Below the pieces are notes generated by a model. That model saw nothing but the letters and a program-made list of their open reading frames with translations. It had not been told where the DNA came from and did no database searches. The position numbers were made by a program, and so were the translations under genes. This document shows positions 1 through 64,000 of a DNA stretch of 64,000 bases, piece after piece; the first letter of the stretch is position 1; the number at the start of each line of letters is the position of its first letter. Location: assembly GCA_030065235.1 (NCBI GenBank), contig JASJDC010000003.1:62001-126000 (forward strand). The letters run 5' to 3'. The stretch comes from Alphaproteobacteria bacterium. Its GTDB lineage: Bacteria; Pseudomonadota; Alphaproteobacteria; UBA8366; Aestuariispiraceae.

Positions 1-51
1 GGCCTTATTACGGACGAGCGCACGGCGATGGCGCTTGCAAAACAAACCTAG
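1..51 (+). CDS. C-terminal end of a probable SorC/DeoR-type sugar regulator (EryD-like), partial
   Basis: Frame 1 is open from the window edge and reads GLITDERTAMALAKQT before a TAG stop at 49-51. SorC/DeoR-type sugar-binding regulators commonly end with a phrase like LxTDExTAxALL, so this looks like the tail of such a protein. The family includes EryD, the repressor of erythritol genes. The stop lies 31 bases before the start of the binding-protein gene, so the regulator would be the first gene of the tetritol block. Only 16 residues are visible, so the assignment rests on the tail motif plus context. Confidence 0.5.
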   Translation, partial: GLITDERTAMALAKQT

Positions 52-82
52 GCCAACTGGACAACAAAAGGGAGGATCCAGA

Positions 83-1525
83 ATGTACGAAAAAGAAAAG
101 GACCTGATCGACGCCTACCTACGGGGTACTGTGAGCCGACGGAGTTTGATCCGGGGGCTTGGCGCCATGGGCGTCACCGCGGCGACGGCCGGGGTGCTGC
201 TCAACGCCTCTGCGACCCGCGCGCTCGCGCAAAACGGATTCGATTGGAAAAGGCACTCAGGCACGACTGTCAATCTGCTCTTGAACAAGCATCCCTATGC
301 CGACGCGCTGATCGCGAACCTTGATAATTTCAAGGAACTGACCGGGATGGATGTCCAATATGACGTGTTCCCGGAAGATGTCTATTTTGACAAGGTCACG
401 GCCGCGCTGTCATCCGGCTCCAGCGAGTACGACGCCTTCATGACCGGCGCCTACATGACCTGGACCTATGGACCGGCGGGCTGGATCGACGACTTGAGCG
501 AGTATATCCAGGACGAGTCGCGGACCAACCCAGATTATAATTGGGAAGACGTGCTGGAAGGGGTGCGCAAGTCCTGCGCCTGGAACGGCCAGCCCGGCGG
601 GGCGCTGGGGTCGGACGACGCCAAGCAATGGTGCATCCCGCTTGCCTATGAGCAGAACAATCTGACCTATAATAAGCGTGTCTTCGATGCGGCCGGCCTG
701 TCGGTGCCGACCAATATCGATGAGTTGGTCGATACGGCGGCGGCGGCCAAGGCGGCCATGAATGGCGGTTATGGCATCGGCGTGCGCGGCTCGCGCTCTT
801 GGGCCACCATCCATCCGGGCTTCCTGTCGGGCTATGCAAGCTTCGGCCAGAAGGACCTCAACGTCTCGGACGACGGCCGTCTGTCCGCGGCGATGAATAC
901 GGATGTCTCGAAGGACTACCACGCCAAGTGGGTGAAGATGATCCAGGATTCGGGCGCGCCCGACTGGTCGACTCACACCTGGTACCAGGTTGGCACCGAT
1001 GTCGGCGCCGGCAAGTCGGCCATGATGTTCGACGCCGACATTCTCGGCTACTTCATGAATGGCGGCACGGCGGAAGCCGGCAATCTCGCCTTCGCGCCGT
1101 TCGCCGCGAACCCGGCGGCCAGCGCGCCGTCCCCGAATATCTGGATTTGGGCGATGTCCATGTCGTCCTCTTCCCGGAATAAGGACGCCGCGTGGCACTT
1201 CCTGCAGTGGGTCACCGGGCCGGAGCATGGCCTGTTCGGCGCACGCGAAATGGATCTGGTGAACCCGGCGCGCTCCAGCGTCTGGGCCGACGGGGCGTTC
1301 CGTGACAAACTGGCGGGGTCCTATCCGGGTTATGTTGAGATGCATGACGTTTCGGCCCCGGGTGCGTCGATCAAATTCACCGCGCAGCCGTTGTTCTTCG
1401 ACCTCACCACCGAATGGGCGGCGACGCTTCAGAAGATGGTGGCGAATGAAGTGCCCGTCGACGAGGGTCTGGACCAACTGGCCGAGAGTGTCGACGCGCA
1501 GCTCAAGGATGCTGGGCTGGGTTGA
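83..1525 (+). CDS. ABC polyol/sugar transporter, periplasmic substrate-binding protein (Tat-exported)
   Basis: This 480-residue protein is the extracellular solute-binding component (CUT1 type) of the importer encoded by the next four genes. The start is placed at 83 because GGGAGG lies 7-12 bases upstream; an in-frame upstream start at 35 would add 16 residues and hide the signal. A twin-arginine signal is visible at residues 18-30 (SRRSLIRG), then a hydrophobic stretch and a likely cleavage after ALA near residue 49. The mature part has the lobed layout of family 1 binding proteins, with aromatic residues (WTYGPAGW) that often line sugar sites. Its place before EryA-type genes suggests erythritol or a related polyol as ligand. 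Tat export implies folding in the cytoplasm before secretion. Confidence 0.9.
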   Translation: MYEKEKDLIDAYLRGTVSRRSLIRGLGAMGVTAATAGVLLNASATRALAQNGFDWKRHSGTTVNLLLNKHPYADALIANLDNFKELTGMDVQYDVFPEDVYFDKVTAALSSGSSEYDAFMTGAYMTWTYGPAGWIDDLSEYIQDESRTNPDYNWEDVLEGVRKSCAWNGQPGGALGSDDAKQWCIPLAYEQNNLTYNKRVFDAAGLSVPTNIDELVDTAAAAKAAMNGGYGIGVRGSRSWATIHPGFLSGYASFGQKDLNVSDDGRLSAAMNTDVSKDYHAKWVKMIQDSGAPDWSTHTWYQVGTDVGAGKSAMMFDADILGYFMNGGTAEAGNLAFAPFAANPAASAPSPNIWIWAMSMSSSSRNKDAAWHFLQWVTGPEHGLFGAREMDLVNPARSSVWADGAFRDKLAGSYPGYVEMHDVSAPGASIKFTAQPLFFDLTTEWAATLQKMVANEVPVDEGLDQLAESVDAQLKDAGLG

Positions 1526-1536
1526 GTGCGATTATC

Positions 1537-1561
1537 GGGCGCCCGCCCCGTGCGGGCGCCC
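1537..1561 (+). promoter_or_regulatory. Intra-operon stem-loop after the binding-protein gene
   Basis: GGGCGCCCG (1537-1545) pairs perfectly with CGGGCGCCC (1553-1561) around a 7-base loop, 11 bases after the binding-protein stop. No T-run follows. A hairpin between a binding-protein gene and the first permease gene commonly protects the 3' end of the upstream message or attenuates read-through, giving excess binding protein. That role is inferred from position and structure. Confidence 0.6.
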
Positions 1562-1631
1562 GCTTCGCTCTAAATTCTCGTAATACGTGTGACGCTGGGA
1601 CGCACCGCTTCGAACAAGCGGGACAGAGACC

Positions 1632-2552
1632 ATGTCTGACACCGCCATTCCCGCCAGGACGAGGCGCTTTCGCATCAGCCGGAAGGCGTTGCCCTATGTG
1701 CTCAGCCTGCCGGCGCTCTTGGTCTGCATCGCCATTCTGATCCCGTTCTTCACGGCGGTCGCCTACTCGTTGCAGCGATACCGGCTATCGCAACCATGGG
1801 CGCGGCGCTGGAACTGGGGCGAGAATTACTGGGACTTCCTCTTTGACCCGTCCTTCTGGAACACGCTTCAGGTCTCTTTGACCTACGCGTTCCTGACCGT
1901 CGGGATAGAGCTGTTATTGGGACTCGGCATAGCCCTGCTGCTGCAGAAACGCACGCGCTTCAACAACTTCGTGTCGATCATGCTGTTGATGCCGCTGATG
2001 ACGGCGCCGGCGCTGGCCTCTTTGATGTGGAAGCTGATGACCAATCCCGGCTTCGGCATTCTCAGCTATTTCGCGGCTTTCGTCGGGTTGGAGGATTTCC
2101 GGTGGGCGTCGGCGCCGCAGACCGCGATGCTGACGGTGGTTCTGGTCGATGTCTGGGTCTATACGCCCTTCATCATGATCCTGCTGCTGGCGGGGTTGCG
2201 ATCCTTGCCGCAACAACCGTTCGAGGCCGCGGCGCTCGACGGCGTCCCACGCTGGTTTGTTTTCTGGCGGATCACCCTGCCGATGCTGACGCCGTTCCTG
2301 CTGACCGCGACGCTGTTCCGCGCCATTGAGTCGATCCAGCAGTTCGACATCATCTACGCCATGACCCAGGGGGGACCGGGCGACAAGCTGACCGTTTTTC
2401 AGGTTGAAGCCTATTTGAACTTCTTTCAATCGACGAATGTCGGCCGTTCCGCCGCGCTGCTGATGATCCTTTGGGTCATCACCTACATCTTGTCGATGAT
2501 CTTTATCAAACAGTGGTTGAAGCTGCGCGAACGCGCCCGCGGAGAGATTTAG
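1632..2552 (+). CDS. ABC polyol/sugar transporter permease (MalF-like)
   Basis: A 306-residue inner-membrane permease. After a short basic cytoplasmic N-terminus it has about six hydrophobic segments (first near residues 20-42). The EAA loop sits near residues 195-215 (EAAALDGVPRWFVFWRITLPM), the coupling motif that contacts the ATPase. Length and layout match MalF-type CUT1 permeases without the large periplasmic loop of E. coli MalF. It lies 106 bases after the binding-protein gene, separated by the hairpin, and only 3 bases before the second permease, so the two are co-transcribed. Together they would form the transmembrane channel for the polyol. Confidence 0.92.
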   Translation: MSDTAIPARTRRFRISRKALPYVLSLPALLVCIAILIPFFTAVAYSLQRYRLSQPWARRWNWGENYWDFLFDPSFWNTLQVSLTYAFLTVGIELLLGLGIALLLQKRTRFNNFVSIMLLMPLMTAPALASLMWKLMTNPGFGILSYFAAFVGLEDFRWASAPQTAMLTVVLVDVWVYTPFIMILLLAGLRSLPQQPFEAAALDGVPRWFVFWRITLPMLTPFLLTATLFRAIESIQQFDIIYAMTQGGPGDKLTVFQVEAYLNFFQSTNVGRSAALLMILWVITYILSMIFIKQWLKLRERARGEI

Positions 2553-2555
2553 GAC

Positions 2556-3413
2556 ATGGAACATACATCGACCCTGGAGAAGGCGCTGCGCGGCGTCGCG
2601 ATCACGTGCGTGATCCTGTTCTTCATGTTCCCGATCTTCTGGATCGTCCTGATGAGTTTCCAGACGAACGAGACCATCCTGCGTGTGCCGCCCTCCATCA
2701 TCTTTGATCCGACGATCCAGAACTATGTGGCGTTGATCACCGGCAGGCTGGAAACCTCAGCCGGGTCGCTGGAAATCAACTTCATGTCCAACCTGTGGAA
2801 TTCGCTCTTCCTATCCTCGGCGTCGGTCGCGGTGGGTCTGATATTGGGCGTTCCCGCAGCCTATGCGTTTGGCCGGCTCAAGTTCCGCGGGTCGGAGGAT
2901 ATCGCCTTCACGCTGCTCAGCTTTCGCTTTGCACCGCCGCTTCTGGTGTTGCTGCCGCTGACGATCTATTTCCAGCAAATCGGTTTGGCCGACACCTATT
3001 TCGGGCTGATCTGGGTTTACCAACTCATCGTCTTGCCGCTGATCCTCTGGATCGTGCGCGGCTATTTCGAAGACATCCCGGCGGATATTGAGAACGCCTA
3101 TCGGGTCGCCGGGCATTCCTGGTTTTCGACCTTCCGCAAGGTGGCGTTGCCGTTAGCCATGCCAGGCATCGCCGCCGCAGGGCTGTTGGCCTTCATCTTT
3201 GCCTGGAACAACTTCATCTTCGCGCTCGTGCTCGCATCCGCCGACAAACAGCCTGTTACGGTCGGCGCCTTGGCCTTCGTGACCGCCTCCGGCATCCAGT
3301 ACGGTCAGGTGGCGGCGGGCGTCGTCTTGTCGATCCTGCCGACGCTCGCTCTCGCGCTCTATGCGCAGCGTTACCTTGTCGAAGGGCTGTCCCTTGGCGC
3401 GGTCAAAGGATAG
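2556..3413 (+). CDS. ABC polyol/sugar transporter permease (MalG-like)
   Basis: A 285-residue permease, partner of the preceding MalF-like protein. A single N-terminal membrane segment (about residues 12-32) is followed by a periplasmic stretch and five more hydrophobic segments. The EAA loop is replaced by ENAYRVAGHSWFSTFRKVALP near residues 177-197, which keeps the conserved glycine and the terminal proline. It starts 3 bases after the previous stop and ends 7 bases before the first ATPase gene. The family's role is to form half of the translocation pore. Confidence 0.92.
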   Translation: MEHTSTLEKALRGVAITCVILFFMFPIFWIVLMSFQTNETILRVPPSIIFDPTIQNYVALITGRLETSAGSLEINFMSNLWNSLFLSSASVAVGLILGVPAAYAFGRLKFRGSEDIAFTLLSFRFAPPLLVLLPLTIYFQQIGLADTYFGLIWVYQLIVLPLILWIVRGYFEDIPADIENAYRVAGHSWFSTFRKVALPLAMPGIAAAGLLAFIFAWNNFIFALVLASADKQPVTVGALAFVTASGIQYGQVAAGVVLSILPTLALALYAQRYLVEGLSLGAVKG

Positions 3414-3420
3414 GGCGCGG

Positions 3421-4530
3421 ATGTCGATCGAACTCAGCAATATCCGGAAGTCCTTCAAGGACAATGTCGTTCTCGAGGACCTGTCGCTTGAGGTTGCGAC
3501 GGGGGAAACGCTGGTTCTGTTTGGCCCGTCCGGCGCCGGCAAGACGGTGCTGCTCCGGCTGATCGCCGGCGTCGTCGATCCCGATGAAGGGTCCATCCGG
3601 CTTGGCGGTCAAGACATGGCCGGCGTCGAGCCTGAGGATCGCGGCATCGGAATGGCTTTTCAAAATTTCGCGCTGTTTCCCCATATGGACGCCCACGCCA
3701 ATATCGCGAGCCCCCTTGAGGCGCGCCGCAGCAGCGCCCAAGAGATCGACGGGCGCGTGGAGGATGTGTCCCAGCTTCTGAAGATCGACCATGTCCTGCA
3801 CCACAAGCCGAAGGAATTGTCCAACGGTCAGAAACAGCGCACCGCCCTTGGACGCGCGCTCGTGGCGCAGCCCTCGATCCTGCTGCTCGACGATCCTTTA
3901 CGGAATGTGGACGCCAAGCTGCGGTTCGAAATGCGGCTGGAACTGCCGCGGCTTCTCAGCAGCCAGAATGCGACGGTGATCTATGTCACCCAGGACTATA
4001 AAGAGGCGATGGCGCTCTGCGATCGGATCGCTGTGATGAGCGATCGCGGAATCGCTCAGATCGGTACGCCAGAGGAAATCTATCTTACGCCGAAAACGAT
4101 CGCCATTGCGCGGCTCTTCGGCGATCCGTCGATTAACCTGTTGGACGTCACGCCCGAGGCCGGAGAGGAGGGACCTTACGTGCGGCTCTCCGGCGCAAAG
4201 GTCCCGATCCGCAACGGTTATGGGCAAGCAATCGGCAAGGACTGTGTCCTCGGCGTTCGGCCCGAGTCGATCCGGTTTGTCGACGCGGCCGCGGCCGGCG
4301 CCGTTCCGGTAACGATTGAAGCGGAGACGCCGCTGAATGAAAAAACCGTGACGCTGGCGGTCACGGCGCGGAACCGCGAGATTCTCATTTCGCGCCCCGC
4401 GACCACGCCAGGGCCTGACAGCAATGACGCGCATATCGTTCTCGAACCAGATGGCGTGCTGCTGTTCGACCGTGAAACCGGCGCGCGTGTGGAAACCGAG
4501 CCGGCGACCGCGGCGGGAGAGGCGGCATGA
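3421..4530 (+). CDS. ABC transporter ATPase 1 with a degenerate catalytic site (GlpS/MptD-like)
   Basis: A 369-residue MalK-type ATPase: nucleotide-binding domain about 1-235, then a C-terminal regulatory OB-like domain. The ATG at 3421 follows the permease stop by 7 bases; an in-frame upstream start at 3361 would overlap the permease by 53 bases. Walker A is GPSGAGKT (35-42), the Q-loop has Gln81, and the signature is LSNGQ (133-137) instead of LSGGQ. The residue after the Walker B aspartate is Asp158 instead of the usual catalytic Glu, and the H-switch is Gln191 (VTQD) instead of His. These changes should weaken hydrolysis at its own site. A second, different ATPase follows with a 4-base overlap, so an asymmetric heterodimer is likely. 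As I recall, the glycerol (GlpS) and S. meliloti polyol transporter ATPases share this layout. Confidence 0.93.
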   Translation: MSIELSNIRKSFKDNVVLEDLSLEVATGETLVLFGPSGAGKTVLLRLIAGVVDPDEGSIRLGGQDMAGVEPEDRGIGMAFQNFALFPHMDAHANIASPLEARRSSAQEIDGRVEDVSQLLKIDHVLHHKPKELSNGQKQRTALGRALVAQPSILLLDDPLRNVDAKLRFEMRLELPRLLSSQNATVIYVTQDYKEAMALCDRIAVMSDRGIAQIGTPEEIYLTPKTIAIARLFGDPSINLLDVTPEAGEEGPYVRLSGAKVPIRNGYGQAIGKDCVLGVRPESIRFVDAAAAGAVPVTIEAETPLNEKTVTLAVTARNREILISRPATTPGPDSNDAHIVLEPDGVLLFDRETGARVETEPATAAGEAA

Positions 4531-5651
4531 CCGAGTCGGTTCTGCGGCTGGAGAATATCGATAAGTTTTATGGCCCGGTCGGGCTCGGCGTTCATGCTGT
4601 CCGGGATGTCAGCATGGAGGTGGAAGAAGGCGATATCATCGCGCTGCTCGGTTCGTCCGGTTGCGGCAAGACCTCCACGCTGCGGATGATCGCCGGCTTC
4701 GAGGAAACGAGCCGGGGCAAGATTCACCTTGCCGGCCGTGAGGTTCAGAAATTGCCGCCGGTCCGGCGCCATGTCGCCATGGCGTTCGAAGGCTACTCGC
4801 TCTACCCGACCGTGAATGTGCGCGACAATATCGCCTTCGCGCTCAAGGCCGCGCGGCTCCCCGCCGCCGAGGTTGCGGCGAAAGTGCAAGAAGTCGCGGA
4901 GATGTTGGAGATCACGGACATTCTCGACCGCTCGCCCAATTCGCTGTCCGGCGGACAACAGCAGCGCGCAAGCCTCGCCCGCGCCCTGATACGCGATGCT
5001 GATCTCTATCTGCTGGACGAGCCGATGGGTCAGTTGGAGCCGCAGCTTCGAACGCTGCTCAGGGGTCGGATCAAATTCTTCATCAAGGAACGCGGCATGA
5101 CGGCGATCCTGGTCACCCATGACCAGACCGAGGCGAACGCGTTGGCGGATAAGATCGCGGTGATGGAAGAGGGTGTGCTGCAGCAATATGCGACCCCGGC
5201 CGAGATCAAGGACCGTCCCGCCAATCTGTTCACTGGGACCTTTGTCGGCGAACCTCCGATGAATGTTTTCCCGGTCACCGCTGCGGCGTCCGGCGGCCGC
5301 CTGAGCATCGCGCTGGCGGACGGCGTCGTCCTGGATTACGCCGAAAGCGACTTCGCGGCTGAGGTCCGGGACCGGATCCTGACGCGCGGCGACGTCATGA
5401 TCGGCGTCCGTCCCTATGCCGTTCATCGCAGTGAGACGGGTCCGACAGCGACAATCCAGGCCAACCAGTGGCTCGGCGATCAGAGCCATATCGCCGCAAG
5501 TTTTGCGGGCCAGACGGTTGTGTTGGTCGAGCATCACCGCGCTGATGTCGCGATCGGGGAACCGATTTCGATCCGCGTGGACGCGCATGATCTGCATGTT
5601 TTCGATGCTGAAACCGGCATGGCGATCAGCCACGGGCCGGAGCTCGCTTGA
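4527..5651 (+). CDS. ABC transporter ATPase 2 (GlpT/MptE-like)
   Basis: A 374-residue MalK-type ATPase starting inside the stop of ATPase 1 (ATGA overlap), so translation is probably coupled. Walker A GSSGCGKT (42-49), signature LSGGQQQR (140-147), Walker B LYLLDEP with catalytic Glu165, and H-switch His198 (VTHD) are intact. Two positions are unusual: Glu88 stands where the Q-loop Gln is expected, and the D-loop reads GQLEPQ with Glu171 in place of Asp. It complements the degenerate sites of its partner, consistent with one active and one regulatory site. The C-terminal regulatory domain runs from about 240 to the end. It is followed 2 bases later by the kinase gene. Confidence 0.93.
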   Translation: MTESVLRLENIDKFYGPVGLGVHAVRDVSMEVEEGDIIALLGSSGCGKTSTLRMIAGFEETSRGKIHLAGREVQKLPPVRRHVAMAFEGYSLYPTVNVRDNIAFALKAARLPAAEVAAKVQEVAEMLEITDILDRSPNSLSGGQQQRASLARALIRDADLYLLDEPMGQLEPQLRTLLRGRIKFFIKERGMTAILVTHDQTEANALADKIAVMEEGVLQQYATPAEIKDRPANLFTGTFVGEPPMNVFPVTAAASGGRLSIALADGVVLDYAESDFAAEVRDRILTRGDVMIGVRPYAVHRSETGPTATIQANQWLGDQSHIAASFAGQTVVLVEHHRADVAIGEPISIRVDAHDLHVFDAETGMAISHGPELA

Positions 5652-5653
5652 TC

Positions 5654-7225
5654 ATGGCGGATGGCGGCGACATCCTGATTGGGATCGATGCGGGGACGTC
5701 GGTGATCAAGTCGATCGCCTTCGATCTTACCGGCGCGCAGATTGCGGTCGGATCGCGTCCGAACCGCTATACGTCCCGACCCGACGGCGCCGCCTTCCAG
5801 TCGATGGACGACACCTGGGACGATTGCGCCGCAACAATGCGCGACCTAGGCGAAAGCGTTCCGAACCTGGCGTCCCGCGTGGCGGCCGTCGCCGTGACCG
5901 GACAGGGGGACGGCACATGGCTGCTTGACCGGGACAACCGTCCTGTGACCGACGCGTGGCTCTGGCTCGACGCACGCGCCGCCCCGGTGGTGCAACGGCT
6001 GCGCGGCACGGAAGCGGATCGGGCGCGCTTCGCGATCACCGGCTCGGGATTGAACGCCTGCCAGATGGGCACGCAACTTCTCCAAATGAAGGAGACAATG
6101 CCAGAAGCGGTCGCGGGGGCGGACGTCGCGCTGCATTGCAAGGACTGGCTGTACTTGAACCTGACCGGCCTGCGAGCCACGGCGCCATGCGAGGCGTCCT
6201 TCACGTTCGGCGATTTTCGCGCGCGCGCCTACGATGATCGTGTGATCGAGGCGTTGGGCCTGATGGCGGAAAAACGTCTCCTGCCTCAGATCGTCGATGG
6301 GTCACAGACAACGCACCCGCTCAGTCCTGCAGCGGCCGAGGCGACCGGTTTGGTGGCTGGAACACCCGTGGCGCTTGGCTTTGTCGATGTCGCCTGCACC
6401 GCGTTGGGCGGCGGCGTCTATACCGGTGGAGAGGCCGCCGGCTGTACGATCATCGGATCGACCGGCATGCATATGCGTGCGACGCCGCAGGATGAGGTTT
6501 TCTTCAACGACAGTCTGACGGGCTATGTCATGCCGCTTCCGATTCCCGGCATGGCGGCGCAAATCCAGTCCAACATGGCCTCGACCCTCAATGTCGACTG
6601 GCTGCTGACCGTAGCCGCTGACCTGATGGCCGATCTTGGTCACGCGGTCGCGCATCGGGACTTGATCGCCCGGATCGACGGATGGCTCGCCGCCAGCGCG
6701 CCCGGGGGTGTGCTGTATCACCCCTATATCTCAGAGGCCGGGGAGCGCGGCCCCTTCGTTGATCCAGCGGCGCGCGCGAGTTTCGCCGGGCTATCATCGG
6801 CCGACCGTTTCCCGGATCTAATGCGGGCGGTCATTGAAGGGTTGGGACTGGCGGCGCGCGACTGCTACGCGGCGATGGGCGCCATGCCCAGCGAGGTGCG
6901 TCTGACCGGCGGCGCCGCGCGGTCCGACGCTTTGCGCTCTGTCTTCGGGGCGGCGGTCGATGCATCAGTGCGCACCTCCAGCCGCGAGGAAGCAGGCGCC
7001 GCCGGCGCGGCGATGATGGCTGCGGTGGCGATCGGCGTCTATGACGATATGGAGGCCTGCATCGCCGAGTGGGTGACCCCGCTGCTCGGCCCGACAGAAG
7101 CGCCGGACAAGGCGCTTTCCGCCCTATATGCCGACCTGTATCCGGCCTACCGCGCCATTCGAGAGGCGATGCCGCCCGTTTGGTCCGCGCTCGCACGTCA
7201 GGGAGGGTCCGACCGTGCCCACTGA
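5654..7225 (+). CDS. eryA: Erythritol kinase (FGGY family), EryA
   Basis: A 523-residue FGGY kinase expected to phosphorylate erythritol to L-erythritol 4-phosphate with ATP in the cytoplasm. The N-terminal phosphate-binding motif GIDAGTSVIKSIAFDL is near residues 9-24, and the C-terminal ATPase signature region (LTGGAARSDALRSVFG, about 415-430) and adenosine-site glycines are present. Length and many phrases (CKDWLY, YISDAGERGPF-like, EEAGAAGAAMMAAV) agree with rhizobial EryA proteins from memory. The ATG at 5654 is preferred over a TTG at 5648. The presence of EryB, EryC, EryH and EryI homologues downstream strongly supports the substrate. A related tetritol or pentitol cannot be excluded. 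Confidence 0.85.
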   Translation: MADGGDILIGIDAGTSVIKSIAFDLTGAQIAVGSRPNRYTSRPDGAAFQSMDDTWDDCAATMRDLGESVPNLASRVAAVAVTGQGDGTWLLDRDNRPVTDAWLWLDARAAPVVQRLRGTEADRARFAITGSGLNACQMGTQLLQMKETMPEAVAGADVALHCKDWLYLNLTGLRATAPCEASFTFGDFRARAYDDRVIEALGLMAEKRLLPQIVDGSQTTHPLSPAAAEATGLVAGTPVALGFVDVACTALGGGVYTGGEAAGCTIIGSTGMHMRATPQDEVFFNDSLTGYVMPLPIPGMAAQIQSNMASTLNVDWLLTVAADLMADLGHAVAHRDLIARIDGWLAASAPGGVLYHPYISEAGERGPFVDPAARASFAGLSSADRFPDLMRAVIEGLGLAARDCYAAMGAMPSEVRLTGGAARSDALRSVFGAAVDASVRTSSREEAGAAGAAMMAAVAIGVYDDMEACIAEWVTPLLGPTEAPDKALSALYADLYPAYRAIREAMPPVWSALARQGGSDRAH

Positions 7226-8255
7226 CGTTGCGATCATTGGCGACCACTTCATGTTGCCGGAGGTCTTCGAGGAGAAAATCCTCGAGGCTTGCGGGGACAA
7301 GGTTTCCGTGCGCGTGCGCAAGGATGGCTGGCCGGATGAGCCGATGGAACAAGGCTATGCGGTCGAAGGCATGGACGGCCTGAAAGAGTATTACGGTACG
7401 GCCGACGGCGTCGTCGATTTTGTCGGCGACGCGGAAGTGCTGGTCACGCATTTGGCGCCGATGAGCGGCGCGATGCTGACGCGCTTGCCGAACCTGAAAT
7501 TGATCGCGGTGTCGCGCGGCGGGCCTGTCAATATCGATATGAAGGCCGCCCAGGATCATGGCGTTCTGGTCGTCAACGCGCCGGGCCGCAACGCCAGCGC
7601 CGTGGCTGAGTTTACGATCGGCGCGATCCTGACGGAGACCCGTAAAATCCGGGTCGGTCACGAAGCGCTGCGCGCGGGCGTGTGGCGCGGCGACCTGTAT
7701 CGCGCGGACGTCACAGGGCGCGAGCTGAACGAGATGACGGTCGGCGTCATTGGTTATGGGAATATCGGGACCAAGGTCGTCAAGCTTCTGCGGGCGTTCG
7801 GATGCCGGATCCTCGTCAACGATCCCTATATCCAGCTCGACCCAGATGACGCCAAGGCCGGCGTCGAACTGGTTTCGTTTGATCGTGTGGTGACAGAGAG
7901 CGACGTGGTCACCCTGCATCCCCGCGTGACGGAAGAGACGCGCGGCATGATGGATGCCGAGGCCTTTGGCAAAATGAAGAAAGACGCGCTCTTCGTGAAT
8001 ACTGCGCGCGGGCCGCTCTGCGACTATGACGCGCTGTACGCGGCGCTGGTCAATGGCGAGATCGCCGGCGCCATGCTGGAAACGTTCAGCCTCGAGCCGG
8101 CGCCGGACGATTGGCCGTTGCTGCAACTGCCTAATGTGACCCTGACGCCGCACATCGCCGGCGCGTCGGTGCGTACCGTGACCTTTGCGGCGGAACAGGC
8201 CGCAGACGAGGTCCGGCGTTTTCTGTCTGGCCAGCCCCCGCGAAACCCATGCTGA
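7215..8255 (+). CDS. D-isomer-specific 2-hydroxyacid dehydrogenase (SerA-like)
   Basis: A 346-residue NAD-dependent dehydrogenase; GTG at 7215 overlaps the kinase stop by 11 bases. The NAD-binding motif is visible (GYGNIGTKVVKLLRAFG), as are the catalytic Arg in NTARGPLCD and the His in LTPHIAGAS. The substrate-binding loop motif APGRNASAVAEF is also present. The family interconverts 2-hydroxy and 2-keto acids such as 3-phosphoglycerate, glycerate or erythronate 4-phosphate. It is not part of the published erythritol route, so its tight coupling to EryA suggests a side branch, for example oxidation of a sugar-acid or tetronate intermediate. The substrate is unknown. Confidence 0.85.
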   Translation: MPTDVAIIGDHFMLPEVFEEKILEACGDKVSVRVRKDGWPDEPMEQGYAVEGMDGLKEYYGTADGVVDFVGDAEVLVTHLAPMSGAMLTRLPNLKLIAVSRGGPVNIDMKAAQDHGVLVVNAPGRNASAVAEFTIGAILTETRKIRVGHEALRAGVWRGDLYRADVTGRELNEMTVGVIGYGNIGTKVVKLLRAFGCRILVNDPYIQLDPDDAKAGVELVSFDRVVTESDVVTLHPRVTEETRGMMDAEAFGKMKKDALFVNTARGPLCDYDALYAALVNGEIAGAMLETFSLEPAPDDWPLLQLPNVTLTPHIAGASVRTVTFAAEQAADEVRRFLSGQPPRNPC

Positions 8256-8424
8256 GCGCATCGTATTCCAAGGCGGTGAATCGGGGCGATACGGCGATCC
8301 AGGCCTGCGCACGGCCCGTAGCCTTTCATACTGTCGAAAGGGGGTCGGGTTCGGTGATCCGGCTTCAGACCGCAGGGTTCAGCCCCGGTCGTGCGAACGT
8401 CGGCGGCGCTAGGAAGACAATCTC

Positions 8425-9930
8425 GTGACGGAACCCGTAGATCTTTTCGTCATCGGCGGCGGCGTGAACGGCGCTGGGATCGCCCGCGACGCGGCGGGGC
8501 GCGGCCTGTCGGTGGTGCTGTGCGAGAAGGATGACCTCGCCGAAGGCACGTCCTCTCGGTCCGGCAAGCTGGTGCATGGCGGCCTGAGATATCTTGAGTA
8601 TTACGAGTTCCGGCTGGTGCGCGAAGCGTTGATCGAACGCGAAGTCCTGATGAACGCCGCGCCGCATATCATCTGGCCGATGCGGTTCGTCCTGCCGCAC
8701 AGCCCGGCGGACCGGCCGCGCTGGCTAATACGGTTGGGGCTGTTCCTGTACGATCATCTGGGCGGAAGGAAGAAGCTGCCCGGGACTCGCAGCCTCGACC
8801 TGACGCGGGATCCGGAAGGAGAACCCCTGCATGATCGCTATACAAAAGGGTTCGCCTATTCCGACTGTTGGGTCGATGACGCGCGGCTGGTCATCCTGAA
8901 CGCCCTAGACGCCGCCGAGCGCGGGGCGACGGTGCTGACGCGCCACCGTGTCGAGACCGCCCGTCGCGCCGATGGGCTGTGGTCCATTATGGTGCGCGAC
9001 GTCGCCACAGGCGGATTGCGCGAGATTCGCGCGAAGGTGCTGGTCAACGCGGCCGGTCCCTGGGTCACGGATGTGGTCACCCAGGTCGCCGGCGCCAATT
9101 CGGCGCGGAGCGTGCGTCTGGTCAAGGGCAGTCACATCATCACGCCGAAATTCTGGTCGGGCGAGCAGGCCTATCTTGTGCAGAACCATGACAAACGCGT
9201 CATCTTTATCAACCCATATGAGGGCGACAAGGCGCTGATCGGCACCACCGATATCGCCTACGAAGGCGCGCCCGAGGCCGTTGAAGCCGATGAGGCGGAA
9301 ATCCAATATCTGATCGATGCGGTCAATCGCTATTTCAAGGAGCAGTTGCGGCGCGAGGATGTCGTGTCGAGCTTCTCCGGCGTTCGGCCCTTGTTCGATG
9401 ACGGGCAGGGCAATCCGTCGGCGGTGACGCGTGACTATGTATTCGACATCGACCAAAGCGGCGGCGCGCCCTTGATGAATATCTTCGGCGGCAAGATCAC
9501 CACCTACCGGGAGTTGTCCGAACGCGGCATGGCGAAGCTGGCGGGGTTCCTGCCCCAGATGCAAGGGGATTGGACGGCCGACGCGCCGCTGCCGGGCGGC
9601 GATATGCCTGGCGCCGATTACGTTGCTTTCTTTGAGAAATTGAAATCTGCCTATCCCTGGATGCCGCGTGCGCTTCGAGAGCATTATGGACGGCTCTATG
9701 GAACTCGAACCGCCGCCATCGTCGGCGCCGCCGCGAGCACGGACGACCTTGGCTGGTATTTCGGTGGAAACCTCTACGAAGCGGAGGTGCGCTATCTGAT
9801 TGAGCATGAATGGGCCCAAACGCCCGAGGACGTCCTTTATCGCCGCACCAAAGAATATCTCCATATGACCGAAGCCGAGCAAGCAGCCTTCGCCGATTGG
9901 TTCTCCACCGCCCTGAGAAAGTCAGCCTGA
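8425..9930 (+). CDS. eryB: FAD-dependent L-erythritol-4-phosphate dehydrogenase, EryB (GlpD family)
   Basis: A 501-residue member of the glycerol-3-phosphate dehydrogenase family. The dinucleotide motif GGGVNGAGIARDAAGRGL (about residues 10-27) binds FAD, and GTSSRSGKLVHGGLRYLEYYEF matches the GlpD signature. It starts with GTG at 8425, preceded by AGGAAG at 8411-8416. In the erythritol pathway EryB oxidises L-erythritol 4-phosphate to L-3-tetrulose 4-phosphate and passes electrons to the membrane quinone pool. Sequence alone cannot separate EryB from GlpD. The assignment as EryB comes from sharing the operon with eryA, eryC, eryH and eryI. A 169-base gap separates it from the gene before, the largest within this block. 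Confidence 0.82.
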   Translation: MTEPVDLFVIGGGVNGAGIARDAAGRGLSVVLCEKDDLAEGTSSRSGKLVHGGLRYLEYYEFRLVREALIEREVLMNAAPHIIWPMRFVLPHSPADRPRWLIRLGLFLYDHLGGRKKLPGTRSLDLTRDPEGEPLHDRYTKGFAYSDCWVDDARLVILNALDAAERGATVLTRHRVETARRADGLWSIMVRDVATGGLREIRAKVLVNAAGPWVTDVVTQVAGANSARSVRLVKGSHIITPKFWSGEQAYLVQNHDKRVIFINPYEGDKALIGTTDIAYEGAPEAVEADEAEIQYLIDAVNRYFKEQLRREDVVSSFSGVRPLFDDGQGNPSAVTRDYVFDIDQSGGAPLMNIFGGKITTYRELSERGMAKLAGFLPQMQGDWTADAPLPGGDMPGADYVAFFEKLKSAYPWMPRALREHYGRLYGTRTAAIVGAAASTDDLGWYFGGNLYEAEVRYLIEHEWAQTPEDVLYRRTKEYLHMTEAEQAAFADWFSTALRKSA

Positions 9931-9932
9931 AA

Positions 9933-10946
9933 ATGATCGTTTCCCTGACTCCGCCCCAGGACCTCGCCGACCTCGCGGCCTATTCCGCCCAAATCGGCGC
10001 CGACCCTTTGCTGATCCAGGGGGCGGGTGGAAACACGTCCGTGAAGGACGGGGATGTCATGTGGGTGAAGGCGTCGGGAACCAATCTGGCGGACGCATTG
10101 GACAAGGATATCTTCGTCCCTGTCGACCTGCCGGCCATGCGCGCCAGCCTCGCGGATGGATCACCGGACGCTGATAAACCGATGCAGTTTCTCCTCGGCG
10201 ATTCAACGCTTCGGCCGTCGATTGAAACGAGCCTGCACGCGGCTTTTCCGCATCGCGTCGTAATCCATGTGCATTGCGTCAACACCCTGTCGCATGCGGT
10301 TCGCGCTGACGCCGAGGCGATCTTGGCGGAAAAGCTCGACGGTTTCGACTGGCGTCTCGCGCCCTACGCCAAGCCCGGCGCGAACCTCGCCCGGGCTGTG
10401 CGCGACCGGCTTGGCGAGCCCCCGGCGGACGTTGCGGTGCTGCGAAATCATGGGCTTATCATTGCGGCCGATACTGTTGCGGCGGCACCGGACCTCCTCG
10501 CCCGCGTGACGGCGGCGCTGGCCGCGCCTGAAACGCGGCCCTTTACACCTGTCCTCGACTCGCTCTTCCCGCTCGCCAACGGCCAATGGCGCGTACCGGA
10601 ACCGAAGGATGCGTTGCACCAACTGGCGAGCCCGGCGCGTGCTGAACAGGCGGCGGCGGGCAGTCTGTATCCCGATCATGTGATCTTCTGCGGCGTGGCG
10701 GCGCACTGTGTCGATGGCGATCGCCTTCCCGATGCGTCGGAAGCGCCGCCCTTCGTCATTCTCCCGGGACGCGGCGTGATGGTGCGAACCGATATGTCGC
10801 CGGGCGCCCTGGCGATGTCGCGTTGTCTCGCCGATGTGTTGGTGCGTGTGCCGGAAGGCGCGGAACTGACTTATCTTACCGAGTCCGAAAATCTCGAACT
10901 CTTGGACTGGGATGCCGAGAAGTACCGGCAAAGGTTGAATGTCTGA
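9933..10946 (+). CDS. Class II aldolase/adducin family protein
   Basis: A 337-residue cytoplasmic protein with a class II aldolase fold. Early GAGGNTSVKDG (about 30-40) matches the phosphate-binding region of FucA/RhaD-type aldolases. HVHCVN (about residues 111-116) supplies zinc-binding histidines, and a further His occurs in LRNHGLIIA. It is longer than FucA (about 215 residues), with a C-terminal extension typical of RhaD-like alphaproteobacterial forms. It begins 2 bases after eryB and overlaps the second kinase by 8 bases. A likely role is retro-aldol cleavage of a ketose 1-phosphate to dihydroxyacetone phosphate and an aldehyde. As I recall, the S. meliloti erythritol/adonitol/L-arabitol locus also carries a FucA-like gene. 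Confidence 0.85.
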   Translation: MIVSLTPPQDLADLAAYSAQIGADPLLIQGAGGNTSVKDGDVMWVKASGTNLADALDKDIFVPVDLPAMRASLADGSPDADKPMQFLLGDSTLRPSIETSLHAAFPHRVVIHVHCVNTLSHAVRADAEAILAEKLDGFDWRLAPYAKPGANLARAVRDRLGEPPADVAVLRNHGLIIAADTVAAAPDLLARVTAALAAPETRPFTPVLDSLFPLANGQWRVPEPKDALHQLASPARAEQAAAGSLYPDHVIFCGVAAHCVDGDRLPDASEAPPFVILPGRGVMVRTDMSPGALAMSRCLADVLVRVPEGAELTYLTESENLELLDWDAEKYRQRLNV

Positions 10947-12192
10947 CCTGTTCCTGGGTCTCGATATTGGAACCTCCGGGGCGAGAGCCATCGTCATAGA
11001 CGCCGACGGGGCGACCCGTTCGGAGGCGAAGTCGGCGATGTCCGATCACGGCGCCAACCATCGTTCGCCCGAGGTGTGGTGGGCGACAGCCCGGTCGGCG
11101 GTCGAAGAGGCCTTGGCCGACATTGAGCCGCGCTGCATCCGGGCGCTTTCCGTTGACGGCACGTCCGGCACCGTTCTGCCGGTGGATGGTCAGGGCCGGC
11201 CCAGGGCCGACGGCGTAATGTACAATGATACTTGTACGGACCGATCGATCCTTGACCGGATCGCCTCGGCGGCCCCGCCCGGCGGACCCGCGCTCGGCGC
11301 TTCCAGCGCTCTCGCGCGCGTTATGCGTTTCGTCCAACAAGGCGAGACCCAGTGCGTGCATCAGGCGGACTGGATCGCGGGTCAGTTTTCCGGCCGCTGG
11401 ATTAGCGATGCGAACAATGCACTGAAGACGGGCTATGATGTAGAAGCTGGCTGCTGGCCTGACTGGATCGAAGCGGTGGGTGTCAGCCTAGCGCATTTGC
11501 CGGAGGTGGTGAAGCCGGGGACTCCCATTGGTCCGATCACCAAGGCGGCGGCCGCTGATTTCGGGCTGTCACCGGATACGCTTGTCGTTGCGGGCACAAC
11601 CGACGGCTGCGCCAGTTTCCTCGCCACTGGAGCCGATCGCCCGGGCGACGGCGTCACGGCGCTTGGCACGACGATGATCATCAAGCTGTTGTCCGACAAA
11701 CCGATCATGGCGCCCGAATATGGGATCTACAGCCACCGCATCCTGGGCGCCTGGCTGGCCGGCGGTGCGTCGAATTCAGGCGGCGCGGCGTTGCTCGCGC
11801 ATTTCGACGCCAGCGCGCTCGAAACGCTCTCAGAGCAGATCGATCCCGAGACCGATACCGGCTTGGATTATTACCCTCTGCCGAGAGCCGGAGAACGCTT
11901 TCCGATCAATGACCCGGACCTGCCGCCACGGCTGACGCCCCGGCCGAAAGACGACGCCCGATTCCTGCATGGCCTCTTGGACGGCGTCGCAGGCGTTGAA
12001 GCGCTGGCCTATCGTCGGCTGCGTGAGCTTGGGGCGCCGGCGCTCGCCTCGGTACGATCGGTGGGCGGCGGCGCGAAGAACGCCGTCTGGACGCGTATCC
12101 GCGCGCGACGCTTAGGCGTCCCAACGCGCGACGCGGTGAATACCGAGGCCGCGTACGGCGCGGCGCTGCTCGCCAGACGGGGCGCCCAATGA
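10939..12192 (+). CDS. FGGY-family ketose kinase (D-ribulokinase-like)
   Basis: A 417-residue FGGY kinase, shorter than EryA and clearly different from it. The N-terminal motif LGLDIGTSGARAIVID and the GTT region (VVAGTTDGCASFLATG) mark the two phosphate loops, and SVGGGAKNAVWTRIRARRLG is the C-terminal ATP-site motif. The compact length resembles the D-ribulokinase/xylulokinase-like group. It overlaps the aldolase before it (8 bases) and the HAD gene after it (4 bases). A plausible job is phosphorylation of D-ribulose from ribitol or a related ketose; as I recall S. meliloti rbtB-rbtC pair such a kinase with a HAD protein. The substrate is inferred. Confidence 0.82.
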   Translation: MSDLFLGLDIGTSGARAIVIDADGATRSEAKSAMSDHGANHRSPEVWWATARSAVEEALADIEPRCIRALSVDGTSGTVLPVDGQGRPRADGVMYNDTCTDRSILDRIASAAPPGGPALGASSALARVMRFVQQGETQCVHQADWIAGQFSGRWISDANNALKTGYDVEAGCWPDWIEAVGVSLAHLPEVVKPGTPIGPITKAAAADFGLSPDTLVVAGTTDGCASFLATGADRPGDGVTALGTTMIIKLLSDKPIMAPEYGIYSHRILGAWLAGGASNSGGAALLAHFDASALETLSEQIDPETDTGLDYYPLPRAGERFPINDPDLPPRLTPRPKDDARFLHGLLDGVAGVEALAYRRLRELGAPALASVRSVGGGAKNAVWTRIRARRLGVPTRDAVNTEAAYGAALLARRGAQ

Positions 12193-13019
12193 GAGAGACC
12201 ACGCTCAACGACCTTGCCGACCAGTACGACTTTTTCCTTTTGGACCAGTTTGGCGTGCTTCTGGACGGGTCTGCCGCCTATCCCGACGCCCCGCAAGCCT
12301 TGGCAGGGCTTGTTTCCAAGGGCAAGCAGGTGGTCGTTCTAAGCAACTCGGGCAAACGCGCGGGTCCGAACGAGGCGCGGCTCGTTCGGATGGGGTTCGA
12401 CCGCGCTGATTTCGCTGCTGTCGTCTCTTCCGGCGAAACGGCCTATGCCTTGTTGTCCGCCGAAATCGGCCGGACGATCGCGCCGAAGGCGCCGGTGCTG
12501 GTCTTAGCGCGCGACAGTGATCGAAGCTGCATTGAAGGCCTCGACGTTTCAGAGACCGACGATCCGGACCAAGCCGCACTCGTCCTGATATCCGGCAGCC
12601 GGGGCGAGGAAATCAGCCTGGAGACCTATGAAACGCTCTTGATGGGTCCGGCGCGGCGCGGCGTCGCCTGCTATTGCACCAATCCCGACATGACGATGCT
12701 GACGAAGAGCGGACCGGCTTTTGGGGCTGGACGCATCGCCGCTCTTTACGAGAAACTCGGCGGTGCGGTGACCTATGTCGGCAAGCCCTATGCTCGGATC
12801 TACGAGCTGGCCATGGAAAGGCTGGGCGGTCCCGATCCGAGTAGAGTGCTTTGTGTCGGCGACAGCCCCGAGCATGATGTGCGCGGCGCCCATGCCGCCG
12901 GCTGCCCGGCGGCGTTGGTCCGAACCGGCGTTCATGCGGGCGTCCCTCTTCAAACGGTGCTCACCGATGCGCCGTCGAGCGATCTGCCCGACTATGTTAT
13001 TCCCGGTTTCGCACTCTGA
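12189..13019 (+). CDS. HAD superfamily class IIA hydrolase
   Basis: A 276-residue HAD-IIA phosphatase. Motif I reads LLDQFGVLLDG (about residues 17-27): the canonical DxDGVL is altered to DQFGVLLDG, a form I have seen in the alphaproteobacterial HAD-IIA-hyp4 group. Motif II is the Ser in VVLSNSGKRA, and motif III/IV includes GDSPEHDVRGAHAAG near residues 223-237. The family hydrolyses small phosphate esters. Start overlaps the kinase stop (ATGA), so it belongs to the same coupled unit. It may clear dead-end sugar phosphates or take part in pentitol use. The specific substrate is unknown. Confidence 0.85.
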   Translation: MRETTLNDLADQYDFFLLDQFGVLLDGSAAYPDAPQALAGLVSKGKQVVVLSNSGKRAGPNEARLVRMGFDRADFAAVVSSGETAYALLSAEIGRTIAPKAPVLVLARDSDRSCIEGLDVSETDDPDQAALVLISGSRGEEISLETYETLLMGPARRGVACYCTNPDMTMLTKSGPAFGAGRIAALYEKLGGAVTYVGKPYARIYELAMERLGGPDPSRVLCVGDSPEHDVRGAHAAGCPAALVRTGVHAGVPLQTVLTDAPSSDLPDYVIPGFAL

Positions 13020-13032
13020 GGATCGGCCGCGC

Positions 13033-13965
13033 ATGCCCTTCACGCTCTCTCTCAACACAAACCCGCTGGTGAATCGGTTCGCCGAGCCGGGCGATCTAAT
13101 CGATACGGTCGCCCGCGATCTGCGTATTCGCGATCTGCAATTGACACACGAATTCATCAACCCGAGCTGGCCCGCCTCGGTGACCCGCCGCCTGACGCGC
13201 GAGATGCAGGCGGCGTTGGCGCGCACGGGGGTTCGGGTGACAAGCGGCATGACCGGTCCATATGGGCGGCTCAACCATTTCGGCCACCCGGACCCGGAAG
13301 TCAGGCGCTACTATATCGATTGGTTCAAGGGCTTCGCCGATATCATCGCCGATCTTGGCGGCAAGTCTGTCGGCACCCAATTCGCGATCTTCACCTATCG
13401 CGACTATGACGACCCGGACCGACGAGAAGACTTGATCCAGATCGCCATCGATTGCTGGGCGGAAGTGGCCGAGCATGCGCACGCCGCCGGTCTGGACTAT
13501 GTCTTCTGGGAGCCGATGAGCATCGGGCGCGAGTTCGGCGAAACGATTGAAGGTTGTATGTGGCTACAGGAACGTTTGACCGCCGCGGATATGGCGGTCC
13601 CGATGTGGATGATGGTCGATATCGATCACGGCGATATCGCCAGCGCCAATCCGGACGACTACGACCCCTACGCCTGGGCGCGCGCGGCGCCGCCTGTGTC
13701 GCCGATCATCCATATCAAGCAAAGCCTGTTGGACAAGGGCGGTCATCGTCCGTTCGCTGCGGCGTATAACGCCGGCGGTCGGATCCAACCCGCGCCGCTC
13801 CTGGCCGCGTTCCGGGAAGGCGGCGGCGAAGATAATGAGATCTGCCTGGAACTGAGCTTTAAGGAGCGCGAACCGACGGACCGCGAGGTAATTCCGCATA
13901 TCGCGGAATCAGTCGCTTTCTGGGCGCCGCATATCGATACTGGCGTCGCGGACCTGAAGGTGTAA
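13033..13965 (+). CDS. eryC: L-3-tetrulose-4-phosphate racemase, EryC (xylose-isomerase superfamily TIM barrel)
   Basis: A 310-residue protein of the AP-endonuclease-2/xylose isomerase TIM-barrel superfamily. Likely metal ligands sit at Glu160 (FWEPMS), Asp196 (MVDID), His227 (IIHIK) and Glu273 (CLELSF), in the order expected for the fold. In Brucella EryC converts L-3-tetrulose 4-phosphate to the D form. The start at 13033 is 13 bases after the HAD stop; in-frame upstream codons would overlap the HAD gene. It lies between the HAD gene and the alcohol dehydrogenase. The name is based on fold, length and the full set of partner genes. Confidence 0.82.
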   Translation: MPFTLSLNTNPLVNRFAEPGDLIDTVARDLRIRDLQLTHEFINPSWPASVTRRLTREMQAALARTGVRVTSGMTGPYGRLNHFGHPDPEVRRYYIDWFKGFADIIADLGGKSVGTQFAIFTYRDYDDPDRREDLIQIAIDCWAEVAEHAHAAGLDYVFWEPMSIGREFGETIEGCMWLQERLTAADMAVPMWMMVDIDHGDIASANPDDYDPYAWARAAPPVSPIIHIKQSLLDKGGHRPFAAAYNAGGRIQPAPLLAAFREGGGEDNEICLELSFKEREPTDREVIPHIAESVAFWAPHIDTGVADLKV

Positions 13966-13969
13966 TACG

Positions 13970-15109
13970 ATGATTAGCGCGTTCACGTTCGCTACCGCCG
14001 CTGAGATTCAGTTCGGTCGCGGGGTGGCTGGTCAAGCGGCCGAGCGTGCGTTGGCGTTCGGATCTCGGGTCCTGCTGGTTCATGGCGCGAACTCAGAAAG
14101 GGCGGCGTGGCTTGCCTCTGCGCTGGGACGCGAGGTCGTTCCCTATACAGCGCCAGGTGAGCCGGATATGGCCCGCGTTGAGGCGGGCGTCGCCCTTGCG
14201 CGCGAAGCGGGGGCGGAGGTGGTTGTGGCGCTCGGCGGCGGGTCGGTCATCGACACAGGCAAGGCGATCGCCGCCCTTACACCCACGTCGCGGCCCGTGC
14301 TTGATCACCTCGAGGTTGTGGGACGCGGCTTGCCGCTTGAGGCGGACCCGCTGCCGGTGGTGGCGATCCCAACGACAGCGGGAACCGGCGCGGAGGTGAC
14401 CCGGAACGCTGTGATCGCCGTGCCCGAGGCGCGGCGCAAGGTATCGCTTCGCGATCTCCGAATGCTGCCGAACCTTGCCATCGTGGACCCGGCCCTGACC
14501 GATACCTGCCCGCGCAGCGTCACTCTTGCTTCCGGCCTCGACGCAATCACGCAAGTCATTGAGCCCTATGTATCGACTCGCGCCACGCCGATGACCGACG
14601 CCATTTGCCGCGACGCAATTCCGCGAGGCTTGGCGGCGATTCGCCGCCTTATGGAGGTTGAGGATCCGGCCGCGCGGGACGATATGGCCTGGGTGAGCCT
14701 TGCCGGGGGATTGGCGCTTGCCAATTCGGGCCTTGGCGCAGTGCATGGGCTGGCGGGACCGCTAGGGGGGCTTACCGGCGCAGCGCACGGGGCGCTCTGC
14801 GGCGCCTTGCTGCCGCATGTGCTGAACGCCAATAGTGTCCGAGCCCAGGGCGCTGCGGCCCAACGCCTTGACGACGTGTCGAGATGGATTGGCGCGGAGT
14901 TCAAAACGCAAGGCGCCGGGATTTCGGCTATTGAAGCGCTGGCCGATTGGTCGCGCCGCGCAGGCCTGCCGGGTTTGACGGCGCTTGGCGTCAGCGACGG
15001 AATCCGAAGCCAAGCAGCGATTGAAGCAGGAAGCTCGTCGTCCATGAAGGCAAACCCTGTGCGCCTCGAAGCTGCTGACCTCGAAGCTGTCATGCATCGG
15101 GCGGCGTGA
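13970..15109 (+). CDS. Iron-type (family III) alcohol dehydrogenase
   Basis: A 379-residue NAD(P)-dependent dehydrogenase with the family III layout. The cofactor motif GGGSVIDTGKAIA is at about 89-101 and PTTAGTGAEVTRNAV at about 134-148. Metal ligands Asp191, His259 and His273 are visible, but the position usually held by a second-helix His is Gln195 (LDAITQVIEPY). I believe this Gln occurs in a subgroup of these enzymes, so activity is not excluded. It is not part of the canonical erythritol route. It could oxidise a polyol or reduce the aldehyde produced by the class II aldolase. It starts 4 bases after eryC. Confidence 0.88.
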   Translation: MISAFTFATAAEIQFGRGVAGQAAERALAFGSRVLLVHGANSERAAWLASALGREVVPYTAPGEPDMARVEAGVALAREAGAEVVVALGGGSVIDTGKAIAALTPTSRPVLDHLEVVGRGLPLEADPLPVVAIPTTAGTGAEVTRNAVIAVPEARRKVSLRDLRMLPNLAIVDPALTDTCPRSVTLASGLDAITQVIEPYVSTRATPMTDAICRDAIPRGLAAIRRLMEVEDPAARDDMAWVSLAGGLALANSGLGAVHGLAGPLGGLTGAAHGALCGALLPHVLNANSVRAQGAAAQRLDDVSRWIGAEFKTQGAGISAIEALADWSRRAGLPGLTALGVSDGIRSQAAIEAGSSSSMKANPVRLEAADLEAVMHRAA

Positions 15110-15122
15110 AGAAGGAACGGCG

Positions 15123-15890
15123 ATGGGCGACCCGAACATTTGGATCGGCACCAGTTGGAAGATGAACAAGACCTTGGCTGAGGCCCAGGTCTTTGCATCT
15201 ATGCTTGCCGAAGCCGATAAAGGCCGGGACCCGCGTATCCAAAGGTTCGTGATCCCGCCCTATACGGCGGTGCGTGAGGTCAAGGCGGCGCTTGCCGACA
15301 CATCGGTCAAGGTCGGCGCGCAGAACATGCACTGGGCCGACGCCGGGGCCTGGACCGGGGAAGTGTCGCCGCTGATGCTGACCGACTGCGGCTTGGATAT
15401 GGTAGAGTTGGGCCATTCCGAGCGCCGCGCGCATTTCGGCGAGAGTGACAAGACGGTAGGCCTAAAGACCGCAGCAGCGGTCCGGCACGGTCTGATCCCC
15501 TTGATTTGCGTTGGCGAGACTTTGGAAGAAAGAGACAGCGGGCGGGCGGAAGAAGTCTTGCGCGCACAGGTCCGCGGCGCGCTTGGCTTGCTTGAGGGCG
15601 AGGAGAAGTCGGCGCCCGTTCTGCTCGCCTATGAGCCGGTCTGGGCGATTGGCGAGGGCGGCGTGCCCGCGACGCCGGATTATGCCGATGCGCGTCATGC
15701 AGAGATCATCGATCTTGCGGCCGACATACTGGGCCGCCGCGTGCCGTGTCTGTATGGCGGTTCGGTCAATCGGGAGAATTGTGAGGAACTCATCACACGC
15801 CCGCATATTGACGGGCTTTTCATTGGGCGCTCGGCCTGGAATGTCGAGGGTTATCTTGGCATTCTCGATGCGTGCGCCGCCGTTGTTTGA
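15123..15890 (+). CDS. eryH: D-3-tetrulose-4-phosphate isomerase, EryH (TpiA2/TpiB)
   Basis: A 255-residue triosephosphate isomerase homologue. Catalytic Lys13 (SWKMNK), His98 (ELGHSERR) and Glu171 (YEPVWAIG) are all present. The usual NWK motif is SWK here (Ser11 in place of Asn), a difference in line with the TpiA2/EryH branch and not the glycolytic enzyme. In Brucella EryH isomerises D-3-tetrulose 4-phosphate to D-erythrulose 4-phosphate. It follows the alcohol dehydrogenase by 13 bases and precedes the RpiB-like gene, the same pairing as tpiB-rpiB in rhizobial erythritol loci. A back-up role in glycolysis is possible. Confidence 0.86.
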
Positions 15891-15907
15891 GCGTGAAAGG
15901 ACATCCT

Positions 15908-16369
15908 ATGAAAATTGCGATTGCAGGCGACAGTGCGGGAGAGGGGCTGGCCAAGGTCTTGGCCGAACATCTGGGCAAGAGTTTTGACGTCAGCGAGGTT
16001 TCACGGACGGCTGAGGGGCCGGACCCTTTCTATGCGAACCTCGCCGACCGTGTGGGCTCGGCGGTGGTGGCGGGCGACTATGACCGGGCGATCCTGGTCT
16101 GCGGCACCGGGATCGGCGTCGCCATGTCGGCCAACAAGGTTCCGGGGATACGCGCCGCGCAATGCCATGACACCTATTCGGCGGAACGCGCCGCATTGTC
16201 GAACAATGCGCAGATCATCACCATGGGCGCGCGCGTGATCGGCGCCGAACTGGCGAAGTCGATTGCCGAGACGTTCCTCGCCAACACGCTGGATTTCGAC
16301 GAAGAAGGACGTTCAGCCGGCAATGTGAACGCGATCAAAGAGGTCGACGCGAAATACAACAAGGCCTGA
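15908..16369 (+). CDS. eryI: D-erythrulose/D-erythrose-4-phosphate isomerase, EryI (RpiB family)
   Basis: A 153-residue RpiB/LacAB-family isomerase. Cys65 in [14 protein letters not shown] is the catalytic base. The N-terminal motif is GDSAG, keeping Asp8 but with Ser9 where ribose-5-phosphate isomerase B usually has His, which suggests a changed substrate. In Brucella EryI makes D-erythrose 4-phosphate, which enters the pentose phosphate pathway. The start at 15908 has AAAGGACA upstream. It is the last gene of the block; 35 bases later the next gene ends on the opposite strand. Confidence 0.86.
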
Positions 16370-16404
16370 CATGCGGGCCGCGCGCCGCTCCCCGGTTCCA
16401 CGGT

Positions 16405-17361
16405 TTAGGCGTCGAGCCGGGCGAGGCGGACAGCGGTTTGACCTTTCCATGTGCGCTTGGTCGGCATCACCAGCATGCAATCGTCATAGGGGGTGACCAC
16501 GGGCCGGTCGCCGTCGGTCCCAATCAGGGTTCCGGCCTTGGGCAGCACTTCGCCGCCGGTAAACGATTGGGCGAATTTGAAACCATCGCTTTCGATCGTC
16601 ACCGCTTCGGTCACCCGGTAGAAGAGTTGCGGGCCCGGTTCGCCCAATCCTTGCAGCAAGTCCAGGTCAGCGACCCCGAGACTTGTCAGGAAGCGCGCTG
16701 AGGCCAGCTTCGCGAGCGGGACCGTATCGGCCGCCCAATGCTGGCCGCACTCGATCAGAAGCGCGGCCTTATCCGAGGCTGGATCGTCGAATCCGGCATA
16801 GTCGCGCATCCGCTTGCCGGCCGCATGTCCGCTGTCAGCGACGACCCGTTCCGGCGCGCCGATCCGCGCCGCCAATTCCCGCGCTTTGTCGTGTCGGCCG
16901 CTCATCATCAGCGGCGGGGCCGGATGCTGCATCGAGTGGATGTCCAATAGGAAGTCGACCGTGTCCAGGAAGGGGCGCACCGCGCGGGCGCGCCGCAGCT
17001 CGACCGATTCGCGGTCGCCATCTAGGACCGCTTCGGCCCAGACGCGGTTGAAATCCTCCTCGACCCAGCGCGAGGCGTTGGGATCCTCCGGGTCGAAGGC
17101 CTCGAACGCGGCGACATTCATAAAGCCGAAACTCACCGTGCCGGCGATCGGTCGAAATTCGGATGAGAGCAGCCAGTCGAGCGCAATTGCGCCGCATAGT
17201 TCGTTGCCATGAACGACAGCGGTGATGCAGGCATGCGGGCCGGGCCTCCCGCTGTCGAAACTCCAAATGTAGTCGATGCCGATATTGCCGTCTTTGTAAG
17301 ACGTGATATCAGGCGGGCTTAGCTGCACGCTGTAGTCGTTCGGAATATCGATTATCGTCAT
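16405..17361 (-). CDS. Succinylglutamate desuccinylase/aspartoacylase-family zinc hydrolase
   Basis: A 318-residue member of the M14-like AstE/AspA family, cytoplasmic, which cleaves N-acyl bonds from amino acids or related amides. Zinc ligands are visible as His51 and Glu54 (HGNE) and His142 (DIHS); a catalytic Glu is likely in LLIECGQHW. It is transcribed divergently from the M81 gene with only 47 bases between the starts, so the two probably share control. It is not in an arginine succinyltransferase operon, so succinylglutamate is unlikely. Context points to the compound imported by the peptide transporter at 21191-26777. Confidence 0.85.
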   Translation of the reverse strand: MTIIDIPNDYSVQLSPPDITSYKDGNIGIDYIWSFDSGRPGPHACITAVVHGNELCGAIALDWLLSSEFRPIAGTVSFGFMNVAAFEAFDPEDPNASRWVEEDFNRVWAEAVLDGDRESVELRRARAVRPFLDTVDFLLDIHSMQHPAPPLMMSGRHDKARELAARIGAPERVVADSGHAAGKRMRDYAGFDDPASDKAALLIECGQHWAADTVPLAKLASARFLTSLGVADLDLLQGLGEPGPQLFYRVTEAVTIESDGFKFAQSFTGGEVLPKAGTLIGTDGDRPVVTPYDDCMLVMPTKRTWKGQTAVRLARLDA

Positions 17362-17408
17362 CAGAGCCGCCTTACGCTAAGAGTAACCAAACGACGGGAG
17401 AGTAGAGC

Positions 17409-18971
17409 ATGGCGCCGCGCGTCGCCTTGGCCGGAATGATTCTCGAATCCAATCGCTTTGCCAAGCCTGCCGAGCGTACGGATTTCACCGGCTTCGTCTG
17501 GGAGGAGGGCGCGGCGCTGCTGGCGGCGGCGCGGGCGGAGACCTCGGCGATTGCGCCGGAATTCAGCGCGTTTGTTCAGGCGATGGACGCGACGGGTCCC
17601 TGGCGCCCGATCCCGTGTCTTCTTGCGGCGAGCCATCCCGCCGGGCCGGTTCGGGAGGCGGTCTTTACCGAGGTGGCTGAGACGATTCTTCAGACCCTGC
17701 GCGAGGCCGGTCCGCTCGAAGCGGTTTATCTCTGTAATCACGGCGCGATGGTGGCCGAGCATCTGCACGACCCGGATGGCGAGCTTGTGCGTCTGGTGCG
17801 CGAGGTTGTCGGGCCTGAGCCGCTCATCATTATGACGCTCGATCTTCACGCCAATATCTCCGAACGTATGGTGCGCGATCTCGACCTCGTTGTCGGATAC
17901 CGCACCAACCCGCATGTCGATATGATCGAGCGCGGGGAGGAGGCGGCCTTTTCGCTCCGCAGAAGTCTCGCTAGCGACGCCCGTCCGAAACTGGCGCTTG
18001 TGAAGCCGCCGATCGCGCCCGCCTCGGTCACGCTGCTGACGGCGACCGGGCCCTATGCCGATCTGATCGACTATGGTCAGCGGCGTCAGGCCGAATTGGG
18101 CGGGTCGATCCTTAATGTCTCTATCTTTGGGAATTTCATCTTCTCTGACACGCCGGACAATACGCTGTCCGTGGTGGTCGCGGCCCGAGAGGATGCGGCT
18201 GCGGCGCAAGATCTGGCGGATGAGATCGCGGCGTTGGCCTGGTCGATGCGGGAGCGGTTCCAGCGGCGTCTGACTTCGCTGGACGAGGCGGTCGGCCTTG
18301 CCTGCGACACGGATCGCGACCCGGTGATCTTCTCGGACGCCGGCGATAATCCCGGCGGCGGCGGCAGCGGCCGGACGACGGAGCTTCTGGAAGCGCTGTA
18401 CGAGGCGGGCGCGCAAGACGTGCTCTATGGCTCCTTCTACGATCCGGACCTAGCGGCGGAAGGGCACGCAGGCGGCGTAGGATCGGTCTTTACTGCGCGC
18501 TTCAACCGAAACCGAGGCGCGCGTGAAGACGCGCCGCCGTGGGAAGCCTGGGACGAACCCTTCGCGGCGGAGGCTGAAGTGCTCGCGCTGGGTGAGAGCG
18601 ACGTGGTCGGTCTGGGCGGCCTGACAAAGGGACGCCGGATGGCGTTGGGCAAGACGGCGGCGCTGCGTCTTGGCGGTATCGTGGTTGTGGTGATTTCTGA
18701 CCGGACCCAGACGTCCGATCCGATCTTCTTCCAGATGCTCGGCCTGGATATCGCAGCGGCGAAGACGGTGGTGGTGAAATCGCGCGGGCATTTCCGGGCC
18801 GGCTTCGCGCCCTGGTTCCCGCCCGAACGGGTCTATGAGGTCGATACGGCGGGCCTGACCAGCCCGGTCCTGTCGCGCTGGCCCTTCAAGCATATTCCCC
18901 GGCCGAGCTATCCGCTCGACCCGGACGCCGAATGGCTGCGGGCGCCCGACCTGGGTCAAGCGCGGCAATAG
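17409..18971 (+). CDS. M81 family metallopeptidase (MlrC-like)
   Basis: A 520-residue protein matching the MlrC/M81 family in length and motifs. The N-terminus MAPRVALAGMILESNRF is typical. Likely zinc ligands lie in DLHANIS (about residues 145-151) and TNPHVDM (about 166-172), with CNHGAM near 116 as another conserved patch. MlrC finishes microcystin breakdown in Sphingomonads, but most family members have unknown amide substrates. No signal peptide is present. Its 3' end overlaps the convergent M20 gene by 16 bases. Confidence 0.88.
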   Translation: MAPRVALAGMILESNRFAKPAERTDFTGFVWEEGAALLAAARAETSAIAPEFSAFVQAMDATGPWRPIPCLLAASHPAGPVREAVFTEVAETILQTLREAGPLEAVYLCNHGAMVAEHLHDPDGELVRLVREVVGPEPLIIMTLDLHANISERMVRDLDLVVGYRTNPHVDMIERGEEAAFSLRRSLASDARPKLALVKPPIAPASVTLLTATGPYADLIDYGQRRQAELGGSILNVSIFGNFIFSDTPDNTLSVVVAAREDAAAAQDLADEIAALAWSMRERFQRRLTSLDEAVGLACDTDRDPVIFSDAGDNPGGGGSGRTTELLEALYEAGAQDVLYGSFYDPDLAAEGHAGGVGSVFTARFNRNRGAREDAPPWEAWDEPFAAEAEVLALGESDVVGLGGLTKGRRMALGKTAALRLGGIVVVVISDRTQTSDPIFFQMLGLDIAAAKTVVVKSRGHFRAGFAPWFPPERVYEVDTAGLTSPVLSRWPFKHIPRPSYPLDPDAEWLRAPDLGQARQ

Positions 18972-20119
18972 CCGATCAGGGCGGATAGGAAGCGGTTGCA
19001 CGCGTCCAACTGCGCAATCTCGACGAATTCGTCAGGCTTGTGCGCTCGGTCGATAGAGCCGGGGCCGATTACAACGGTCGGGATCCCAATCTCTGAAATC
19101 AGCCCGCTTTCCGTGCCGAACGCAACTTTGTGGTGGCTGTTTCGGTTGCTCAAATGTTTGGCGATGGTGACGATCTCCGCCTCGGCGTCCGTCGCCAGAC
19201 CCGGCACGGACGAGATCGGCTCGAAATCAATCCCGCAGCTCGGATCGACCGCTCGCATGGCGGGTTCCAGTTCTGACTGCGCGTGGGCGATCACCTCATC
19301 GACCAGTGCGTCGGGGTCGTCTTCCGCGATGGCCCGGAACTCGAAATCCAGATAGGCGTTTTCCGGCACGACGTTGAGCTGCACGCCGCCGCGCAGCAAG
19401 CCGACATGAGCCGTCGTGTGCGGGACGTCGTAGAGCGCGTCGCGTGGCCCTTCTTGCTGCAGCCGCCGGCCGATATCGGAAATGAAGACGGTCAAGCGGG
19501 CGGCGTATTCGGCGGCGTTCACCGCTTCCGGCGCCAGGGAGGAGTGTCCGGCGCGGCCGCGTATGGTCGCCCGAACCGATCGTTTCGACTTGTGCCCGAT
19601 GATCACCCGCATGCTGGTCGGCTCGCCCACGAAACAGCCGAGCGGGCGGACTTTCCATCCGCGCATCTCTTCGAGGGCCGACCGGACGCCGACGCAGCCG
19701 ACCTCTTCGTCATAGGAGAACAGAAGGTGCAGCGGGTATTTGAGCGGCCCTGCAACCATCTGCGGGACGGCGGCCAGCGCGCAGGCGAGAAACCCCTTCA
19801 TATCGGAGGCGCCGCGCCCCCAGATCCGACCGTCATGAACAGCGCCTTTGAAAGGGTCGACCGTCCAATCCTGGTCGTCCACCGGCACCACATCGGTATG
19901 GCCGGAGAGCACAAAGCCCGGCCGGTCGCGTCCGCCGACCGATGCGATCAGGTTCGCTTTCTGACCCGTTTCATCAAAGACCCGCTCGCAAGGAATTCCG
20001 AAACCGCCGAGATAATCTTCGACCCAATCCAACAGGGCGAGATTGGAGAGATGGCTGGTCGTGTCGAAGCGGATGAGCTCTGTAAGGATAGACTGTGCGT
20101 CAGGCTGTTGTGCTGTCAT
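18956..20119 (-). CDS. M20 family deacetylase (ArgE/DapE-like)
   Basis: A 387-residue M20 metallohydrolase. The metal-binding motifs are SGHTDVVPVDD (about residues 76-86), DMKGF with the bridging Asp, and YDEEVGC with the catalytic Glu and a metal Glu. It is close to acetylornithine deacetylase in length. The start is set at 20119, where ATGA overlaps the LysR stop; an ATG at 20134 would give a longer overlap. Being coupled to the LysR gene and near the AstE-like and M81 hydrolases, it probably acts on the same N-acyl compound and not in arginine synthesis. Confidence 0.87.
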   Translation of the reverse strand: MTAQQPDAQSILTELIRFDTTSHLSNLALLDWVEDYLGGFGIPCERVFDETGQKANLIASVGGRDRPGFVLSGHTDVVPVDDQDWTVDPFKGAVHDGRIWGRGASDMKGFLACALAAVPQMVAGPLKYPLHLLFSYDEEVGCVGVRSALEEMRGWKVRPLGCFVGEPTSMRVIIGHKSKRSVRATIRGRAGHSSLAPEAVNAAEYAARLTVFISDIGRRLQQEGPRDALYDVPHTTAHVGLLRGGVQLNVVPENAYLDFEFRAIAEDDPDALVDEVIAHAQSELEPAMRAVDPSCGIDFEPISSVPGLATDAEAEIVTIAKHLSNRNSHHKVAFGTESGLISEIGIPTVVIGPGSIDRAHKPDEFVEIAQLDACNRFLSALIGYCRA

Positions 20120-21027
20120 ATCGGCTCCGACCACGGGTCTTGGACAGTGACTTGGCGCGTGTGGCGCATGAAACTCCGCGCGATCGCCGATACGGCTTTG
20201 CCGCGGGGGGTAAGGAAAGAGGTTTGGAAACTCACGGACGGCAAGAACGGGCGGACCTGCACACCTTCAGCGTTTCCCGACAGAACGGGGAAAGGGTTTA
20301 ACAGGGCGACTCCCGCCCCGCGTCGAACGAAATCCAACGCCGAAACCGCCGTCGCCGTTTCGATCTTAATCCGCGGCGCGGCGCCGGCCGACGCAAGAAG
20401 CTGATCGGCCTTGGTTCGGACAATATGCCGTTTGGTCAAGGCGACGAGATCGCGGTTCGCCAAGTCCTGGGCGGTGACCCGATCTTTCGCGCTGAGGTCG
20501 CACCCCTCCGGCATGACGCAGACCAAGGCCGACTGACGGAAAGGAACGCGGCGCACGGCGAAATGCTGAACCATATGATCGGTCACGCCGATATCGAAGC
20601 GCTCCTCGGCGATCCCCGCCACCAGCGCATCCGAGGCGCAAACCTCCAACGAGACGAAAATGTTGGGCTGCATCGACAGAAATGAGTCGAGTTTCGCCTG
20701 CAGGAAATTATGGGCGATGGTGGTGGGCGCGACTATCTTAAGTCGGTCCCGCGGCTCTGCCGAGGCGTCCTGCCCGTCGATTTCCGCCAGCGCCGCCAGG
20801 ATCGGATCGATCGCTTCATTTAGGCGCAGCGCCTCCGCCGTCGGTTCGAGGCGCCCGGACTCGCGGACAAAAAGCAGATGGCCGTTACGCGCCTCCAGGC
20901 TGGCGATGGCGCGGCTGATCGCCGATTGCGAGACCGAGAGCTGCCGTGCGGCGGCCGTTGTCGTGCCGGCGGTGATCATGGCCCGAAGCGCTTCATATTC
21001 TCTCAGGGAATGCCAATTCTTTCTCAT
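20116..21027 (-). CDS. LysR-family transcriptional regulator
   Basis: A 303-residue LysR-type regulator. The winged helix-turn-helix is at about residues 1-62 (LSVSQSAISRAIASLEARNG) and the effector-binding domain at about 90-295. It is divergent from the peptide-binding-protein gene with 163 bases between and overlaps the M20 gene by 4 bases. LysR proteins usually control the divergent promoter and their own, so this is the likely regulator of the transporter-hydrolase locus. The effector is probably the imported compound or a breakdown product. Confidence 0.92.
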   Translation of the reverse strand: MRKNWHSLREYEALRAMITAGTTTAAARQLSVSQSAISRAIASLEARNGHLLFVRESGRLEPTAEALRLNEAIDPILAALAEIDGQDASAEPRDRLKIVAPTTIAHNFLQAKLDSFLSMQPNIFVSLEVCASDALVAGIAEERFDIGVTDHMVQHFAVRRVPFRQSALVCVMPEGCDLSAKDRVTAQDLANRDLVALTKRHIVRTKADQLLASAGAAPRIKIETATAVSALDFVRRGAGVALLNPFPVLSGNAEGVQVRPFLPSVSFQTSFLTPRGKAVSAIARSFMRHTRQVTVQDPWSEPI

Positions 21028-21071
21028 GAGGAGTTATTCTCTTCACCCGCCTGCTGCAACCGACAGGGCGC

Positions 21072-21143
21072 TCATAAAACTATGATAAAACTGCATTGAT
21101 ATTTCTGTTTCGCCGTCACCGATGAATAGGTAGCATTCCTACC
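21072..21143. promoter_or_regulatory. Possible LysR operator region between divergent genes
   Basis: Two inverted repeats lie between the LysR gene and the binding-protein gene: TCATA-N4-TATGA at 21072-21085 and GGTAG-N5-CTACC at 21129-21143. The motif ATAAAACT is also repeated directly at 21074-21081 and 21085-21092, one helical turn apart. Such spaced sites fit LysR-type control, but binding is inferred. Confidence 0.45.
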
Positions 21144-21190
21144 GTCGCCGCTGAACAGAAAGCAAGGCGAACTTACCGGGAGAAGGCTTC

Positions 21191-22765
21191 ATGAAAAAAA
21201 TCGGATTAATCGGTGTGGCCGGTCTGTGCATGCTGGCGAGCGCCGCGCATGCTGAAAAGCTCACCATCGGGCTGGCGTCGGAACCGACGGCGATGGACCC
21301 GCATTTTCACAATCTCGGGCCGAACAACGCTGTCGCTCGACACATCTATGACAACCTGATCAATCAGGACGACAAGCAGCGTCTGACGCCGGGCTTGGCG
21401 GTGTCCTGGGCGCCGATCGACGATCTGACCTGGGAGTTCAAGCTGCGCCAAGGCGTCACGTTCCATGATGGGTCTGCGTTCAACGCCGACGATGTGATCT
21501 GCAGCTTCACCCGGGCGCCGGATGTACCGAACTCGCCATCCAGTTTCGGGACCTACACCAAGGGCAAGACGGCGGTGAGGATTGACGACTTTACGGTCCA
21601 TTTCAAAACCGCGGAGCCGTATCCCTTAATGGGCAACGACCTCTCAACTATTTCGATCGTGTCGGACACGGTTGGCTGTGGCGCGACCACCGAGGAGTTC
21701 AACGCGGGAACCGCCGCAATCGGCACCGGCCCGTTTAAGTTTGCCGACTATAAACCCGGCGAAGCCATCACGGTGACCCGGAATGACGATTATTGGGGCG
21801 ACAAGCCGGTCTGGTCGGAAGTGGAAATGCGCCCGATCAAATCCGGTCCGTCGCGTGTCGCGGCGTTGTTGGCCGGCGACGTGGACATGATCGCGGGCGT
21901 GCCGACGACGGATATTCAGACGCTTGGCGAGAACGCCGATCTGCAATTGTCGCAAGGCGTCTCGAACCGTGTGATCTATCTGCATATGGATCAGTTCCGG
22001 GAGAACTCGCCCCACGTGAAGGCCAATGGCGGCGGCGACATCAAGAACCCGCTGATGGATGTGCGGGTGCGCAAGGCGATCTCGATGGCGATCAACCGAG
22101 ACGCGATCGTGGACCGCGTGATGGAAGGCGTTGCGATCAAGGCGGGCCAGCTTCTGCCGGAAGGCTTCTTTGGCGTGTCTCCGAACCTCCAGCCGGTGGA
22201 ATACGACCCGGAGGGCGCCAAGGCGCTGCTGGCGGAAGCGGGCTATGGCGACGGCTTTGAGATGACGATCCACGGCCCGAACGATCGTTACATCAACGAC
22301 GCCCGGATCGCCGAAGCCATCGGTCAGATGCTGACCCGGATCGGGATCAAGACGTCGGTCGAGACGATGCCGCGGTCGGTCTATTTCTCGCGCGCGTCGC
22401 GGGGTGGCGAAGACGGGCTGCCGGAATTCAGCTTCATTCTGGTCGGCTGGGGCGCCGGATCGGGCGAGGCCTCTTCGCCGCTGAAATCGCTGATCCATAC
22501 GTTCGATGCGGATCGCGGCTTCGGCTCGTCGAACCGGGGCCGTCATTCGAACCCCGAAATCGATGCGACAATCGAGGAAGCGTTGCGGACCGTCGATGAC
22601 GCCGCGCGTCAGGACCTGCTGGCCAAGGCGACGGAACTGGCGATTGAGAATGTCGCGATCATTCCGACGCATTTCCAGGTCAATACCTGGGCCGCGAAAA
22701 AGGGCCTGCGCTATGTCGCGCGCACCGACGAGTACACGCTCGCGATTGGGGTCGTGAAAGAGTAG
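21191..22765 (+). CDS. ABC peptide transporter substrate-binding protein (DppA-like)
   Basis: A 524-residue family 5 solute-binding protein. A Sec signal peptide covers residues 1-21, with cleavage after AHA. The mature start EKLTIGLASEPTAMDPHFHN is typical of the family, as is ARHIYDNLINQD. It would deliver a peptide, opine or other amide compound to the permeases that follow. A 106-base gap separates it from the first permease. Ligand specificity cannot be read from the sequence. Confidence 0.93.
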   Translation: MKKIGLIGVAGLCMLASAAHAEKLTIGLASEPTAMDPHFHNLGPNNAVARHIYDNLINQDDKQRLTPGLAVSWAPIDDLTWEFKLRQGVTFHDGSAFNADDVICSFTRAPDVPNSPSSFGTYTKGKTAVRIDDFTVHFKTAEPYPLMGNDLSTISIVSDTVGCGATTEEFNAGTAAIGTGPFKFADYKPGEAITVTRNDDYWGDKPVWSEVEMRPIKSGPSRVAALLAGDVDMIAGVPTTDIQTLGENADLQLSQGVSNRVIYLHMDQFRENSPHVKANGGGDIKNPLMDVRVRKAISMAINRDAIVDRVMEGVAIKAGQLLPEGFFGVSPNLQPVEYDPEGAKALLAEAGYGDGFEMTIHGPNDRYINDARIAEAIGQMLTRIGIKTSVETMPRSVYFSRASRGGEDGLPEFSFILVGWGAGSGEASSPLKSLIHTFDADRGFGSSNRGRHSNPEIDATIEEALRTVDDAARQDLLAKATELAIENVAIIPTHFQVNTWAAKKGLRYVARTDEYTLAIGVVKE

Positions 22766-22871
22766 GGCGGATTCAATCTGGACGCGGTGGGGCGGCTTGG
22801 CGTCGCTCCACTGCGGGCCTCCCGCTTTCCCCACGATATCGCCTCACACTGTCTGAAAGGCGCGCGCGACC

Positions 22872-23849
22872 GTGTCGGTTTTCATCATCAGACGTCTGAT
22901 CCAGGCGAGCCTTGTCGTCTTCCTGATGTCGTTGATCGTCTTCTTCGGCGTCAACGTGGTCGGCGATCCGGTCTATATGCTGATCAGCCCGGACGCGGAT
23001 CAGGCGGAAATCCAAGCCACTATCGCACGGCTCGGACTCGACCGGCCGATCCATGAACAGTATCTGCTGTTCTTGGATGGCGCGTGGCGGGGCGATCTTG
23101 GCAATTCCTTCGTATTCGGCGAGCCGGCTCTGAGGCTTATCCTGCATCACATGCCGGCGACGCTGGAACTGGCCTTCACGGCCCTGGCCATGGCGATCGT
23201 AATCGGCATTCCGCTCGGTCTCTATGCCGGCCTATATCCGGATCAGGCGGTTTCCAAAGGCATCATGGCCGGGTCCATTCTCGGCTTCTCACTACCGACA
23301 TTTTGGGTCGGACTGATGTTCATCATGCTGTTCGCCGTGGTCCTGGGATGGCTGCCCTCGACCGGGCGCGGCGATACAGCGACCTTCCTCGGGATCGAGT
23401 CCAGCTTGTTCACGCTCGACGGCCTGTCCCACATCCTGCTGCCGGCGCTCAATCTGGCGCTTCTGAAAATCTCGCTCGCCATCCGTCTGACCCGCGCCGG
23501 GGTGCGCGAGGCGATGGGCCAGGACTATGTCAAATTCGCCCGCGCCAAGGGGATTTCCACCAAACGGATCATTCTGGTTCATGTGATGAAGAACATCATG
23601 ATCCCGGTGGTGACGGTGATGGGTCTGGAATTCGGCGCTTTGGTCGCCTTCTCGGTCGTCACCGAATCCATCTTCGCCTGGCCGGGTATGGGCAAACTCT
23701 TGATCGATGCGATCCTCCAGCTCGATCGTCCGATCGTGGTCGCCTATCTGATGATCATCGTGCTGTTCTTCGTGGTGATCAATCTGCTGGTCGATATCGT
23801 CTATTCCATCCTCGACCCTCGGGTCCGTTTGCAGGATCAAGGCGCATGA
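22872..23849 (+). CDS. ABC peptide transporter permease (DppB-like)
   Basis: A 325-residue permease with an N-terminal membrane helix (about residues 9-30), a periplasmic segment, and five further helices. The coupling loop reads VKFARAKGISTKRIILVHVMKN, near residues 218-239, matching the Dpp/Opp EAA motif. It starts at a GTG (22872) and overlaps the next permease by 4 bases (ATGA). It is half of the inner-membrane channel. Confidence 0.93.
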   Translation: MSVFIIRRLIQASLVVFLMSLIVFFGVNVVGDPVYMLISPDADQAEIQATIARLGLDRPIHEQYLLFLDGAWRGDLGNSFVFGEPALRLILHHMPATLELAFTALAMAIVIGIPLGLYAGLYPDQAVSKGIMAGSILGFSLPTFWVGLMFIMLFAVVLGWLPSTGRGDTATFLGIESSLFTLDGLSHILLPALNLALLKISLAIRLTRAGVREAMGQDYVKFARAKGISTKRIILVHVMKNIMIPVVTVMGLEFGALVAFSVVTESIFAWPGMGKLLIDAILQLDRPIVVAYLMIIVLFFVVINLLVDIVYSILDPRVRLQDQGA

Positions 23850-24787
23850 GCGACGCGACGGCAGAAGCGGCGCCCCCAGAAGCGACAATACAACCGGTAG
23901 ACGCGGAGACGCCGTTTCAGCGCTTCGTCTCCGAGTTTCTCGACAGCAAGGTCGCGACCGCGGCTTTTCTGTTCCTGCTGGCGATTATCGCACTGGCGAT
24001 CTTCGCTCCGTGGATCACGCCGCAAAACCCCTACGATCTGGCGCAGGTCGATGTATTGGACGGTCGCTTGGCGCCGGGATCGGAGGCTTTCGCCGGCTAC
24101 ACGATGTGGCTGGGCTCGGACGGGGCGGGGCGCGATCTGTATTCGGCCATTCTCTATGGGTTGCGCATCTCGCTGTCGGTCGGCGTCACCTCCGGCCTCA
24201 TCGCCCTGGTGATCGGCATGGCGGTTGGGCTGCTGGCGGCCTATACCGGCGGCCGCACCGAGAATGTGATCATGCGGATCGTCGATCTGCAGCTTTCTTT
24301 CCCGGCCGCGCTGGTCGCCCTGATGCTGATCGCGATCCTGGGCAAGGGGGTGGATAAGATCATCCTGGCGCTGGTCGTCGCGCAATGGGCCTATTATGCG
24401 CGAACGGTGCGCGCCTCCGCCCTGGTCGAGCGGCACAAGGAATATGTCGAGGCGGCGGCCTGCCTTGGGATCAGCCACGCCCGGATCGTCTTCCGGCATA
24501 TCATGCCGAACTGTCTGGCGCCGCTGATCGTTGTCGGCACGGTCCAGACGGCGTCCGCGATTTCGCTGGAGGCGACCTTGAGCTTTCTCGGTGTCGGCAT
24601 GCCGCAGACGAGTCCCAGCCTGGGCGTGCTGATCGCCAACGGGTTCGAATATATGCTGTCCGGCCGCTACTGGATTTCCGTCTTCCCTGGCGTTGCGCTT
24701 CTGGTCACGGTGGTCTCGATCAACCTTGTCGGCGACCATCTGCGCGACGTGCTCAATCCGCGCCTGAATACCGGCGGCGGCAAGTAG
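23846..24787 (+). CDS. ABC peptide transporter permease (DppC-like)
   Basis: A 313-residue permease. A cytoplasmic acidic N-terminus of about 40 residues precedes the first membrane helix (about 44-62), as in DppC. The EAA-type loop EYVEAAACLGISHARIVFRHIM lies near residues 202-223. The start at 23846 overlaps the previous stop; an upstream reading of the same frame would run through the DppB gene. The ATPase gene begins 17 bases after its stop. Confidence 0.93.
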   Translation: MSDATAEAAPPEATIQPVDAETPFQRFVSEFLDSKVATAAFLFLLAIIALAIFAPWITPQNPYDLAQVDVLDGRLAPGSEAFAGYTMWLGSDGAGRDLYSAILYGLRISLSVGVTSGLIALVIGMAVGLLAAYTGGRTENVIMRIVDLQLSFPAALVALMLIAILGKGVDKIILALVVAQWAYYARTVRASALVERHKEYVEAAACLGISHARIVFRHIMPNCLAPLIVVGTVQTASAISLEATLSFLGVGMPQTSPSLGVLIANGFEYMLSGRYWISVFPGVALLVTVVSINLVGDHLRDVLNPRLNTGGGK

Positions 24788-24804
24788 CGGCGGAACAGGC
24801 GGCG

Positions 24805-25779
24805 ATGAGCAAGACACTGGAAGTCAGCGGCCTGAAGACGCATTTCTTCATGCGGGCCGGGGTCGCCAAGGCCGTGGACGGTGTCGATTTCTCGATCGGC
24901 CCGGGCGAGGTCATGGGGCTTGTCGGCGAGTCCGGATCGGGTAAGTCGATCACCGGATTTTCGATCATCGGGCTGATTGACCCGCCGGGCCGAATCGTCG
25001 AAGGCTCGATCCGCTTCAAGGGTGCGGAAATCGCGAATGCGCCGGAGGAGACGCTCCGCACCCTGCGCGGCAATCGGATCGCCATGATCTTCCAAGATCC
25101 GATGATGACCCTGAACCCGGTTCTGCGCGTCGATACGCAGATGATTGAGGCTCTGCAGGCGCATAAGAAGATCGGCCGCCATGACGCCTGGACCAAGGCG
25201 CGCGACACGCTGGGACTGGTCGGCATTCCCGCGCCGGACGAGCGGATGCGCGCCTACCCGCATCAATTGTCCGGCGGGATGCGTCAAAGGGTGGCCATCG
25301 CCACCGCCTTCCTCAACGAGCCGGACCTGATCATCGCCGATGAACCGACGACGGCGCTGGATGTCACAATCCAGGGTCAGATCATTCATGAGGCCCAGGA
25401 GCTCTGTCGCCGCAGCGGCGCATCGCTGATCTGGATCACCCACGATCTCGCTGTCGTCGCCGGCATCGCCGACCATATCTCGGTCATGTATGCGGGCAGG
25501 ATTGTCGAGCAGGGCGACATCGACGATGTGATCGATCGGCCGGCGCATCCCTACACGGTCGGCCTGTTGGGGTCGGTGCCGACGGCCAACAATCGCGGCC
25601 AGAAGCTGTATCAGATCCGGGGCATGGCGCCGAACATCCTGGCTCTGCCGACCGGCTGCGCCTTCAAGGAGCGTTGCCCGAGGCGCAGCCCTGACTGCGA
25701 GACCAGCCCGGAGGCGACGACGCGCGGGGAGAAGATCTATCGCTGCCACCATCCGCATCTTGAGGCTGTAGAGGCATGA
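24805..25779 (+). CDS. ABC peptide transporter ATPase (DppD/OppD-like)
   Basis: A 324-residue ATPase with Walker A GESGSGKS (about 41-48), signature LSGGMRQR, Walker B LIIADEPTTALD and H-switch WITHDLAV, all intact. The C-terminal oligopeptide-transporter domain carries Cys residues (CAFKERCPRRSPDC, then CHHP), a pattern found in OppD/DppD. It couples ATP hydrolysis to import through the two permeases and overlaps the partner ATPase by 4 bases. Confidence 0.93.
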   Translation: MSKTLEVSGLKTHFFMRAGVAKAVDGVDFSIGPGEVMGLVGESGSGKSITGFSIIGLIDPPGRIVEGSIRFKGAEIANAPEETLRTLRGNRIAMIFQDPMMTLNPVLRVDTQMIEALQAHKKIGRHDAWTKARDTLGLVGIPAPDERMRAYPHQLSGGMRQRVAIATAFLNEPDLIIADEPTTALDVTIQGQIIHEAQELCRRSGASLIWITHDLAVVAGIADHISVMYAGRIVEQGDIDDVIDRPAHPYTVGLLGSVPTANNRGQKLYQIRGMAPNILALPTGCAFKERCPRRSPDCETSPEATTRGEKIYRCHHPHLEAVEA

Positions 25780-26777
25780 GCGCGCCTTTGCTTGAAATCC
25801 GCAATGTCAGCAAGCGGTTTGTTCGGCGCCTCGATCTCGCCGGCAAGATCGCCTCGCGTCTCGGCGCCGGCGTCTCCGAAGAGACCGTGCATGCGGTCGA
25901 TAATGTCTCGTTTTCGATCGCGAAAGGCGAGGTCGTCGGTCTGGTCGGCGAATCCGGTTGCGGCAAGTCCACGCTGGGGCGCGTGGTGGCGGGCATCCAC
26001 AAGCCGACCGAGGGCCAGGTCTTTTTCGAGGGGCAGGATGTCGCCGCCCTGACCGGCGCCCGGAAACGGGAGGCGACGCTGGCGATTCAGATGATCTTCC
26101 AGGACCCGTTCGCCAGCCTGAACCCGCGCATGCGGGTCGAGGACATTATCGGCGAGGCCCCCGTATATCACGGCCTGACCACGCGCGCGGGCGCGGCGTC
26201 CTATGTCGACGAGATCATGACCAAGGTCGGCCTCGACCCCAGCCTGAAGAAACGCTACCCGCATCAGTTTTCCGGCGGGCAGCGACAGCGGATCGGTATT
26301 GCGCGCGCCCTTGCGGTCAAGCCGAAATTCCTGGTTTGCGACGAGGCGATCGCGGCGCTCGATGTGTCGATCCAGGCGCAGGTGATCAACCTCTTCATGG
26401 ATCTGCGGGAAGAGTTCGACCTGACTTACCTGTTCATCAGCCATGATCTCAGTGTCGTCGAGCATATCGCCGATCGGGTCGTGATCATGTATCTGGGCCG
26501 CGTCGTGGAAAGCGCCGGAACCGAGAATGTCTTCGAGCGTCCGGTGCATCCCTATACCAGCGCGCTTTTGGCAGAGGCCCCGCGCCTGGACCAACGCAAA
26601 CGGGCGTTCGTGCCGATCAAGGGCGAAATCCCGTCGCCGCTGGAGCCGCCGCATGGCTGTCACTTCCACCCGCGCTGCCCGCATGCCGTGCCGGAATGTT
26701 CGGCGGACCCGCCGGCCCTGGAAACGGTGCGGACCGACCATGTCGCCGCCTGTCACCTGCGCGGGCGGTTCGTCTGA
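25776..26777 (+). CDS. ABC peptide transporter ATPase (DppF/OppF-like)
   Basis: A 333-residue partner ATPase. Walker A is GESGCGKS (about 61-68), signature FSGGQRQR, Walker B FLVCDEAIAALD (DEA in place of the common DEP) and H-switch FISHDLSV. The C-terminal domain also has the Cys pattern CHFHPRCPHAVPEC. The stop is followed directly by the start of the amidohydrolase gene, so that gene is in the same transcript. Confidence 0.93.
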   Translation: MSAPLLEIRNVSKRFVRRLDLAGKIASRLGAGVSEETVHAVDNVSFSIAKGEVVGLVGESGCGKSTLGRVVAGIHKPTEGQVFFEGQDVAALTGARKREATLAIQMIFQDPFASLNPRMRVEDIIGEAPVYHGLTTRAGAASYVDEIMTKVGLDPSLKKRYPHQFSGGQRQRIGIARALAVKPKFLVCDEAIAALDVSIQAQVINLFMDLREEFDLTYLFISHDLSVVEHIADRVVIMYLGRVVESAGTENVFERPVHPYTSALLAEAPRLDQRKRAFVPIKGEIPSPLEPPHGCHFHPRCPHAVPECSADPPALETVRTDHVAACHLRGRFV

Positions 26778-27647
26778 ATGACGGGGATTGAAGGAGAAGG
26801 GGAGGCCTTCACGATCCTCCGTCCAGCGGAACCCTCCGCGCCGCTGGTCTTCGATTCGCCCCATAGCGGCTCTGTCTATCCTTCGGACTTCCAGGTCCTC
26901 GTGCCGCATGCGCAACTGCGTCAAGCGGAGGACATGTATGTCGATGCGCTCTTCGCCGGCGTCGCCCGCCAAGGCGCGCCGTTGCTGGCGGCCCGGTTTC
27001 CGCGCAGTTACATCGATCCGAACCGGGGCCTGCACGAGTTTGACCCGGCGGTGGTCGACGGCGACTGGCCCGGCCCGGTGGAAGAGAGCCGGAAGACCGA
27101 CCTCGGCATCGGCCTGATCTGGCGGAAATGCCGACCGGACGACGACCTTTACGCCCAGAAACTGACCATCGCCGAAGCTCAGGCGCGGATCGACAACTAT
27201 TGGCGGCCGTACCATGCGGCCTTGAAGGCGTTGCTGGATGGCGCGCATGCGTGGTTCGGCGCGGTCTGGCATATCGATTGCCATTCGATGCCGGAGATCG
27301 CCGGCGCGCTCTCGAACGAAGACCCCTCGAACCGGCGACCGGAGATTTGCCTTGGCGACCGGCATGGCGCGACTTGCGCACCGGATTTCACCGACGCCGT
27401 GCGGACCATTCTGATCGATCTCGGCTATCAGGTCGCGGTGAACGATCCCTATGCCGGGGTCGAGTTGGTGCGGGCCTATTCAGACCCATCCCAGGGGCGG
27501 CATTCCCTGCAGATAGAAATCCGGCGCGACCTCTATATGGATGAGGATAGTTTCGTGAAGACCGAACGCTTCTCATCGATCGCGCGGGACATGGAGACCC
27601 TGGCGGCCCGGCTGGCGGAAGAAACAACGGGACGCCTGTCTGCTTAG
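26778..27647 (+). CDS. N-formylglutamate amidohydrolase-family enzyme
   Basis: A 289-residue zinc hydrolase of the HutG-like FGase family. Conserved motifs are FDSPHSGSVYP (about residues 23-33), a DMYVD segment, FPRSYIDPNRGLHEFDP, and the metal motif WHIDCHSMP. It begins on the base after the OppF stop, which means translation is coupled to the transporter. No other histidine-degradation gene is nearby, so the substrate is more likely the imported amide than N-formylglutamate from histidine. Confidence 0.88.
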   Translation: MTGIEGEGEAFTILRPAEPSAPLVFDSPHSGSVYPSDFQVLVPHAQLRQAEDMYVDALFAGVARQGAPLLAARFPRSYIDPNRGLHEFDPAVVDGDWPGPVEESRKTDLGIGLIWRKCRPDDDLYAQKLTIAEAQARIDNYWRPYHAALKALLDGAHAWFGAVWHIDCHSMPEIAGALSNEDPSNRRPEICLGDRHGATCAPDFTDAVRTILIDLGYQVAVNDPYAGVELVRAYSDPSQGRHSLQIEIRRDLYMDEDSFVKTERFSSIARDMETLAARLAEETTGRLSA

Positions 27648-27713
27648 AAGCCGTCGCCCCTTTTTCCGCCGACGCATTGCAGCCATAGTCCAGCAAACAG
27701 GAAAGGCGGGACG

Positions 27714-28682
27714 ATGGCGACGGTTGTTTTTGGCGGCGCGGGTTTTGTCGGGCTGAACATTGTCGAAACCCTGCTGGCGGCGGGAGAGCCGGTCACGCTA
27801 TTCGATGCTGGGTCGTTGCCCGAACGGGCCGTCCGCGATTTCGCGGCGCTGCCGGGGACGCTGTCGGTGATCCAAGGCGATGTGACGGAGCCGGACGCGG
27901 TTTCACAGGTGCTTGGCAGCGACGTCGATTGCCTGGTCTATGGCGCGGCGATCACGGCGGGGACAGCGCGCGACCGGGAGGACCCGGAACGGACGCTGGC
28001 GGTGAACCTGATGGGTTTCATGACCGCCCTTCGCGCCGCGAAAGAGGCGGGGGTGGGCCGGGTGATCAATCTCAGCTCCGCCGCCGCCTATGGGCCCGCA
28101 TCCTTGGTTCCGGAAACGATCGTCGAGGATGTGATCGCGCCGGATCCGGTCAGCCTCTATTCGATCACCAAATTCGCGTCCGAGCGGGTTGGCGCGCGGA
28201 TGGCGGACCTGTGGGGCTTGGATGTGGTTTCCGTTCGGCTCTCCGCCGTCTTCGGAAAATGGGAGCGGTTGACCGGCGTGCGCGATACGCCGAGCCCGTT
28301 ATACCAGATCGCCATGGCCGCGTTGAAGGGCGAGCCCGCCTTGCTGCCGCGCGCCGATACGCGGGACTGGCTTTATGCCAGCGACGTCGCCCGCGCGGTG
28401 CGATTGTTGCGCGACGCGCCCGCCCTGTCGCACCCGCTCTATCATATTTCGACCGGGACGGTTTGGTCCGCCCTGGACTGGGGACAGGCTTTGGCGGCGC
28501 GGCGTCCCGGCTTTGACTGTCGCTTGGCGGAACCGGGCGAGAAGCCGACCATTGACCCGTTCACGCCGAAAGAGCGCGGGGCCTTGTCGATCGATCGTCT
28601 GGTCCGCGACACCGGCTACGCCCCGGCCTATGGCTTGGCGCGTTCGGTCGAGGATTACGACGCCTGGCTCTCGGCTGGTTAG
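27714..28682 (+). CDS. NAD(P)-dependent epimerase/dehydratase family protein
   Basis: A 322-residue extended short-chain dehydrogenase. The cofactor motif GGAGFVG is at residues 5-11, and the catalytic YSITK motif (YxxxK) is near 148-152, preceded by a Ser in NLSSAAAYG. The family acts on sugar nucleotides or free sugars; here its neighbours are sugar-oxidation genes on the opposite strand. It is preceded by AGGAAAGGCGGG, a strong ribosome site. It could be an aldose or uronate dehydrogenase. The substrate is not known. Confidence 0.85.
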   Translation: MATVVFGGAGFVGLNIVETLLAAGEPVTLFDAGSLPERAVRDFAALPGTLSVIQGDVTEPDAVSQVLGSDVDCLVYGAAITAGTARDREDPERTLAVNLMGFMTALRAAKEAGVGRVINLSSAAAYGPASLVPETIVEDVIAPDPVSLYSITKFASERVGARMADLWGLDVVSVRLSAVFGKWERLTGVRDTPSPLYQIAMAALKGEPALLPRADTRDWLYASDVARAVRLLRDAPALSHPLYHISTGTVWSALDWGQALAARRPGFDCRLAEPGEKPTIDPFTPKERGALSIDRLVRDTGYAPAYGLARSVEDYDAWLSAG

Positions 28683-28728
28683 AAAGACCCTCGCCCGTCT
28701 GGGCGCCGATGCTGTCCGCCAACGCCGG

Positions 28729-29649
28729 TCACAAGAGGGCCTGGACCTCGTCCATGGTGGGCATCGATGGGGCCGTGCCGGGCCGGGTCACGGAGATGGC
28801 GGCGGTGGCGCAACCGAGCCGTACCGCGTCCAGAGGCGCCATACCTTGCGCCAACCCGACCGCGAGCCCGCCGGTAAAGGCGTCGCCGGCGCCGGTCGTC
28901 TCGACCACGGGGCCTGCATCGAATGCCGGTACCAGTTCGCTGATGCCTGGCGCGTGCAGCAGGGCGCCTTGTTCGCCCAGCGTGATGATCGCCGCGCCGG
29001 CCCCTTTGGCCAGCAACGCATCGGCCGCCTGCCGCGCCTCGTCGACCGTGGCGACGGACATGCCCGTCAAGGCTTCCGTTTCGGTCTCGTTGGGGGTGAC
29101 ATAGTCGCAGAGCGTGAAAGTACCGTCCTCCAGCGGGGCCGCTGGCGCCGGGTTCAGAATGGTCGCCGCGCCGGCCGCGTGTGCGATCTCCAAGGCGCGT
29201 TTGGCGGCGGGGATAGGCTGTTCCAACTGGGTCACGAACACGGAGGCCGAGGCGATCACATCCGATGCGGCCTCGACATCAGTGGCGGAGATATCGCCCG
29301 CCGCGCCCGGACAGATGATGATGGCGTTGTCGCCGCTCGCCTCTTCGATGAAGATATAGGCGGCGCCGGTATAGTTCGACGGATCGCGCTTGGCGAGGTT
29401 GATGACTCCGGCGTCAGCCCAGGTCTTTTCGGCAAGATCGGCGAAGGCGTCGTCGCCCAGGCGGGTGATGATCGCGGTCTCGCCGCCCAAACGCGCCGCT
29501 GCGACAGCCTGATTCGATCCTTTGCCGCCCGGTCCCAGGGCGAAGGATTTGCCGAGGATGGTCTCGCCCATGCGCGGCGGCCGGTCGGCGCGATAAGCCG
29601 TGTCGGCGACGAACACGCCGAGAATGACGATGGCGGGTTTGGCGTCCAT
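28729..29649 (-). CDS. PfkB-family sugar kinase (ribokinase-like)
   Basis: A 306-residue PfkB kinase. Signature 1 is GPGGKGSNQAVAAARLGG (about residues 36-53), and signature 2 with the catalytic Asp is ETTGAGDAFTGGL (about 249-261). This matches ribokinases in length and pattern. It lies 20 bases downstream of the FucU-type mutarotase on the same strand, mirroring rbsK-rbsD pairing. Ribose, deoxyribose or another free sugar could be the substrate. Confidence 0.88.
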   Translation of the reverse strand: MDAKPAIVILGVFVADTAYRADRPPRMGETILGKSFALGPGGKGSNQAVAAARLGGETAIITRLGDDAFADLAEKTWADAGVINLAKRDPSNYTGAAYIFIEEASGDNAIIICPGAAGDISATDVEAASDVIASASVFVTQLEQPIPAAKRALEIAHAAGAATILNPAPAAPLEDGTFTLCDYVTPNETETEALTGMSVATVDEARQAADALLAKGAGAAIITLGEQGALLHAPGISELVPAFDAGPVVETTGAGDAFTGGLAVGLAQGMAPLDAVRLGCATAAISVTRPGTAPSMPTMDEVQALL

Positions 29650-29669
29650 AGTCTCGTCTCGCCCGCGGC

Positions 29670-30122
29670 TTAATCCGCGTCCGGCGGAATCACGCCTTTG
29701 CGAAAGGCGAAACAGCCATAGAACCGCCGCTCATGCGTTTGGATCACGGCATAGGCCTGTTTCGCCCGCTCGTAAAAGGCGTAGCGTTCGATCGAGATCA
29801 TCGGCCAGGGCTCTCCGTTCGCGCGGTCGATCGCCGCTTGCGCTTCCTGTTGCACCGGCGGGATTGTGTCCGGGTCTCCGACGATTTCCATCCGCGCCGC
29901 TGCGTCGTCCACAAACGTGTCGAGAGGATAGACCGACAGGACCGCGGCGATCACGTCCGCTGCGCCTCGGTCGATTCGAAGCAGCTTGCCATGGGCGGTC
30001 GCTTTCGCCACCGACTCGGATGGGAAATTCGTATCGGCGATGATCAGGTCGTCGCCGTGGCCCATCGCCCGCAAAACCTGAAGCACATCGGCGTTGAGCA
30101 GTGGGTTGACGCCCTTAAGCAT
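29670..30122 (-). CDS. fucU: RbsD/FucU-family sugar mutarotase (FucU type)
   Basis: A 150-residue mutarotase that speeds the interconversion of sugar anomers. MLKGVNPLLNADVLQVLRAMGHGDD at the start is of FucU type, with the conserved catalytic His in the GHGD segment, and RFYGCFAFRKG at the end is typical of FucU and longer than RbsD. GGGAGG precedes the start. Its kinase neighbour is ribokinase-like, while the aldo/keto reductase and lactonase farther on suggest L-fucose or a similar deoxysugar. Confidence 0.87.
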   Translation of the reverse strand: MLKGVNPLLNADVLQVLRAMGHGDDLIIADTNFPSESVAKATAHGKLLRIDRGAADVIAAVLSVYPLDTFVDDAAARMEIVGDPDTIPPVQQEAQAAIDRANGEPWPMISIERYAFYERAKQAYAVIQTHERRFYGCFAFRKGVIPPDAD

Positions 30123-30334
30123 GGCAAACCTCCCGTTAAGTCAGGCCGATGCGTTGGAGAGTTGGACAACGCTGCGGTAGGGATATCCGGCCAATGGATC
30201 GTGATGATGGCCGACCCATTTTGCCGTCAGCCTAGCGGTCGGTGACGCCCGTGTCCAATGGTTGGCGTAGCCGAATTGCGGTCGTCCGCGCCGCTTCTAT
30301 CCGCGCCCCTTCTATCCGAGTTCGCCGCCGCCGT

Positions 30335-31147
30335 TCACGCTTCCCGAGCGCGGCGCACGAGGTCCATGAATCGCGCCGCGCGTTCCAGATCGACCGGTTT
30401 CCAAGTGTCGCCGTCTTGCTTGAGGCTGGACCCGACGATACAGCCGTCGGCGATGGCGAAGGTCTCGGCGACCGTCTCATGCTTAACACCGGTATTGGCC
30501 AGGACCGGCGTGTCGGGAACGGCGCGTTTGACGCTCTCCAGCGCCTCCAGCGTCGCCGCCTCGCCTGTGATCTGACCAGAAACCAGGACCGCGTCGGGCA
30601 GACTGGAGAAGACGGTGCTGCGTGCCCGGTCAGCCAGGGACCGATCATCCAGCGAGTGGGCGAACTCGGCGGAGATATTGTAGAGCAACGCCAGATCATG
30701 TCGCCCGAGCCTGTTCCGATAGCGCATCGCCGCGCCGGCGTCAGGGGCCCAGAGCCCCATGTCCGAGGCGTGCAGGCCGGTGAAAATCTCGCGCACGAAG
30801 GCCGCGCCGGTGGCGGCGGCCAAGGCGACGGTCGCCATCGGGTCCCACAGCACATTGACGCCGAACGGCACGGTGATTTCTTCGCGCAACTGTCCGATGG
30901 CGTAGGCCATGGTCGCGGTCGAGGCAGGATCGACCTTGAGCTCATAGGGCCGGTCGTTCTCATTGCCGAACATCACAGCGTCAAAGCCCGCCGCTTGAAG
31001 CGCCGCCAAATCCTCTCGGGCGCCTTCGACGATCGCCTCCAAGCCGCCGTCGCGGTCATAGAGCGGCGCGCCGGGCAGGGCGCCGAAATGCACCATCGCG
31101 ATGGCCGGTTTGACCGTCCCGAAGACGGCGGCGAAATTACTCGACAT
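30335..31147 (-). CDS. BtpA/SgcQ-family TIM-barrel protein
   Basis: A 270-residue member of the BtpA family. The N-terminus KPAIAMVHFGALPGAPLYDRDGG (residues 13-35) is the family hallmark, and GFDAVMFGNENDRPY follows. BtpA was first linked to photosystem I biogenesis in cyanobacteria, while homologues such as SgcQ sit in sugar operons. Here it is 212 bases upstream of fucU on the same strand and divergent from an aldo/keto reductase. An aldolase-like or sugar-phosphate function is possible, but not shown. The start at 31147 is chosen; the frame stays open upstream only as read-through under the divergent gene. Confidence 0.85.
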   Translation of the reverse strand: MSSNFAAVFGTVKPAIAMVHFGALPGAPLYDRDGGLEAIVEGAREDLAALQAAGFDAVMFGNENDRPYELKVDPASTATMAYAIGQLREEITVPFGVNVLWDPMATVALAAATGAAFVREIFTGLHASDMGLWAPDAGAAMRYRNRLGRHDLALLYNISAEFAHSLDDRSLADRARSTVFSSLPDAVLVSGQITGEAATLEALESVKRAVPDTPVLANTGVKHETVAETFAIADGCIVGSSLKQDGDTWKPVDLERAARFMDLVRRAREA

Positions 31148-31210
31148 GCGGACCCTTCCTTGAAAGCATGACGCTAGCACCAGGTTGGGCGTTTGTGGAG
31201 GGTAAGGGCC

Positions 31211-32233
31211 ATGAAATATCGCGACTGGGAGCGGCTGCCGGGCAAGGCGCTTCGCTTTACTGAATTGGGTTTCGGCACGGCGCCTTTGGGCAATCTCTAT
31301 CGCGCGATCGGTGAGGCGGAGGCCCACGCGGCCTTGCAAGCGGCCTGGTACAGTGGTTGCCGTTATTTTGACACGGCGCCGCTCTATGGGTTGGGACTGT
31401 CGGAAACAAGGGTGAACGGGTTCCTGCGAGACAAGCCTCGCGACGACTATTTGGTGTCGACCAAGGTCGGCCGCCTGTTGGAACTGTGTGCGCCGGAAGT
31501 GCGGACCGGGATCGGCAAATTCTTCGACACGCCCAGCCGGCGCGAGGTCTATGACTATACGCGCGACGGTGTGCTGCGGTCGGTCGAATTCTCCCTGGAG
31601 CGTCTTGGGCTCGATCGGATCGACATTCTCTATGTTCACGATCTCGACATCTTCACCCATGGCGACGCGGCGACGCTTCAGAAAAAACTCGATATCTTCA
31701 TGGCGTCCGGCTATGAGGCGCTGGTCTCGCTGCGGGATCAGGGCGTGATCACCGCCTTTGGGGCGGGGCTCAACGAATGGCAATCGGCGCAATGGATGAC
31801 GGAGCGCGGCGACTTTGACCTGTTCCTGCTGGCCGGCCGCTACACGCTTCTGGAGCAGGAAGCGTTGGAGAGTTTTCTGCCGCTTTGCGAAAGCCGCGGC
31901 ATCGGGATCGTCCTGGGCGGGCCCTATAATTCCGGCGTGTTGGCGACCGGCCCGGTGGAGGGCGCCTACTACAATTACGACCCGGCGCCGCCGGAGATAT
32001 TGGAGCGTGTCGGCCAGATCGAGGCGATTTGCAGCCGGTTTGGCGTTCGGTTGATCGAGGCGGCGCTGCGCTTCCCGCTGCACCATCCGTCGGTCGTGTC
32101 GGTCATTCCCGGCGGTCAGAGCGCCGATGAGGCGCGGGCCAACGGCGCGCTTCTAGACACGGACATCCCGGCGGCGCTGTGGCGCGAACTCAAACAGGCG
32201 GGCCTGATGCGCGCTGACGCGCCGACGCCATAG
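31211..32233 (+). CDS. Aldo/keto reductase (D-threo-aldose/L-fucose dehydrogenase-like)
   Basis: A 340-residue NAD(P)-dependent aldo/keto reductase barrel. Catalytic residues are visible as the Asp/Tyr pair in FDTAPLYG (about 50-57), Lys in STKVGR and His in YVHDLDIF. This segment pattern matches the group that oxidises L-fucose, D-arabinose or L-galactose at C1 to the lactone. The fuconolactonase-like gene follows about 100 bases later on the same strand, so the two would form successive steps. The ATG at 31211 follows GGTAAGG. Confidence 0.86.
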   Translation: MKYRDWERLPGKALRFTELGFGTAPLGNLYRAIGEAEAHAALQAAWYSGCRYFDTAPLYGLGLSETRVNGFLRDKPRDDYLVSTKVGRLLELCAPEVRTGIGKFFDTPSRREVYDYTRDGVLRSVEFSLERLGLDRIDILYVHDLDIFTHGDAATLQKKLDIFMASGYEALVSLRDQGVITAFGAGLNEWQSAQWMTERGDFDLFLLAGRYTLLEQEALESFLPLCESRGIGIVLGGPYNSGVLATGPVEGAYYNYDPAPPEILERVGQIEAICSRFGVRLIEAALRFPLHHPSVVSVIPGGQSADEARANGALLDTDIPAALWRELKQAGLMRADAPTP

Positions 32234-32342
32234 AGGCGCGCATCTTTGGCCAGATGAGGGCTGATCCCGGGCGTCGGGACGATTGCTCCGGCTTCGTCGG
32301 CCGCCCTATAGTCGATGTCGCAAGACGACAGGGATGGGACAG

Positions 32343-33191
32343 ATGGCAACGCTTCTCGATACGCATCAGCACCTGTTCTACCGCGACCAGTTTCAGTATG
32401 CGTGGTCGGACTCCTTGCCGGCGCTGGCGGGCCGAGACTTCACAATCGCCGATTATCAAGGCTTGACCGCCGGGCGCGATGTCGCCGGGACGATCTTCAT
32501 GGAGGTCGATATCGGCGCGGACTATCGCGACGAGACCCGCTTCATCGCCGAATTAGCGCAGGACCCAACCAACCGCCTGCTCGGGATCGTTTCGTCCTGC
32601 CGGCCGGAAGAGGAGGCCGGGTTCGAGGCCTGGCTGGAAGAGTGCGCGGATCTGCCCGTGGTCGGGTTCCGCCGAATCCTGCACGAGGCGCCGGACGCTC
32701 TGTCGCAAACTACGGTGTTTCGCCGTAATCTGCGGAAGATCGGCGACCGGGGCCTTGTGTTTGATGTGATCTTTCGCGCCGATCAGCTGGCTGTCGCGGT
32801 CGACCTGGCGCGCGCCTGCGACGGGATGCGGCTGGTGCTGGACCATTGCGGCGTTCCAGACATCGCCGGCGGCGCATTCGACGAATGGCGACAGGGGATC
32901 GACGGGCTGGCGGCGCTGCAGCATGTGGCCTGCAAGTTGTCCGGTGTTTTGCGCTATTGCGCGCCGGGTCGTGCGGATTTGGATGCGGTTCGGCCCTATC
33001 TCGATCATGTTATCGAGGCGTTCGGGCCTGACCGGTTGCTCTGGGGGAGCGACTGGCCGGTGGTGGATCTGCGGTCCTCACTGCCGGATTGGATCGACAT
33101 CTTCCGCGCGGCGACTTCTCATCTTTCCGAGGAAGAACAGGCGCGGATCTGTCACCGCAATGCTGAGATGATCTACGGGGTGCAACTCTAG
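32343..33191 (+). CDS. Amidohydrolase/lactonase (L-fuconolactonase-like, COG3618)
   Basis: A 282-residue metal-dependent TIM-barrel hydrolase. DTHQHLF near the start gives the HxH metal motif, VLDHCGVPD supplies another His, and LLWGSDWPVVDL carries the catalytic Asp. The family opens sugar lactones such as L-fucono-1,5-lactone. An alternative start at 32334 would add three residues. Together with the aldo/keto reductase it would convert an aldose to the aldonate. A dehydratase and aldolase for the later steps are not in the window. Its stop lies in the same CTAG as the stop of the convergent gene. Confidence 0.85.
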   Translation: MATLLDTHQHLFYRDQFQYAWSDSLPALAGRDFTIADYQGLTAGRDVAGTIFMEVDIGADYRDETRFIAELAQDPTNRLLGIVSSCRPEEEAGFEAWLEECADLPVVGFRRILHEAPDALSQTTVFRRNLRKIGDRGLVFDVIFRADQLAVAVDLARACDGMRLVLDHCGVPDIAGGAFDEWRQGIDGLAALQHVACKLSGVLRYCAPGRADLDAVRPYLDHVIEAFGPDRLLWGSDWPVVDLRSSLPDWIDIFRAATSHLSEEEQARICHRNAEMIYGVQL

Positions 33192-33592
33192 CTCATAGTC
33201 GCCGATAGCGTCAGCGTTGAGAATTTGACGATCTCGAGAGCGATAAAGGCGCCATGAAGCGGCGTCTCGCCCGCCCGGTTTCCGTTGATGACCGCCACGG
33301 TCCGCGTGTCCAGCGTCGGCATGACGAGGAGGCGTTGGATCCCAAAGATGAGGATGGGGGCGGCCATCCACGGCCAGTTGGGATTGGAGCTGGCGAGCAA
33401 TGACAGGATCAGACCAACGCAGAGGACGGCTTCAGTAACCCCAATCCAACGGAATTGGGCGCGACCGACCTCGAGGGCCGTTGGCAAGTCCAGAGATGGC
33501 GCGCGGAACTTGGCAGGCGCCGCCACCAGTGAGCCGCCGAGAGACACACCTGCCCAGATCAGCGCAAAGGCCGGGACCAGTGTGTCAGTCAT
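33188..33592 (-). CDS. Small integral membrane protein of unknown function
   Basis: A 134-residue protein with four likely membrane helices: about residues 5-25, 50-68, 74-92 and 110-130. It starts inside the stop of the truncated globin gene (ATGA overlap), so the two are coupled. I do not recognise the family. The genetic link to a globin and an NsrR-like regulator suggests a role in handling nitric oxide or oxygen at the membrane. This is inferred from context only. Confidence 0.8.
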   Translation of the reverse strand: MTDTLVPAFALIWAGVSLGGSLVAAPAKFRAPSLDLPTALEVGRAQFRWIGVTEAVLCVGLILSLLASSNPNWPWMAAPILIFGIQRLLVMPTLDTRTVAVINGNRAGETPLHGAFIALEIVKFSTLTLSATMS

Positions 33593-34044
33593 TGGGTCGT
33601 TTTCGGCGCGCCGAGACCCGGCACGCCGAACATCGCGAGTTGCAGACTCTGGGCGATACGGCGCGCACGCTCCATGAAGAATGGCACGGCCTCGGGTGTT
33701 GGCGCCGTATCTTTGAGCGTCTGTTCAAACAGGCCGAGCCAGATGTTGAAATGCCAGGGCTGGATCGACGTATGTTTCCGATGGGCGGGAACCGGCTTTC
33801 CGGAATAGCGCCCGGCGCTTAGCGCCACCGACGCCCAAAAAGACTTCATCTTTTCAAGATGGTGGCGCCAATCGTCTCCGATCGCATTAACGAATATCGG
33901 GCCAAGCAAAGCATGGCCTCTTATACGCCCATAAAATGTTTCCACCAGAAGTGAGATATAGGCGTCGTCGATGCCGAGGGCGGCCGCGTGGGCTTGGATC
34001 TCGGCGCGCCTTTCGTCGGCGCTTCGGGCGCGGAGTTCGGTCAT
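33589..34044 (-). CDS. Group III truncated hemoglobin
   Basis: A 151-residue globin of the TrHb group III (P) type. Features seen are LVETFYGRIRGHALLGPIF in the A-B helices, the segment HLEKMKSFWASVALSAGRYSGKPVPAHRKH, and the likely proximal His in IQPWHFNIWLGLF (about residue 97). Group III globins bind O2 and NO. It overlaps the Rrf2 gene before it and the membrane gene after it by 4 bases each, giving a three-gene coupled operon. Regulation by the Rrf2 protein is likely. Confidence 0.93.
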   Translation of the reverse strand: MTELRARSADERRAEIQAHAAALGIDDAYISLLVETFYGRIRGHALLGPIFVNAIGDDWRHHLEKMKSFWASVALSAGRYSGKPVPAHRKHTSIQPWHFNIWLGLFEQTLKDTAPTPEAVPFFMERARRIAQSLQLAMFGVPGLGAPKTTQ

Positions 34045-34481
34045 GCGGCTTCCTCCTTCAAGAGATCGTACAGAGCGGAATTGCGGCGGGTGAGATCGTC
34101 GATTGTGTATCTGTCCAGCACCGCAAAGAAGGCTTCTTGGGCTTCAGCGAGAACGCCCTTGAGTTTGCAAGCCGGGACAATGAGGCATTGACCAGGACCG
34201 CCCGGAAAACACTCTACAAGCGCGCTCTCCGCTTCGAGCCGCCGGGCTATGGCCCCGACGCTGATGTCGGACGGGGCGTAGGCGAGCCTTAGACCCCCGG
34301 CGCGCCCGCGAACCGATTCCACAACGCCGTGACCGCTCAAGAACTGGGCGACCTTCATCAGGTGGTTTTTCGAAATTCCATATCTTTCGGCGATCTCGGC
34401 GATTGTCGACAGCCTGTCCCGGTTAATCGCGAGATGCATGAGCATGCGCAAGGTGTAGTCGGTCTGAACTGTAAGGCGCAT
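34041..34481 (-). CDS. Rrf2-family regulator, NsrR-like
   Basis: A 146-residue winged-helix regulator. MRLTVQTDYTLRMLMHLAI opens the domain, as in NsrR, and KNHLMKVAQFLSGHGVVESVRGRAGG is the recognition helix and wing. Three cysteines (CFPGGPGQC then IVPAC, spacing C-x7-C-x5-C) are placed as in Fe-S-binding NsrR, whose first spacing is usually x5. NsrR senses nitric oxide by damage to its cluster and de-represses NO defence genes. GGAG precedes the start. The truncated globin gene is coupled to it, which supports the NO role. Confidence 0.88.
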   Translation of the reverse strand: MRLTVQTDYTLRMLMHLAINRDRLSTIAEIAERYGISKNHLMKVAQFLSGHGVVESVRGRAGGLRLAYAPSDISVGAIARRLEAESALVECFPGGPGQCLIVPACKLKGVLAEAQEAFFAVLDRYTIDDLTRRNSALYDLLKEEAA

Positions 34482-34499
34482 CGAATTTCTCCATAAATC

Positions 34500-34561
34500 A
34501 TGCATCTTATATATTGCAATCCGGATGACGCCGCAATAAATAAAATGTATCTTAGATACAT
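34500..34561. promoter_or_regulatory. Divergent overlapping promoters with an Rrf2/NsrR-type operator
   Basis: A perfect inverted repeat, ATGTATCT-T-AGATACAT, spans 34545-34561; a related half-site, ATGCATCTT, is at 34500-34508. For the forward gene, TTGCAA (34514-34519) and TAAATA (34537-34542) are spaced 17 bases. For the Rrf2 gene in reverse, TTGCGG (34531-34536) and TATATA (34508-34513) are also 17 apart. The palindrome would cover the forward start of transcription, and the half-site touches the reverse -10. NsrR sites have similar AAGATGCAT-type arms. Confidence 0.6.
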
Positions 34562-34575
34562 AATTGGGGGTGAAG

Positions 34576-35046
34576 ATGTTTGATGACCAACGTATCGCGC
34601 TAGATCTGGATCCGCATGAGGACCTGGAAGAAGCCGTCAATGACAATCTTGCGAACCAGGTGAAGCCAACCCCGTTGTCTTCCGCGTATCATGGCGCGGA
34701 GGTCAACACCGCCGTACATGACGGGGTGTTCGGGATTTTTATCGGGTTATTCGCCGCGATCCTGGCGGTGTTCTATCTGACATTCAGCCAGAGCGGCGAA
34801 TCCGTCTTCATGATCGCGATTTGCGCGTTCTATGGGGCGATGTATTTTGGAGCGCCCGCGCTGTTCCGCCGTATCTCTAAAGAGAAGCGGCGGCGAAAAG
34901 ACTGGTCGTCATTCCTCTCGGAGCCGCTTTCGACGAATACTGGGATGATTTCGGGGCGGGCGGCGCTTCTTCAAATATGCCTCGTTCCGGCGGCGCTGAC
35001 GATCTGTGTGACGGGCATCTGTATTATCGTCGCGCTGGTCCGGTAG
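34576..35046 (+). CDS. Predicted membrane protein of unknown function, probable Rrf2/NsrR target
   Basis: A 156-residue protein. The first 60 residues are acidic and hydrophilic; membrane helices follow at about 58-78, 82-100 and 133-155, with a basic cytoplasmic loop (ISKEKRRRKDW). The ATG at 34576 has GGGGGTGAAG upstream; a TTG 12 bases before is less likely. No family is recognised. It is divergent from the NsrR-like gene and its promoter carries the perfect palindrome, so it is probably expressed under nitrosative or related stress. A bidirectional terminator follows. Confidence 0.78.
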   Translation: MFDDQRIALDLDPHEDLEEAVNDNLANQVKPTPLSSAYHGAEVNTAVHDGVFGIFIGLFAAILAVFYLTFSQSGESVFMIAICAFYGAMYFGAPALFRRISKEKRRRKDWSSFLSEPLSTNTGMISGRAALLQICLVPAALTICVTGICIIVALVR

Positions 35047-35097
35047 CGTATGATCGCAACTGGCTCATGCGGTGTCGCCCCCGCGCTTTGGGCGGCG

Positions 35098-35123
35098 ACT
35101 GACCGCGCCGCCGCGCGGTCAGT
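35098..35123. terminator. Bidirectional terminator-like hairpin between convergent genes
   Basis: ACTGACCGCGC (35098-35108) pairs perfectly with GCGCGGTCAGT (35113-35123) across a 4-base loop. It lies between the ends of two convergent genes, 51 bases after one stop and about 30 before the other. The U-tract is weak (CCTCTCT). Confidence 0.65.
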
Positions 35124-35152
35124 CCTCTCTGCGGTCAGAGCGGCTTCGCCAT

Positions 35153-35542
35153 CTAGGGGAGAGCGACGCAGCGCGAGACAAGCCGTGAGCAGCGCGTGAT
35201 GCTGCCGAAACCCCAACCGGCGCGATTATCGGACCTGACCCGGGTTACACGGCCGTCCACGACATAGAAGTCGAAGACGCAGGCGCGCGCGTCGGCGGTC
35301 GGTTCAGGTTTCGGGGTGGCGAGTGTTCGGTCGCCGGTGTCGAGAGCCTGTGCCGACGAATATCGCCATACTTCATTCCCGGCGGCTGTGTTGATGAATT
35401 GCGGTTCACCAATGCACTGTTCGATCGTGGCGACGGGTTCTCCGACAAGATCCGTCTTGGCCTGACGCACAGTATGCAGATGCGGAGCGCCGCAACCGGC
35501 GAGGAAACAACCGCAGATTAGAGATAGGACAAGCTGTCTCAT
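35153..35542 (-). CDS. Small lipoprotein of unknown function
   Basis: A 129-residue lipoprotein: residues 1-17 are the signal and FLAGC is the lipobox, with the lipidated Cys at 17. The mature part has EPVATIEQCIGEPQFINTAAGNEVWRYSS, which recalls SmpA/OmlA (BamE)-like small lipoproteins, and two further cysteines. It overlaps the previous gene by 4 bases. It is probably anchored in the outer membrane facing the periplasm. The BamE-like resemblance is weak. Confidence 0.75.
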   Translation of the reverse strand: MRQLVLSLICGCFLAGCGAPHLHTVRQAKTDLVGEPVATIEQCIGEPQFINTAAGNEVWRYSSAQALDTGDRTLATPKPEPTADARACVFDFYVVDGRVTRVRSDNRAGWGFGSITRCSRLVSRCVALP

Positions 35543-36003
35543 GGGACTCTCCTCAGTGTCAGTGTTTTGTCTTTGATGCGTCCGGCGGAGATAAAGCCGT
35601 CGCGGATATTGAGTCCGAGCAGGACGAGGTTCAGCGCGCCGGCGATCAGTTCAACTGTTTGGACCGCCTGAAACATTGGCCCGAAATCCTGATGGGCCGC
35701 CCTGTTCGCAAGGAACAGCGCCGCCGGGATCAGAACCAGGCAGCCATTGGCGACGATGAAAGGCATTCGGCGGCGTTTGGCGCCGATGCGCTGGTCGTCT
35801 CGGTCGCGCGACTGCACGAAGCCTGTGCCCCCGGCCGCCGCCATCGCGGGGATTAGGATGAAAAAGCCCCACGGTATCGCCAATTTGACGGCTGTAATCG
35901 CTTCGGGTGAGCCGGAAAGTTTCGTGGCGACGGTGCCGCCGAAGAACGCAGCGACACAAGCGAATGCGATTCCGCCGGCGATCGGGTGAATGGCCTTAAT
36001 CAT
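35539..36003 (-). CDS. Four-helix membrane protein of unknown function
   Basis: A 154-residue membrane protein with helices at about 8-27, 40-60, 84-102 and 112-130. The start at 36003 has GGAGG (reverse strand) 7 bases upstream. Arg/Lys-rich loops (QSRDRDDQRIGAKRRR) put the central loop in the cytoplasm. It recalls the membrane protein at 33188-33592 in size and helix number, and shares a coupled operon with the small lipoprotein. No function is evident. Confidence 0.75.
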   Translation of the reverse strand: MIKAIHPIAGGIAFACVAAFFGGTVATKLSGSPEAITAVKLAIPWGFFILIPAMAAAGGTGFVQSRDRDDQRIGAKRRRMPFIVANGCLVLIPAALFLANRAAHQDFGPMFQAVQTVELIAGALNLVLLGLNIRDGFISAGRIKDKTLTLRRVP

Positions 36004-36459
36004 ATTTGACCTCCTTGGCGGTAGATTTGCGGTCGCCATCACTTCCTCGGCTAACGAGACTTGCTCATCGGACGTGGGGGGTCCCGACCTTCCCGTTCGT
36101 CGCGGCCGCGAAGGAACTGGAACATTTCTTCGCGTGATTGGTGAATTGAAGACCGGTTCGGGACACAGACCCCACTTTTGCTTCGAGAGATATGCGATTG
36201 GTTATTCGCAGACGCTCCAATAACTCAACTGCATAGCATGCTATATAACAATGCATAGCATGCTATGCAAGTAGAAAATGATGCGCGCTTCGTACCGCTG
36301 TAGCGCCGCCGCCACGTCCGACTGTCGCCTGCTGACTGTCGCGACGCAGGATGTTGGAGACGCGGGCGCCTGGGAAAATCCTCAATCGCGCTGCTTGACG
36401 GTGGCGGCGCGCGAACGGGCGCCGTATTCTTCCGTGTGATTTCCCATCTTTGCGGACCT
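36004..36459. other. 456-base non-coding region between divergent genes
   Basis: No convincing gene is seen here. Short open frames on both strands lack ribosome sites and are broken or repeat-driven, including one whose N-terminus simply encodes the palindromes. The notable content is the pair of palindromes at 36231-36269. The rest holds the promoters of the reverse membrane gene and the forward transglycosylase gene, which I cannot place exactly. Confidence 0.6.
36231..36269. promoter_or_regulatory. Tandem palindromic operator-like repeats
   Basis: TGCATAGCATGCTATGCA at 36252-36269 is an 18-base perfect palindrome. Its core GCATAGCATGCTAT also occurs at 36231-36244, 22 bases away, which puts the two copies on the same face of the helix, about two turns apart. 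This is a classic operator-pair layout. The protein that would bind is unknown; no regulator gene adjoins it. Confidence 0.6.
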
Positions 36460-37911
36460 ATGAGACCTGCCATGCGGCGAATTCTACTGCTGTTGTCGTT
36501 GATCGGTTTGGCGTCGATACCGACGCATGGCGCGGCGCTGGCCGATGCGAAGCGCGATCCAGAGGCGTTGCTGCAGGACGCGCTTGCCCCCTGGACTGGG
36601 GATTTCGATGGCGTCAAAGAGCGCGGCTTCTTGCGGATCGCCATTCCCTACAACCCGCTTTTCATGGCCTTCGACGGCGACAAGCGCATCGGTCTCGCCG
36701 TTGAGGTGGAGCGCGAACTGGAAGCGTTTCTCCTGAAACAACACAAGGCCCGGATCGCTGTCGTCCTGATGCCCAAAGCCCGAGACGCAATCATTCCCGC
36801 CGTTGTCTCGGGGCGCGCCGATGTGGCGGTCGCCAACCTGACGATCACGGCCGAACGCGCGAAGGAGATCGATTTCACCAACCCGACGCGAAAGAACGTC
36901 TCCGAATTGGTCGTCACGGGGCCGTCGGCGCCCTCGGTCACGACGTTGGACGACCTTGTGGAAACCGGTCTGAGCTTGCGAAAATCCAGCAGCTACTACG
37001 TCCACCTTCAGGAACTGAACGACCGCCGCCGCGCCGAGGGCAAAGAACCGATCCCGGTCACCGAAATGGACGAAACCCTGGAGGATTATGACCTGATTGA
37101 AATGGTGCAGTCGGGGATCCTGAGCGCCACGATCGTCGATCAACACAAGGCCGAGTTTTGGGCCAGGGTCTATGACGGGATCACCGTGCATCAGGATCTG
37201 GCGATCCACACCGGCGGCGAGATCGCCTGGGCCTTGCGCAAGGACACGCCGGACCTGATGGCGGTCATGAACGCGTTCGTCGCAACGGTGCGTCAGGGGA
37301 CCCTGCTCGGCAACGTAATCGCAAACCGTTATTTCGGACGCACGGATTGGGTCGAGCGAATCGACTCAAGCGAGGCGTTAAAGCGCGCCCAGGCGCTGAT
37401 CCTGTTCTTCAAGACATTCGCCAGCGAATACAATCTCGACCCGCGGCTGTTGATTTCGCAAGGGTATCAAGAATCGCGGTTGGACCAATCCAAGCGCAGC
37501 AAACGGGGCGCAATCGGCGTCATGCAAGTCCTGCCTTCGACAGCGAAAGATAAGTCGGTAGGTATTCCTGACATAACCGACGCGGAGAACAATATTCACG
37601 CCGGCGTACGCTATCTGCGGTTCCTGCGGGACCGTTATTTCAGCGATGAGGCGATCGCCCCATTGGACCAGGTCATGTTCGGTTTGGCGGCTTACAACGC
37701 AGGACCGGCGAACATCGCGAAGGCGCGTAAGCGGGCGGAGACAATGGGGCTTGATCCGAACGTCTGGTTCGGCAATGTCGAGATCGCCGCCGGCAAGTCA
37801 ATCAGCCGCGAGCCGGTGATCTATGTCCGCAATATCTACAAATACTCTGTGGCCTATGCGCTTCTGGAAGATCTCTGGCGCCTTCGTAGCGAAGCCGTTA
37901 CGCCGAACTAG
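36460..37911 (+). CDS. MltF-like membrane-bound lytic transglycosylase
   Basis: A 483-residue two-domain protein. After a signal peptide (cleavage near ALA, about residue 29) comes a family 3 solute-binding-type domain (about 50-275) with the phrase VSGRADVAVANLTITAERAKEIDFT. The C-terminal SLT domain (about 300-460) has catalytic Glu in SQGYQESRLDQSKRSKRGAIGVMQVLPSTA. This is the MltF arrangement, cleaving peptidoglycan to 1,6-anhydro products in the periplasm. A second ATG at 36472 is equally possible. The next gene is OmpA-like, fitting an envelope group. Confidence 0.9.
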   Translation: MRPAMRRILLLLSLIGLASIPTHGAALADAKRDPEALLQDALAPWTGDFDGVKERGFLRIAIPYNPLFMAFDGDKRIGLAVEVERELEAFLLKQHKARIAVVLMPKARDAIIPAVVSGRADVAVANLTITAERAKEIDFTNPTRKNVSELVVTGPSAPSVTTLDDLVETGLSLRKSSSYYVHLQELNDRRRAEGKEPIPVTEMDETLEDYDLIEMVQSGILSATIVDQHKAEFWARVYDGITVHQDLAIHTGGEIAWALRKDTPDLMAVMNAFVATVRQGTLLGNVIANRYFGRTDWVERIDSSEALKRAQALILFFKTFASEYNLDPRLLISQGYQESRLDQSKRSKRGAIGVMQVLPSTAKDKSVGIPDITDAENNIHAGVRYLRFLRDRYFSDEAIAPLDQVMFGLAAYNAGPANIAKARKRAETMGLDPNVWFGNVEIAAGKSISREPVIYVRNIYKYSVAYALLEDLWRLRSEAVTPN

Positions 37912-37926
37912 CACGCGCGCCAACCT

Positions 37927-37954
37927 TTGACTCGGTTCGCTGTGATGCTAGACA
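37927..37954 (+). promoter_or_regulatory. Possible sigma-70-type promoter of the OmpA-like gene
   Basis: TTGACT (37927-37932) and TAGACA (37949-37954) are separated by 16 bases and lie 73 bases before the OmpA-like start. No other promoter-like pair is as good in this 116-base gap. Confidence 0.4.
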
Positions 37955-38027
37955 AGGGCATGCCGGTCGACCGCGCGTCGCGCCGGCCCCGATCTTTTCT
38001 CACAGGACCAATAAGGGAGCTTTTTCG

Positions 38028-39368
38028 ATGCTTGGACGTGGCGGGATTCTGCTCGGAACCGTATGCCTTACCATGCTGTTGTCGGTTGGCGGGCTCGCCG
38101 TCGAGGCGCAGGCTGCGGAAGGCAAAAAGGGCACGCTGGAATGCCAGCGCATCGAAGGCAGCGGTCTGAACCTGATTATCCATTCGAGCGCGGACGTCCG
38201 CTGCGAGTTCACCGACAATCAAGGATCGGAGCAATGGTATATGGGGGAGACCGGCATCGCGCTGGGCTTGGACCTGAGAATCACCGAGATTGAGACATTG
38301 ATCCTGGGCGTTCTCGCCTCCACCGAGGAATTCGTGCCGGAGGGCAATTTCCTATCCGGCAACTATGCCGGGGCGCGGGCCGATGTCGCGGTTGGAATTG
38401 GCGGCGGCGTCTCGGTCCTTGTCGGCGGCAGCCGCGACACGATCGCGCTTGAGCCGGCGGTCCAAGGATCGACGGGCTTCGGCGCCGGCGCCGGGATCGG
38501 ATACTTGAACCTGGAACCCGATCCGCTGAGCCTGGCCCGCGTCGCCGTGCCGAGCGGCGATCTGTTCTCCCAAGTGCTTTATTCCGCCTATTTCGATCGC
38601 GGCTATACCTATCGCAAGCGGTCCGACTATGACGCGTCCGATTTTTTCTCGGAGAAGGCCATGCAGTCGGCGAATGGCACGCCGCCCGCGATCAGCGACG
38701 CGATTGAGGGCCGACAGGACACGCGAGAAGCCCGCATCCGGCTGGAGACCGCGCTGGCGCGCTATGAACTCGCCGCGCCCGAGGCGGCGCGGGCGCAAGC
38801 GGGTTACGATTGCTGGGTGCACGCGCTGAAGCGTTATCTGCCGAACGACGCTGAAGCCTGTCAGAGCGCCATGCTGACGGATTTGACCGCGTTGGAAGCG
38901 GTGATCGCCGAATATGTCGCGGTCCGCGCCCAGGAGGCGACGATCAAGGAGCGCGCCGCCTTCAACCTGTCGCAACGGTTCTGGACGACGGTGTTTTTCC
39001 CCACAGACAGCAGCACGCTGAACCGATCGGCGTCTTTCGAACTGAGTAAGCTGGCGGAACGGCTGAGCGATTTCGAGGATGTGGAGATCGTCTTGAGCGG
39101 CAGCGCCGACAAAATCGGCTCCAATGAGTACAATCTGAAATTGTCCGGCGACCGGGTCGCCTCTGTCAAGGCGGCGCTGTTGGCCCTGGGTGTCGAGGAA
39201 GGCTTCATCGCCAGCGAAACCGCCTATGGCGAGGAGAATCCAGTCCTGGAGTTTCAGCGGAACCCGGTCGACGCTTGGAGCCGACGGGTCGATATCTCGG
39301 TTCAACCGGCTCAATATACTCAGGAAGCGTTGGAGCGCGAAATCGAGCGTATCAGTGTTGGCGGCTAA
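38028..39368 (+). CDS. DUF992-like and OmpA C-terminal domain fusion protein
   Basis: A 446-residue envelope protein in three parts. A signal peptide ends near AQA (about residue 29). Residues 31-165 resemble DUF992 (GTLECQ, then SGNYAGARADVAVGIGGGVSVLVGGS). Residues 171-310 are mainly helical and include AYFDRGYTYRKRSDYDASDFF, AGYDCW and ACQ, the layout of alphaproteobacterial OmpA-family proteins. Residues 318-430 form the OmpA peptidoglycan-binding domain (FFPTDSSTLN, GSADKIGSNEYNLKLSGDRVASV). It likely links an outer-membrane or periplasmic module to peptidoglycan. The DUF992 fusion is unusual to me. Confidence 0.88.
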   Translation: MLGRGGILLGTVCLTMLLSVGGLAVEAQAAEGKKGTLECQRIEGSGLNLIIHSSADVRCEFTDNQGSEQWYMGETGIALGLDLRITEIETLILGVLASTEEFVPEGNFLSGNYAGARADVAVGIGGGVSVLVGGSRDTIALEPAVQGSTGFGAGAGIGYLNLEPDPLSLARVAVPSGDLFSQVLYSAYFDRGYTYRKRSDYDASDFFSEKAMQSANGTPPAISDAIEGRQDTREARIRLETALARYELAAPEAARAQAGYDCWVHALKRYLPNDAEACQSAMLTDLTALEAVIAEYVAVRAQEATIKERAAFNLSQRFWTTVFFPTDSSTLNRSASFELSKLAERLSDFEDVEIVLSGSADKIGSNEYNLKLSGDRVASVKAALLALGVEEGFIASETAYGEENPVLEFQRNPVDAWSRRVDISVQPAQYTQEALEREIERISVGG

Positions 39369-39441
39369 CCAGCCGCCGCGCGACCTCGCCGAAACGGTGC
39401 GGGTCGTAGATCTTTTCGTCGCCTATAACGGAGTATGATTG

Positions 39442-39909
39442 ATGAGCATTTTTCCACTCAGCCGCTTCCCCCGCTTGCTCGGCTTGGCTCTCGCCGGGCT
39501 ATGTCTCAGCCTTTCGGCGGCGCTTGCCGAGGACGAGGTCAAACCGACCGCGACCCTGACGCTCGACCAGACCGAGGTCTCGTTCCTTTTGTCGGGCAAG
39601 GTCGGCGGTGGAACGCTGAGTTTCAACGGCGAACAGCACCGTTTCTCGATCGGCGGGTTGGGCGTTGGCGGAATCGGCATCGCCAGCATCGAAGCGACGG
39701 GCGAAGTTTTCTACCTCGAAAATCTTGAGGATTTCGAAGGCGCCTACGGTCAGGCCCGGTCCGGGCTTGCGGTGTCCGGCGTGGGCCAGATGGAGGGCGG
39801 CATCTGGCTGCGCAACACATCAGACGTCGTGATCTATCTCGAACCCACACGCGAAGGCGTGATCCTGTCGCTCGGCGCGGATGTCGTCGCCATCGATCTC
39901 GACGAATAA
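39442..39909 (+). CDS. Secreted glycine-rich protein of unknown function
   Basis: A 155-residue protein with a clear signal peptide (residues 1-29, cleavage after ALA). The mature part repeats short beta-type phrases: GGGTLSFNGEQHRFSIGGLG, then GGIGIASIEATGEVFYLENL, and a C-terminal GVILSLGADVVAIDL. I have a sense of similar proteobacterial proteins but no named family. It follows the OmpA-like gene by 73 bases and probably resides in the periplasm or outer membrane. Confidence 0.72.
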   Translation: MSIFPLSRFPRLLGLALAGLCLSLSAALAEDEVKPTATLTLDQTEVSFLLSGKVGGGTLSFNGEQHRFSIGGLGVGGIGIASIEATGEVFYLENLEDFEGAYGQARSGLAVSGVGQMEGGIWLRNTSDVVIYLEPTREGVILSLGADVVAIDLDE

Positions 39910-40044
39910 CAGGCGGCGACGCCGAGTCAGGCGCCGTTCACAGTCCCGAAGAACCGGCAGGGTGCGGGCTGCGGTCGTTCCCTTGCCCTGCGCGCCGTTA
40001 AGGCTGTACGCTCCGTCGGCTTATTGCGAATGGCGGAGGGCGAT

Positions 40045-40455
40045 ATGAAACGGTTGGTGACGGTTCTTGCGGCGCCGGTCTTTGTCGCCGCCTTGTCGGG
40101 CGCGGCGTCTGCGTCCGACGACTACTATATCGGCAAATGGGCCTTCGACGAACCGGAAGCCTGCGTTCAGGCGGATTCGGATTTCATGCTGATCGACCCG
40201 GACGGGTCCTTTCGTATTCAGCACGTCGGTCGGGCGCGCACCGTTGGTTATTGGAGCCCAGACGACATGGTCCTGACCATGGAGGTTTTGACCGCGCCGA
40301 GCTCCGACAAGCGCCGGCTCTGGACTTACGAGACAATCTTCTCGCAAGACACCGTCACGATCGTGGTGCAGGAGCGCGATCCCGACCACTTCAAGGCGAC
40401 GGCGAGCCTGTATGACGAATCCGTCACGTTCGACGCCTTTCGCTGCGAAGACTGA
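40045..40455 (+). CDS. Small secreted protein of unknown function
   Basis: A 136-residue protein with a signal peptide (residues 1-23, cleavage after ASA). The mature region begins DDYYIGKWAFDEPEACVQADS and has two cysteines, one in EAC and one at FRCED near the end, which may form a disulfide. The phrase IGKWAFD, with a substrate-like lipocalin start, suggests a small beta-barrel, but this is speculative. GGAGGG precedes the ATG at 40045; ATG 40030 is less likely. The end faces the RND gene convergently. Confidence 0.72.
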   Translation: MKRLVTVLAAPVFVAALSGAASASDDYYIGKWAFDEPEACVQADSDFMLIDPDGSFRIQHVGRARTVGYWSPDDMVLTMEVLTAPSSDKRRLWTYETIFSQDTVTIVVQERDPDHFKATASLYDESVTFDAFRCED

Positions 40456-40475
40456 CGGGGTCTTACGGGGCGCCT

Positions 40476-43400
40476 TTATTCCGCCGGTTCCGGCGCGCCC
40501 GTCGCTGGCCCGCTGGCCGCTTCTTTCCGATCCGGCGACGGGATGCGGTAAAAAATCGTGTAGAGCACCGGCAGCAGCACCATGGTCAGGAAGGACCCGA
40601 CGGTCAGACCGGCCATGATCGTGACCGCCAGCCCGACCCAGAATACATCCGGCAGCAGTGGTATGACACCAAGCACCGTCGTCGCCGCAGCCAAGATAAC
40701 CGGTCTGAGACGGGACTGGGCCGATTTCATCACCGCTTCATAGGGCGTCTCGCCCGCCGCCAGTTCGATATTAATCTGATCCAACAGCACGATGGCGTTC
40801 TTGATCATCATGCCGACCAGACTCATCGCGCCCAACAACGCCATGAACCCGAAGGGCACGTCGAACAGCAGCAATCCCCCGGTTATGCCGATCATGGCGA
40901 ACGGAATGATACAGAGGATGATCAAGGGCGGTCGGAAAGCGTTGAACAGCATCACGGTTAGGAACGACATGATGACGAGCGCCGGGACGATGCCCGGGAT
41001 CAACGATTCCGTTGCGTCTTGCGATGACTCGAAATCGCCGCCCCACTCGATCGTGTAGCCCGGCGGCAGTTCCACCGCCTCGATATCCGCGACAATGCCC
41101 GCGCGTAATTCCGACGGCAAAAAGCCGGGCGCCGCGTTGGCCTGGACCGTAATGGTCCGGCGTCTGTCGCGACGCCAGATCAGCGGGTCCTCCCAGGTCG
41201 TCGCTACCCCGTCGATCACCTGCGCGACGGGCACATTCGAGGTCGATAGCGTTGGCTGGATCTGAAGCACGTCGATCGCGCCGACATTCCGTCTTTCTTC
41301 CTCGACATGGCGCAGAACGATCGGAATCAGGTCGTCGTCCTGCCGATACAGGCCGATCGTGCGTCCGTCGAAGGCGCGTTTTGTCGTCGCCGCCAAATCG
41401 GCGCGGGTCACCGACGCCCAGCGCGCCCTTTCCTGGTTGTATTCGGGGACCAGTTTAGAGACCCGTTGCCGCCAATCGGTTTTTGAATAGTCCGAGGTCG
41501 GGTGCGCGTCGATGATGGCGCGCATCTCATTCGCGATCCGCCGCAGGATCAGCGGGTCGGCCTCGGCGGGACCGCTCAATCGAATCTCGATCTTCCAGGT
41601 ATTGGCGGGGCCGACGCCGTATTTCATCAGGACCGGCAGCCCATCCGGGAACGTCTCCTGCATCCAGGGCGCGAGATCCGCGATCAAGGCGTCGATGGTC
41701 GGCTGCTCGTGTACATTGACGATCAATTGGCCGTAGGACTGATAGGGCAGTTCCGGCTCTACCGGCAGATAAAAGCGGGGCGGGCCGGACCCGATATATG
41801 TGGCCACGCCTTCTACCCGTTCGTCCGCGGTCAGTTTCTCCTCCGCCAGCGACATGGCCTCGGCGACCGTTTCGATTCGCGTGCCTTCGGGCAGCCAGAG
41901 ATCGACCATGAATTTTGTCATGGAACTGTCTGGGAAGAAGAGTTGGCGGACATTGCCGAACCCAAGGACGCTGCCGACCAGGACCACGACCATGACCCCG
42001 ACCGTGAGCCAGCGAACCCGGACCGCGCCGCCGAGGAAGCGGCGATACGTCCGGTAGAATCGCGTGTCATAGGGGTCGGCGCCGGGCTCGCCCTTCGTTG
42101 TCTTTAGCAAGTCCATACATTGGATCGGCGTCAGAGTCATGGAGATGACCCAGCTCATCAAAAGAGAGATGGCGATCACAGTGAACAGGGTCTGACAATA
42201 CTCACCCACACTGTCGGTAGAGGCGTAGATCGGATAAAAGGCCATGACCGCAACGATCGTCGCGCCCAGCAGCGGCCAGGCCGGCAGATTCGCCGCCTCG
42301 ATCGCCGCTTCCTCGCGGGATTTCCCCTGTTGCACGCGCACCAAATAGCCGTCTGCGACCACGATGGCGTTGTCGACCATCATCCCCAGCGCGACCACCA
42401 GCGCGCCGAGCGACATGCGTTGCAGATCGATCCCGAAAATCGCCATCAACATGAAGCTGCTAAGAATCGTGAAGATCAGGGCGAAGCCGATGACGATGCT
42501 GATCCGCAGCCCCATGAACAGCGTCAGAACAATCAAAACGATCCCGACCGCCTGGGCGAAGCTGATCAGGAATCCGTTCACCGCTTCGCTGACGATGTCC
42601 GATTGCCAGTGGACCTTATGAACCTCGACTCCGACAGGCAGGATCTGAACCAGTTCCTGAAGCCGCGCGTCGACCGCGCGTCCCATGTCGACGACATTGA
42701 TTCCCGTAATATTGGCGATCGAAATGCCGATGGCAGGCGCGCCGTTAAAGCGCATAAGCTGGAAAGGCGGTTCCGCATAGCCTTCGCGCACCGTCCCGAT
42801 ATCCCGGATGCGGATGATTTCGCTGCTGCGCGGCGCACTGGCCTGAAGATCGTCGATGATATTGGGCCGCAGCGTCAGGTTCGCGATGTCTTCGGGGTCA
42901 TTGAATTCGCCGGTCGGGGCGATGCGCAGGCGCCGCTCCCGCAAGTCCAGGCTCCCCGCATCGACGACGGCGTTCTGCACTTGCAGGGTTTGCCGGATAT
43001 TCTCTTCCGTGATGCCAAGCTGGCTGAGTTGGGTCTGGGTGACGTCCAGATAAATGACTTTCTGTTGTACGCCCCACAGGTCGACCCGCGCCACGCCTTC
43101 GACCAAGCTTAACTCCTTGCGCAGCATCTTGGCGTAGGTCTCGAGTTCCGCGTCGCTGTAGCCCTCGCCGGTGACCGCCAACTGGAATCCGAAAACATCG
43201 CCGAAATCGTCATTGATGATGGGCCGTTCGGCGCCCGGCGGCAGGTCCGCTTCGATGTCTCGGATTTTCCGCCGCAGCTCGTCCCAGATTTGCGGCAGGC
43301 GGTCGGACCAGTATTGCGAGAGAATTTCGATTTTGACGTAGGAGAAGCCGGCCCGCGAGTAGCTCTCAATAAAGTCGATTTCCGCCATTTCCTGGATCGC

Positions 43401-43607
43401 CTGCTCGATCAGGTCGGTGACCTCCAGCTCGACTTCCTCGGGATCGGCGCCGGGATAGAGCGTGATGATCGACGCGGTCTTGATCGTGAAAGCCGGGTCC
43501 TCGAGTTGGCCGAGATTGAAGAAGGCGGCGACGCCGGCAAGGAACAGGATCCCCGCAGCGAAATAGGTGACGGCGCGGTTCTTGATGGCGATGGCGGCGA
43601 GGCTCAT
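40476..43607 (-). CDS. RND-family efflux transporter, inner-membrane pump
   Basis: A 1043-residue RND permease with the standard 12-helix, two-loop layout. The TM4 motif reads GMMVDNAIVVADGYLVR (about residues 400-416), with Asp followed by Asn where AcrB has two Asp; this Asp-Asn form is common in other RND groups. TM10 carries GMMIKNAIVLLDQINIE with the expected Lys. It exports drugs, lipophilic compounds or cell metabolites by proton antiport. The adaptor gene lies 31 bases upstream, and no outer-membrane channel gene is in this operon, so it would borrow a TolC-like channel. Confidence 0.93.
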   Translation of the reverse strand: MSLAAIAIKNRAVTYFAAGILFLAGVAAFFNLGQLEDPAFTIKTASIITLYPGADPEEVELEVTDLIEQAIQEMAEIDFIESYSRAGFSYVKIEILSQYWSDRLPQIWDELRRKIRDIEADLPPGAERPIINDDFGDVFGFQLAVTGEGYSDAELETYAKMLRKELSLVEGVARVDLWGVQQKVIYLDVTQTQLSQLGITEENIRQTLQVQNAVVDAGSLDLRERRLRIAPTGEFNDPEDIANLTLRPNIIDDLQASAPRSSEIIRIRDIGTVREGYAEPPFQLMRFNGAPAIGISIANITGINVVDMGRAVDARLQELVQILPVGVEVHKVHWQSDIVSEAVNGFLISFAQAVGIVLIVLTLFMGLRISIVIGFALIFTILSSFMLMAIFGIDLQRMSLGALVVALGMMVDNAIVVADGYLVRVQQGKSREEAAIEAANLPAWPLLGATIVAVMAFYPIYASTDSVGEYCQTLFTVIAISLLMSWVISMTLTPIQCMDLLKTTKGEPGADPYDTRFYRTYRRFLGGAVRVRWLTVGVMVVVLVGSVLGFGNVRQLFFPDSSMTKFMVDLWLPEGTRIETVAEAMSLAEEKLTADERVEGVATYIGSGPPRFYLPVEPELPYQSYGQLIVNVHEQPTIDALIADLAPWMQETFPDGLPVLMKYGVGPANTWKIEIRLSGPAEADPLILRRIANEMRAIIDAHPTSDYSKTDWRQRVSKLVPEYNQERARWASVTRADLAATTKRAFDGRTIGLYRQDDDLIPIVLRHVEEERRNVGAIDVLQIQPTLSTSNVPVAQVIDGVATTWEDPLIWRRDRRRTITVQANAAPGFLPSELRAGIVADIEAVELPPGYTIEWGGDFESSQDATESLIPGIVPALVIMSFLTVMLFNAFRPPLIILCIIPFAMIGITGGLLLFDVPFGFMALLGAMSLVGMMIKNAIVLLDQINIELAAGETPYEAVMKSAQSRLRPVILAAATTVLGVIPLLPDVFWVGLAVTIMAGLTVGSFLTMVLLPVLYTIFYRIPSPDRKEAASGPATGAPEPAE

Positions 43608-43638
43608 GGCGTCGGGTCCTTGTCCTGAGGGCTGCGGG

Positions 43639-44763
43639 TCACTCGAGAATGCGGACCTTCTGGCCTTCGTTCAGAAAACTGGTCCCGGCCGTGACGATCC
43701 ACTCGCCAGCCGCCAGCCCCTCATCGACTTCGATTCCGTTCTCGACCACCGCACCGATTTGGACGGGCCGTGTGGACACGGTCATCGTCTCCTCGTCGAT
43801 GACCCAGACTAGGACTTCCTTCGGGTCGTCGGGCGAGAACACGGCGGTTTCCGGCACGACCACCCGTTCGCCCGCGTCGTAAGAAGAATCGATGCCGTCC
43901 GCCACCGCTCGGCCGGCCATGCCCGGCAGGATCGTCGCCCCTTCCGGTTGATCCATGATCAGCGTGACAGGGAAGGTGCGTGTCGTTTGGGACGCCTCGG
44001 TGCCGATCTCCTTGATCGTTGCGGTCGCTTCGGCGCCCGGCAGCGCGTCAAAGACGACTCGCGCGGTTTCGACGAGCGGCGCGAGCGAGATCAGATTCTC
44101 CGGCACGTCGATCACCATTTCGATTTTGGAATCGTCGACCAGCCGGACGATCGGCTGTTTCGCGCGGACATCCTGGAAATTCTCGACAAAGGTCCTGACG
44201 ACGATCCCGCTGAAGGGCGCCCGCAACTCCGTGTAGCCAAGGTCCAGTTCGGCCCGCTCCAAGACCGCTTTCTCAGCCGCCACGGTCGCGCGCGCTTCCT
44301 CCTCAGCGGCGAGGTCGCGATCGACGCGCGCCTGCGACACATGCCCTTGCTTGACAAGGATTTCGCTGCGTCTCAATTGCTCCCTGGCGTTGACAAGTGT
44401 CGCTTCCGCCCGCGAGACGCCGGCGGAGGCCCGGTCGGCCTCGGCCGTGAAGGTGGCCGGGTCGATGCGCGCGACGACATCGCCGCGTTCAACCACCGTG
44501 CCGACATCGACATTGCGTTCGATTAGCGGGCCGTCGATCCGGAAGGACAGGTCGATTTCCTGCGTCGCCTTGGCGCGACCCGAGAACCAGCGCCTCTCCA
44601 GGTTCGCGGCGTCGGCGACCTTGAGCGCGCGTACCGGGCGTATGCTCTCGGCCGTTTCGACCGCCTCTTCTTCGCAGCCCGCCAGCGGGATCGCCGTGAG
44701 CGCCGCCAGCGAAAGACCGATCACGGCGGTCAAGCCACGATTTACCCGCTTCCAATGTCGCAT
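43639..44763 (-). CDS. RND efflux periplasmic adaptor lipoprotein (HlyD/MexA family)
   Basis: A 374-residue membrane fusion protein. A lipobox PLAGC (Cys about residue 30) follows the signal, so the protein is anchored by lipid. The barrel-sandwich hybrid domain has VVARIDPATFTAEADRASAG, the helical hairpin is at about 105-180, and GYTELRAPFSGIVVRTFVEN is the return strand of the lipoyl domain. The start at 44763 is preferred because it places the signal peptide at the N-terminus; a longer in-frame start at 44832 would bury it. It links the RND pump to an outer-membrane channel. Confidence 0.92.
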   Translation of the reverse strand: MRHWKRVNRGLTAVIGLSLAALTAIPLAGCEEEAVETAESIRPVRALKVADAANLERRWFSGRAKATQEIDLSFRIDGPLIERNVDVGTVVERGDVVARIDPATFTAEADRASAGVSRAEATLVNAREQLRRSEILVKQGHVSQARVDRDLAAEEEARATVAAEKAVLERAELDLGYTELRAPFSGIVVRTFVENFQDVRAKQPIVRLVDDSKIEMVIDVPENLISLAPLVETARVVFDALPGAEATATIKEIGTEASQTTRTFPVTLIMDQPEGATILPGMAGRAVADGIDSSYDAGERVVVPETAVFSPDDPKEVLVWVIDEETMTVSTRPVQIGAVVENGIEVDEGLAAGEWIVTAGTSFLNEGQKVRILE

Positions 44764-45077
44764 CGTTGGTCTTCCTTCTGATCGTCGTTTCGGCTCGTGA
44801 ACAAGAGGCCGAAATAGTAAGTCTAGGTCCAATCAATGGCCGCGCAATGCGCGCGCGCTAATCGGCTCGGACCGGCGCTCGGCATCCAAACCGGCGCGTT
44901 CCGAGCCTACTTTATCCAAGCGGAATGGTGAGGGAAGGCGGCAAAACGCGCTTTGATCAGCATCAATGTTCGGCTTGCGGCATTGTGGCGCGGTTTGATT
45001 TGGGACTAGTCTAACCGCGCGCGACCGGGCCAGCGGCTGCGGTATTCGGGTCCGATTGATCGGCCGGGGAGGAGAAA
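44764..45077. other. 314-base divergent intergenic region before the PPK2 gene
   Basis: No gene is visible. It contains the FNR-type box at 44953-44966 and an inverted repeat GGCTCGGA (44864-44871) with TCCGAGCC (44900-44907) separated by 28 bases. The latter is nearer the pump genes and could form an operator or cruciform. The promoters themselves cannot be placed with confidence. Confidence 0.55.
44953..44966. promoter_or_regulatory. FNR/FixK-type box upstream of PPK2
   Basis: TTGATCAGCATCAA matches the FNR/FixK/DNR consensus TTGAT-N4-ATCAA in all ten consensus positions. Its centre is 118 bases before the PPK2 start codon, a distance that fits activation of the PPK2 promoter under low oxygen. 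It is also upstream of the divergent pump operon (about 196 bases), so direction is uncertain. Confidence 0.65.
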
Positions 45078-45926
45078 ATGTCCAAGAAAAAGAAAGACGA
45101 ACGCAAAGAAAAGACGGCGCCTGTGAGCGCGCCGGATGGCCCTCTGCCCAAAATGAAGCGGCGGGATTTTGAGGCGGAACTTCGGAAACTCCAGGTCGAA
45201 CTGACCCGGCTGCAGGCGTGGACCATCGCCGAGGGCCAGCGCATCATGGTGATCTTCGAAGGCCGTGATACGGCGGGCAAGGGCGGCGTGATCAGCCGCA
45301 TCACCCATCGTGTCAGCCCGCGCGTGTTCCGGCATGTGGCGCTGCCGAAACCGTCCGACCGGGAACGCACGCAAATGTACATGCAGCGCTATGTCCGGCA
45401 TTTTCCCGCCGGCGGCGAGATCACCTTGTTCGACCGGTCCTGGTATAACCGAGCCGGGGTCGAACGGGTCATGGGGTTCTGCAGCGATGATGAATATGAG
45501 CGGTTCATGCGCGTGACGCCGATGGCGGAGCGCGAGATCGTCGATCAGGGCTTCATCCTGTTGAAATATTTCCTGGATGTCAGCCAGGATGAGCAACGCC
45601 GGCGGTTCGAGGCGCGGATCGAGGATCCGGTGAAACACTGGAAACTCAGTCCCATGGATCGTGAGTCCGTCCGTCGGTGGTGGGACTATACCGAGGCCTT
45701 CACCCGGATGATCCGCGACACCGACACGCCCTACGCCCCCTGGTATGTGGTTCCCGCCGACGACAAACGGCGGGCGCGCTTGAACCTGATCAGCCATATG
45801 CTGGCGCAAATTCCCTATAAGAAGGTCGATGTGGATTTGCCGACGATCCCGAAACCGCAGAAACAGCCGAAAGGCGTGGAGGCGACCCTGCCGGCGGCGA
45901 ATATCGTGCCGAATCTCTACGCGTAG
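45078..45926 (+). CDS. ppk2: Polyphosphate kinase 2
   Basis: A 282-residue class I PPK2, which uses polyphosphate to make nucleoside triphosphates from diphosphates (or the reverse). Walker A is GRDTAGKGG (residues 62-70) and Walker B DRSWYNRAG lies near 120-128. The lid segment contains RRRFEARIEDPVKHWKLS. An N-terminal Lys-rich stretch (MSKKKKDERKEK) precedes the catalytic domain. The upstream FNR-type box suggests use during oxygen limitation. Confidence 0.94.
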   Translation: MSKKKKDERKEKTAPVSAPDGPLPKMKRRDFEAELRKLQVELTRLQAWTIAEGQRIMVIFEGRDTAGKGGVISRITHRVSPRVFRHVALPKPSDRERTQMYMQRYVRHFPAGGEITLFDRSWYNRAGVERVMGFCSDDEYERFMRVTPMAEREIVDQGFILLKYFLDVSQDEQRRRFEARIEDPVKHWKLSPMDRESVRRWWDYTEAFTRMIRDTDTPYAPWYVVPADDKRRARLNLISHMLAQIPYKKVDVDLPTIPKPQKQPKGVEATLPAANIVPNLYA

Positions 45927-46064
45927 GCGGGGTGCGACGCTTTGGCGTGAGGCGCGTCGGGAAGCCCTATTGTTCTGATTTTACTTGGAATTCAGCCAGA
46001 ACGGGTGTCAGTATGATGCGCGTGGGGTATGGGCGCGACGGTCGATCGGAGACGGGCTCGGGGA

Positions 46065-47195
46065 ATGACGTCCGAACGGTTTGAATTGACGGCCTCGGAA
46101 ACGGGGGCGGTCCTGACGCTCAGCGGCGCCTGGGACATCGACAGCGGCGTCGCCTTGGCGGACTCGGTGTTTCGAGATGGCGGCGCTTTGCCCAAGGGCG
46201 CGGCGCTGGCGATTGATGCGTCGGCCGTCGAGCGCTGGGACAGCGCGCTTGTGGTCTTCATGGTCGATTTGCGCCGGCGCTGCGACGCGGCCGGCGTCGA
46301 GCTGGATTTAAGCGGCCTCGCCCCCGGCGCGCGCCGCCTGGTCGATCTGGCGCTAGCTGTGCCGGCGCGCGAGGGCGCCGCACGCGATTCCGACGAAATC
46401 CCTGGTTTCCTGGAGCGGACCGGCCGCGACGCCATCGACGCCTGGAAAAGCGGCGGCGAAATGGTCGAATTCCTCGGCCAAAGCATCATCTCGTTCGGCA
46501 GAACCCTGCGTGGGACCGCGCGATACCGCATGTCGGATGTCATTTTGACCTTTCAGCAATGCGGCCCCGACGCCCTGCCGATCGTGACTCTAATCTCGTT
46601 CCTGGTCGGCGTGATCTTGGGCTTTGTCGGGCTGGTTCAGCTGGAACAATTCGGGGCCAGCATCTTTGTCGCCAACCTCGTGTCGGTTGCGATGGTGCGC
46701 GAGTTGGGCGGCATGATGACGGCGATCATCATGGCCGGGCGCACCGGCGCGGCCTTCGCCGCTCAGATCGGCACCATGAATGTCAATCAGGAGACCGCGG
46801 CCTTCAAAGTGATCGGCATCGATCCGGTTGAATATCTGGTTCTGCCGCGGATCTTGGCGCTGATCGTCGCCGTGCCGATGCTGACGATCTACGCCAATAT
46901 TGTCGGCATGTTGGGCGGCTCGGTGCTCGCCACCACGCTCTCCGATCTGACATTCACCCAATATTACGCGCAAACCGTCGGCTCGGTCGATTTGGTGGAT
47001 TGGGCCAGCGGATTATTCAAGGCCGCAATTTACGGCGTCATCATCGCGATCGCCGGCTGTCTGCGCGGCATTCAGTGCGGCAGCAATGCGGCGGCCGTGG
47101 GCAACGCGGCGACTTCGGCGGTGGTGACCTCAATCGTCTTCATCATCATCGCTCAGGCGATCCTGACCGTCATGTACCATATTCTGGGTATCTAG
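46065..47195 (+). CDS. mlaE: MlaE-type lipid ABC transporter permease with N-terminal STAS domain
   Basis: A 376-residue fusion. Residues about 1-95 resemble a STAS domain (SGAWDIDSGVALADSVF, AIDASAVERWDSALVVFMVDL), which is the role of separate MlaB in E. coli. The MlaE permease domain follows (about 120-376), with the FVANLVSVAMVRELGGMMTAIIMAGRTGAAFAAQIGTM core. It moves phospholipids through the inner membrane. The start could be 46029 instead; 46065 puts the STAS fold at the N-terminus. Operon with MlaF, MlaD and lipoprotein genes follows. Confidence 0.92.
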   Translation: MTSERFELTASETGAVLTLSGAWDIDSGVALADSVFRDGGALPKGAALAIDASAVERWDSALVVFMVDLRRRCDAAGVELDLSGLAPGARRLVDLALAVPAREGAARDSDEIPGFLERTGRDAIDAWKSGGEMVEFLGQSIISFGRTLRGTARYRMSDVILTFQQCGPDALPIVTLISFLVGVILGFVGLVQLEQFGASIFVANLVSVAMVRELGGMMTAIIMAGRTGAAFAAQIGTMNVNQETAAFKVIGIDPVEYLVLPRILALIVAVPMLTIYANIVGMLGGSVLATTLSDLTFTQYYAQTVGSVDLVDWASGLFKAAIYGVIIAIAGCLRGIQCGSNAAAVGNAATSAVVTSIVFIIIAQAILTVMYHILGI

Positions 47196-47206
47196 AAGAG
47201 GGATCG

Positions 47207-48001
47207 ATGTCCGAAACGCCGCCTCAGGAATCGACGCAAAGCTCCGACAATCCGCCGATCGTGGTCGAGGACATGACCATGGCCTATGGTAGTTTCGTCG
47301 TGCAGAAGAATCTGAATTTCACGATCGAAAAAGGCGATGTCTTCATCATTATGGGCGGCAGCGGCTGCGGCAAAAGCACGGTGATGAAGGCGCTGATCGG
47401 CATGCAGAAACCTTCGGCGGGCAAGGTGCTGCTTCAAAACGAGAGCCTGTGGGACGCCGAAGAGCACGCGCGGCAACAACTGTTGCAACGCTGCGGGGTC
47501 GTCTTTCAGCATGGCGGGTTGTGGAGTTCGTTGACCCTGTCGGAAAATATCGAACTGACATTGGAAGAGTTCACCGACCTTCCGCCCAATGACCGCAAAG
47601 CAGTCGCCAATCTGAAGCTGGCGCTTGTCGGGCTGGCCGGCTTCGACAAGTTCTATCCGTCGGAGATTTCCGGCGGCATGCAGCGCCGCGCGGCGGTCGC
47701 ACGGGCGTTGGCCGTCGATCCGGAGATCCTGTTTTTCGACGAACCGTCAGCCGGGCTCGACCCGATTAGTTCACGCAATCTCGACGAACTGATCCTGGAA
47801 TTGAAGGAAAGTCTGGGGGCGACCATTGTGGTTGTGACTCACGAATTGGCCAGCATCTTCACGATCGGCAGCAATTCGGTCGTGCTCAGCCCGGACACTA
47901 AGACGCAGATCGCGACCGGCAACCCAGTCTGGCTGCGTGACAACTCTGACAACCCTGCGGTCCGAGAGTTTCTGAACCGTGGCGAGAAGACAGCAGCGTA
48001 G
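47207..48001 (+). CDS. mlaF: MlaF-type lipid transporter ATPase
   Basis: A 264-residue ATPase. Walker A GGSGCGKS is at about 49-56, signature ISGGMQRRAAVARAL, Walker B ILFFDEPSAGLDP and H-switch VVTHELASI are all present. AGAAGAGGGATCG precedes the start at 47207. It powers the STAS-MlaE permease; the start is 11 bases after that gene. Confidence 0.93.
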   Translation: MSETPPQESTQSSDNPPIVVEDMTMAYGSFVVQKNLNFTIEKGDVFIIMGGSGCGKSTVMKALIGMQKPSAGKVLLQNESLWDAEEHARQQLLQRCGVVFQHGGLWSSLTLSENIELTLEEFTDLPPNDRKAVANLKLALVGLAGFDKFYPSEISGGMQRRAAVARALAVDPEILFFDEPSAGLDPISSRNLDELILELKESLGATIVVVTHELASIFTIGSNSVVLSPDTKTQIATGNPVWLRDNSDNPAVREFLNRGEKTAA

Positions 48002-48060
48002 GATAGGAGCGCCGAGAGGCATGAGGGGATCATGTCTTTCAGCGCGATTGGAGAAGTGAG

Positions 48061-49149
48061 ATGAAGAAAGCCAATCCTAAGGCCGTTGGCGGGTTCGTCG
48101 TCGTGGCCGTCATCCTGGCGGTCATTGCGGTCGGCGTATTCGGCAGCGGCAGGTTCTTCGACGAACGACGCCTCACCATCGCCTATTTCCCGGGCTCCTT
48201 GAGCGGCCTGCGCGTCGGCGCCCCGGTGACCTTGCGCGGCGTACAGATCGGCACTGTCCGAGACCTATGGGTTGAGGCGAACATGGATGTAGGGTCGGAG
48301 GATTTCAGGATTCCCGTCATCATGGAAATTGAGATGTCCAGGATCCGGAATTTCGAGGAGGCGGAAGAGCAGAGCGATGAGGACTTGGACGACCTGATCG
48401 AGCGCGGTTTCCGCGCGAGACTGGCGGCCGATAGCCTTGTAACAGGACAACTTTCCGTTATCTTCGATTTTCTGCCCGGCACGCCTATTGTCCTGACTGA
48501 AAACCAGTATCCGTATGAACAAATACCGACTGTGGAATCAGACATCGACCAGTTTAAATCATCGGTCGATCGATTGGTCGACTCGGTCAACGGCGCCGTT
48601 CTAGCGCTAGACGGATTTCTGACGCAAGAAAACCAACAACATGTAAACGATATCCTTGCGAACGCCGTGTCGATATCTGAGCAGGTAAACGCGCAAGCCG
48701 GTGACGTCACCCCGATCCTTCGGGAAATCAGGAACGCCGTTCAAGCCTATGACGAACTCGCCGAGGACTTGGATGCGGTCGTGGCGGAAAATCGGGAGCC
48801 GCTTGGCGACGCCATCATCGGTCTGCGAGACACCAGCGCGGACTATGCCGAACTGGGCGAGAATATTGACGCGTTGGTTGCGGACTTGTCGCCGGAGATC
48901 AAAAAGGCGGTGGCGGGGCTCGTGACCATGGAGGAGACGGTAACCGCCCTGGCCGACTCAACGACATTGCTGATTGAGGAAAACCGGCGCGGGATCACCG
49001 ACTTCTCGAATGGCGGGCTTTATGAGATAAACAACCTGGCGGTCGACGCCCAGGCGGCGGTGGAGCAGTTCCGCCGCGTAATGGAAGAGATGGAGCGGAA
49101 TCCCGCGCGCTTCTTCCTCGGGGATCAAGGACAGGTGGAGGTTCAGTGA
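48061..49149 (+). CDS. mlaD: MlaD/MCE-family lipid-binding protein
   Basis: A 362-residue MCE protein. A single membrane helix (about residues 9-28) anchors it in the inner membrane, and the MCE domain spans about 36-150 with GLRVGAPVTLRGVQIGTV. A long helical C-terminus (about 165-355) follows, longer than MlaD and nearer to Mce-type proteins that form tubes. It would carry lipids through the periplasm between MlaE and an outer-membrane partner. Its stop overlaps the lipoprotein gene. Confidence 0.92.
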   Translation: MKKANPKAVGGFVVVAVILAVIAVGVFGSGRFFDERRLTIAYFPGSLSGLRVGAPVTLRGVQIGTVRDLWVEANMDVGSEDFRIPVIMEIEMSRIRNFEEAEEQSDEDLDDLIERGFRARLAADSLVTGQLSVIFDFLPGTPIVLTENQYPYEQIPTVESDIDQFKSSVDRLVDSVNGAVLALDGFLTQENQQHVNDILANAVSISEQVNAQAGDVTPILREIRNAVQAYDELAEDLDAVVAENREPLGDAIIGLRDTSADYAELGENIDALVADLSPEIKKAVAGLVTMEETVTALADSTTLLIEENRRGITDFSNGGLYEINNLAVDAQAAVEQFRRVMEEMERNPARFFLGDQGQVEVQ

Positions 49150-49796
49150 TGGGGATCGAAGCGATGGATAGGCAAGGCCCGAGACAGCTTAGTAAGCGCG
49201 AGGTCATGGCGCTGAGCGGCGCGGGTGTCTTGCTTGGATTGACCGGTTGCTCTGTGCCGGGCAGCGGGCCGCCGGCGCGCCGTGTCGCCCTCAGCCCGAC
49301 CGAGGACTTCCCGCCGAACCTGCCGACGGTCGCCTGGCCCTTGGTTGTGAATGAACCGGCCGCGACCTTGTCCCTGAACACCGGGCGGATCGCCATCGGC
49401 GAACGGACCGATATCCAGTATCTCCGCAACGGGGAATGGTCGAGCCGCGCGCCGGTCATGGTCATGGAACTGCTGGTCGCGTCTTTCAAGAACTCAAACA
49501 GCATCCTCGTGGTTGGGGATCGGACGGCGCGGATTCGCCCGGCCTTCACGCTGGAGAGCCGCCTGACCGGATTCCATATCCTCGAAGAGGGCGACACCTC
49601 GACCGCCGTTGTGGCGATCGAATTCACGCTGGTTCAGAGCCCCCGGCGCAACGCCGTCGGCCAGATCACCTTCGACTCGTCGACAGATGTCGGCGAGCGC
49701 ACGCTCGATAATATCGTCGCCGCCTTCGATGAAAGCCTGCAGGATGTCATGTCCCAGGCGGTTGAATGGACCTTGCGCACCGGCGCGGCGGCTTAG
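49149..49796 (+). CDS. ABC transporter auxiliary lipoprotein (PqiC/MlaA-partner type)
   Basis: A 215-residue lipoprotein of the ABC_trans_aux (PqiC-like) family. Its signal is unusual: about 20 residues precede the hydrophobic part, and the lipobox is GLTGC (Cys about 36). The KREVMALSGAGV part has a basic lead. The mature domain includes SLNTGRIAIGERTDIQYLRNGEW, typical of the family. It likely joins the MCE protein to the outer membrane. The start overlaps the MCE stop by 1 base. Confidence 0.85.
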   Translation: MGIEAMDRQGPRQLSKREVMALSGAGVLLGLTGCSVPGSGPPARRVALSPTEDFPPNLPTVAWPLVVNEPAATLSLNTGRIAIGERTDIQYLRNGEWSSRAPVMVMELLVASFKNSNSILVVGDRTARIRPAFTLESRLTGFHILEEGDTSTAVVAIEFTLVQSPRRNAVGQITFDSSTDVGERTLDNIVAAFDESLQDVMSQAVEWTLRTGAAA

Positions 49797-49805
49797 GCCT
49801 CGGCC

Positions 49806-49829
49806 GCGCCGCTCGGAAAGCGGCGCTTT
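49806..49829. terminator. Terminator-like hairpin after the Mla operon
   Basis: GCGCCGCT (49806-49813) pairs perfectly with AGCGGCGC (49819-49826) across a 5-base loop, followed by TTT. It sits 10 bases after the lipoprotein stop and before the end of a convergent gene, so it could end transcription from both sides. Confidence 0.6.
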
Positions 49830-49853
49830 GCCGAAGGGCCTGAACCTGCGCCT

Positions 49854-50423
49854 CTACTTGCCTGGATGCTCGACGGAAATCGCGACCGCTTCTGTGTAGC
49901 GGGCGTGCACGATCATGTCGATCTCCAGATTGTCCATATCGACCTCGTCGGGATTGACTCGCACCACTGACAGGTGGCCGGTCGGTTCCCGCAGGGTGAC
50001 GATATTGTTCTCGCGGTCGATCGCGGCGATCACCGCGGAGACGTCGACGACCTCGACAACGATTCCGCCGGGCATGTCGCCTTCCTTGGCGCGCACCGCC
50101 GCATGCCCGATGACGACTCCCGGCTTCTCATTCGGGTCGCCGAGAAAGAGCGCCACGGATTCGACATAGGTCGCCGTCATCGTGTCGCCGACCCGGATCT
50201 GGTCGAAGTTGCGGGCGGCGTGGCCGACCTCTAGCGAGGTGACGCTGCCATCCTCGCGTTTCAACAACAGGGTGCGGTCGACGCGGTCAATGCCGACCAC
50301 TTCGGCCTGCAAGACCACGACCTCGCCGGTGACGATCCCTTGCGCCACCGCTGTAGCCGGTGCGATGAAGATCAGAAATCCCAAGAGGCGTCCCAAGACG
50401 CCGAGGCGAAACAGTGAGCGCAT
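49854..50423 (-). CDS. Secreted protein with an internal two-fold repeat, unknown function
   Basis: A 189-residue protein with a signal peptide (about 1-28, cleavage after VAQ). Two similar units of about 75 residues follow: each has a VxxIDRxxxxxxL strand, a central segment and an ending like VGDTMTATYVESVAL or IDMIVHARYTEAVAI. This suggests a duplicated small beta-barrel (OB-like). It lies 15 bases downstream of the larger periplasmic-protein gene and probably shares its transcript. Confidence 0.78.
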   Translation of the reverse strand: MRSLFRLGVLGRLLGFLIFIAPATAVAQGIVTGEVVVLQAEVVGIDRVDRTLLLKREDGSVTSLEVGHAARNFDQIRVGDTMTATYVESVALFLGDPNEKPGVVIGHAAVRAKEGDMPGGIVVEVVDVSAVIAAIDRENNIVTLREPTGHLSVVRVNPDEVDMDNLEIDMIVHARYTEAVAISVEHPGK

Positions 50424-50438
50424 TACCTTTCCCTCCCT

Positions 50439-51728
50439 TTATTGAAAGCCCAGTGTTTGATTGGTCTGTTCGCGCACGGTCCAACCCAGCGCTGTCAGAT
50501 TGTCTTTCGCGATTTGGGATGCGAAACCGCTGAGCCAGAGCTCCTTGCCGCTTACATCGGCGACCTGGTTGAGGCTGGCGTCGGCGGCGCCTATCCCTTG
50601 TGCGACAACAGGAGTCCAGGCGACGTAGTCTGCGGGCAGCAGGGCTACCAAGACGCCATCCTTGCGTTGCAGGATAGGCGACTTCTCATCGCCGACGGGT
50701 ACAACACGCGCCGCCGGCTGGACCTTCTCATGGTACGCGGCGCTCATTTCGGCCCATCGTTCGATCAGAAAGGCCTCCGTATCGTTTTGAGACAGAATTG
50801 CGCGCTCGATAAAGACTTGGCGCCCAGAGACGTCCAGCCGGCCGACCGCCCCAACGATGCGGGTCTTCCGGGTCGGCGACAGAGATGGATGCTCCAAGAA
50901 TAGTGTGGCGACGGTCGGGTCGATCTGCATGCTCTCAAGGGCGGCCGCGTTGATCTTCTTCAACTCCGCCGGTGTGTTTTCGCTGACCATACGGCTGAAT
51001 TGGTCGACCGCCTTTGTTCCAGCGATCACAGTCCCAGCCGTTCCGTCGATCTGCGAATAGCCGACGGCGACCGTTAATCCGCCCGCGACGCCGGTCCAAG
51101 CTACTGTCGAGAGTTCGCTGCTGACAGGTTCGAAGGTTGTATAGGGGTCGACCCCCAGCTCGAACGCCCATTGGCGTTTCGCCGCGTCGAAACCTAAGGC
51201 CGCCTCGGCCGCGTTCGCCTCCTCATCGCTGGCCCCGCCGAACAGGGCGTGACCAATGTTTGAGAAATAGGTGGCGACGCCGGAGCCCGCACTGGATATC
51301 GTGTCGATGGGCGCCGTGATCAGGTCGCGGGCGCCGCGCAGCGGACTGACGGCGGCGTTGCCGACCGCTTCAATGAAGACGTCCGTGCCTTGCACCTCTT
51401 GGAGTTTTTCATAGGCGTCCAGCTCGGCAAGCCGGACCCGCATCAGCGCGGTGCTGTTTGCGGTATAGGGAGTGTCGCCAACCCGGATCGTATAGGTGAT
51501 CTGCATACCGTCGCTCTGGGCCACCGGATCGATGGTGTAGAACTCGCCCTGCAACGGGACGCCCGGCAACAGGTCCGCGGTATTGAATGTCGGTTGCTCC
51601 TCGAACGGAGACTGGGCCAACGCGGCGGTCGCGAGGCCGACGTAGCCAATGACAAGTGTTAGCGACCACAAGGCTCTATGGCGCGCGCCGCGTGTAGCCA
51701 ATGCGCCGATACTGCTAGCGTCCGTCAT
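50439..51728 (-). CDS. Large secreted protein of unknown function
   Basis: A 429-residue protein with a Sec-type signal: a hydrophobic segment at about 21-37 with cleavage after ALA, near residue 38. The region around 112-140 (PLRGARDLITAPIDTISSAGSGVATYFSNIGHALFGG) looks amphipathic and Gly-rich. There is no lipobox and no family that I know. The start at 51728 places the signal properly; longer in-frame starts do not. It is in an operon with the duplicated-domain protein and divergent from a small secreted protein. Confidence 0.78.
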   Translation of the reverse strand: MTDASSIGALATRGARHRALWSLTLVIGYVGLATAALAQSPFEEQPTFNTADLLPGVPLQGEFYTIDPVAQSDGMQITYTIRVGDTPYTANSTALMRVRLAELDAYEKLQEVQGTDVFIEAVGNAAVSPLRGARDLITAPIDTISSAGSGVATYFSNIGHALFGGASDEEANAAEAALGFDAAKRQWAFELGVDPYTTFEPVSSELSTVAWTGVAGGLTVAVGYSQIDGTAGTVIAGTKAVDQFSRMVSENTPAELKKINAAALESMQIDPTVATLFLEHPSLSPTRKTRIVGAVGRLDVSGRQVFIERAILSQNDTEAFLIERWAEMSAAYHEKVQPAARVVPVGDEKSPILQRKDGVLVALLPADYVAWTPVVAQGIGAADASLNQVADVSGKELWLSGFASQIAKDNLTALGWTVREQTNQTLGFQ

Positions 51729-51903
51729 TGAAAATCCTTCTTGATCAGATGGGCGGCAGACGCGCGATCGCGCCGTTCGATGTCCGCGCGGCAACCGGAG
51801 TGTATCGTATTTTCCCGACGCCGATAGGGTCTTTTGCACGCAGTCTTTGGGCGTTGATTTCGAATGTGATAGGGTGGAGTGATCAGCAGCGAGACGCAAA
51901 TCA

Positions 51904-52329
51904 ATGCGAAACAGCGCGATGAGACATAGGGCCACAGCGGGACTCGCAGCGTGTTTGCTGGCGACGCCAGTTGCGATTTTCTTGACCCTTCAGACCGGAC
52001 TGGCGCAATCGGAGCAATTGAAAGGGCCGATGTTCGTGACCTTGGCGCGCGGCAACACTTTTGTCGGTCAACTTCCTAACGGTGTGGATTTCCACGCCTA
52101 TTTTCTGAGCGGCGGCGTGGCCACCTTTGTCGATGAAAATGGAGATCGCGACACGGGACAATGGCGCATGCGCGCCGACGACGCGCTTTGCGTGACATGG
52201 CGGCGGATGAATCCAGGCGAGGAACGCTGCGCCACGCTGCATATCGAGGGCCGCAAGATCCGGCTTGAAGGGAATACGCTGGTCGGCGAAGTGAGTTTCA
52301 CCGGAACAATCATCGACGGGTTTGACTAG
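51904..52329 (+). CDS. Small secreted protein of unknown function
   Basis: A 141-residue protein with a basic N-terminus, a hydrophobic segment (about 12-32) and likely cleavage after LAQ. Two cysteines (LCVTW, RCATL) may form a disulfide. The mature part (FVGQLPNGVDFHAYFLSGGVATFVDENGDRDTGQWRM) suggests a small beta-sheet domain. A second start at 51919 would trim five residues. Its role is unknown. Confidence 0.75.
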   Translation: MRNSAMRHRATAGLAACLLATPVAIFLTLQTGLAQSEQLKGPMFVTLARGNTFVGQLPNGVDFHAYFLSGGVATFVDENGDRDTGQWRMRADDALCVTWRRMNPGEERCATLHIEGRKIRLEGNTLVGEVSFTGTIIDGFD

Positions 52330-52358
52330 CGCGCCCAGACCAAGCGCTCAGCCGCGCA

Positions 52359-53138
52359 CTAGCCCATGATGTGCAGGCCGCCGTCGATATAAATCGTGTC
52401 GCCGGTGATCAGCTTCGCCGCGTCCGTCGCCAATCCGGCGCAGGCCATGCCGACATCGTGGATGGTGACCAACTGACCGGCTGGCGCCTGTTCGGCAGCC
52501 TCGTTCAGTAGCGAATCGAAATCCTTGATGCCGGACGCGGCGCGCGTCGCAAGCGGGCCCGGGGAGATCGCGTGTACCCGGATGCCCTTGCGGCCCAATT
52601 CCCAGGCCATATAGCGGGCGCTGGATTCGAGCGCCGATTTGACCGGGCCCATGATGTTGTAATTCTCGATTACCTTGTCGGCGCCGTAATAGGTCATGGT
52701 CAATAGCGTGCCGCCATCCTTCATCAGGGGTTCCGCCAGGCGCGCCATCCGGATGAAGGAATGGCAGGAAATATCCATCGCCATCAGGAAGCCTTCCCGC
52801 GAACTGTCGGTGATGCGGCCATGCAGGTCTTCTTTCGGCGCGAAGGCGATCGAGTGAAGCGCGAAATCCAACTTGCCCCATTTCTTCTCGATTTCCTCGA
52901 ACACCGCCTCCATCTCGCCGTCTTCGGCGACATTCAGCGGCATGAAAATGCCGGCCTCCAGCTCCTCCGCCAGGGGCTGGACATGGGGCTTGGCCTTCTC
53001 ATTCAGATAGGTGATGGCCAGATCGTCGGCGCCAATCAATTTAAAGGCGCGGGCGCAGCCATAGGCGATGGATTGGTCATTGGCGATCCCCATCACCAAT
53101 CCCTTTTTGCCCTCGAGTGAGCGAGCCGCCAGATCCAT
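52359..53138 (-). CDS. fabI: Enoyl-ACP reductase, FabI type
   Basis: A 259-residue FabI, which reduces enoyl-ACP with NAD(P)H in fatty acid elongation. It has GIANDQSIAYGCARAFK near the start, the catalytic Tyr-x6-Lys in YNIMGPVK (about 157-164), and IDGGLHIMG at the end. The gene sits 41 bases downstream of ackA on the same strand. Such FabI copies next to pta-ackA and DUF3141 occur often in alphaproteobacteria and may be a second copy; a separate housekeeping fabI could exist elsewhere. Confidence 0.93.
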   Translation of the reverse strand: MDLAARSLEGKKGLVMGIANDQSIAYGCARAFKLIGADDLAITYLNEKAKPHVQPLAEELEAGIFMPLNVAEDGEMEAVFEEIEKKWGKLDFALHSIAFAPKEDLHGRITDSSREGFLMAMDISCHSFIRMARLAEPLMKDGGTLLTMTYYGADKVIENYNIMGPVKSALESSARYMAWELGRKGIRVHAISPGPLATRAASGIKDFDSLLNEAAEQAPAGQLVTIHDVGMACAGLATDAAKLITGDTIYIDGGLHIMG

Positions 53139-53179
53139 TGTTCTTCTCCTTGATAGGTTGGCTTCCGTGGGTTGGAAGC

Positions 53180-54364
53180 CTAACGGTCGGTCATAAGCCG
53201 AAGCGTATGGGTCGCGATCATGAATTCTTCGTCGGTCGAAATAACCAGGGCCTGTATCGCAGAGCCAGGCGCGCTGATCACGCTCGCATGACGGTCATTG
53301 GCCTCGGGGTCGAGCGTCAGCGCCAACCAGGAAAGGCGCTCGCAGACCGCCGCACGGACTTCCGGCCCGTGTTCGCCGATCCCGGCCGTGAAGACCAGCC
53401 CGTCGAGCCCGCCCAACACCGAGGCGAGCGCCGCCGTTTCCTTGGCGATGCGATAGACGAAATAGTCGAAGGCCAATTGCGCGCCCGGCGCGTCGCTGGC
53501 CAGCAGGTCGCGCATGTCGTTGCTGACGCCGGACAGGCCCTTCAAGCCGCTTTCATGATAGAGCAAATGCTGGATCTCCGGGCCCGACATGCCCTTTTCT
53601 TCCAACAAATACAGGATCACGCCTGCGTCCAGCTGACCGGGCCGTGTGCCCATCGGCAACCCGTCGAGCGCCGTGAACCCCATCGTGCTGTCGACGCTGC
53701 GGCCGGCTTTGATGGCGCAGAGCGACGCCCCGCTGCCAAGATGGGCGACGACGACCTTGCCTTGGGCCAGGTCCGGCGCCGTGGTCGTCAGGGTCTGGGC
53801 GATATACTCGTAGGACAGGCCGTGGAAGCCATAGCGACGCACCCCTTCCTCATACAACCATTCCGGCACCGCGAAACGGTCGGCCAGCGCACCGTGGTCT
53901 CTATGAAACGCGGTGTCGAAGCAGGCGACTTGCACCAGGTCCGGCTGTTGATCGAGCAGTCTCTTGATCGGGGCCAGGTTGCTCGGCTGATGCAAGGGCG
54001 CGAGCGGGACATAGGCCTCCAGCGTGGCGACGACATCGTGATCGATGACCACCGGCGAAGAGAATTCCGGCCCGCCATGCACCACCCGATGGCCGACCGC
54101 CGCCAGCCGCTCTCCCCCCAACGCGTCGGTCAGCCAAGCGCGCAACGCGTCCAGGGCGGCGCCGATGTCGGCCATCTCGGCGGCTTCATAATTTGTGTTG
54201 ATCAGGATGGCGCCGTCGGCCGCCTTCGCCTTGAGTTTCGGCCGCGTGCCGATGCCGTCGACCTTGCCCTTGAAACGCCGCTGCAGCGCGGCGTCCACTA
54301 CGTCGAACAGTTCGAATTTGACGCTGGAGGAGCCTGCGTTCAGGACGAGGATGGGGTCCGACAT
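53180..54364 (-). CDS. ackA: Acetate/butyrate kinase
   Basis: A 394-residue acetokinase. LVLNAGSSSVKFELF marks the phosphate-binding start, and GHRVVHGGPEF (about 92-102) and MGFTALDGLPMGTRPGQLD (about 220-238) are the family signatures. It interconverts acyl phosphate + ADP and the acid + ATP. Placed 7 bases after the Pta/Ptb-like gene, it completes a substrate-level ATP route or acyl-phosphate recycling. Confidence 0.94.
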   Translation of the reverse strand: MSDPILVLNAGSSSVKFELFDVVDAALQRRFKGKVDGIGTRPKLKAKAADGAILINTNYEAAEMADIGAALDALRAWLTDALGGERLAAVGHRVVHGGPEFSSPVVIDHDVVATLEAYVPLAPLHQPSNLAPIKRLLDQQPDLVQVACFDTAFHRDHGALADRFAVPEWLYEEGVRRYGFHGLSYEYIAQTLTTTAPDLAQGKVVVAHLGSGASLCAIKAGRSVDSTMGFTALDGLPMGTRPGQLDAGVILYLLEEKGMSGPEIQHLLYHESGLKGLSGVSNDMRDLLASDAPGAQLAFDYFVYRIAKETAALASVLGGLDGLVFTAGIGEHGPEVRAAVCERLSWLALTLDPEANDRHASVISAPGSAIQALVISTDEEFMIATHTLRLMTDR

Positions 54365-54371
54365 TGATTGT

Positions 54372-55322
54372 CTAGATCACTTTGCGGAGCGTGTGGGCGT
54401 AGATGCTCGCCACGGCGCAGGAGGCCATTTTGGTCTGTGTGCTGTCGGCGCGGCTGGTCAAGACAATGGGGACCCGTGCGCCCAAGACGATGCCCGCCGC
54501 GAGCGCGCCCGACAGGAAGGTCAGGTTCTTGGCCAGCATGTTGCCCGCCTCCAGGTCGGGGACAACGATGATGTCGGCGTCGCCCGCGACCGGGGAGACG
54601 ATGCCTTTGATTTCGGCGGCTTCCGGGCTGATGGCGTTGTCCATCGCCAAGGGGCCGTCGAGGATACCGCCGGTGATCTGTCCGCGATCCGCCATTTTGC
54701 ACAAGGCGGCGGCCTCGATCGTCGACGGGATTTTTGGCGTGACGGTCTCGACCGCTGACAGGATCGCGACCTTGGGCTCTTCGAGCCCCAGCCCGGTGGC
54801 GAGATCGATCGCGTTCTGCACGATATCCGCCTTGGTCGCCAGGTCCGGCGCGATGTTGATCGCCGCGTCTGTGATGTAGAGCGCTTTCGGATAGGTCGGC
54901 ACGTCCATTGCGAAGACGTGGCTCAAGCGCCGTTCGGTCCGAAGGCCCTTCTCCTTGCGCAGAACTTCGCTCATCAATTCGTCGGTATGCAGCGACCCTT
55001 TCATCAAGACATCGCCGCGCGCCTCTCGGATCATGGCGACGCCCTGGGCGGCGGCGGCGTGGCTGAAGGGCGCGTCGACGATCTCCAGGTCGGACAGATC
55101 AAGCTCGGCCTCTGCCGCCGCCTCTTTGATCCGCGCTTCAGGGCCGACCAGGATAGGGTCGATCAGGCCCGCCTCCGTCGCTTTGACGACCCCTTTGAGC
55201 GAGCTTTTGTCGCAGGGATGCACGACCACGGTCTTGGCCGCCGGAACGGTCTTGGCGTAGGCGATCAGCCGTTCGTATTTCTCTCCGGGCGTTCCGGTCG
55301 ACGGCTTGTGTAGTTCGTCCAT
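54372..55322 (-). CDS. Phosphate acetyl/butyryltransferase (Pta/Ptb family)
   Basis: A 316-residue enzyme of the PTA_PTB family, converting acyl-CoA and phosphate to acyl phosphate. Conserved segments include LMKGSLHTDELMSEVLRKEKGLRT and GITGG-like ITGGILDGPLAMDNAIS. It is shorter than long Pta proteins and matches the Ptb-like or hydratase-linked form without an N-terminal hydratase domain. It is 7 bases upstream of ackA and 77 bases downstream of the DUF3141 gene. Confidence 0.9.
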   Translation of the reverse strand: MDELHKPSTGTPGEKYERLIAYAKTVPAAKTVVVHPCDKSSLKGVVKATEAGLIDPILVGPEARIKEAAAEAELDLSDLEIVDAPFSHAAAAQGVAMIREARGDVLMKGSLHTDELMSEVLRKEKGLRTERRLSHVFAMDVPTYPKALYITDAAINIAPDLATKADIVQNAIDLATGLGLEEPKVAILSAVETVTPKIPSTIEAAALCKMADRGQITGGILDGPLAMDNAISPEAAEIKGIVSPVAGDADIIVVPDLEAGNMLAKNLTFLSGALAAGIVLGARVPIVLTSRADSTQTKMASCAVASIYAHTLRKVI

Positions 55323-55399
55323 GATGTGTCCCCCTCGCGGCGTTTCGGACGATGGCAACAGTAAAGGTGCTTGGGACGGTGGCCCGCGCGTTTGATCCG

Positions 55400-57658
55400 T
55401 TAGGCCGATTTCGCGCGGGGCCGAGCGCCGGATTTCGACGCCGCCGGCGTCTTGCGGCGCGCGCGCGAGACCGATTTGGGGAGTTTAGGAGCGTCTGTCG
55501 GATCATCGGCCAAGCTGGGCGAAACGCCGAAATAGCCGGCCAGCTTTTCCATACGCTTCTTACGTAAGTCGCTCGGCGCCCTGGCGGCGGTGGTGAGCGA
55601 CACGACCAATTGGTAGAGCTTCTCGCGCTCCGCCTTATCGCTTGGCAGCATGGCGTCCAGGCTCTCCATCGCCTCGTCTTCGGCGATGATGAGTTTCAGA
55701 TATTGCCGTCGCACCAGCTCTTTGAACTCGGGCAGGGTCAAGCGTTTATCAGGCGCCACTTGCTCGCGCACCTGGCGAAGCGCCCCGAAGGCGCGTTCAT
55801 CCGCCCGGCCTTCCGGCAGTCCGACATAGATCAAGGACCGGATCGTCGCCTCGCGCGGACCGCCGACGGCGATGTCTTCTTTGAGCGCAGCCTTTTTCTC
55901 GCGCACATAGGCCAGTCTGGCGGGGTCTTTCTTGTCGACCAGTTTTCGGACGACATTGTCGCGACCGCCAAGCCCGACCATCGCCTTCAGTACCGGCGAC
56001 TCGTACAGGTTGAAGAAGGTGCGCTCCTGCAGCGTGTCGCGCATTTCCTGGTACATGTTCAGGCCGGTGACGATCGCGTCGGACATCATGCCCTCGGCGA
56101 CCTTGTACGGGTTGTCTTCGGACACCGGCTGCCGTTGGGACTTGGCCAAATCGGCCCAATACTGGGTCCATGCCATGAACGGGTTGCTGCTGGACGGCAA
56201 CGCATATTGCAGGCGCGCCGGATGCAACTCGCGCATCAGTTCCGCGCTTTGGTCGGTGACTGTGCGCTTCACGATCGGCGAGACGAGGGTCTTGTAGAGA
56301 CCGGTATTGATCTCCGAGACGCGGGCGACTGTGGCGAACGTTTCTTCGTCGCCTTCGTCCAATTCGCCCAGCGCGCGGATATCGTCCAGGGTCCGCGTCT
56401 CGACGGTGACGATATAGTCGCCATGCGCCAGGTCGGGGTTCTTGTCCGTATCGGTCTTCGGATTGAAGTGAACCTCGTACAGGCCCGGCGGCAGGATATC
56501 GATCATGTCCATGTTGCGCGTGAACTGATCGTGTTCCTTGGCCCCGACCTTGCCCGACACGAAGATCCCGAGATGGCCGACCGTGTCGTGCAAGGAATAG
56601 ACGATCGTCTGGCCGTGGCTGCGGATCTCATCGACATCGTCATAGAGATCGAGGATCCAGTGCAGCGCCTGTTGCGGCGGCGTGATGTTGTCGCCGTGCG
56701 AACAGAAGACCACGATGGGCGAGCGGATGTTGCGCAGGTCGACCTTGGTCCCGTCCGAGAGCGACAGGTCTCCTTGGATCAGCTTATTTCCGACGAACAG
56801 CTCATCGGCGATGAACTGCATTTCCTCGGCGTTAAGCAGCGTGTGCGCGCCCCACCAGCGTTCGAACTCCAGATAACGCTCGGCTTCGGTATCGACTTTG
56901 GACCAAAGATTGTATTGCTTGCTCCAATAGGTATGGGCGGGATTCAACCCTTCAAAATTGCCGACCAGATTGGCGCCGTCGAAGATCCCCTTGCCAAGAT
57001 CACCCAGCAACGCGGTCATCCAGGTGCCGCCCAACAAGCCGCCGAGATAGCGCATCGGGTTCTTGCCGCGCTCCCCCGCCCAATAAGAAATCGGCGCGCC
57101 GGCGATCAGCAGCGGGCCGACCAGATTGGGCGCCGTGGCGGCCAGCATCATCATCGCCCAGCCGGCCTGACAGTTGCCGATCACGCACGGCTTGCCAGCC
57201 TCTTCCGGGTGTTGCTCGGCCACATGGCGCAGGAAATCGACCTCGGCGCGCCCGACATCTTCGATCGTCTGGCCGGGGATCGGGTCGGTGATGAAGCCGA
57301 TGAAATAGCAGGGATGGCCAGCCTCCAGAATTGCGCCGATCTGGCTCTCCGGTTTGAAACCGCCGATGCCAGGACCATGGCCCGCGCGCGGGTCGACCAC
57401 AACATAGGGCCGCTTCTGATCATCGATTTTGACGCCTTTCGGCGGATGGATGCGCACCAGCCCGTAATTCACCGGACGCTCGCGGTCCGTTCCTTTCAGA
57501 ACGAGCGTGTAGTCGAAATGCAGGACTTCCTGCACCGGCCGCGCCATATGTTCGAGGTAATTGTCGCCCCGCTGGCGCATGACGTCGAGAAAAAGCGCGT
57601 TGCGCTGCCAAAAATCGACGGAATAATCCCAGAATTGTTGCCACGGTAATGCGGTCAT
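55400..57658 (-). CDS. DUF3141 family protein, PhaC-like alpha/beta hydrolase
   Basis: A 752-residue protein whose first half is a PhaC-like alpha/beta hydrolase and whose second half (about 390-752) is the DUF3141-type extension of unknown function. The catalytic triad is readable: Cys163 (VIGNCQAG), Asp323 (SHGDN) and His362 (TVGHLG). Cys as nucleophile is the PHA-synthase form. The C-terminus is Lys/Arg/Ala-rich. The start at 57658 is preferred because longer in-frame starts lack support. It leads an operon with pta/ptb, ackA and fabI, which suggests a role in acyl-CoA or PHA-linked metabolism. Confidence 0.88.
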   Translation of the reverse strand: MTALPWQQFWDYSVDFWQRNALFLDVMRQRGDNYLEHMARPVQEVLHFDYTLVLKGTDRERPVNYGLVRIHPPKGVKIDDQKRPYVVVDPRAGHGPGIGGFKPESQIGAILEAGHPCYFIGFITDPIPGQTIEDVGRAEVDFLRHVAEQHPEEAGKPCVIGNCQAGWAMMMLAATAPNLVGPLLIAGAPISYWAGERGKNPMRYLGGLLGGTWMTALLGDLGKGIFDGANLVGNFEGLNPAHTYWSKQYNLWSKVDTEAERYLEFERWWGAHTLLNAEEMQFIADELFVGNKLIQGDLSLSDGTKVDLRNIRSPIVVFCSHGDNITPPQQALHWILDLYDDVDEIRSHGQTIVYSLHDTVGHLGIFVSGKVGAKEHDQFTRNMDMIDILPPGLYEVHFNPKTDTDKNPDLAHGDYIVTVETRTLDDIRALGELDEGDEETFATVARVSEINTGLYKTLVSPIVKRTVTDQSAELMRELHPARLQYALPSSSNPFMAWTQYWADLAKSQRQPVSEDNPYKVAEGMMSDAIVTGLNMYQEMRDTLQERTFFNLYESPVLKAMVGLGGRDNVVRKLVDKKDPARLAYVREKKAALKEDIAVGGPREATIRSLIYVGLPEGRADERAFGALRQVREQVAPDKRLTLPEFKELVRRQYLKLIIAEDEAMESLDAMLPSDKAEREKLYQLVVSLTTAARAPSDLRKKRMEKLAGYFGVSPSLADDPTDAPKLPKSVSRARRKTPAASKSGARPRAKSA

Positions 57659-57756
57659 GACGCGCCCCCCGGTGTGTCGTGTATTGTGGAGACAAGGGCG
57701 CCGAGCGCTCAAACCAAGTGAGGCGAGACGCTGACAATCACCTTGTCATTGTGCAT

Positions 57757-57777
57757 TGCAACATAATCACTGTTGCA
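57757..57777. promoter_or_regulatory. Possible operator upstream of the DUF3141 gene
   Basis: TGCAACA (57757-57763) and TGTTGCA (57771-57777) form a perfect inverted repeat separated by 7 bases, about 100 bases before the DUF3141 start. TTGCA-type repeats recall PHA regulators (PhaR), but this link is uncertain. Confidence 0.4.
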
Positions 57778-57938
57778 GCGCATTTCCAGTGAAATGTTTA
57801 TGAATTCTCGTCTCTGCTGCGCTCCGGAAACGCGGCCGGATCGGCGTATTTCGCGCGCGCAGGAATCAGACGGCTAGGGCGTTCTCTGGCCGGCGGCGCG
57901 CAAGGCCGGCCGATCGGTCCAAGCGGGCGGCGTGCGCG

Positions 57939-59144
57939 TTAGTCGTCGACGAAGCCCGGCGGTGTTTTTTCCCAAGGATACCTGTTGACGGCCCGCTCGC
58001 GTCCAAACTCGAACAGCGCCTGCATGTAGGCGGTGTCGAATTCTTCTTCCTTCTCGACGTCGAACTCCGCCGGAATGAAGGCGAGGTTGTAGTCCAGCCC
58101 ATCGCGCTGGGCGCTTGAATAGATCCGGTAGAGATCGCCGATCCCCTGGCTATGGATGAGCGAGGCGATGGCGCGGCCGACGATGGTCAGGGTTTGGCGG
58201 TCCACATCGGACCATTCCGGCTCCAATTGCGCGTTTCGAACGACATAGACGGTCCGTTCGCGCGTGACCCCATAATTTTCCGCAAGGTCTTCAAGTTCGA
58301 AATTCGGCGGATAGATGAACACCTGGGCCGCTGCGCCGCCATCGACATGCATTTCCTGATACGGGACGCCGTCGGCTTCCACATCGATCATCACCGGCGG
58401 GAAGGCGCCGGGGATCGAGGCGGAAGCGATCAAGATGCTGCGGAACAGGGTCACCGCGTTCGGATCGCCGCTCAGCGCGATCTCTCCGATATTCCAGATG
58501 ACCGGTCTGCGGATGTCCAGGTTTGTCGTCGCGATCAGGAGAAATCGGCCTTCCTGATATTCCCGCCCAATCGCCGCGAGCATCTCCTCATTCGCGTATT
58601 GGCTGACCAGCGTCCACAAGGGCGATGTGTCCGCCAAACCGTCATTGTTGATGGCGGCGAACAGGCCCCGCGGTTTGAAAACGTCTTCAGGACCAATGGT
58701 CGTGTAGACCGTCTTGAGCTGCTCATCATAGTCAGAGCCCAAAAAGGCGAAGGGCGCGGTCAACGCGCCGGTGCTGATCCCTGTCACGAGTTTGAATTCG
58801 GGCCGCGCGCCGGATTCTGTCCAGCCGATCAGCAACCCAGCGCCGAACGCGCCGGCGTCTCCGCCGCCGGAAATCGCCAGATAGTGGGCCGTCGGCAATG
58901 GCGCGGCAGGATCTGTCACGCCGAGGCTGCGGCGCTCTCGTTCGGCCGAAGCCAGCGCATCGGCGATTAAGCGTTCGGGGTCTTCGTCCGCGAAATAGCG
59001 GACGTTTTCGGGCATCCCTGGGACTGTGGCTTCTCGCGCCAGATCGCTTGGCACGGCGGAGATCCTCTCGGGTGGCGAGCCGCAGGCGGCCAAGGCCAGG
59101 GCGCAGAGCGCAGGAAAAAATACACGTTGGAATTGTGTCGCCAT
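57939..59144 (-). CDS. Patatin-like phospholipase lipoprotein
   Basis: A 401-residue lipoprotein with lipobox LAAC (Cys21). The patatin domain has the oxyanion motif GGGDAGAFGAG (93-103), nucleophile Ser124 in GISTG and catalytic Asp268 in VDGG. It hydrolyses acyl chains from lipids. Lipid anchoring places it on the periplasmic side. It is a single gene with no clear operon partners; its target may be envelope lipids or storage-linked. Confidence 0.9.
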   Translation of the reverse strand: MATQFQRVFFPALCALALAACGSPPERISAVPSDLAREATVPGMPENVRYFADEDPERLIADALASAERERRSLGVTDPAAPLPTAHYLAISGGGDAGAFGAGLLIGWTESGARPEFKLVTGISTGALTAPFAFLGSDYDEQLKTVYTTIGPEDVFKPRGLFAAINNDGLADTSPLWTLVSQYANEEMLAAIGREYQEGRFLLIATTNLDIRRPVIWNIGEIALSGDPNAVTLFRSILIASASIPGAFPPVMIDVEADGVPYQEMHVDGGAAAQVFIYPPNFELEDLAENYGVTRERTVYVVRNAQLEPEWSDVDRQTLTIVGRAIASLIHSQGIGDLYRIYSSAQRDGLDYNLAFIPAEFDVEKEEEFDTAYMQALFEFGRERAVNRYPWEKTPPGFVDD

Positions 59145-59259
59145 GTTATTGTCCCCAGCGGGTTCGATCAACGGAGCCTAAACCCCGCTCGATAGGAGAG
59201 TCGAGAACCAACGCGTTCCGCCCAATTGTGTTTGTTGCCATTTGACCTGAATCCGAGGC

Positions 59260-61056
59260 TCAGTTCCGTTCACTGAGGACGGCGACGGGTAGAACGGTGC
59301 GCGCGATATCGCAGGACAAGCGATGCAGATCGCGCATCGATTCCACCATCTCCATTTCCATGCGGATTGCTTCAAGATGGCGGGCGTCGTCGAGCTCGAT
59401 CTGTTCCGACTGGTGACGCAACGCGTCCGAGATCAGCCGCTCGATTTCCGCCTCGCTGGCCAGGACCGACTGGGCCGCCAATTCGTCAACCGCTTGCACA
59501 GCCCCGATCGAGGCGATCGCGGTCTCCGCCGTTTTGCGGAAGAGCGGCCGCATGATCGCGCTCATCGCCGGGCTCGCCCGCATGTCCTTCTCCAGCCACT
59601 TGGCGGCGATCGAGACGATCCGGTCGCTCATCTGATCGCCCATCGCCTCGACCGCCCCGGTGGCTTGGAAGAGTTTCTGCAGCGCCTGGCTTTCTTCATC
59701 GGTCAACCCTTGCTTTCGCAACCCGCCGAGATAGCCGAAGACCGCGTGCTGCAGCACATTGACCCCGTCATCGAGGCGGCGTAGACGGTCCAGCTTACGG
59801 CTGTCGCGGGTCTCGAACGCCTCGCCGAGCGCGTCGAACATGGCGCTTAGGATCTCGGCCATATGCCCGAGCTCCAACCGGACGCGCTCAAGGCCCAGCG
59901 CAGGCACCTCCAACAGCTCGCGATCAAGATATTTCGGTTTGGCGATTTGGGTGGGTTTTTCGGGACGCGACGGAACCAGCGCCGTCGCCGCCTTGGCGAT
60001 CGGGCCCGCGAAAGCCAGCAGCAGAACCGTGTTAGCCAGATTGAAAATCGTGTTGGCGTTGGCGATCTGGCGCGGCGTGTCGGCCGCCAACCTGTCCGAA
60101 CCGGACAGGCCTTCGCTGGATGGGGATACTTGGATCGCAAAGTCCGCCAGTTGCTCGATCAGCCCGATCCATAACAGGGCGCCGATCACATTGAAGAGCA
60201 CATGCACGACGCCGGCGCGTATGGCGTGCGTCGGCTTGCCGATCGTCGCCAGAAGGGCGGTGACGCAGGTGCCAATATTCGCCCCCAGGGCCAGCGCAAT
60301 GCCGGCTTGCAGACTGATCAGGCCTTGGCTCGCCATGACAATAACAAGCCCCGTGGTGGCCGACGAGGACTGGACCAAAGCGGTGAAAGCCGCCGCCACG
60401 GCGATGCCGTAGAATGGGTTGTCCATCGACCCCATCAGGACCGTGAAGGGCTCATAGGTCCGCAGCGGCCGCATCGCGTCGCTCATCACCGACATGCCGT
60501 AGAAGACCAGACCCAACCCCATCAGGATGGCGCCGTAATTCTTGAGATTGTCTCGTTTGGCGCCGAAGAGAAGGGCGAAGCCGATGGCGATGAAGGCCAA
60601 CGCCAATTCCTCGACCTTGAAGGCGACGATCTGCGCGGTCACGGTGGTGCCGACATTCGCGCCCATGATCACGCCGACCGATTGGGTGAAGGTCATGACG
60701 CCGGCCGACACAAAGCCGACGACCAGCACGGTCGTGACCGACGAGGATTGGATTACCGCCGTGACCACGGCGCCGGTGAAGGCTGCGACGACCCGGTTCT
60801 TGGTGAATTTGGCGAGGATGTCCTTGAGACGGGCGCCGGCGACGGCCTTCAAACCGTCCCCCATCTGCTCCATCCCGAACAGAAAAAGCGCGAGACCGCC
60901 GAACAGACCCATCAGCATGTGCAGCCAATTCGGCGTATCGGCTGCGTCGGTGTTGGCGTAAGCGGCGTCCGCAAGGAAAAGCGCGACCAACCCTATGGCG
61001 AGCGCAGCGGCGACGCCATGCGCTGGCCGCATGTTGAAAAGACCCCGGCTGATCAT
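59260..61056 (-). CDS. Na/Pi cotransporter family protein with PhoU-like domain
   Basis: A 598-residue Na+/phosphate cotransporter (NptA/YjbB type). The membrane part (about 30-390) contains two QSSS motifs (VIQSSSVTTVLVVGFVSAG and LVQSSSATTGLVIVMASQG), the hallmark of the family. The C-terminal part (about 395-590) is a PhoU-like helical domain. It probably imports or exports phosphate with sodium. No Pho-box was seen upstream. An unrelated gene lies 115 bases beyond its end. Confidence 0.92.
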   Translation of the reverse strand: MISRGLFNMRPAHGVAAALAIGLVALFLADAAYANTDAADTPNWLHMLMGLFGGLALFLFGMEQMGDGLKAVAGARLKDILAKFTKNRVVAAFTGAVVTAVIQSSSVTTVLVVGFVSAGVMTFTQSVGVIMGANVGTTVTAQIVAFKVEELALAFIAIGFALLFGAKRDNLKNYGAILMGLGLVFYGMSVMSDAMRPLRTYEPFTVLMGSMDNPFYGIAVAAAFTALVQSSSATTGLVIVMASQGLISLQAGIALALGANIGTCVTALLATIGKPTHAIRAGVVHVLFNVIGALLWIGLIEQLADFAIQVSPSSEGLSGSDRLAADTPRQIANANTIFNLANTVLLLAFAGPIAKAATALVPSRPEKPTQIAKPKYLDRELLEVPALGLERVRLELGHMAEILSAMFDALGEAFETRDSRKLDRLRRLDDGVNVLQHAVFGYLGGLRKQGLTDEESQALQKLFQATGAVEAMGDQMSDRIVSIAAKWLEKDMRASPAMSAIMRPLFRKTAETAIASIGAVQAVDELAAQSVLASEAEIERLISDALRHQSEQIELDDARHLEAIRMEMEMVESMRDLHRLSCDIARTVLPVAVLSERN

Positions 61057-61195
61057 GGTTTTGGCCCCCCGCTTTATGTTTTCCTAAACCTTAGGCCAAA
61101 TAGCCCAATCGGCATAGGGGCGGCGGCGCGCTTGGATGTAAGGGACCAAGGGGTAAATGATAGCGGCGCCGAACGGGTTCCGGCGCACCGGGGCG

Positions 61196-62023
61196 CTACC
61201 AGCTATAGGCCAGACCGATCGCGCCGATGAACTGGTTCGAAGAGCCGCGATCATCGACAATCGGGCTGTCCTTTGCATCGCTCAGCAGCGCCTGATAGCG
61301 CAGCCCGCCGACCGCGTGCCAGGTTGGGCTGAAATGGAAGACCGCACCGAGAAAGACGGCGATGTCTCGAACGCCGGAACCGGCTGAGTATTCATCGAGG
61401 CCGCTGCGCGCTGAATCCGACGCATCCACGCTGAAGAACGCATCGTGATAATCGTCGCTGGCGTAGGTCGAGCTGACGCCGAAGCCCAGATCCAGCGGCA
61501 TCGCCACAGGCATCCAATAGCTCGCGGATAGGGTGGCGAGATAGCCGTCATGGCCGTCCGACACGTCTTGCAGGAAATCCGCCCCAACGCTGAAGCTATA
61601 TCGCGGGTTCAGCGCGTTGCGCATTTCATAGCCGACATTGAACCCCACCTCGACCGAGTCGTCGACGTCTCTCAGACGATCAACCGCATCGTCATCGACA
61701 TCGTCTCGGCCGAACCGGTAATTGGCTGTCGGGCCCAACCGCCAATTCTCGTGGTCCAGCAGATTGACGGTCAATTGCGTCGCCAAGAGCTCGACGCTGC
61801 GATAGCCGTCGAAGCTGTAGCGGCCCGCTGCGCCGAAGACGAACTCATAATCGTCCGAGCCGATATAGTCGGGGGCGACGCCGACCGCGAGCGCCGCGTA
61901 GTTCGGTTCGGAATCGATCGTGATATCCAGCCCCTGCGCCCCGGCCGGAAGCGCGATGAGGCTGAATAACAGCGCGGCGCCGATCGAGCGCCACTGGCTG
62001 ACTTTTTGGAAAAGCAAATTCAT
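61196..62023 (-). CDS. MipA/OmpV family outer-membrane protein
   Basis: A 275-residue beta-barrel protein with a signal peptide (cleavage near AGA-Q, about 28-30). The start of the mature protein (ALAVGVAPDYIGSDDYEFVFGAAGRYSF) and the ending GAIGLAYSW, with a final aromatic residue, are typical of MipA/OmpV. E. coli MipA binds the murein synthase complex, while OmpV-type proteins are porin-like. Its function here is not clear. Confidence 0.87.
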   Translation of the reverse strand: MNLLFQKVSQWRSIGAALLFSLIALPAGAQGLDITIDSEPNYAALAVGVAPDYIGSDDYEFVFGAAGRYSFDGYRSVELLATQLTVNLLDHENWRLGPTANYRFGRDDVDDDAVDRLRDVDDSVEVGFNVGYEMRNALNPRYSFSVGADFLQDVSDGHDGYLATLSASYWMPVAMPLDLGFGVSSTYASDDYHDAFFSVDASDSARSGLDEYSAGSGVRDIAVFLGAVFHFSPTWHAVGGLRYQALLSDAKDSPIVDDRGSSNQFIGAIGLAYSW

Positions 62024-62145
62024 CCTCTTGGCCGGTCTGCCCGCCCCTAGGTCATTGCACAGGTTGAGCAGCGTACTGAGGGCGGGTAAGTGAGTCTAGT
62101 CCGGCGGGCGATGCGCGCGTTTCGGTCGGTCCGCAGCGCCTCGCC

Positions 62146-62173
62146 TTGACAGGGGGCGGCCCGAGGGTAGGGT
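62146..62173 (+). promoter_or_regulatory. Possible promoter of malate synthase G
   Basis: TTGACA (62146-62151) and TAGGGT (62168-62173) are spaced by 16 bases and lie 38 bases before the malate synthase start. The -35 match is perfect; the -10 is weak. Confidence 0.4.
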
Positions 62174-62210
62174 CTCGCCGCCAATCAGCGGAACGAGCAC
62201 TGGGGTGACA

Positions 62211-64000
62211 ATGACCGACGGCTATAGCGAACGATCAGACCTGCGGGTCTCAAGCCTGCTCGCGGATTTCATCGAGCATGACGTTCTGCCTGGGACCGAC
62301 GTTTCGGCGGCGGATTTCTGGTCCGGCCTGTCGGCGCTGATCCATGAGTTCGGCCCGCGCAATCAGGCGCTGCTGGACAAGCGCGCCGATCTGCAGGCGA
62401 AGATCAGCGCCTGGCACCGCGCTCGGCTGGGTCAGCCGCACGATCACGCCGCCTATAAGGCGTTCCTTGAGGGGATCGGGTACCTCTTGCCGGAGGGGGA
62501 CGCGTTCGAGGTTGAAACCGCCCATGTCGACGCCGAAATCGCACATCAGCCGGGACCGCAACTTGTCGTGCCGGTCACCAACGCGCGCTATGCGTTGAAT
62601 GCGGCGAACGCACGCTGGGGCAGTCTGTATGACGCCTTCTACGGCACCGACGCGTTGGGCGCGGCGCCGAAGCCGGGTCCGTATGACCGTGGGCGGGGCG
62701 CCCGCGTCGTCGCCCGGGCGCGGGTGTTTCTCGACCAGGCCTTCCCGATTGAAGGGGTCAGCCACGCTGATGCACGTCGCTACTACGTGCATGGCGGACA
62801 GCTTCTCATCGACGATCAGCCGTTGTCTGAGCCGGAGAAGTTCGTCGGCTATCGCGGCGATCCGCGCGCGCCAGAGGCGGTGATGCTGCGCAATAACGGT
62901 TTGCATGTCTGGCTGGTCTTCGACCGGGCGCATCCGATCGGCGCGCGCGATCAGGCCGGCCTTGCGGACGTCCGTTTAGAAAGCGCGATCTCCGCCATCA
63001 TGGATTGCGAAGATTCGGTCGCCTGCGTCGACGCCGAGGATAAGGTGCTGGCCTATCGCAACTGGCTTGGCTTGATGAAGGGCGATCTTGAGGAGAGCTT
63101 CGAGAAGGGCGGCCAAACCGTCACCCGTCGGCTTAGCCCGGATATCGACTATATCCGACCGGACGGGACGGACGGGAGCGCGGGCGGCGCTTTGAAGGGG
63201 CGCGCCCTGATGCTGGTCCGCAATGTCGGCCACCTAATGCGCAACCCGGCGATCCTCGACCGCGGCGGCCAAGAGGTCTTCGAGGGGCTGATGGACGCGA
63301 TGGTCACCGCGCTGATCGCCAAACACGATCTCGCGAAGACCGAGGGGCCGCGCAACTCGACCGAAGGCTCGGTCTATGTCGTTAAGCCGAAAATGCATGG
63401 TCCCGAAGAGGTTGCGTTTGCTGACGAGGTCTTCACGCATGTAGAAAACGCCCTTGGGTTGCCGCGCTATACGGTGAAGTTGGGGATTATGGACGAGGAG
63501 CGTCGCACCTCAATCAACCTGAAGGAATGCATCCGGGCGGCGAAACACCGTGTCGCTTTCATCAATACCGGTTTCCTGGATCGGACCGGGGACGAGATCC
63601 ACACCTCGATGGAGGCCGGCCCATTCAGCCGCAAGGACTTCATCAAGCGTAAGGGCTGGATCGCCGCCTACGAAAACCAGAATGTCGATATCGGCCTGGA
63701 ATGCGGCCTGTCCGGAAAGGCGCAGATCGGCAAGGGTATGTGGGCGATGCCGGACAAGATGGCCGCGATGCTGGAAGCCAAGATCGAGCATCCGAAGGCC
63801 GGGGCCACCTGCGCCTGGGTGCCCAGCCCGACGGCGGCGACCCTGCACGCGCTGCATTATCATCAGGTCGATGTCCTGTCGGTTCAGGCGGCGTTGAAGA
63901 AAGGCGGGCGCCGGGCCTATGTGGACTCGGTCCTGGAGATCCCGGTCGCGAGTTTCCAGAAATGGTCCGATCCGATGATCCGGCGCGAGGTCGAAAACAA
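62211..64000 (+). CDS. glcB: Malate synthase G, 3' end beyond window
   Basis: The frame is open from an ATG at 62211 to the window edge, giving 596 residues of about 720 expected. Family features are [28 protein letters not shown], the region [16 protein letters not shown] and [14 protein letters not shown], and the acid-metal part [12 protein letters not shown]. It condenses glyoxylate with acetyl-CoA to malate. No isocitrate lyase is in the window. Malate synthase G commonly serves glycolate/glyoxylate use. Confidence 0.95.

Follow-up and report, generated by a model that had tools for sequence, protein, structure and literature searches.

A paired palindrome in an alphaproteobacterial genome as a probable double operator of a MarR-family protein encoded on another contig

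The window analysed here (a stretch of 64,000 nucleotides) carries two related palindromes between divergent genes, and the question is which protein they serve when no regulator gene adjoins them. An earlier note had described an 18-base perfect palindrome that is repeated 22 bases away. The right-hand copy (O1) is indeed perfect, with its core ATAGCATGCTAT at 36255-36266, but the left-hand copy (O2) is only related to it, starts at 36230 rather than 36231, and is symmetric solely over the 12-bp core ATAGCATGCTAT (36233-36244). The window thus holds a single perfect 18-mer palindrome and a single perfect 12-mer. The spacing had been given exactly, as the two cores lie 22 bp apart and O2 starts exactly 22 bases upstream of O1. 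Symmetry of this kind was said to be improbable by chance, in agreement with our counts: 2 matches with ≤3 mismatches were observed in the window against 0.01 expected from dinucleotide-preserving shuffles, and 0/100 shuffled windows reached 2. No convincing genes were found within the intergenic gap, which the note had called otherwise empty, and the regulator gene nearest to the pair, of the Rrf2 family, is 1.6 kb distant. The features in the window are:

36252-36269, no strand: site O1, distal operator half, TGCATAGCATGCTATGCA, a perfect 18-bp palindrome
36230-36247, no strand: site O2, proximal operator half, TGCATAGCATGCTATATA, with 2 mismatches
36242-36270, minus strand: predicted promoter, TTGCAT (36270-36265), 17 bp, TATATA (36247-36242), from cross-species alignment, facing the membrane-protein gene
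36004-36229, minus strand: leader of the membrane-protein gene, unusually long
35539-36003, minus strand: predicted target, a 154-aa four-helix membrane protein with homologs beside paired public loci
35153-35542, minus strand: lipoprotein-like open reading frame, sharing 4 bases with the end of the membrane-protein gene
36436-37911, plus strand: solute-binding plus lytic transglycosylase gene, MltF-like, divergent from the membrane-protein gene

We propose, with a probability of about 0.9, that the palindromes are a double operator of a MarR-family repressor that is encoded on another contig and would act in trans on the membrane-protein gene. Searching the 4.18-Mb genome (19 contigs) returned no further copy of the core ATAGCATGCTAT beyond the window pair, while the relaxed form ATAGCNNGCTAT has exactly 4 copies, all within two pairs. 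The motif is thus not scattered; a wide scatter in coding DNA without positional preference was what the earlier note had named as speaking against its reading. The second pair, on contig C2 at 554172-554206, consists of ATAGCAGGCTAT and ATAGCGTGCTAT, 23 bases apart, and lies between a marR-family gene, at whose start the sites are located, and a divergent ABM-type monooxygenase gene. The C2 sites differ from the window sites at two central bases, and each locus is far from the ends of a long contig, the two not being adjacent. The suggestion of two dimer sites with a regulator encoded elsewhere is therefore supported, since the sole other pair in the genome flanks the following gene:

G000:C2:553724-554173, minus strand: MarR-family protein, 150 aa, with Pfam matches above the cut-offs

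The C2 MarR matched PF01047 with 59.8 bits (cut-off 24.6) and PF12802 with 50.9 bits (cut-off 27), and it is presumably a repressor. None of the named NCBIfam equivalogs reached its cut-off, as the scores were 50.3 bits for BilQ (cut-off 125), 49.4 for OhrR (200), 37.4 for SlyA (120), and 22.8 for HpaR (121). Its 150-aa sequence contains no cysteine, and an OhrR-type thiol switch, which depends on a reactive cysteine, is therefore excluded. When the proteins of this genome were compared with the group of MarR proteins encoded next to such sites in other genomes, the C2 MarR scored 201 bits and the next paralog 53; judged by these scores, it is the one clear ortholog here. In the tree, the site-adjacent MarRs including the C2 MarR formed one group against the paralogs of the genome (86/92, a moderate support in a tree with long branches). 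Among the site-adjacent MarRs, the segment of the recognition helix (EQATMANTLxRMERDGLI) hardly varies. With regard to the C2 MarR itself, its specificity could have drifted, since its branch is longer than those of close relatives and the central two bases of its own sites differ.

To follow the pair across species, we scanned bacterial and archaeal genomes for ATAGCATGCTATGCA and obtained at least 117 loci, chosen by the DNA string alone. Among the matches listed, a second core was found nearby in 49 of 117 loci (43 of the 49 spaced at 22 bp), an ortholog of the C2 MarR (E < 1e-20) adjoined 45 of the 49 paired loci, the locus ended ≤450 bases from the site in the remaining 4, and 65 of 68 single-core loci were without such a MarR nearby, so that paired cores and adjacent MarR orthologs were strongly associated (Fisher p = 6e-24). 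The pair thus accompanies this regulator in dozens of species, which further supports a regulator of the window sites encoded elsewhere. A homolog of the window membrane protein stood beside 38/49 paired loci and an ABM gene at 11/49, again among the matches listed, and the usual order there was marR-pair-membrane gene or marR-pair-ABM-membrane gene, with marR divergent. When the genes at these listed paired loci were clustered, the two leading families were those of marR and of the membrane gene; the rest was mostly antisense open reading frames and genes common to subsets of loci, the latter apparently lineage-specific.

Within the class, a less biased sample agreed with this: the exact pair occurred in only two of 385 genomes besides this one, both with the MarR ortholog adjacent, one with the membrane-protein gene and the other with the ABM gene. 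In the same family, genomes G003 and G010 have a slightly degenerate pair with marR on one side and the membrane gene on the other, in divergent orientation. Two further genomes (G012 and G034) have the membrane gene and lack both the pair and a clear MarR ortholog, their best MarR match being 90 bits and none, respectively, compared with 163-224 bits for orthologs. The only high-scoring exceptions seen were the MarRs of G001 and G004 (163 and 185 bits), which occur without the pair; the membrane gene is also absent from these genomes.

The sites are placed on a promoter. O1 overlaps the predicted -35 element and O2 the -10 element, and nearly all 22-bp pairs have TTGmAT-17-TATATA directed toward the membrane gene; in these the -35 adjoins the first palindrome and the -10 the second. 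A sigma-70 consensus scan did not list the window promoter because the agreement of TATATA with TATAAT is only fair. The distance from the operator to the ATG is 229 bp in the window versus 10-31 bp in most other membrane-gene loci. The scan result and the length of the leader both count against the proposed operator reading. A repeat element was suspected in this long leader but was not supported, as the leader has no further copies in the genome. No RNA family in Rfam matched the leader at the gathering score, and a sub-threshold match to a microRNA family was a chance one caused by the palindromes.

It is common for a MarR operator to regulate the genes to its left and right where these diverge, and the window pair is itself symmetric and lies between two divergent genes. 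It is therefore conceivable, though unlikely, that the same MarR operator has the plus-strand transglycosylase gene (36436-37911) as its main target, or serves both genes. The conserved promoter layout, however, faces the membrane gene, whose homologs accompany the pair elsewhere, whereas no transglycosylase was present among the largest gene clusters at paired loci (among the matches listed). It is very improbable that another regulator binds the pair, such as the Rrf2/NsrR-like protein (34041-34646), which is encoded closest to it, or one of the MarR paralogs of a genome with about two dozen MarR_2 family matches. With the four copies of ATAGCNNGCTAT all assigned, none is left for the gene of any paralog. 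Ten more distant MarR paralogs in relatives were also inspected and were all without the pair (0/10), and paired sites elsewhere adjoin this one MarR clade. A structural, replication-linked or termination role, which the earlier note had also considered in part, is hardly credible in spite of the perfect symmetry and of a weak terminator-like hairpin formally listed at 36252-36269, because intrinsic terminators were not above chance (1 site versus 0.9 expected in shuffles) and the pairs occupy only two places in the genome, both before genes, and co-occur with marR across species.

Under the preferred reading, that of a double operator for the C2 MarR, two MarR dimers would bind the two ATAGCNNGCTAT sites from one side of the helix. 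One would sit on the -35 and the other on the -10/start region; together they would cover the whole minus-strand promoter and so silence the gene of the 154-aa membrane protein (36003-35539). Cooperative binding of the dimers is plausible, since the spacing of 22 bp is close to two helical turns and is conserved in 43/49 paired loci among the matches listed. In most MarR systems, repression is relieved by a ligand. A small-molecule ligand would here free the repressor, and the membrane gene, marR and the ABM monooxygenase gene would be induced together, the latter two by way of the operator pair of this kind that they share on C2. Elsewhere, marR and the membrane gene are in most species divergent neighbours with one pair between them; in this genome the two halves stand apart, each with a pair of its own. 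The module may have been split here, or the target may have arrived separately with its operator.

The spacing and number of cores vary at some of the public loci. Five of them (L012, L027, L051, L089, and L099) space their two cores by 26-28, roughly half a helical turn beyond the usual 22, with marR and the membrane gene unchanged, and these loci offer a natural test of whether phasing matters. At L194:1400-1458 (genome G265), a run of three ATAGCAAGCTAT cores, spaced by 23 and 24 bases, lies between marR and an ABM gene, possibly as a triple operator. Two actinobacterial loci, L076:3850 (Allokutzneria), which also encodes the membrane protein, and L045:3664 (Actinomycetospora), have a related MarR and a single core only; the paired form may therefore be a proteobacterial elaboration. 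Single longer perfect palindromes (18-22 bp) on the same core were also seen in unrelated bacteria (L019, L022, L042, L048, and L063), where those of L022 and L063 adjoin more distant MarR genes.

Concerning the predicted target, no convincing family match was obtained for the membrane protein in Pfam or NCBIfam. Its structure model is a confident four-helix one (pLDDT 92.7), and a comparison of the model with the PDB returned no significant fold match. The lipoprotein-like open reading frame is probably cotranscribed with the membrane-protein gene. It is an evenly poised proposition that the MarR protein, the ABM monooxygenase and the four-helix membrane protein together form an undescribed alphaproteobacterial chemical-response module (perhaps for quinones or similar electrophiles), which would be split into two loci here with the double operator kept at both. 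Elsewhere in the window, the minus-strand interval 33589-34646 encodes the Rrf2-family regulator, which is RirA/NsrR-like but scores under the named cut-offs, and directly after it a 151-aa protein. The latter resembles a truncated hemoglobin by eye and has no Pfam match, and the two together suggest a nitric-oxide or iron response unit.

If the double operator is read correctly, regulator, operator code and target would be assigned for an unannotated membrane-protein family and an unnamed MarR clade in dozens of mostly alphaproteobacterial genomes. The genome would also be a clean natural example of a regulator and its target set apart with the same paired operator at both, useful for the study of small-regulon rewiring, and it illustrates how genome comparison can lead from an orphan palindrome to its regulator. 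An incomplete literature search found neither paired ATAGCNNGCTAT sites 22 bp apart nor the MarR-ABM-membrane combination. Control by MarR repressors through palindromic operators in promoters is of a known kind, and the small regulon described here appears to be previously undescribed.

With regard to known systems, PA3341 (2fbh), HosA (8aga), and SlyA (3q5f) were among the best whole-domain PDB sequence matches of this MarR group and are its relatives at the family level only. In Campylobacter, RrpA/RrpB and MdaB are reported as a case of MarR control of quinone/redox enzymes (PMC8765430). The two systems are alike in that a MarR protein is tied to small redox-enzyme genes, but the proteins and the genes are different, and the likeness is a functional analogy only. 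Also similar in design are the repressors MarR, SlyA, OhrR, HpaR and their relatives, which likewise have a palindromic operator over the promoter, a regulator divergent from its target, and a copy of the operator at the regulator gene; in contrast to these, the operators here are paired 22 bp apart, and the targets encode an ABM protein and a membrane protein of no known family.
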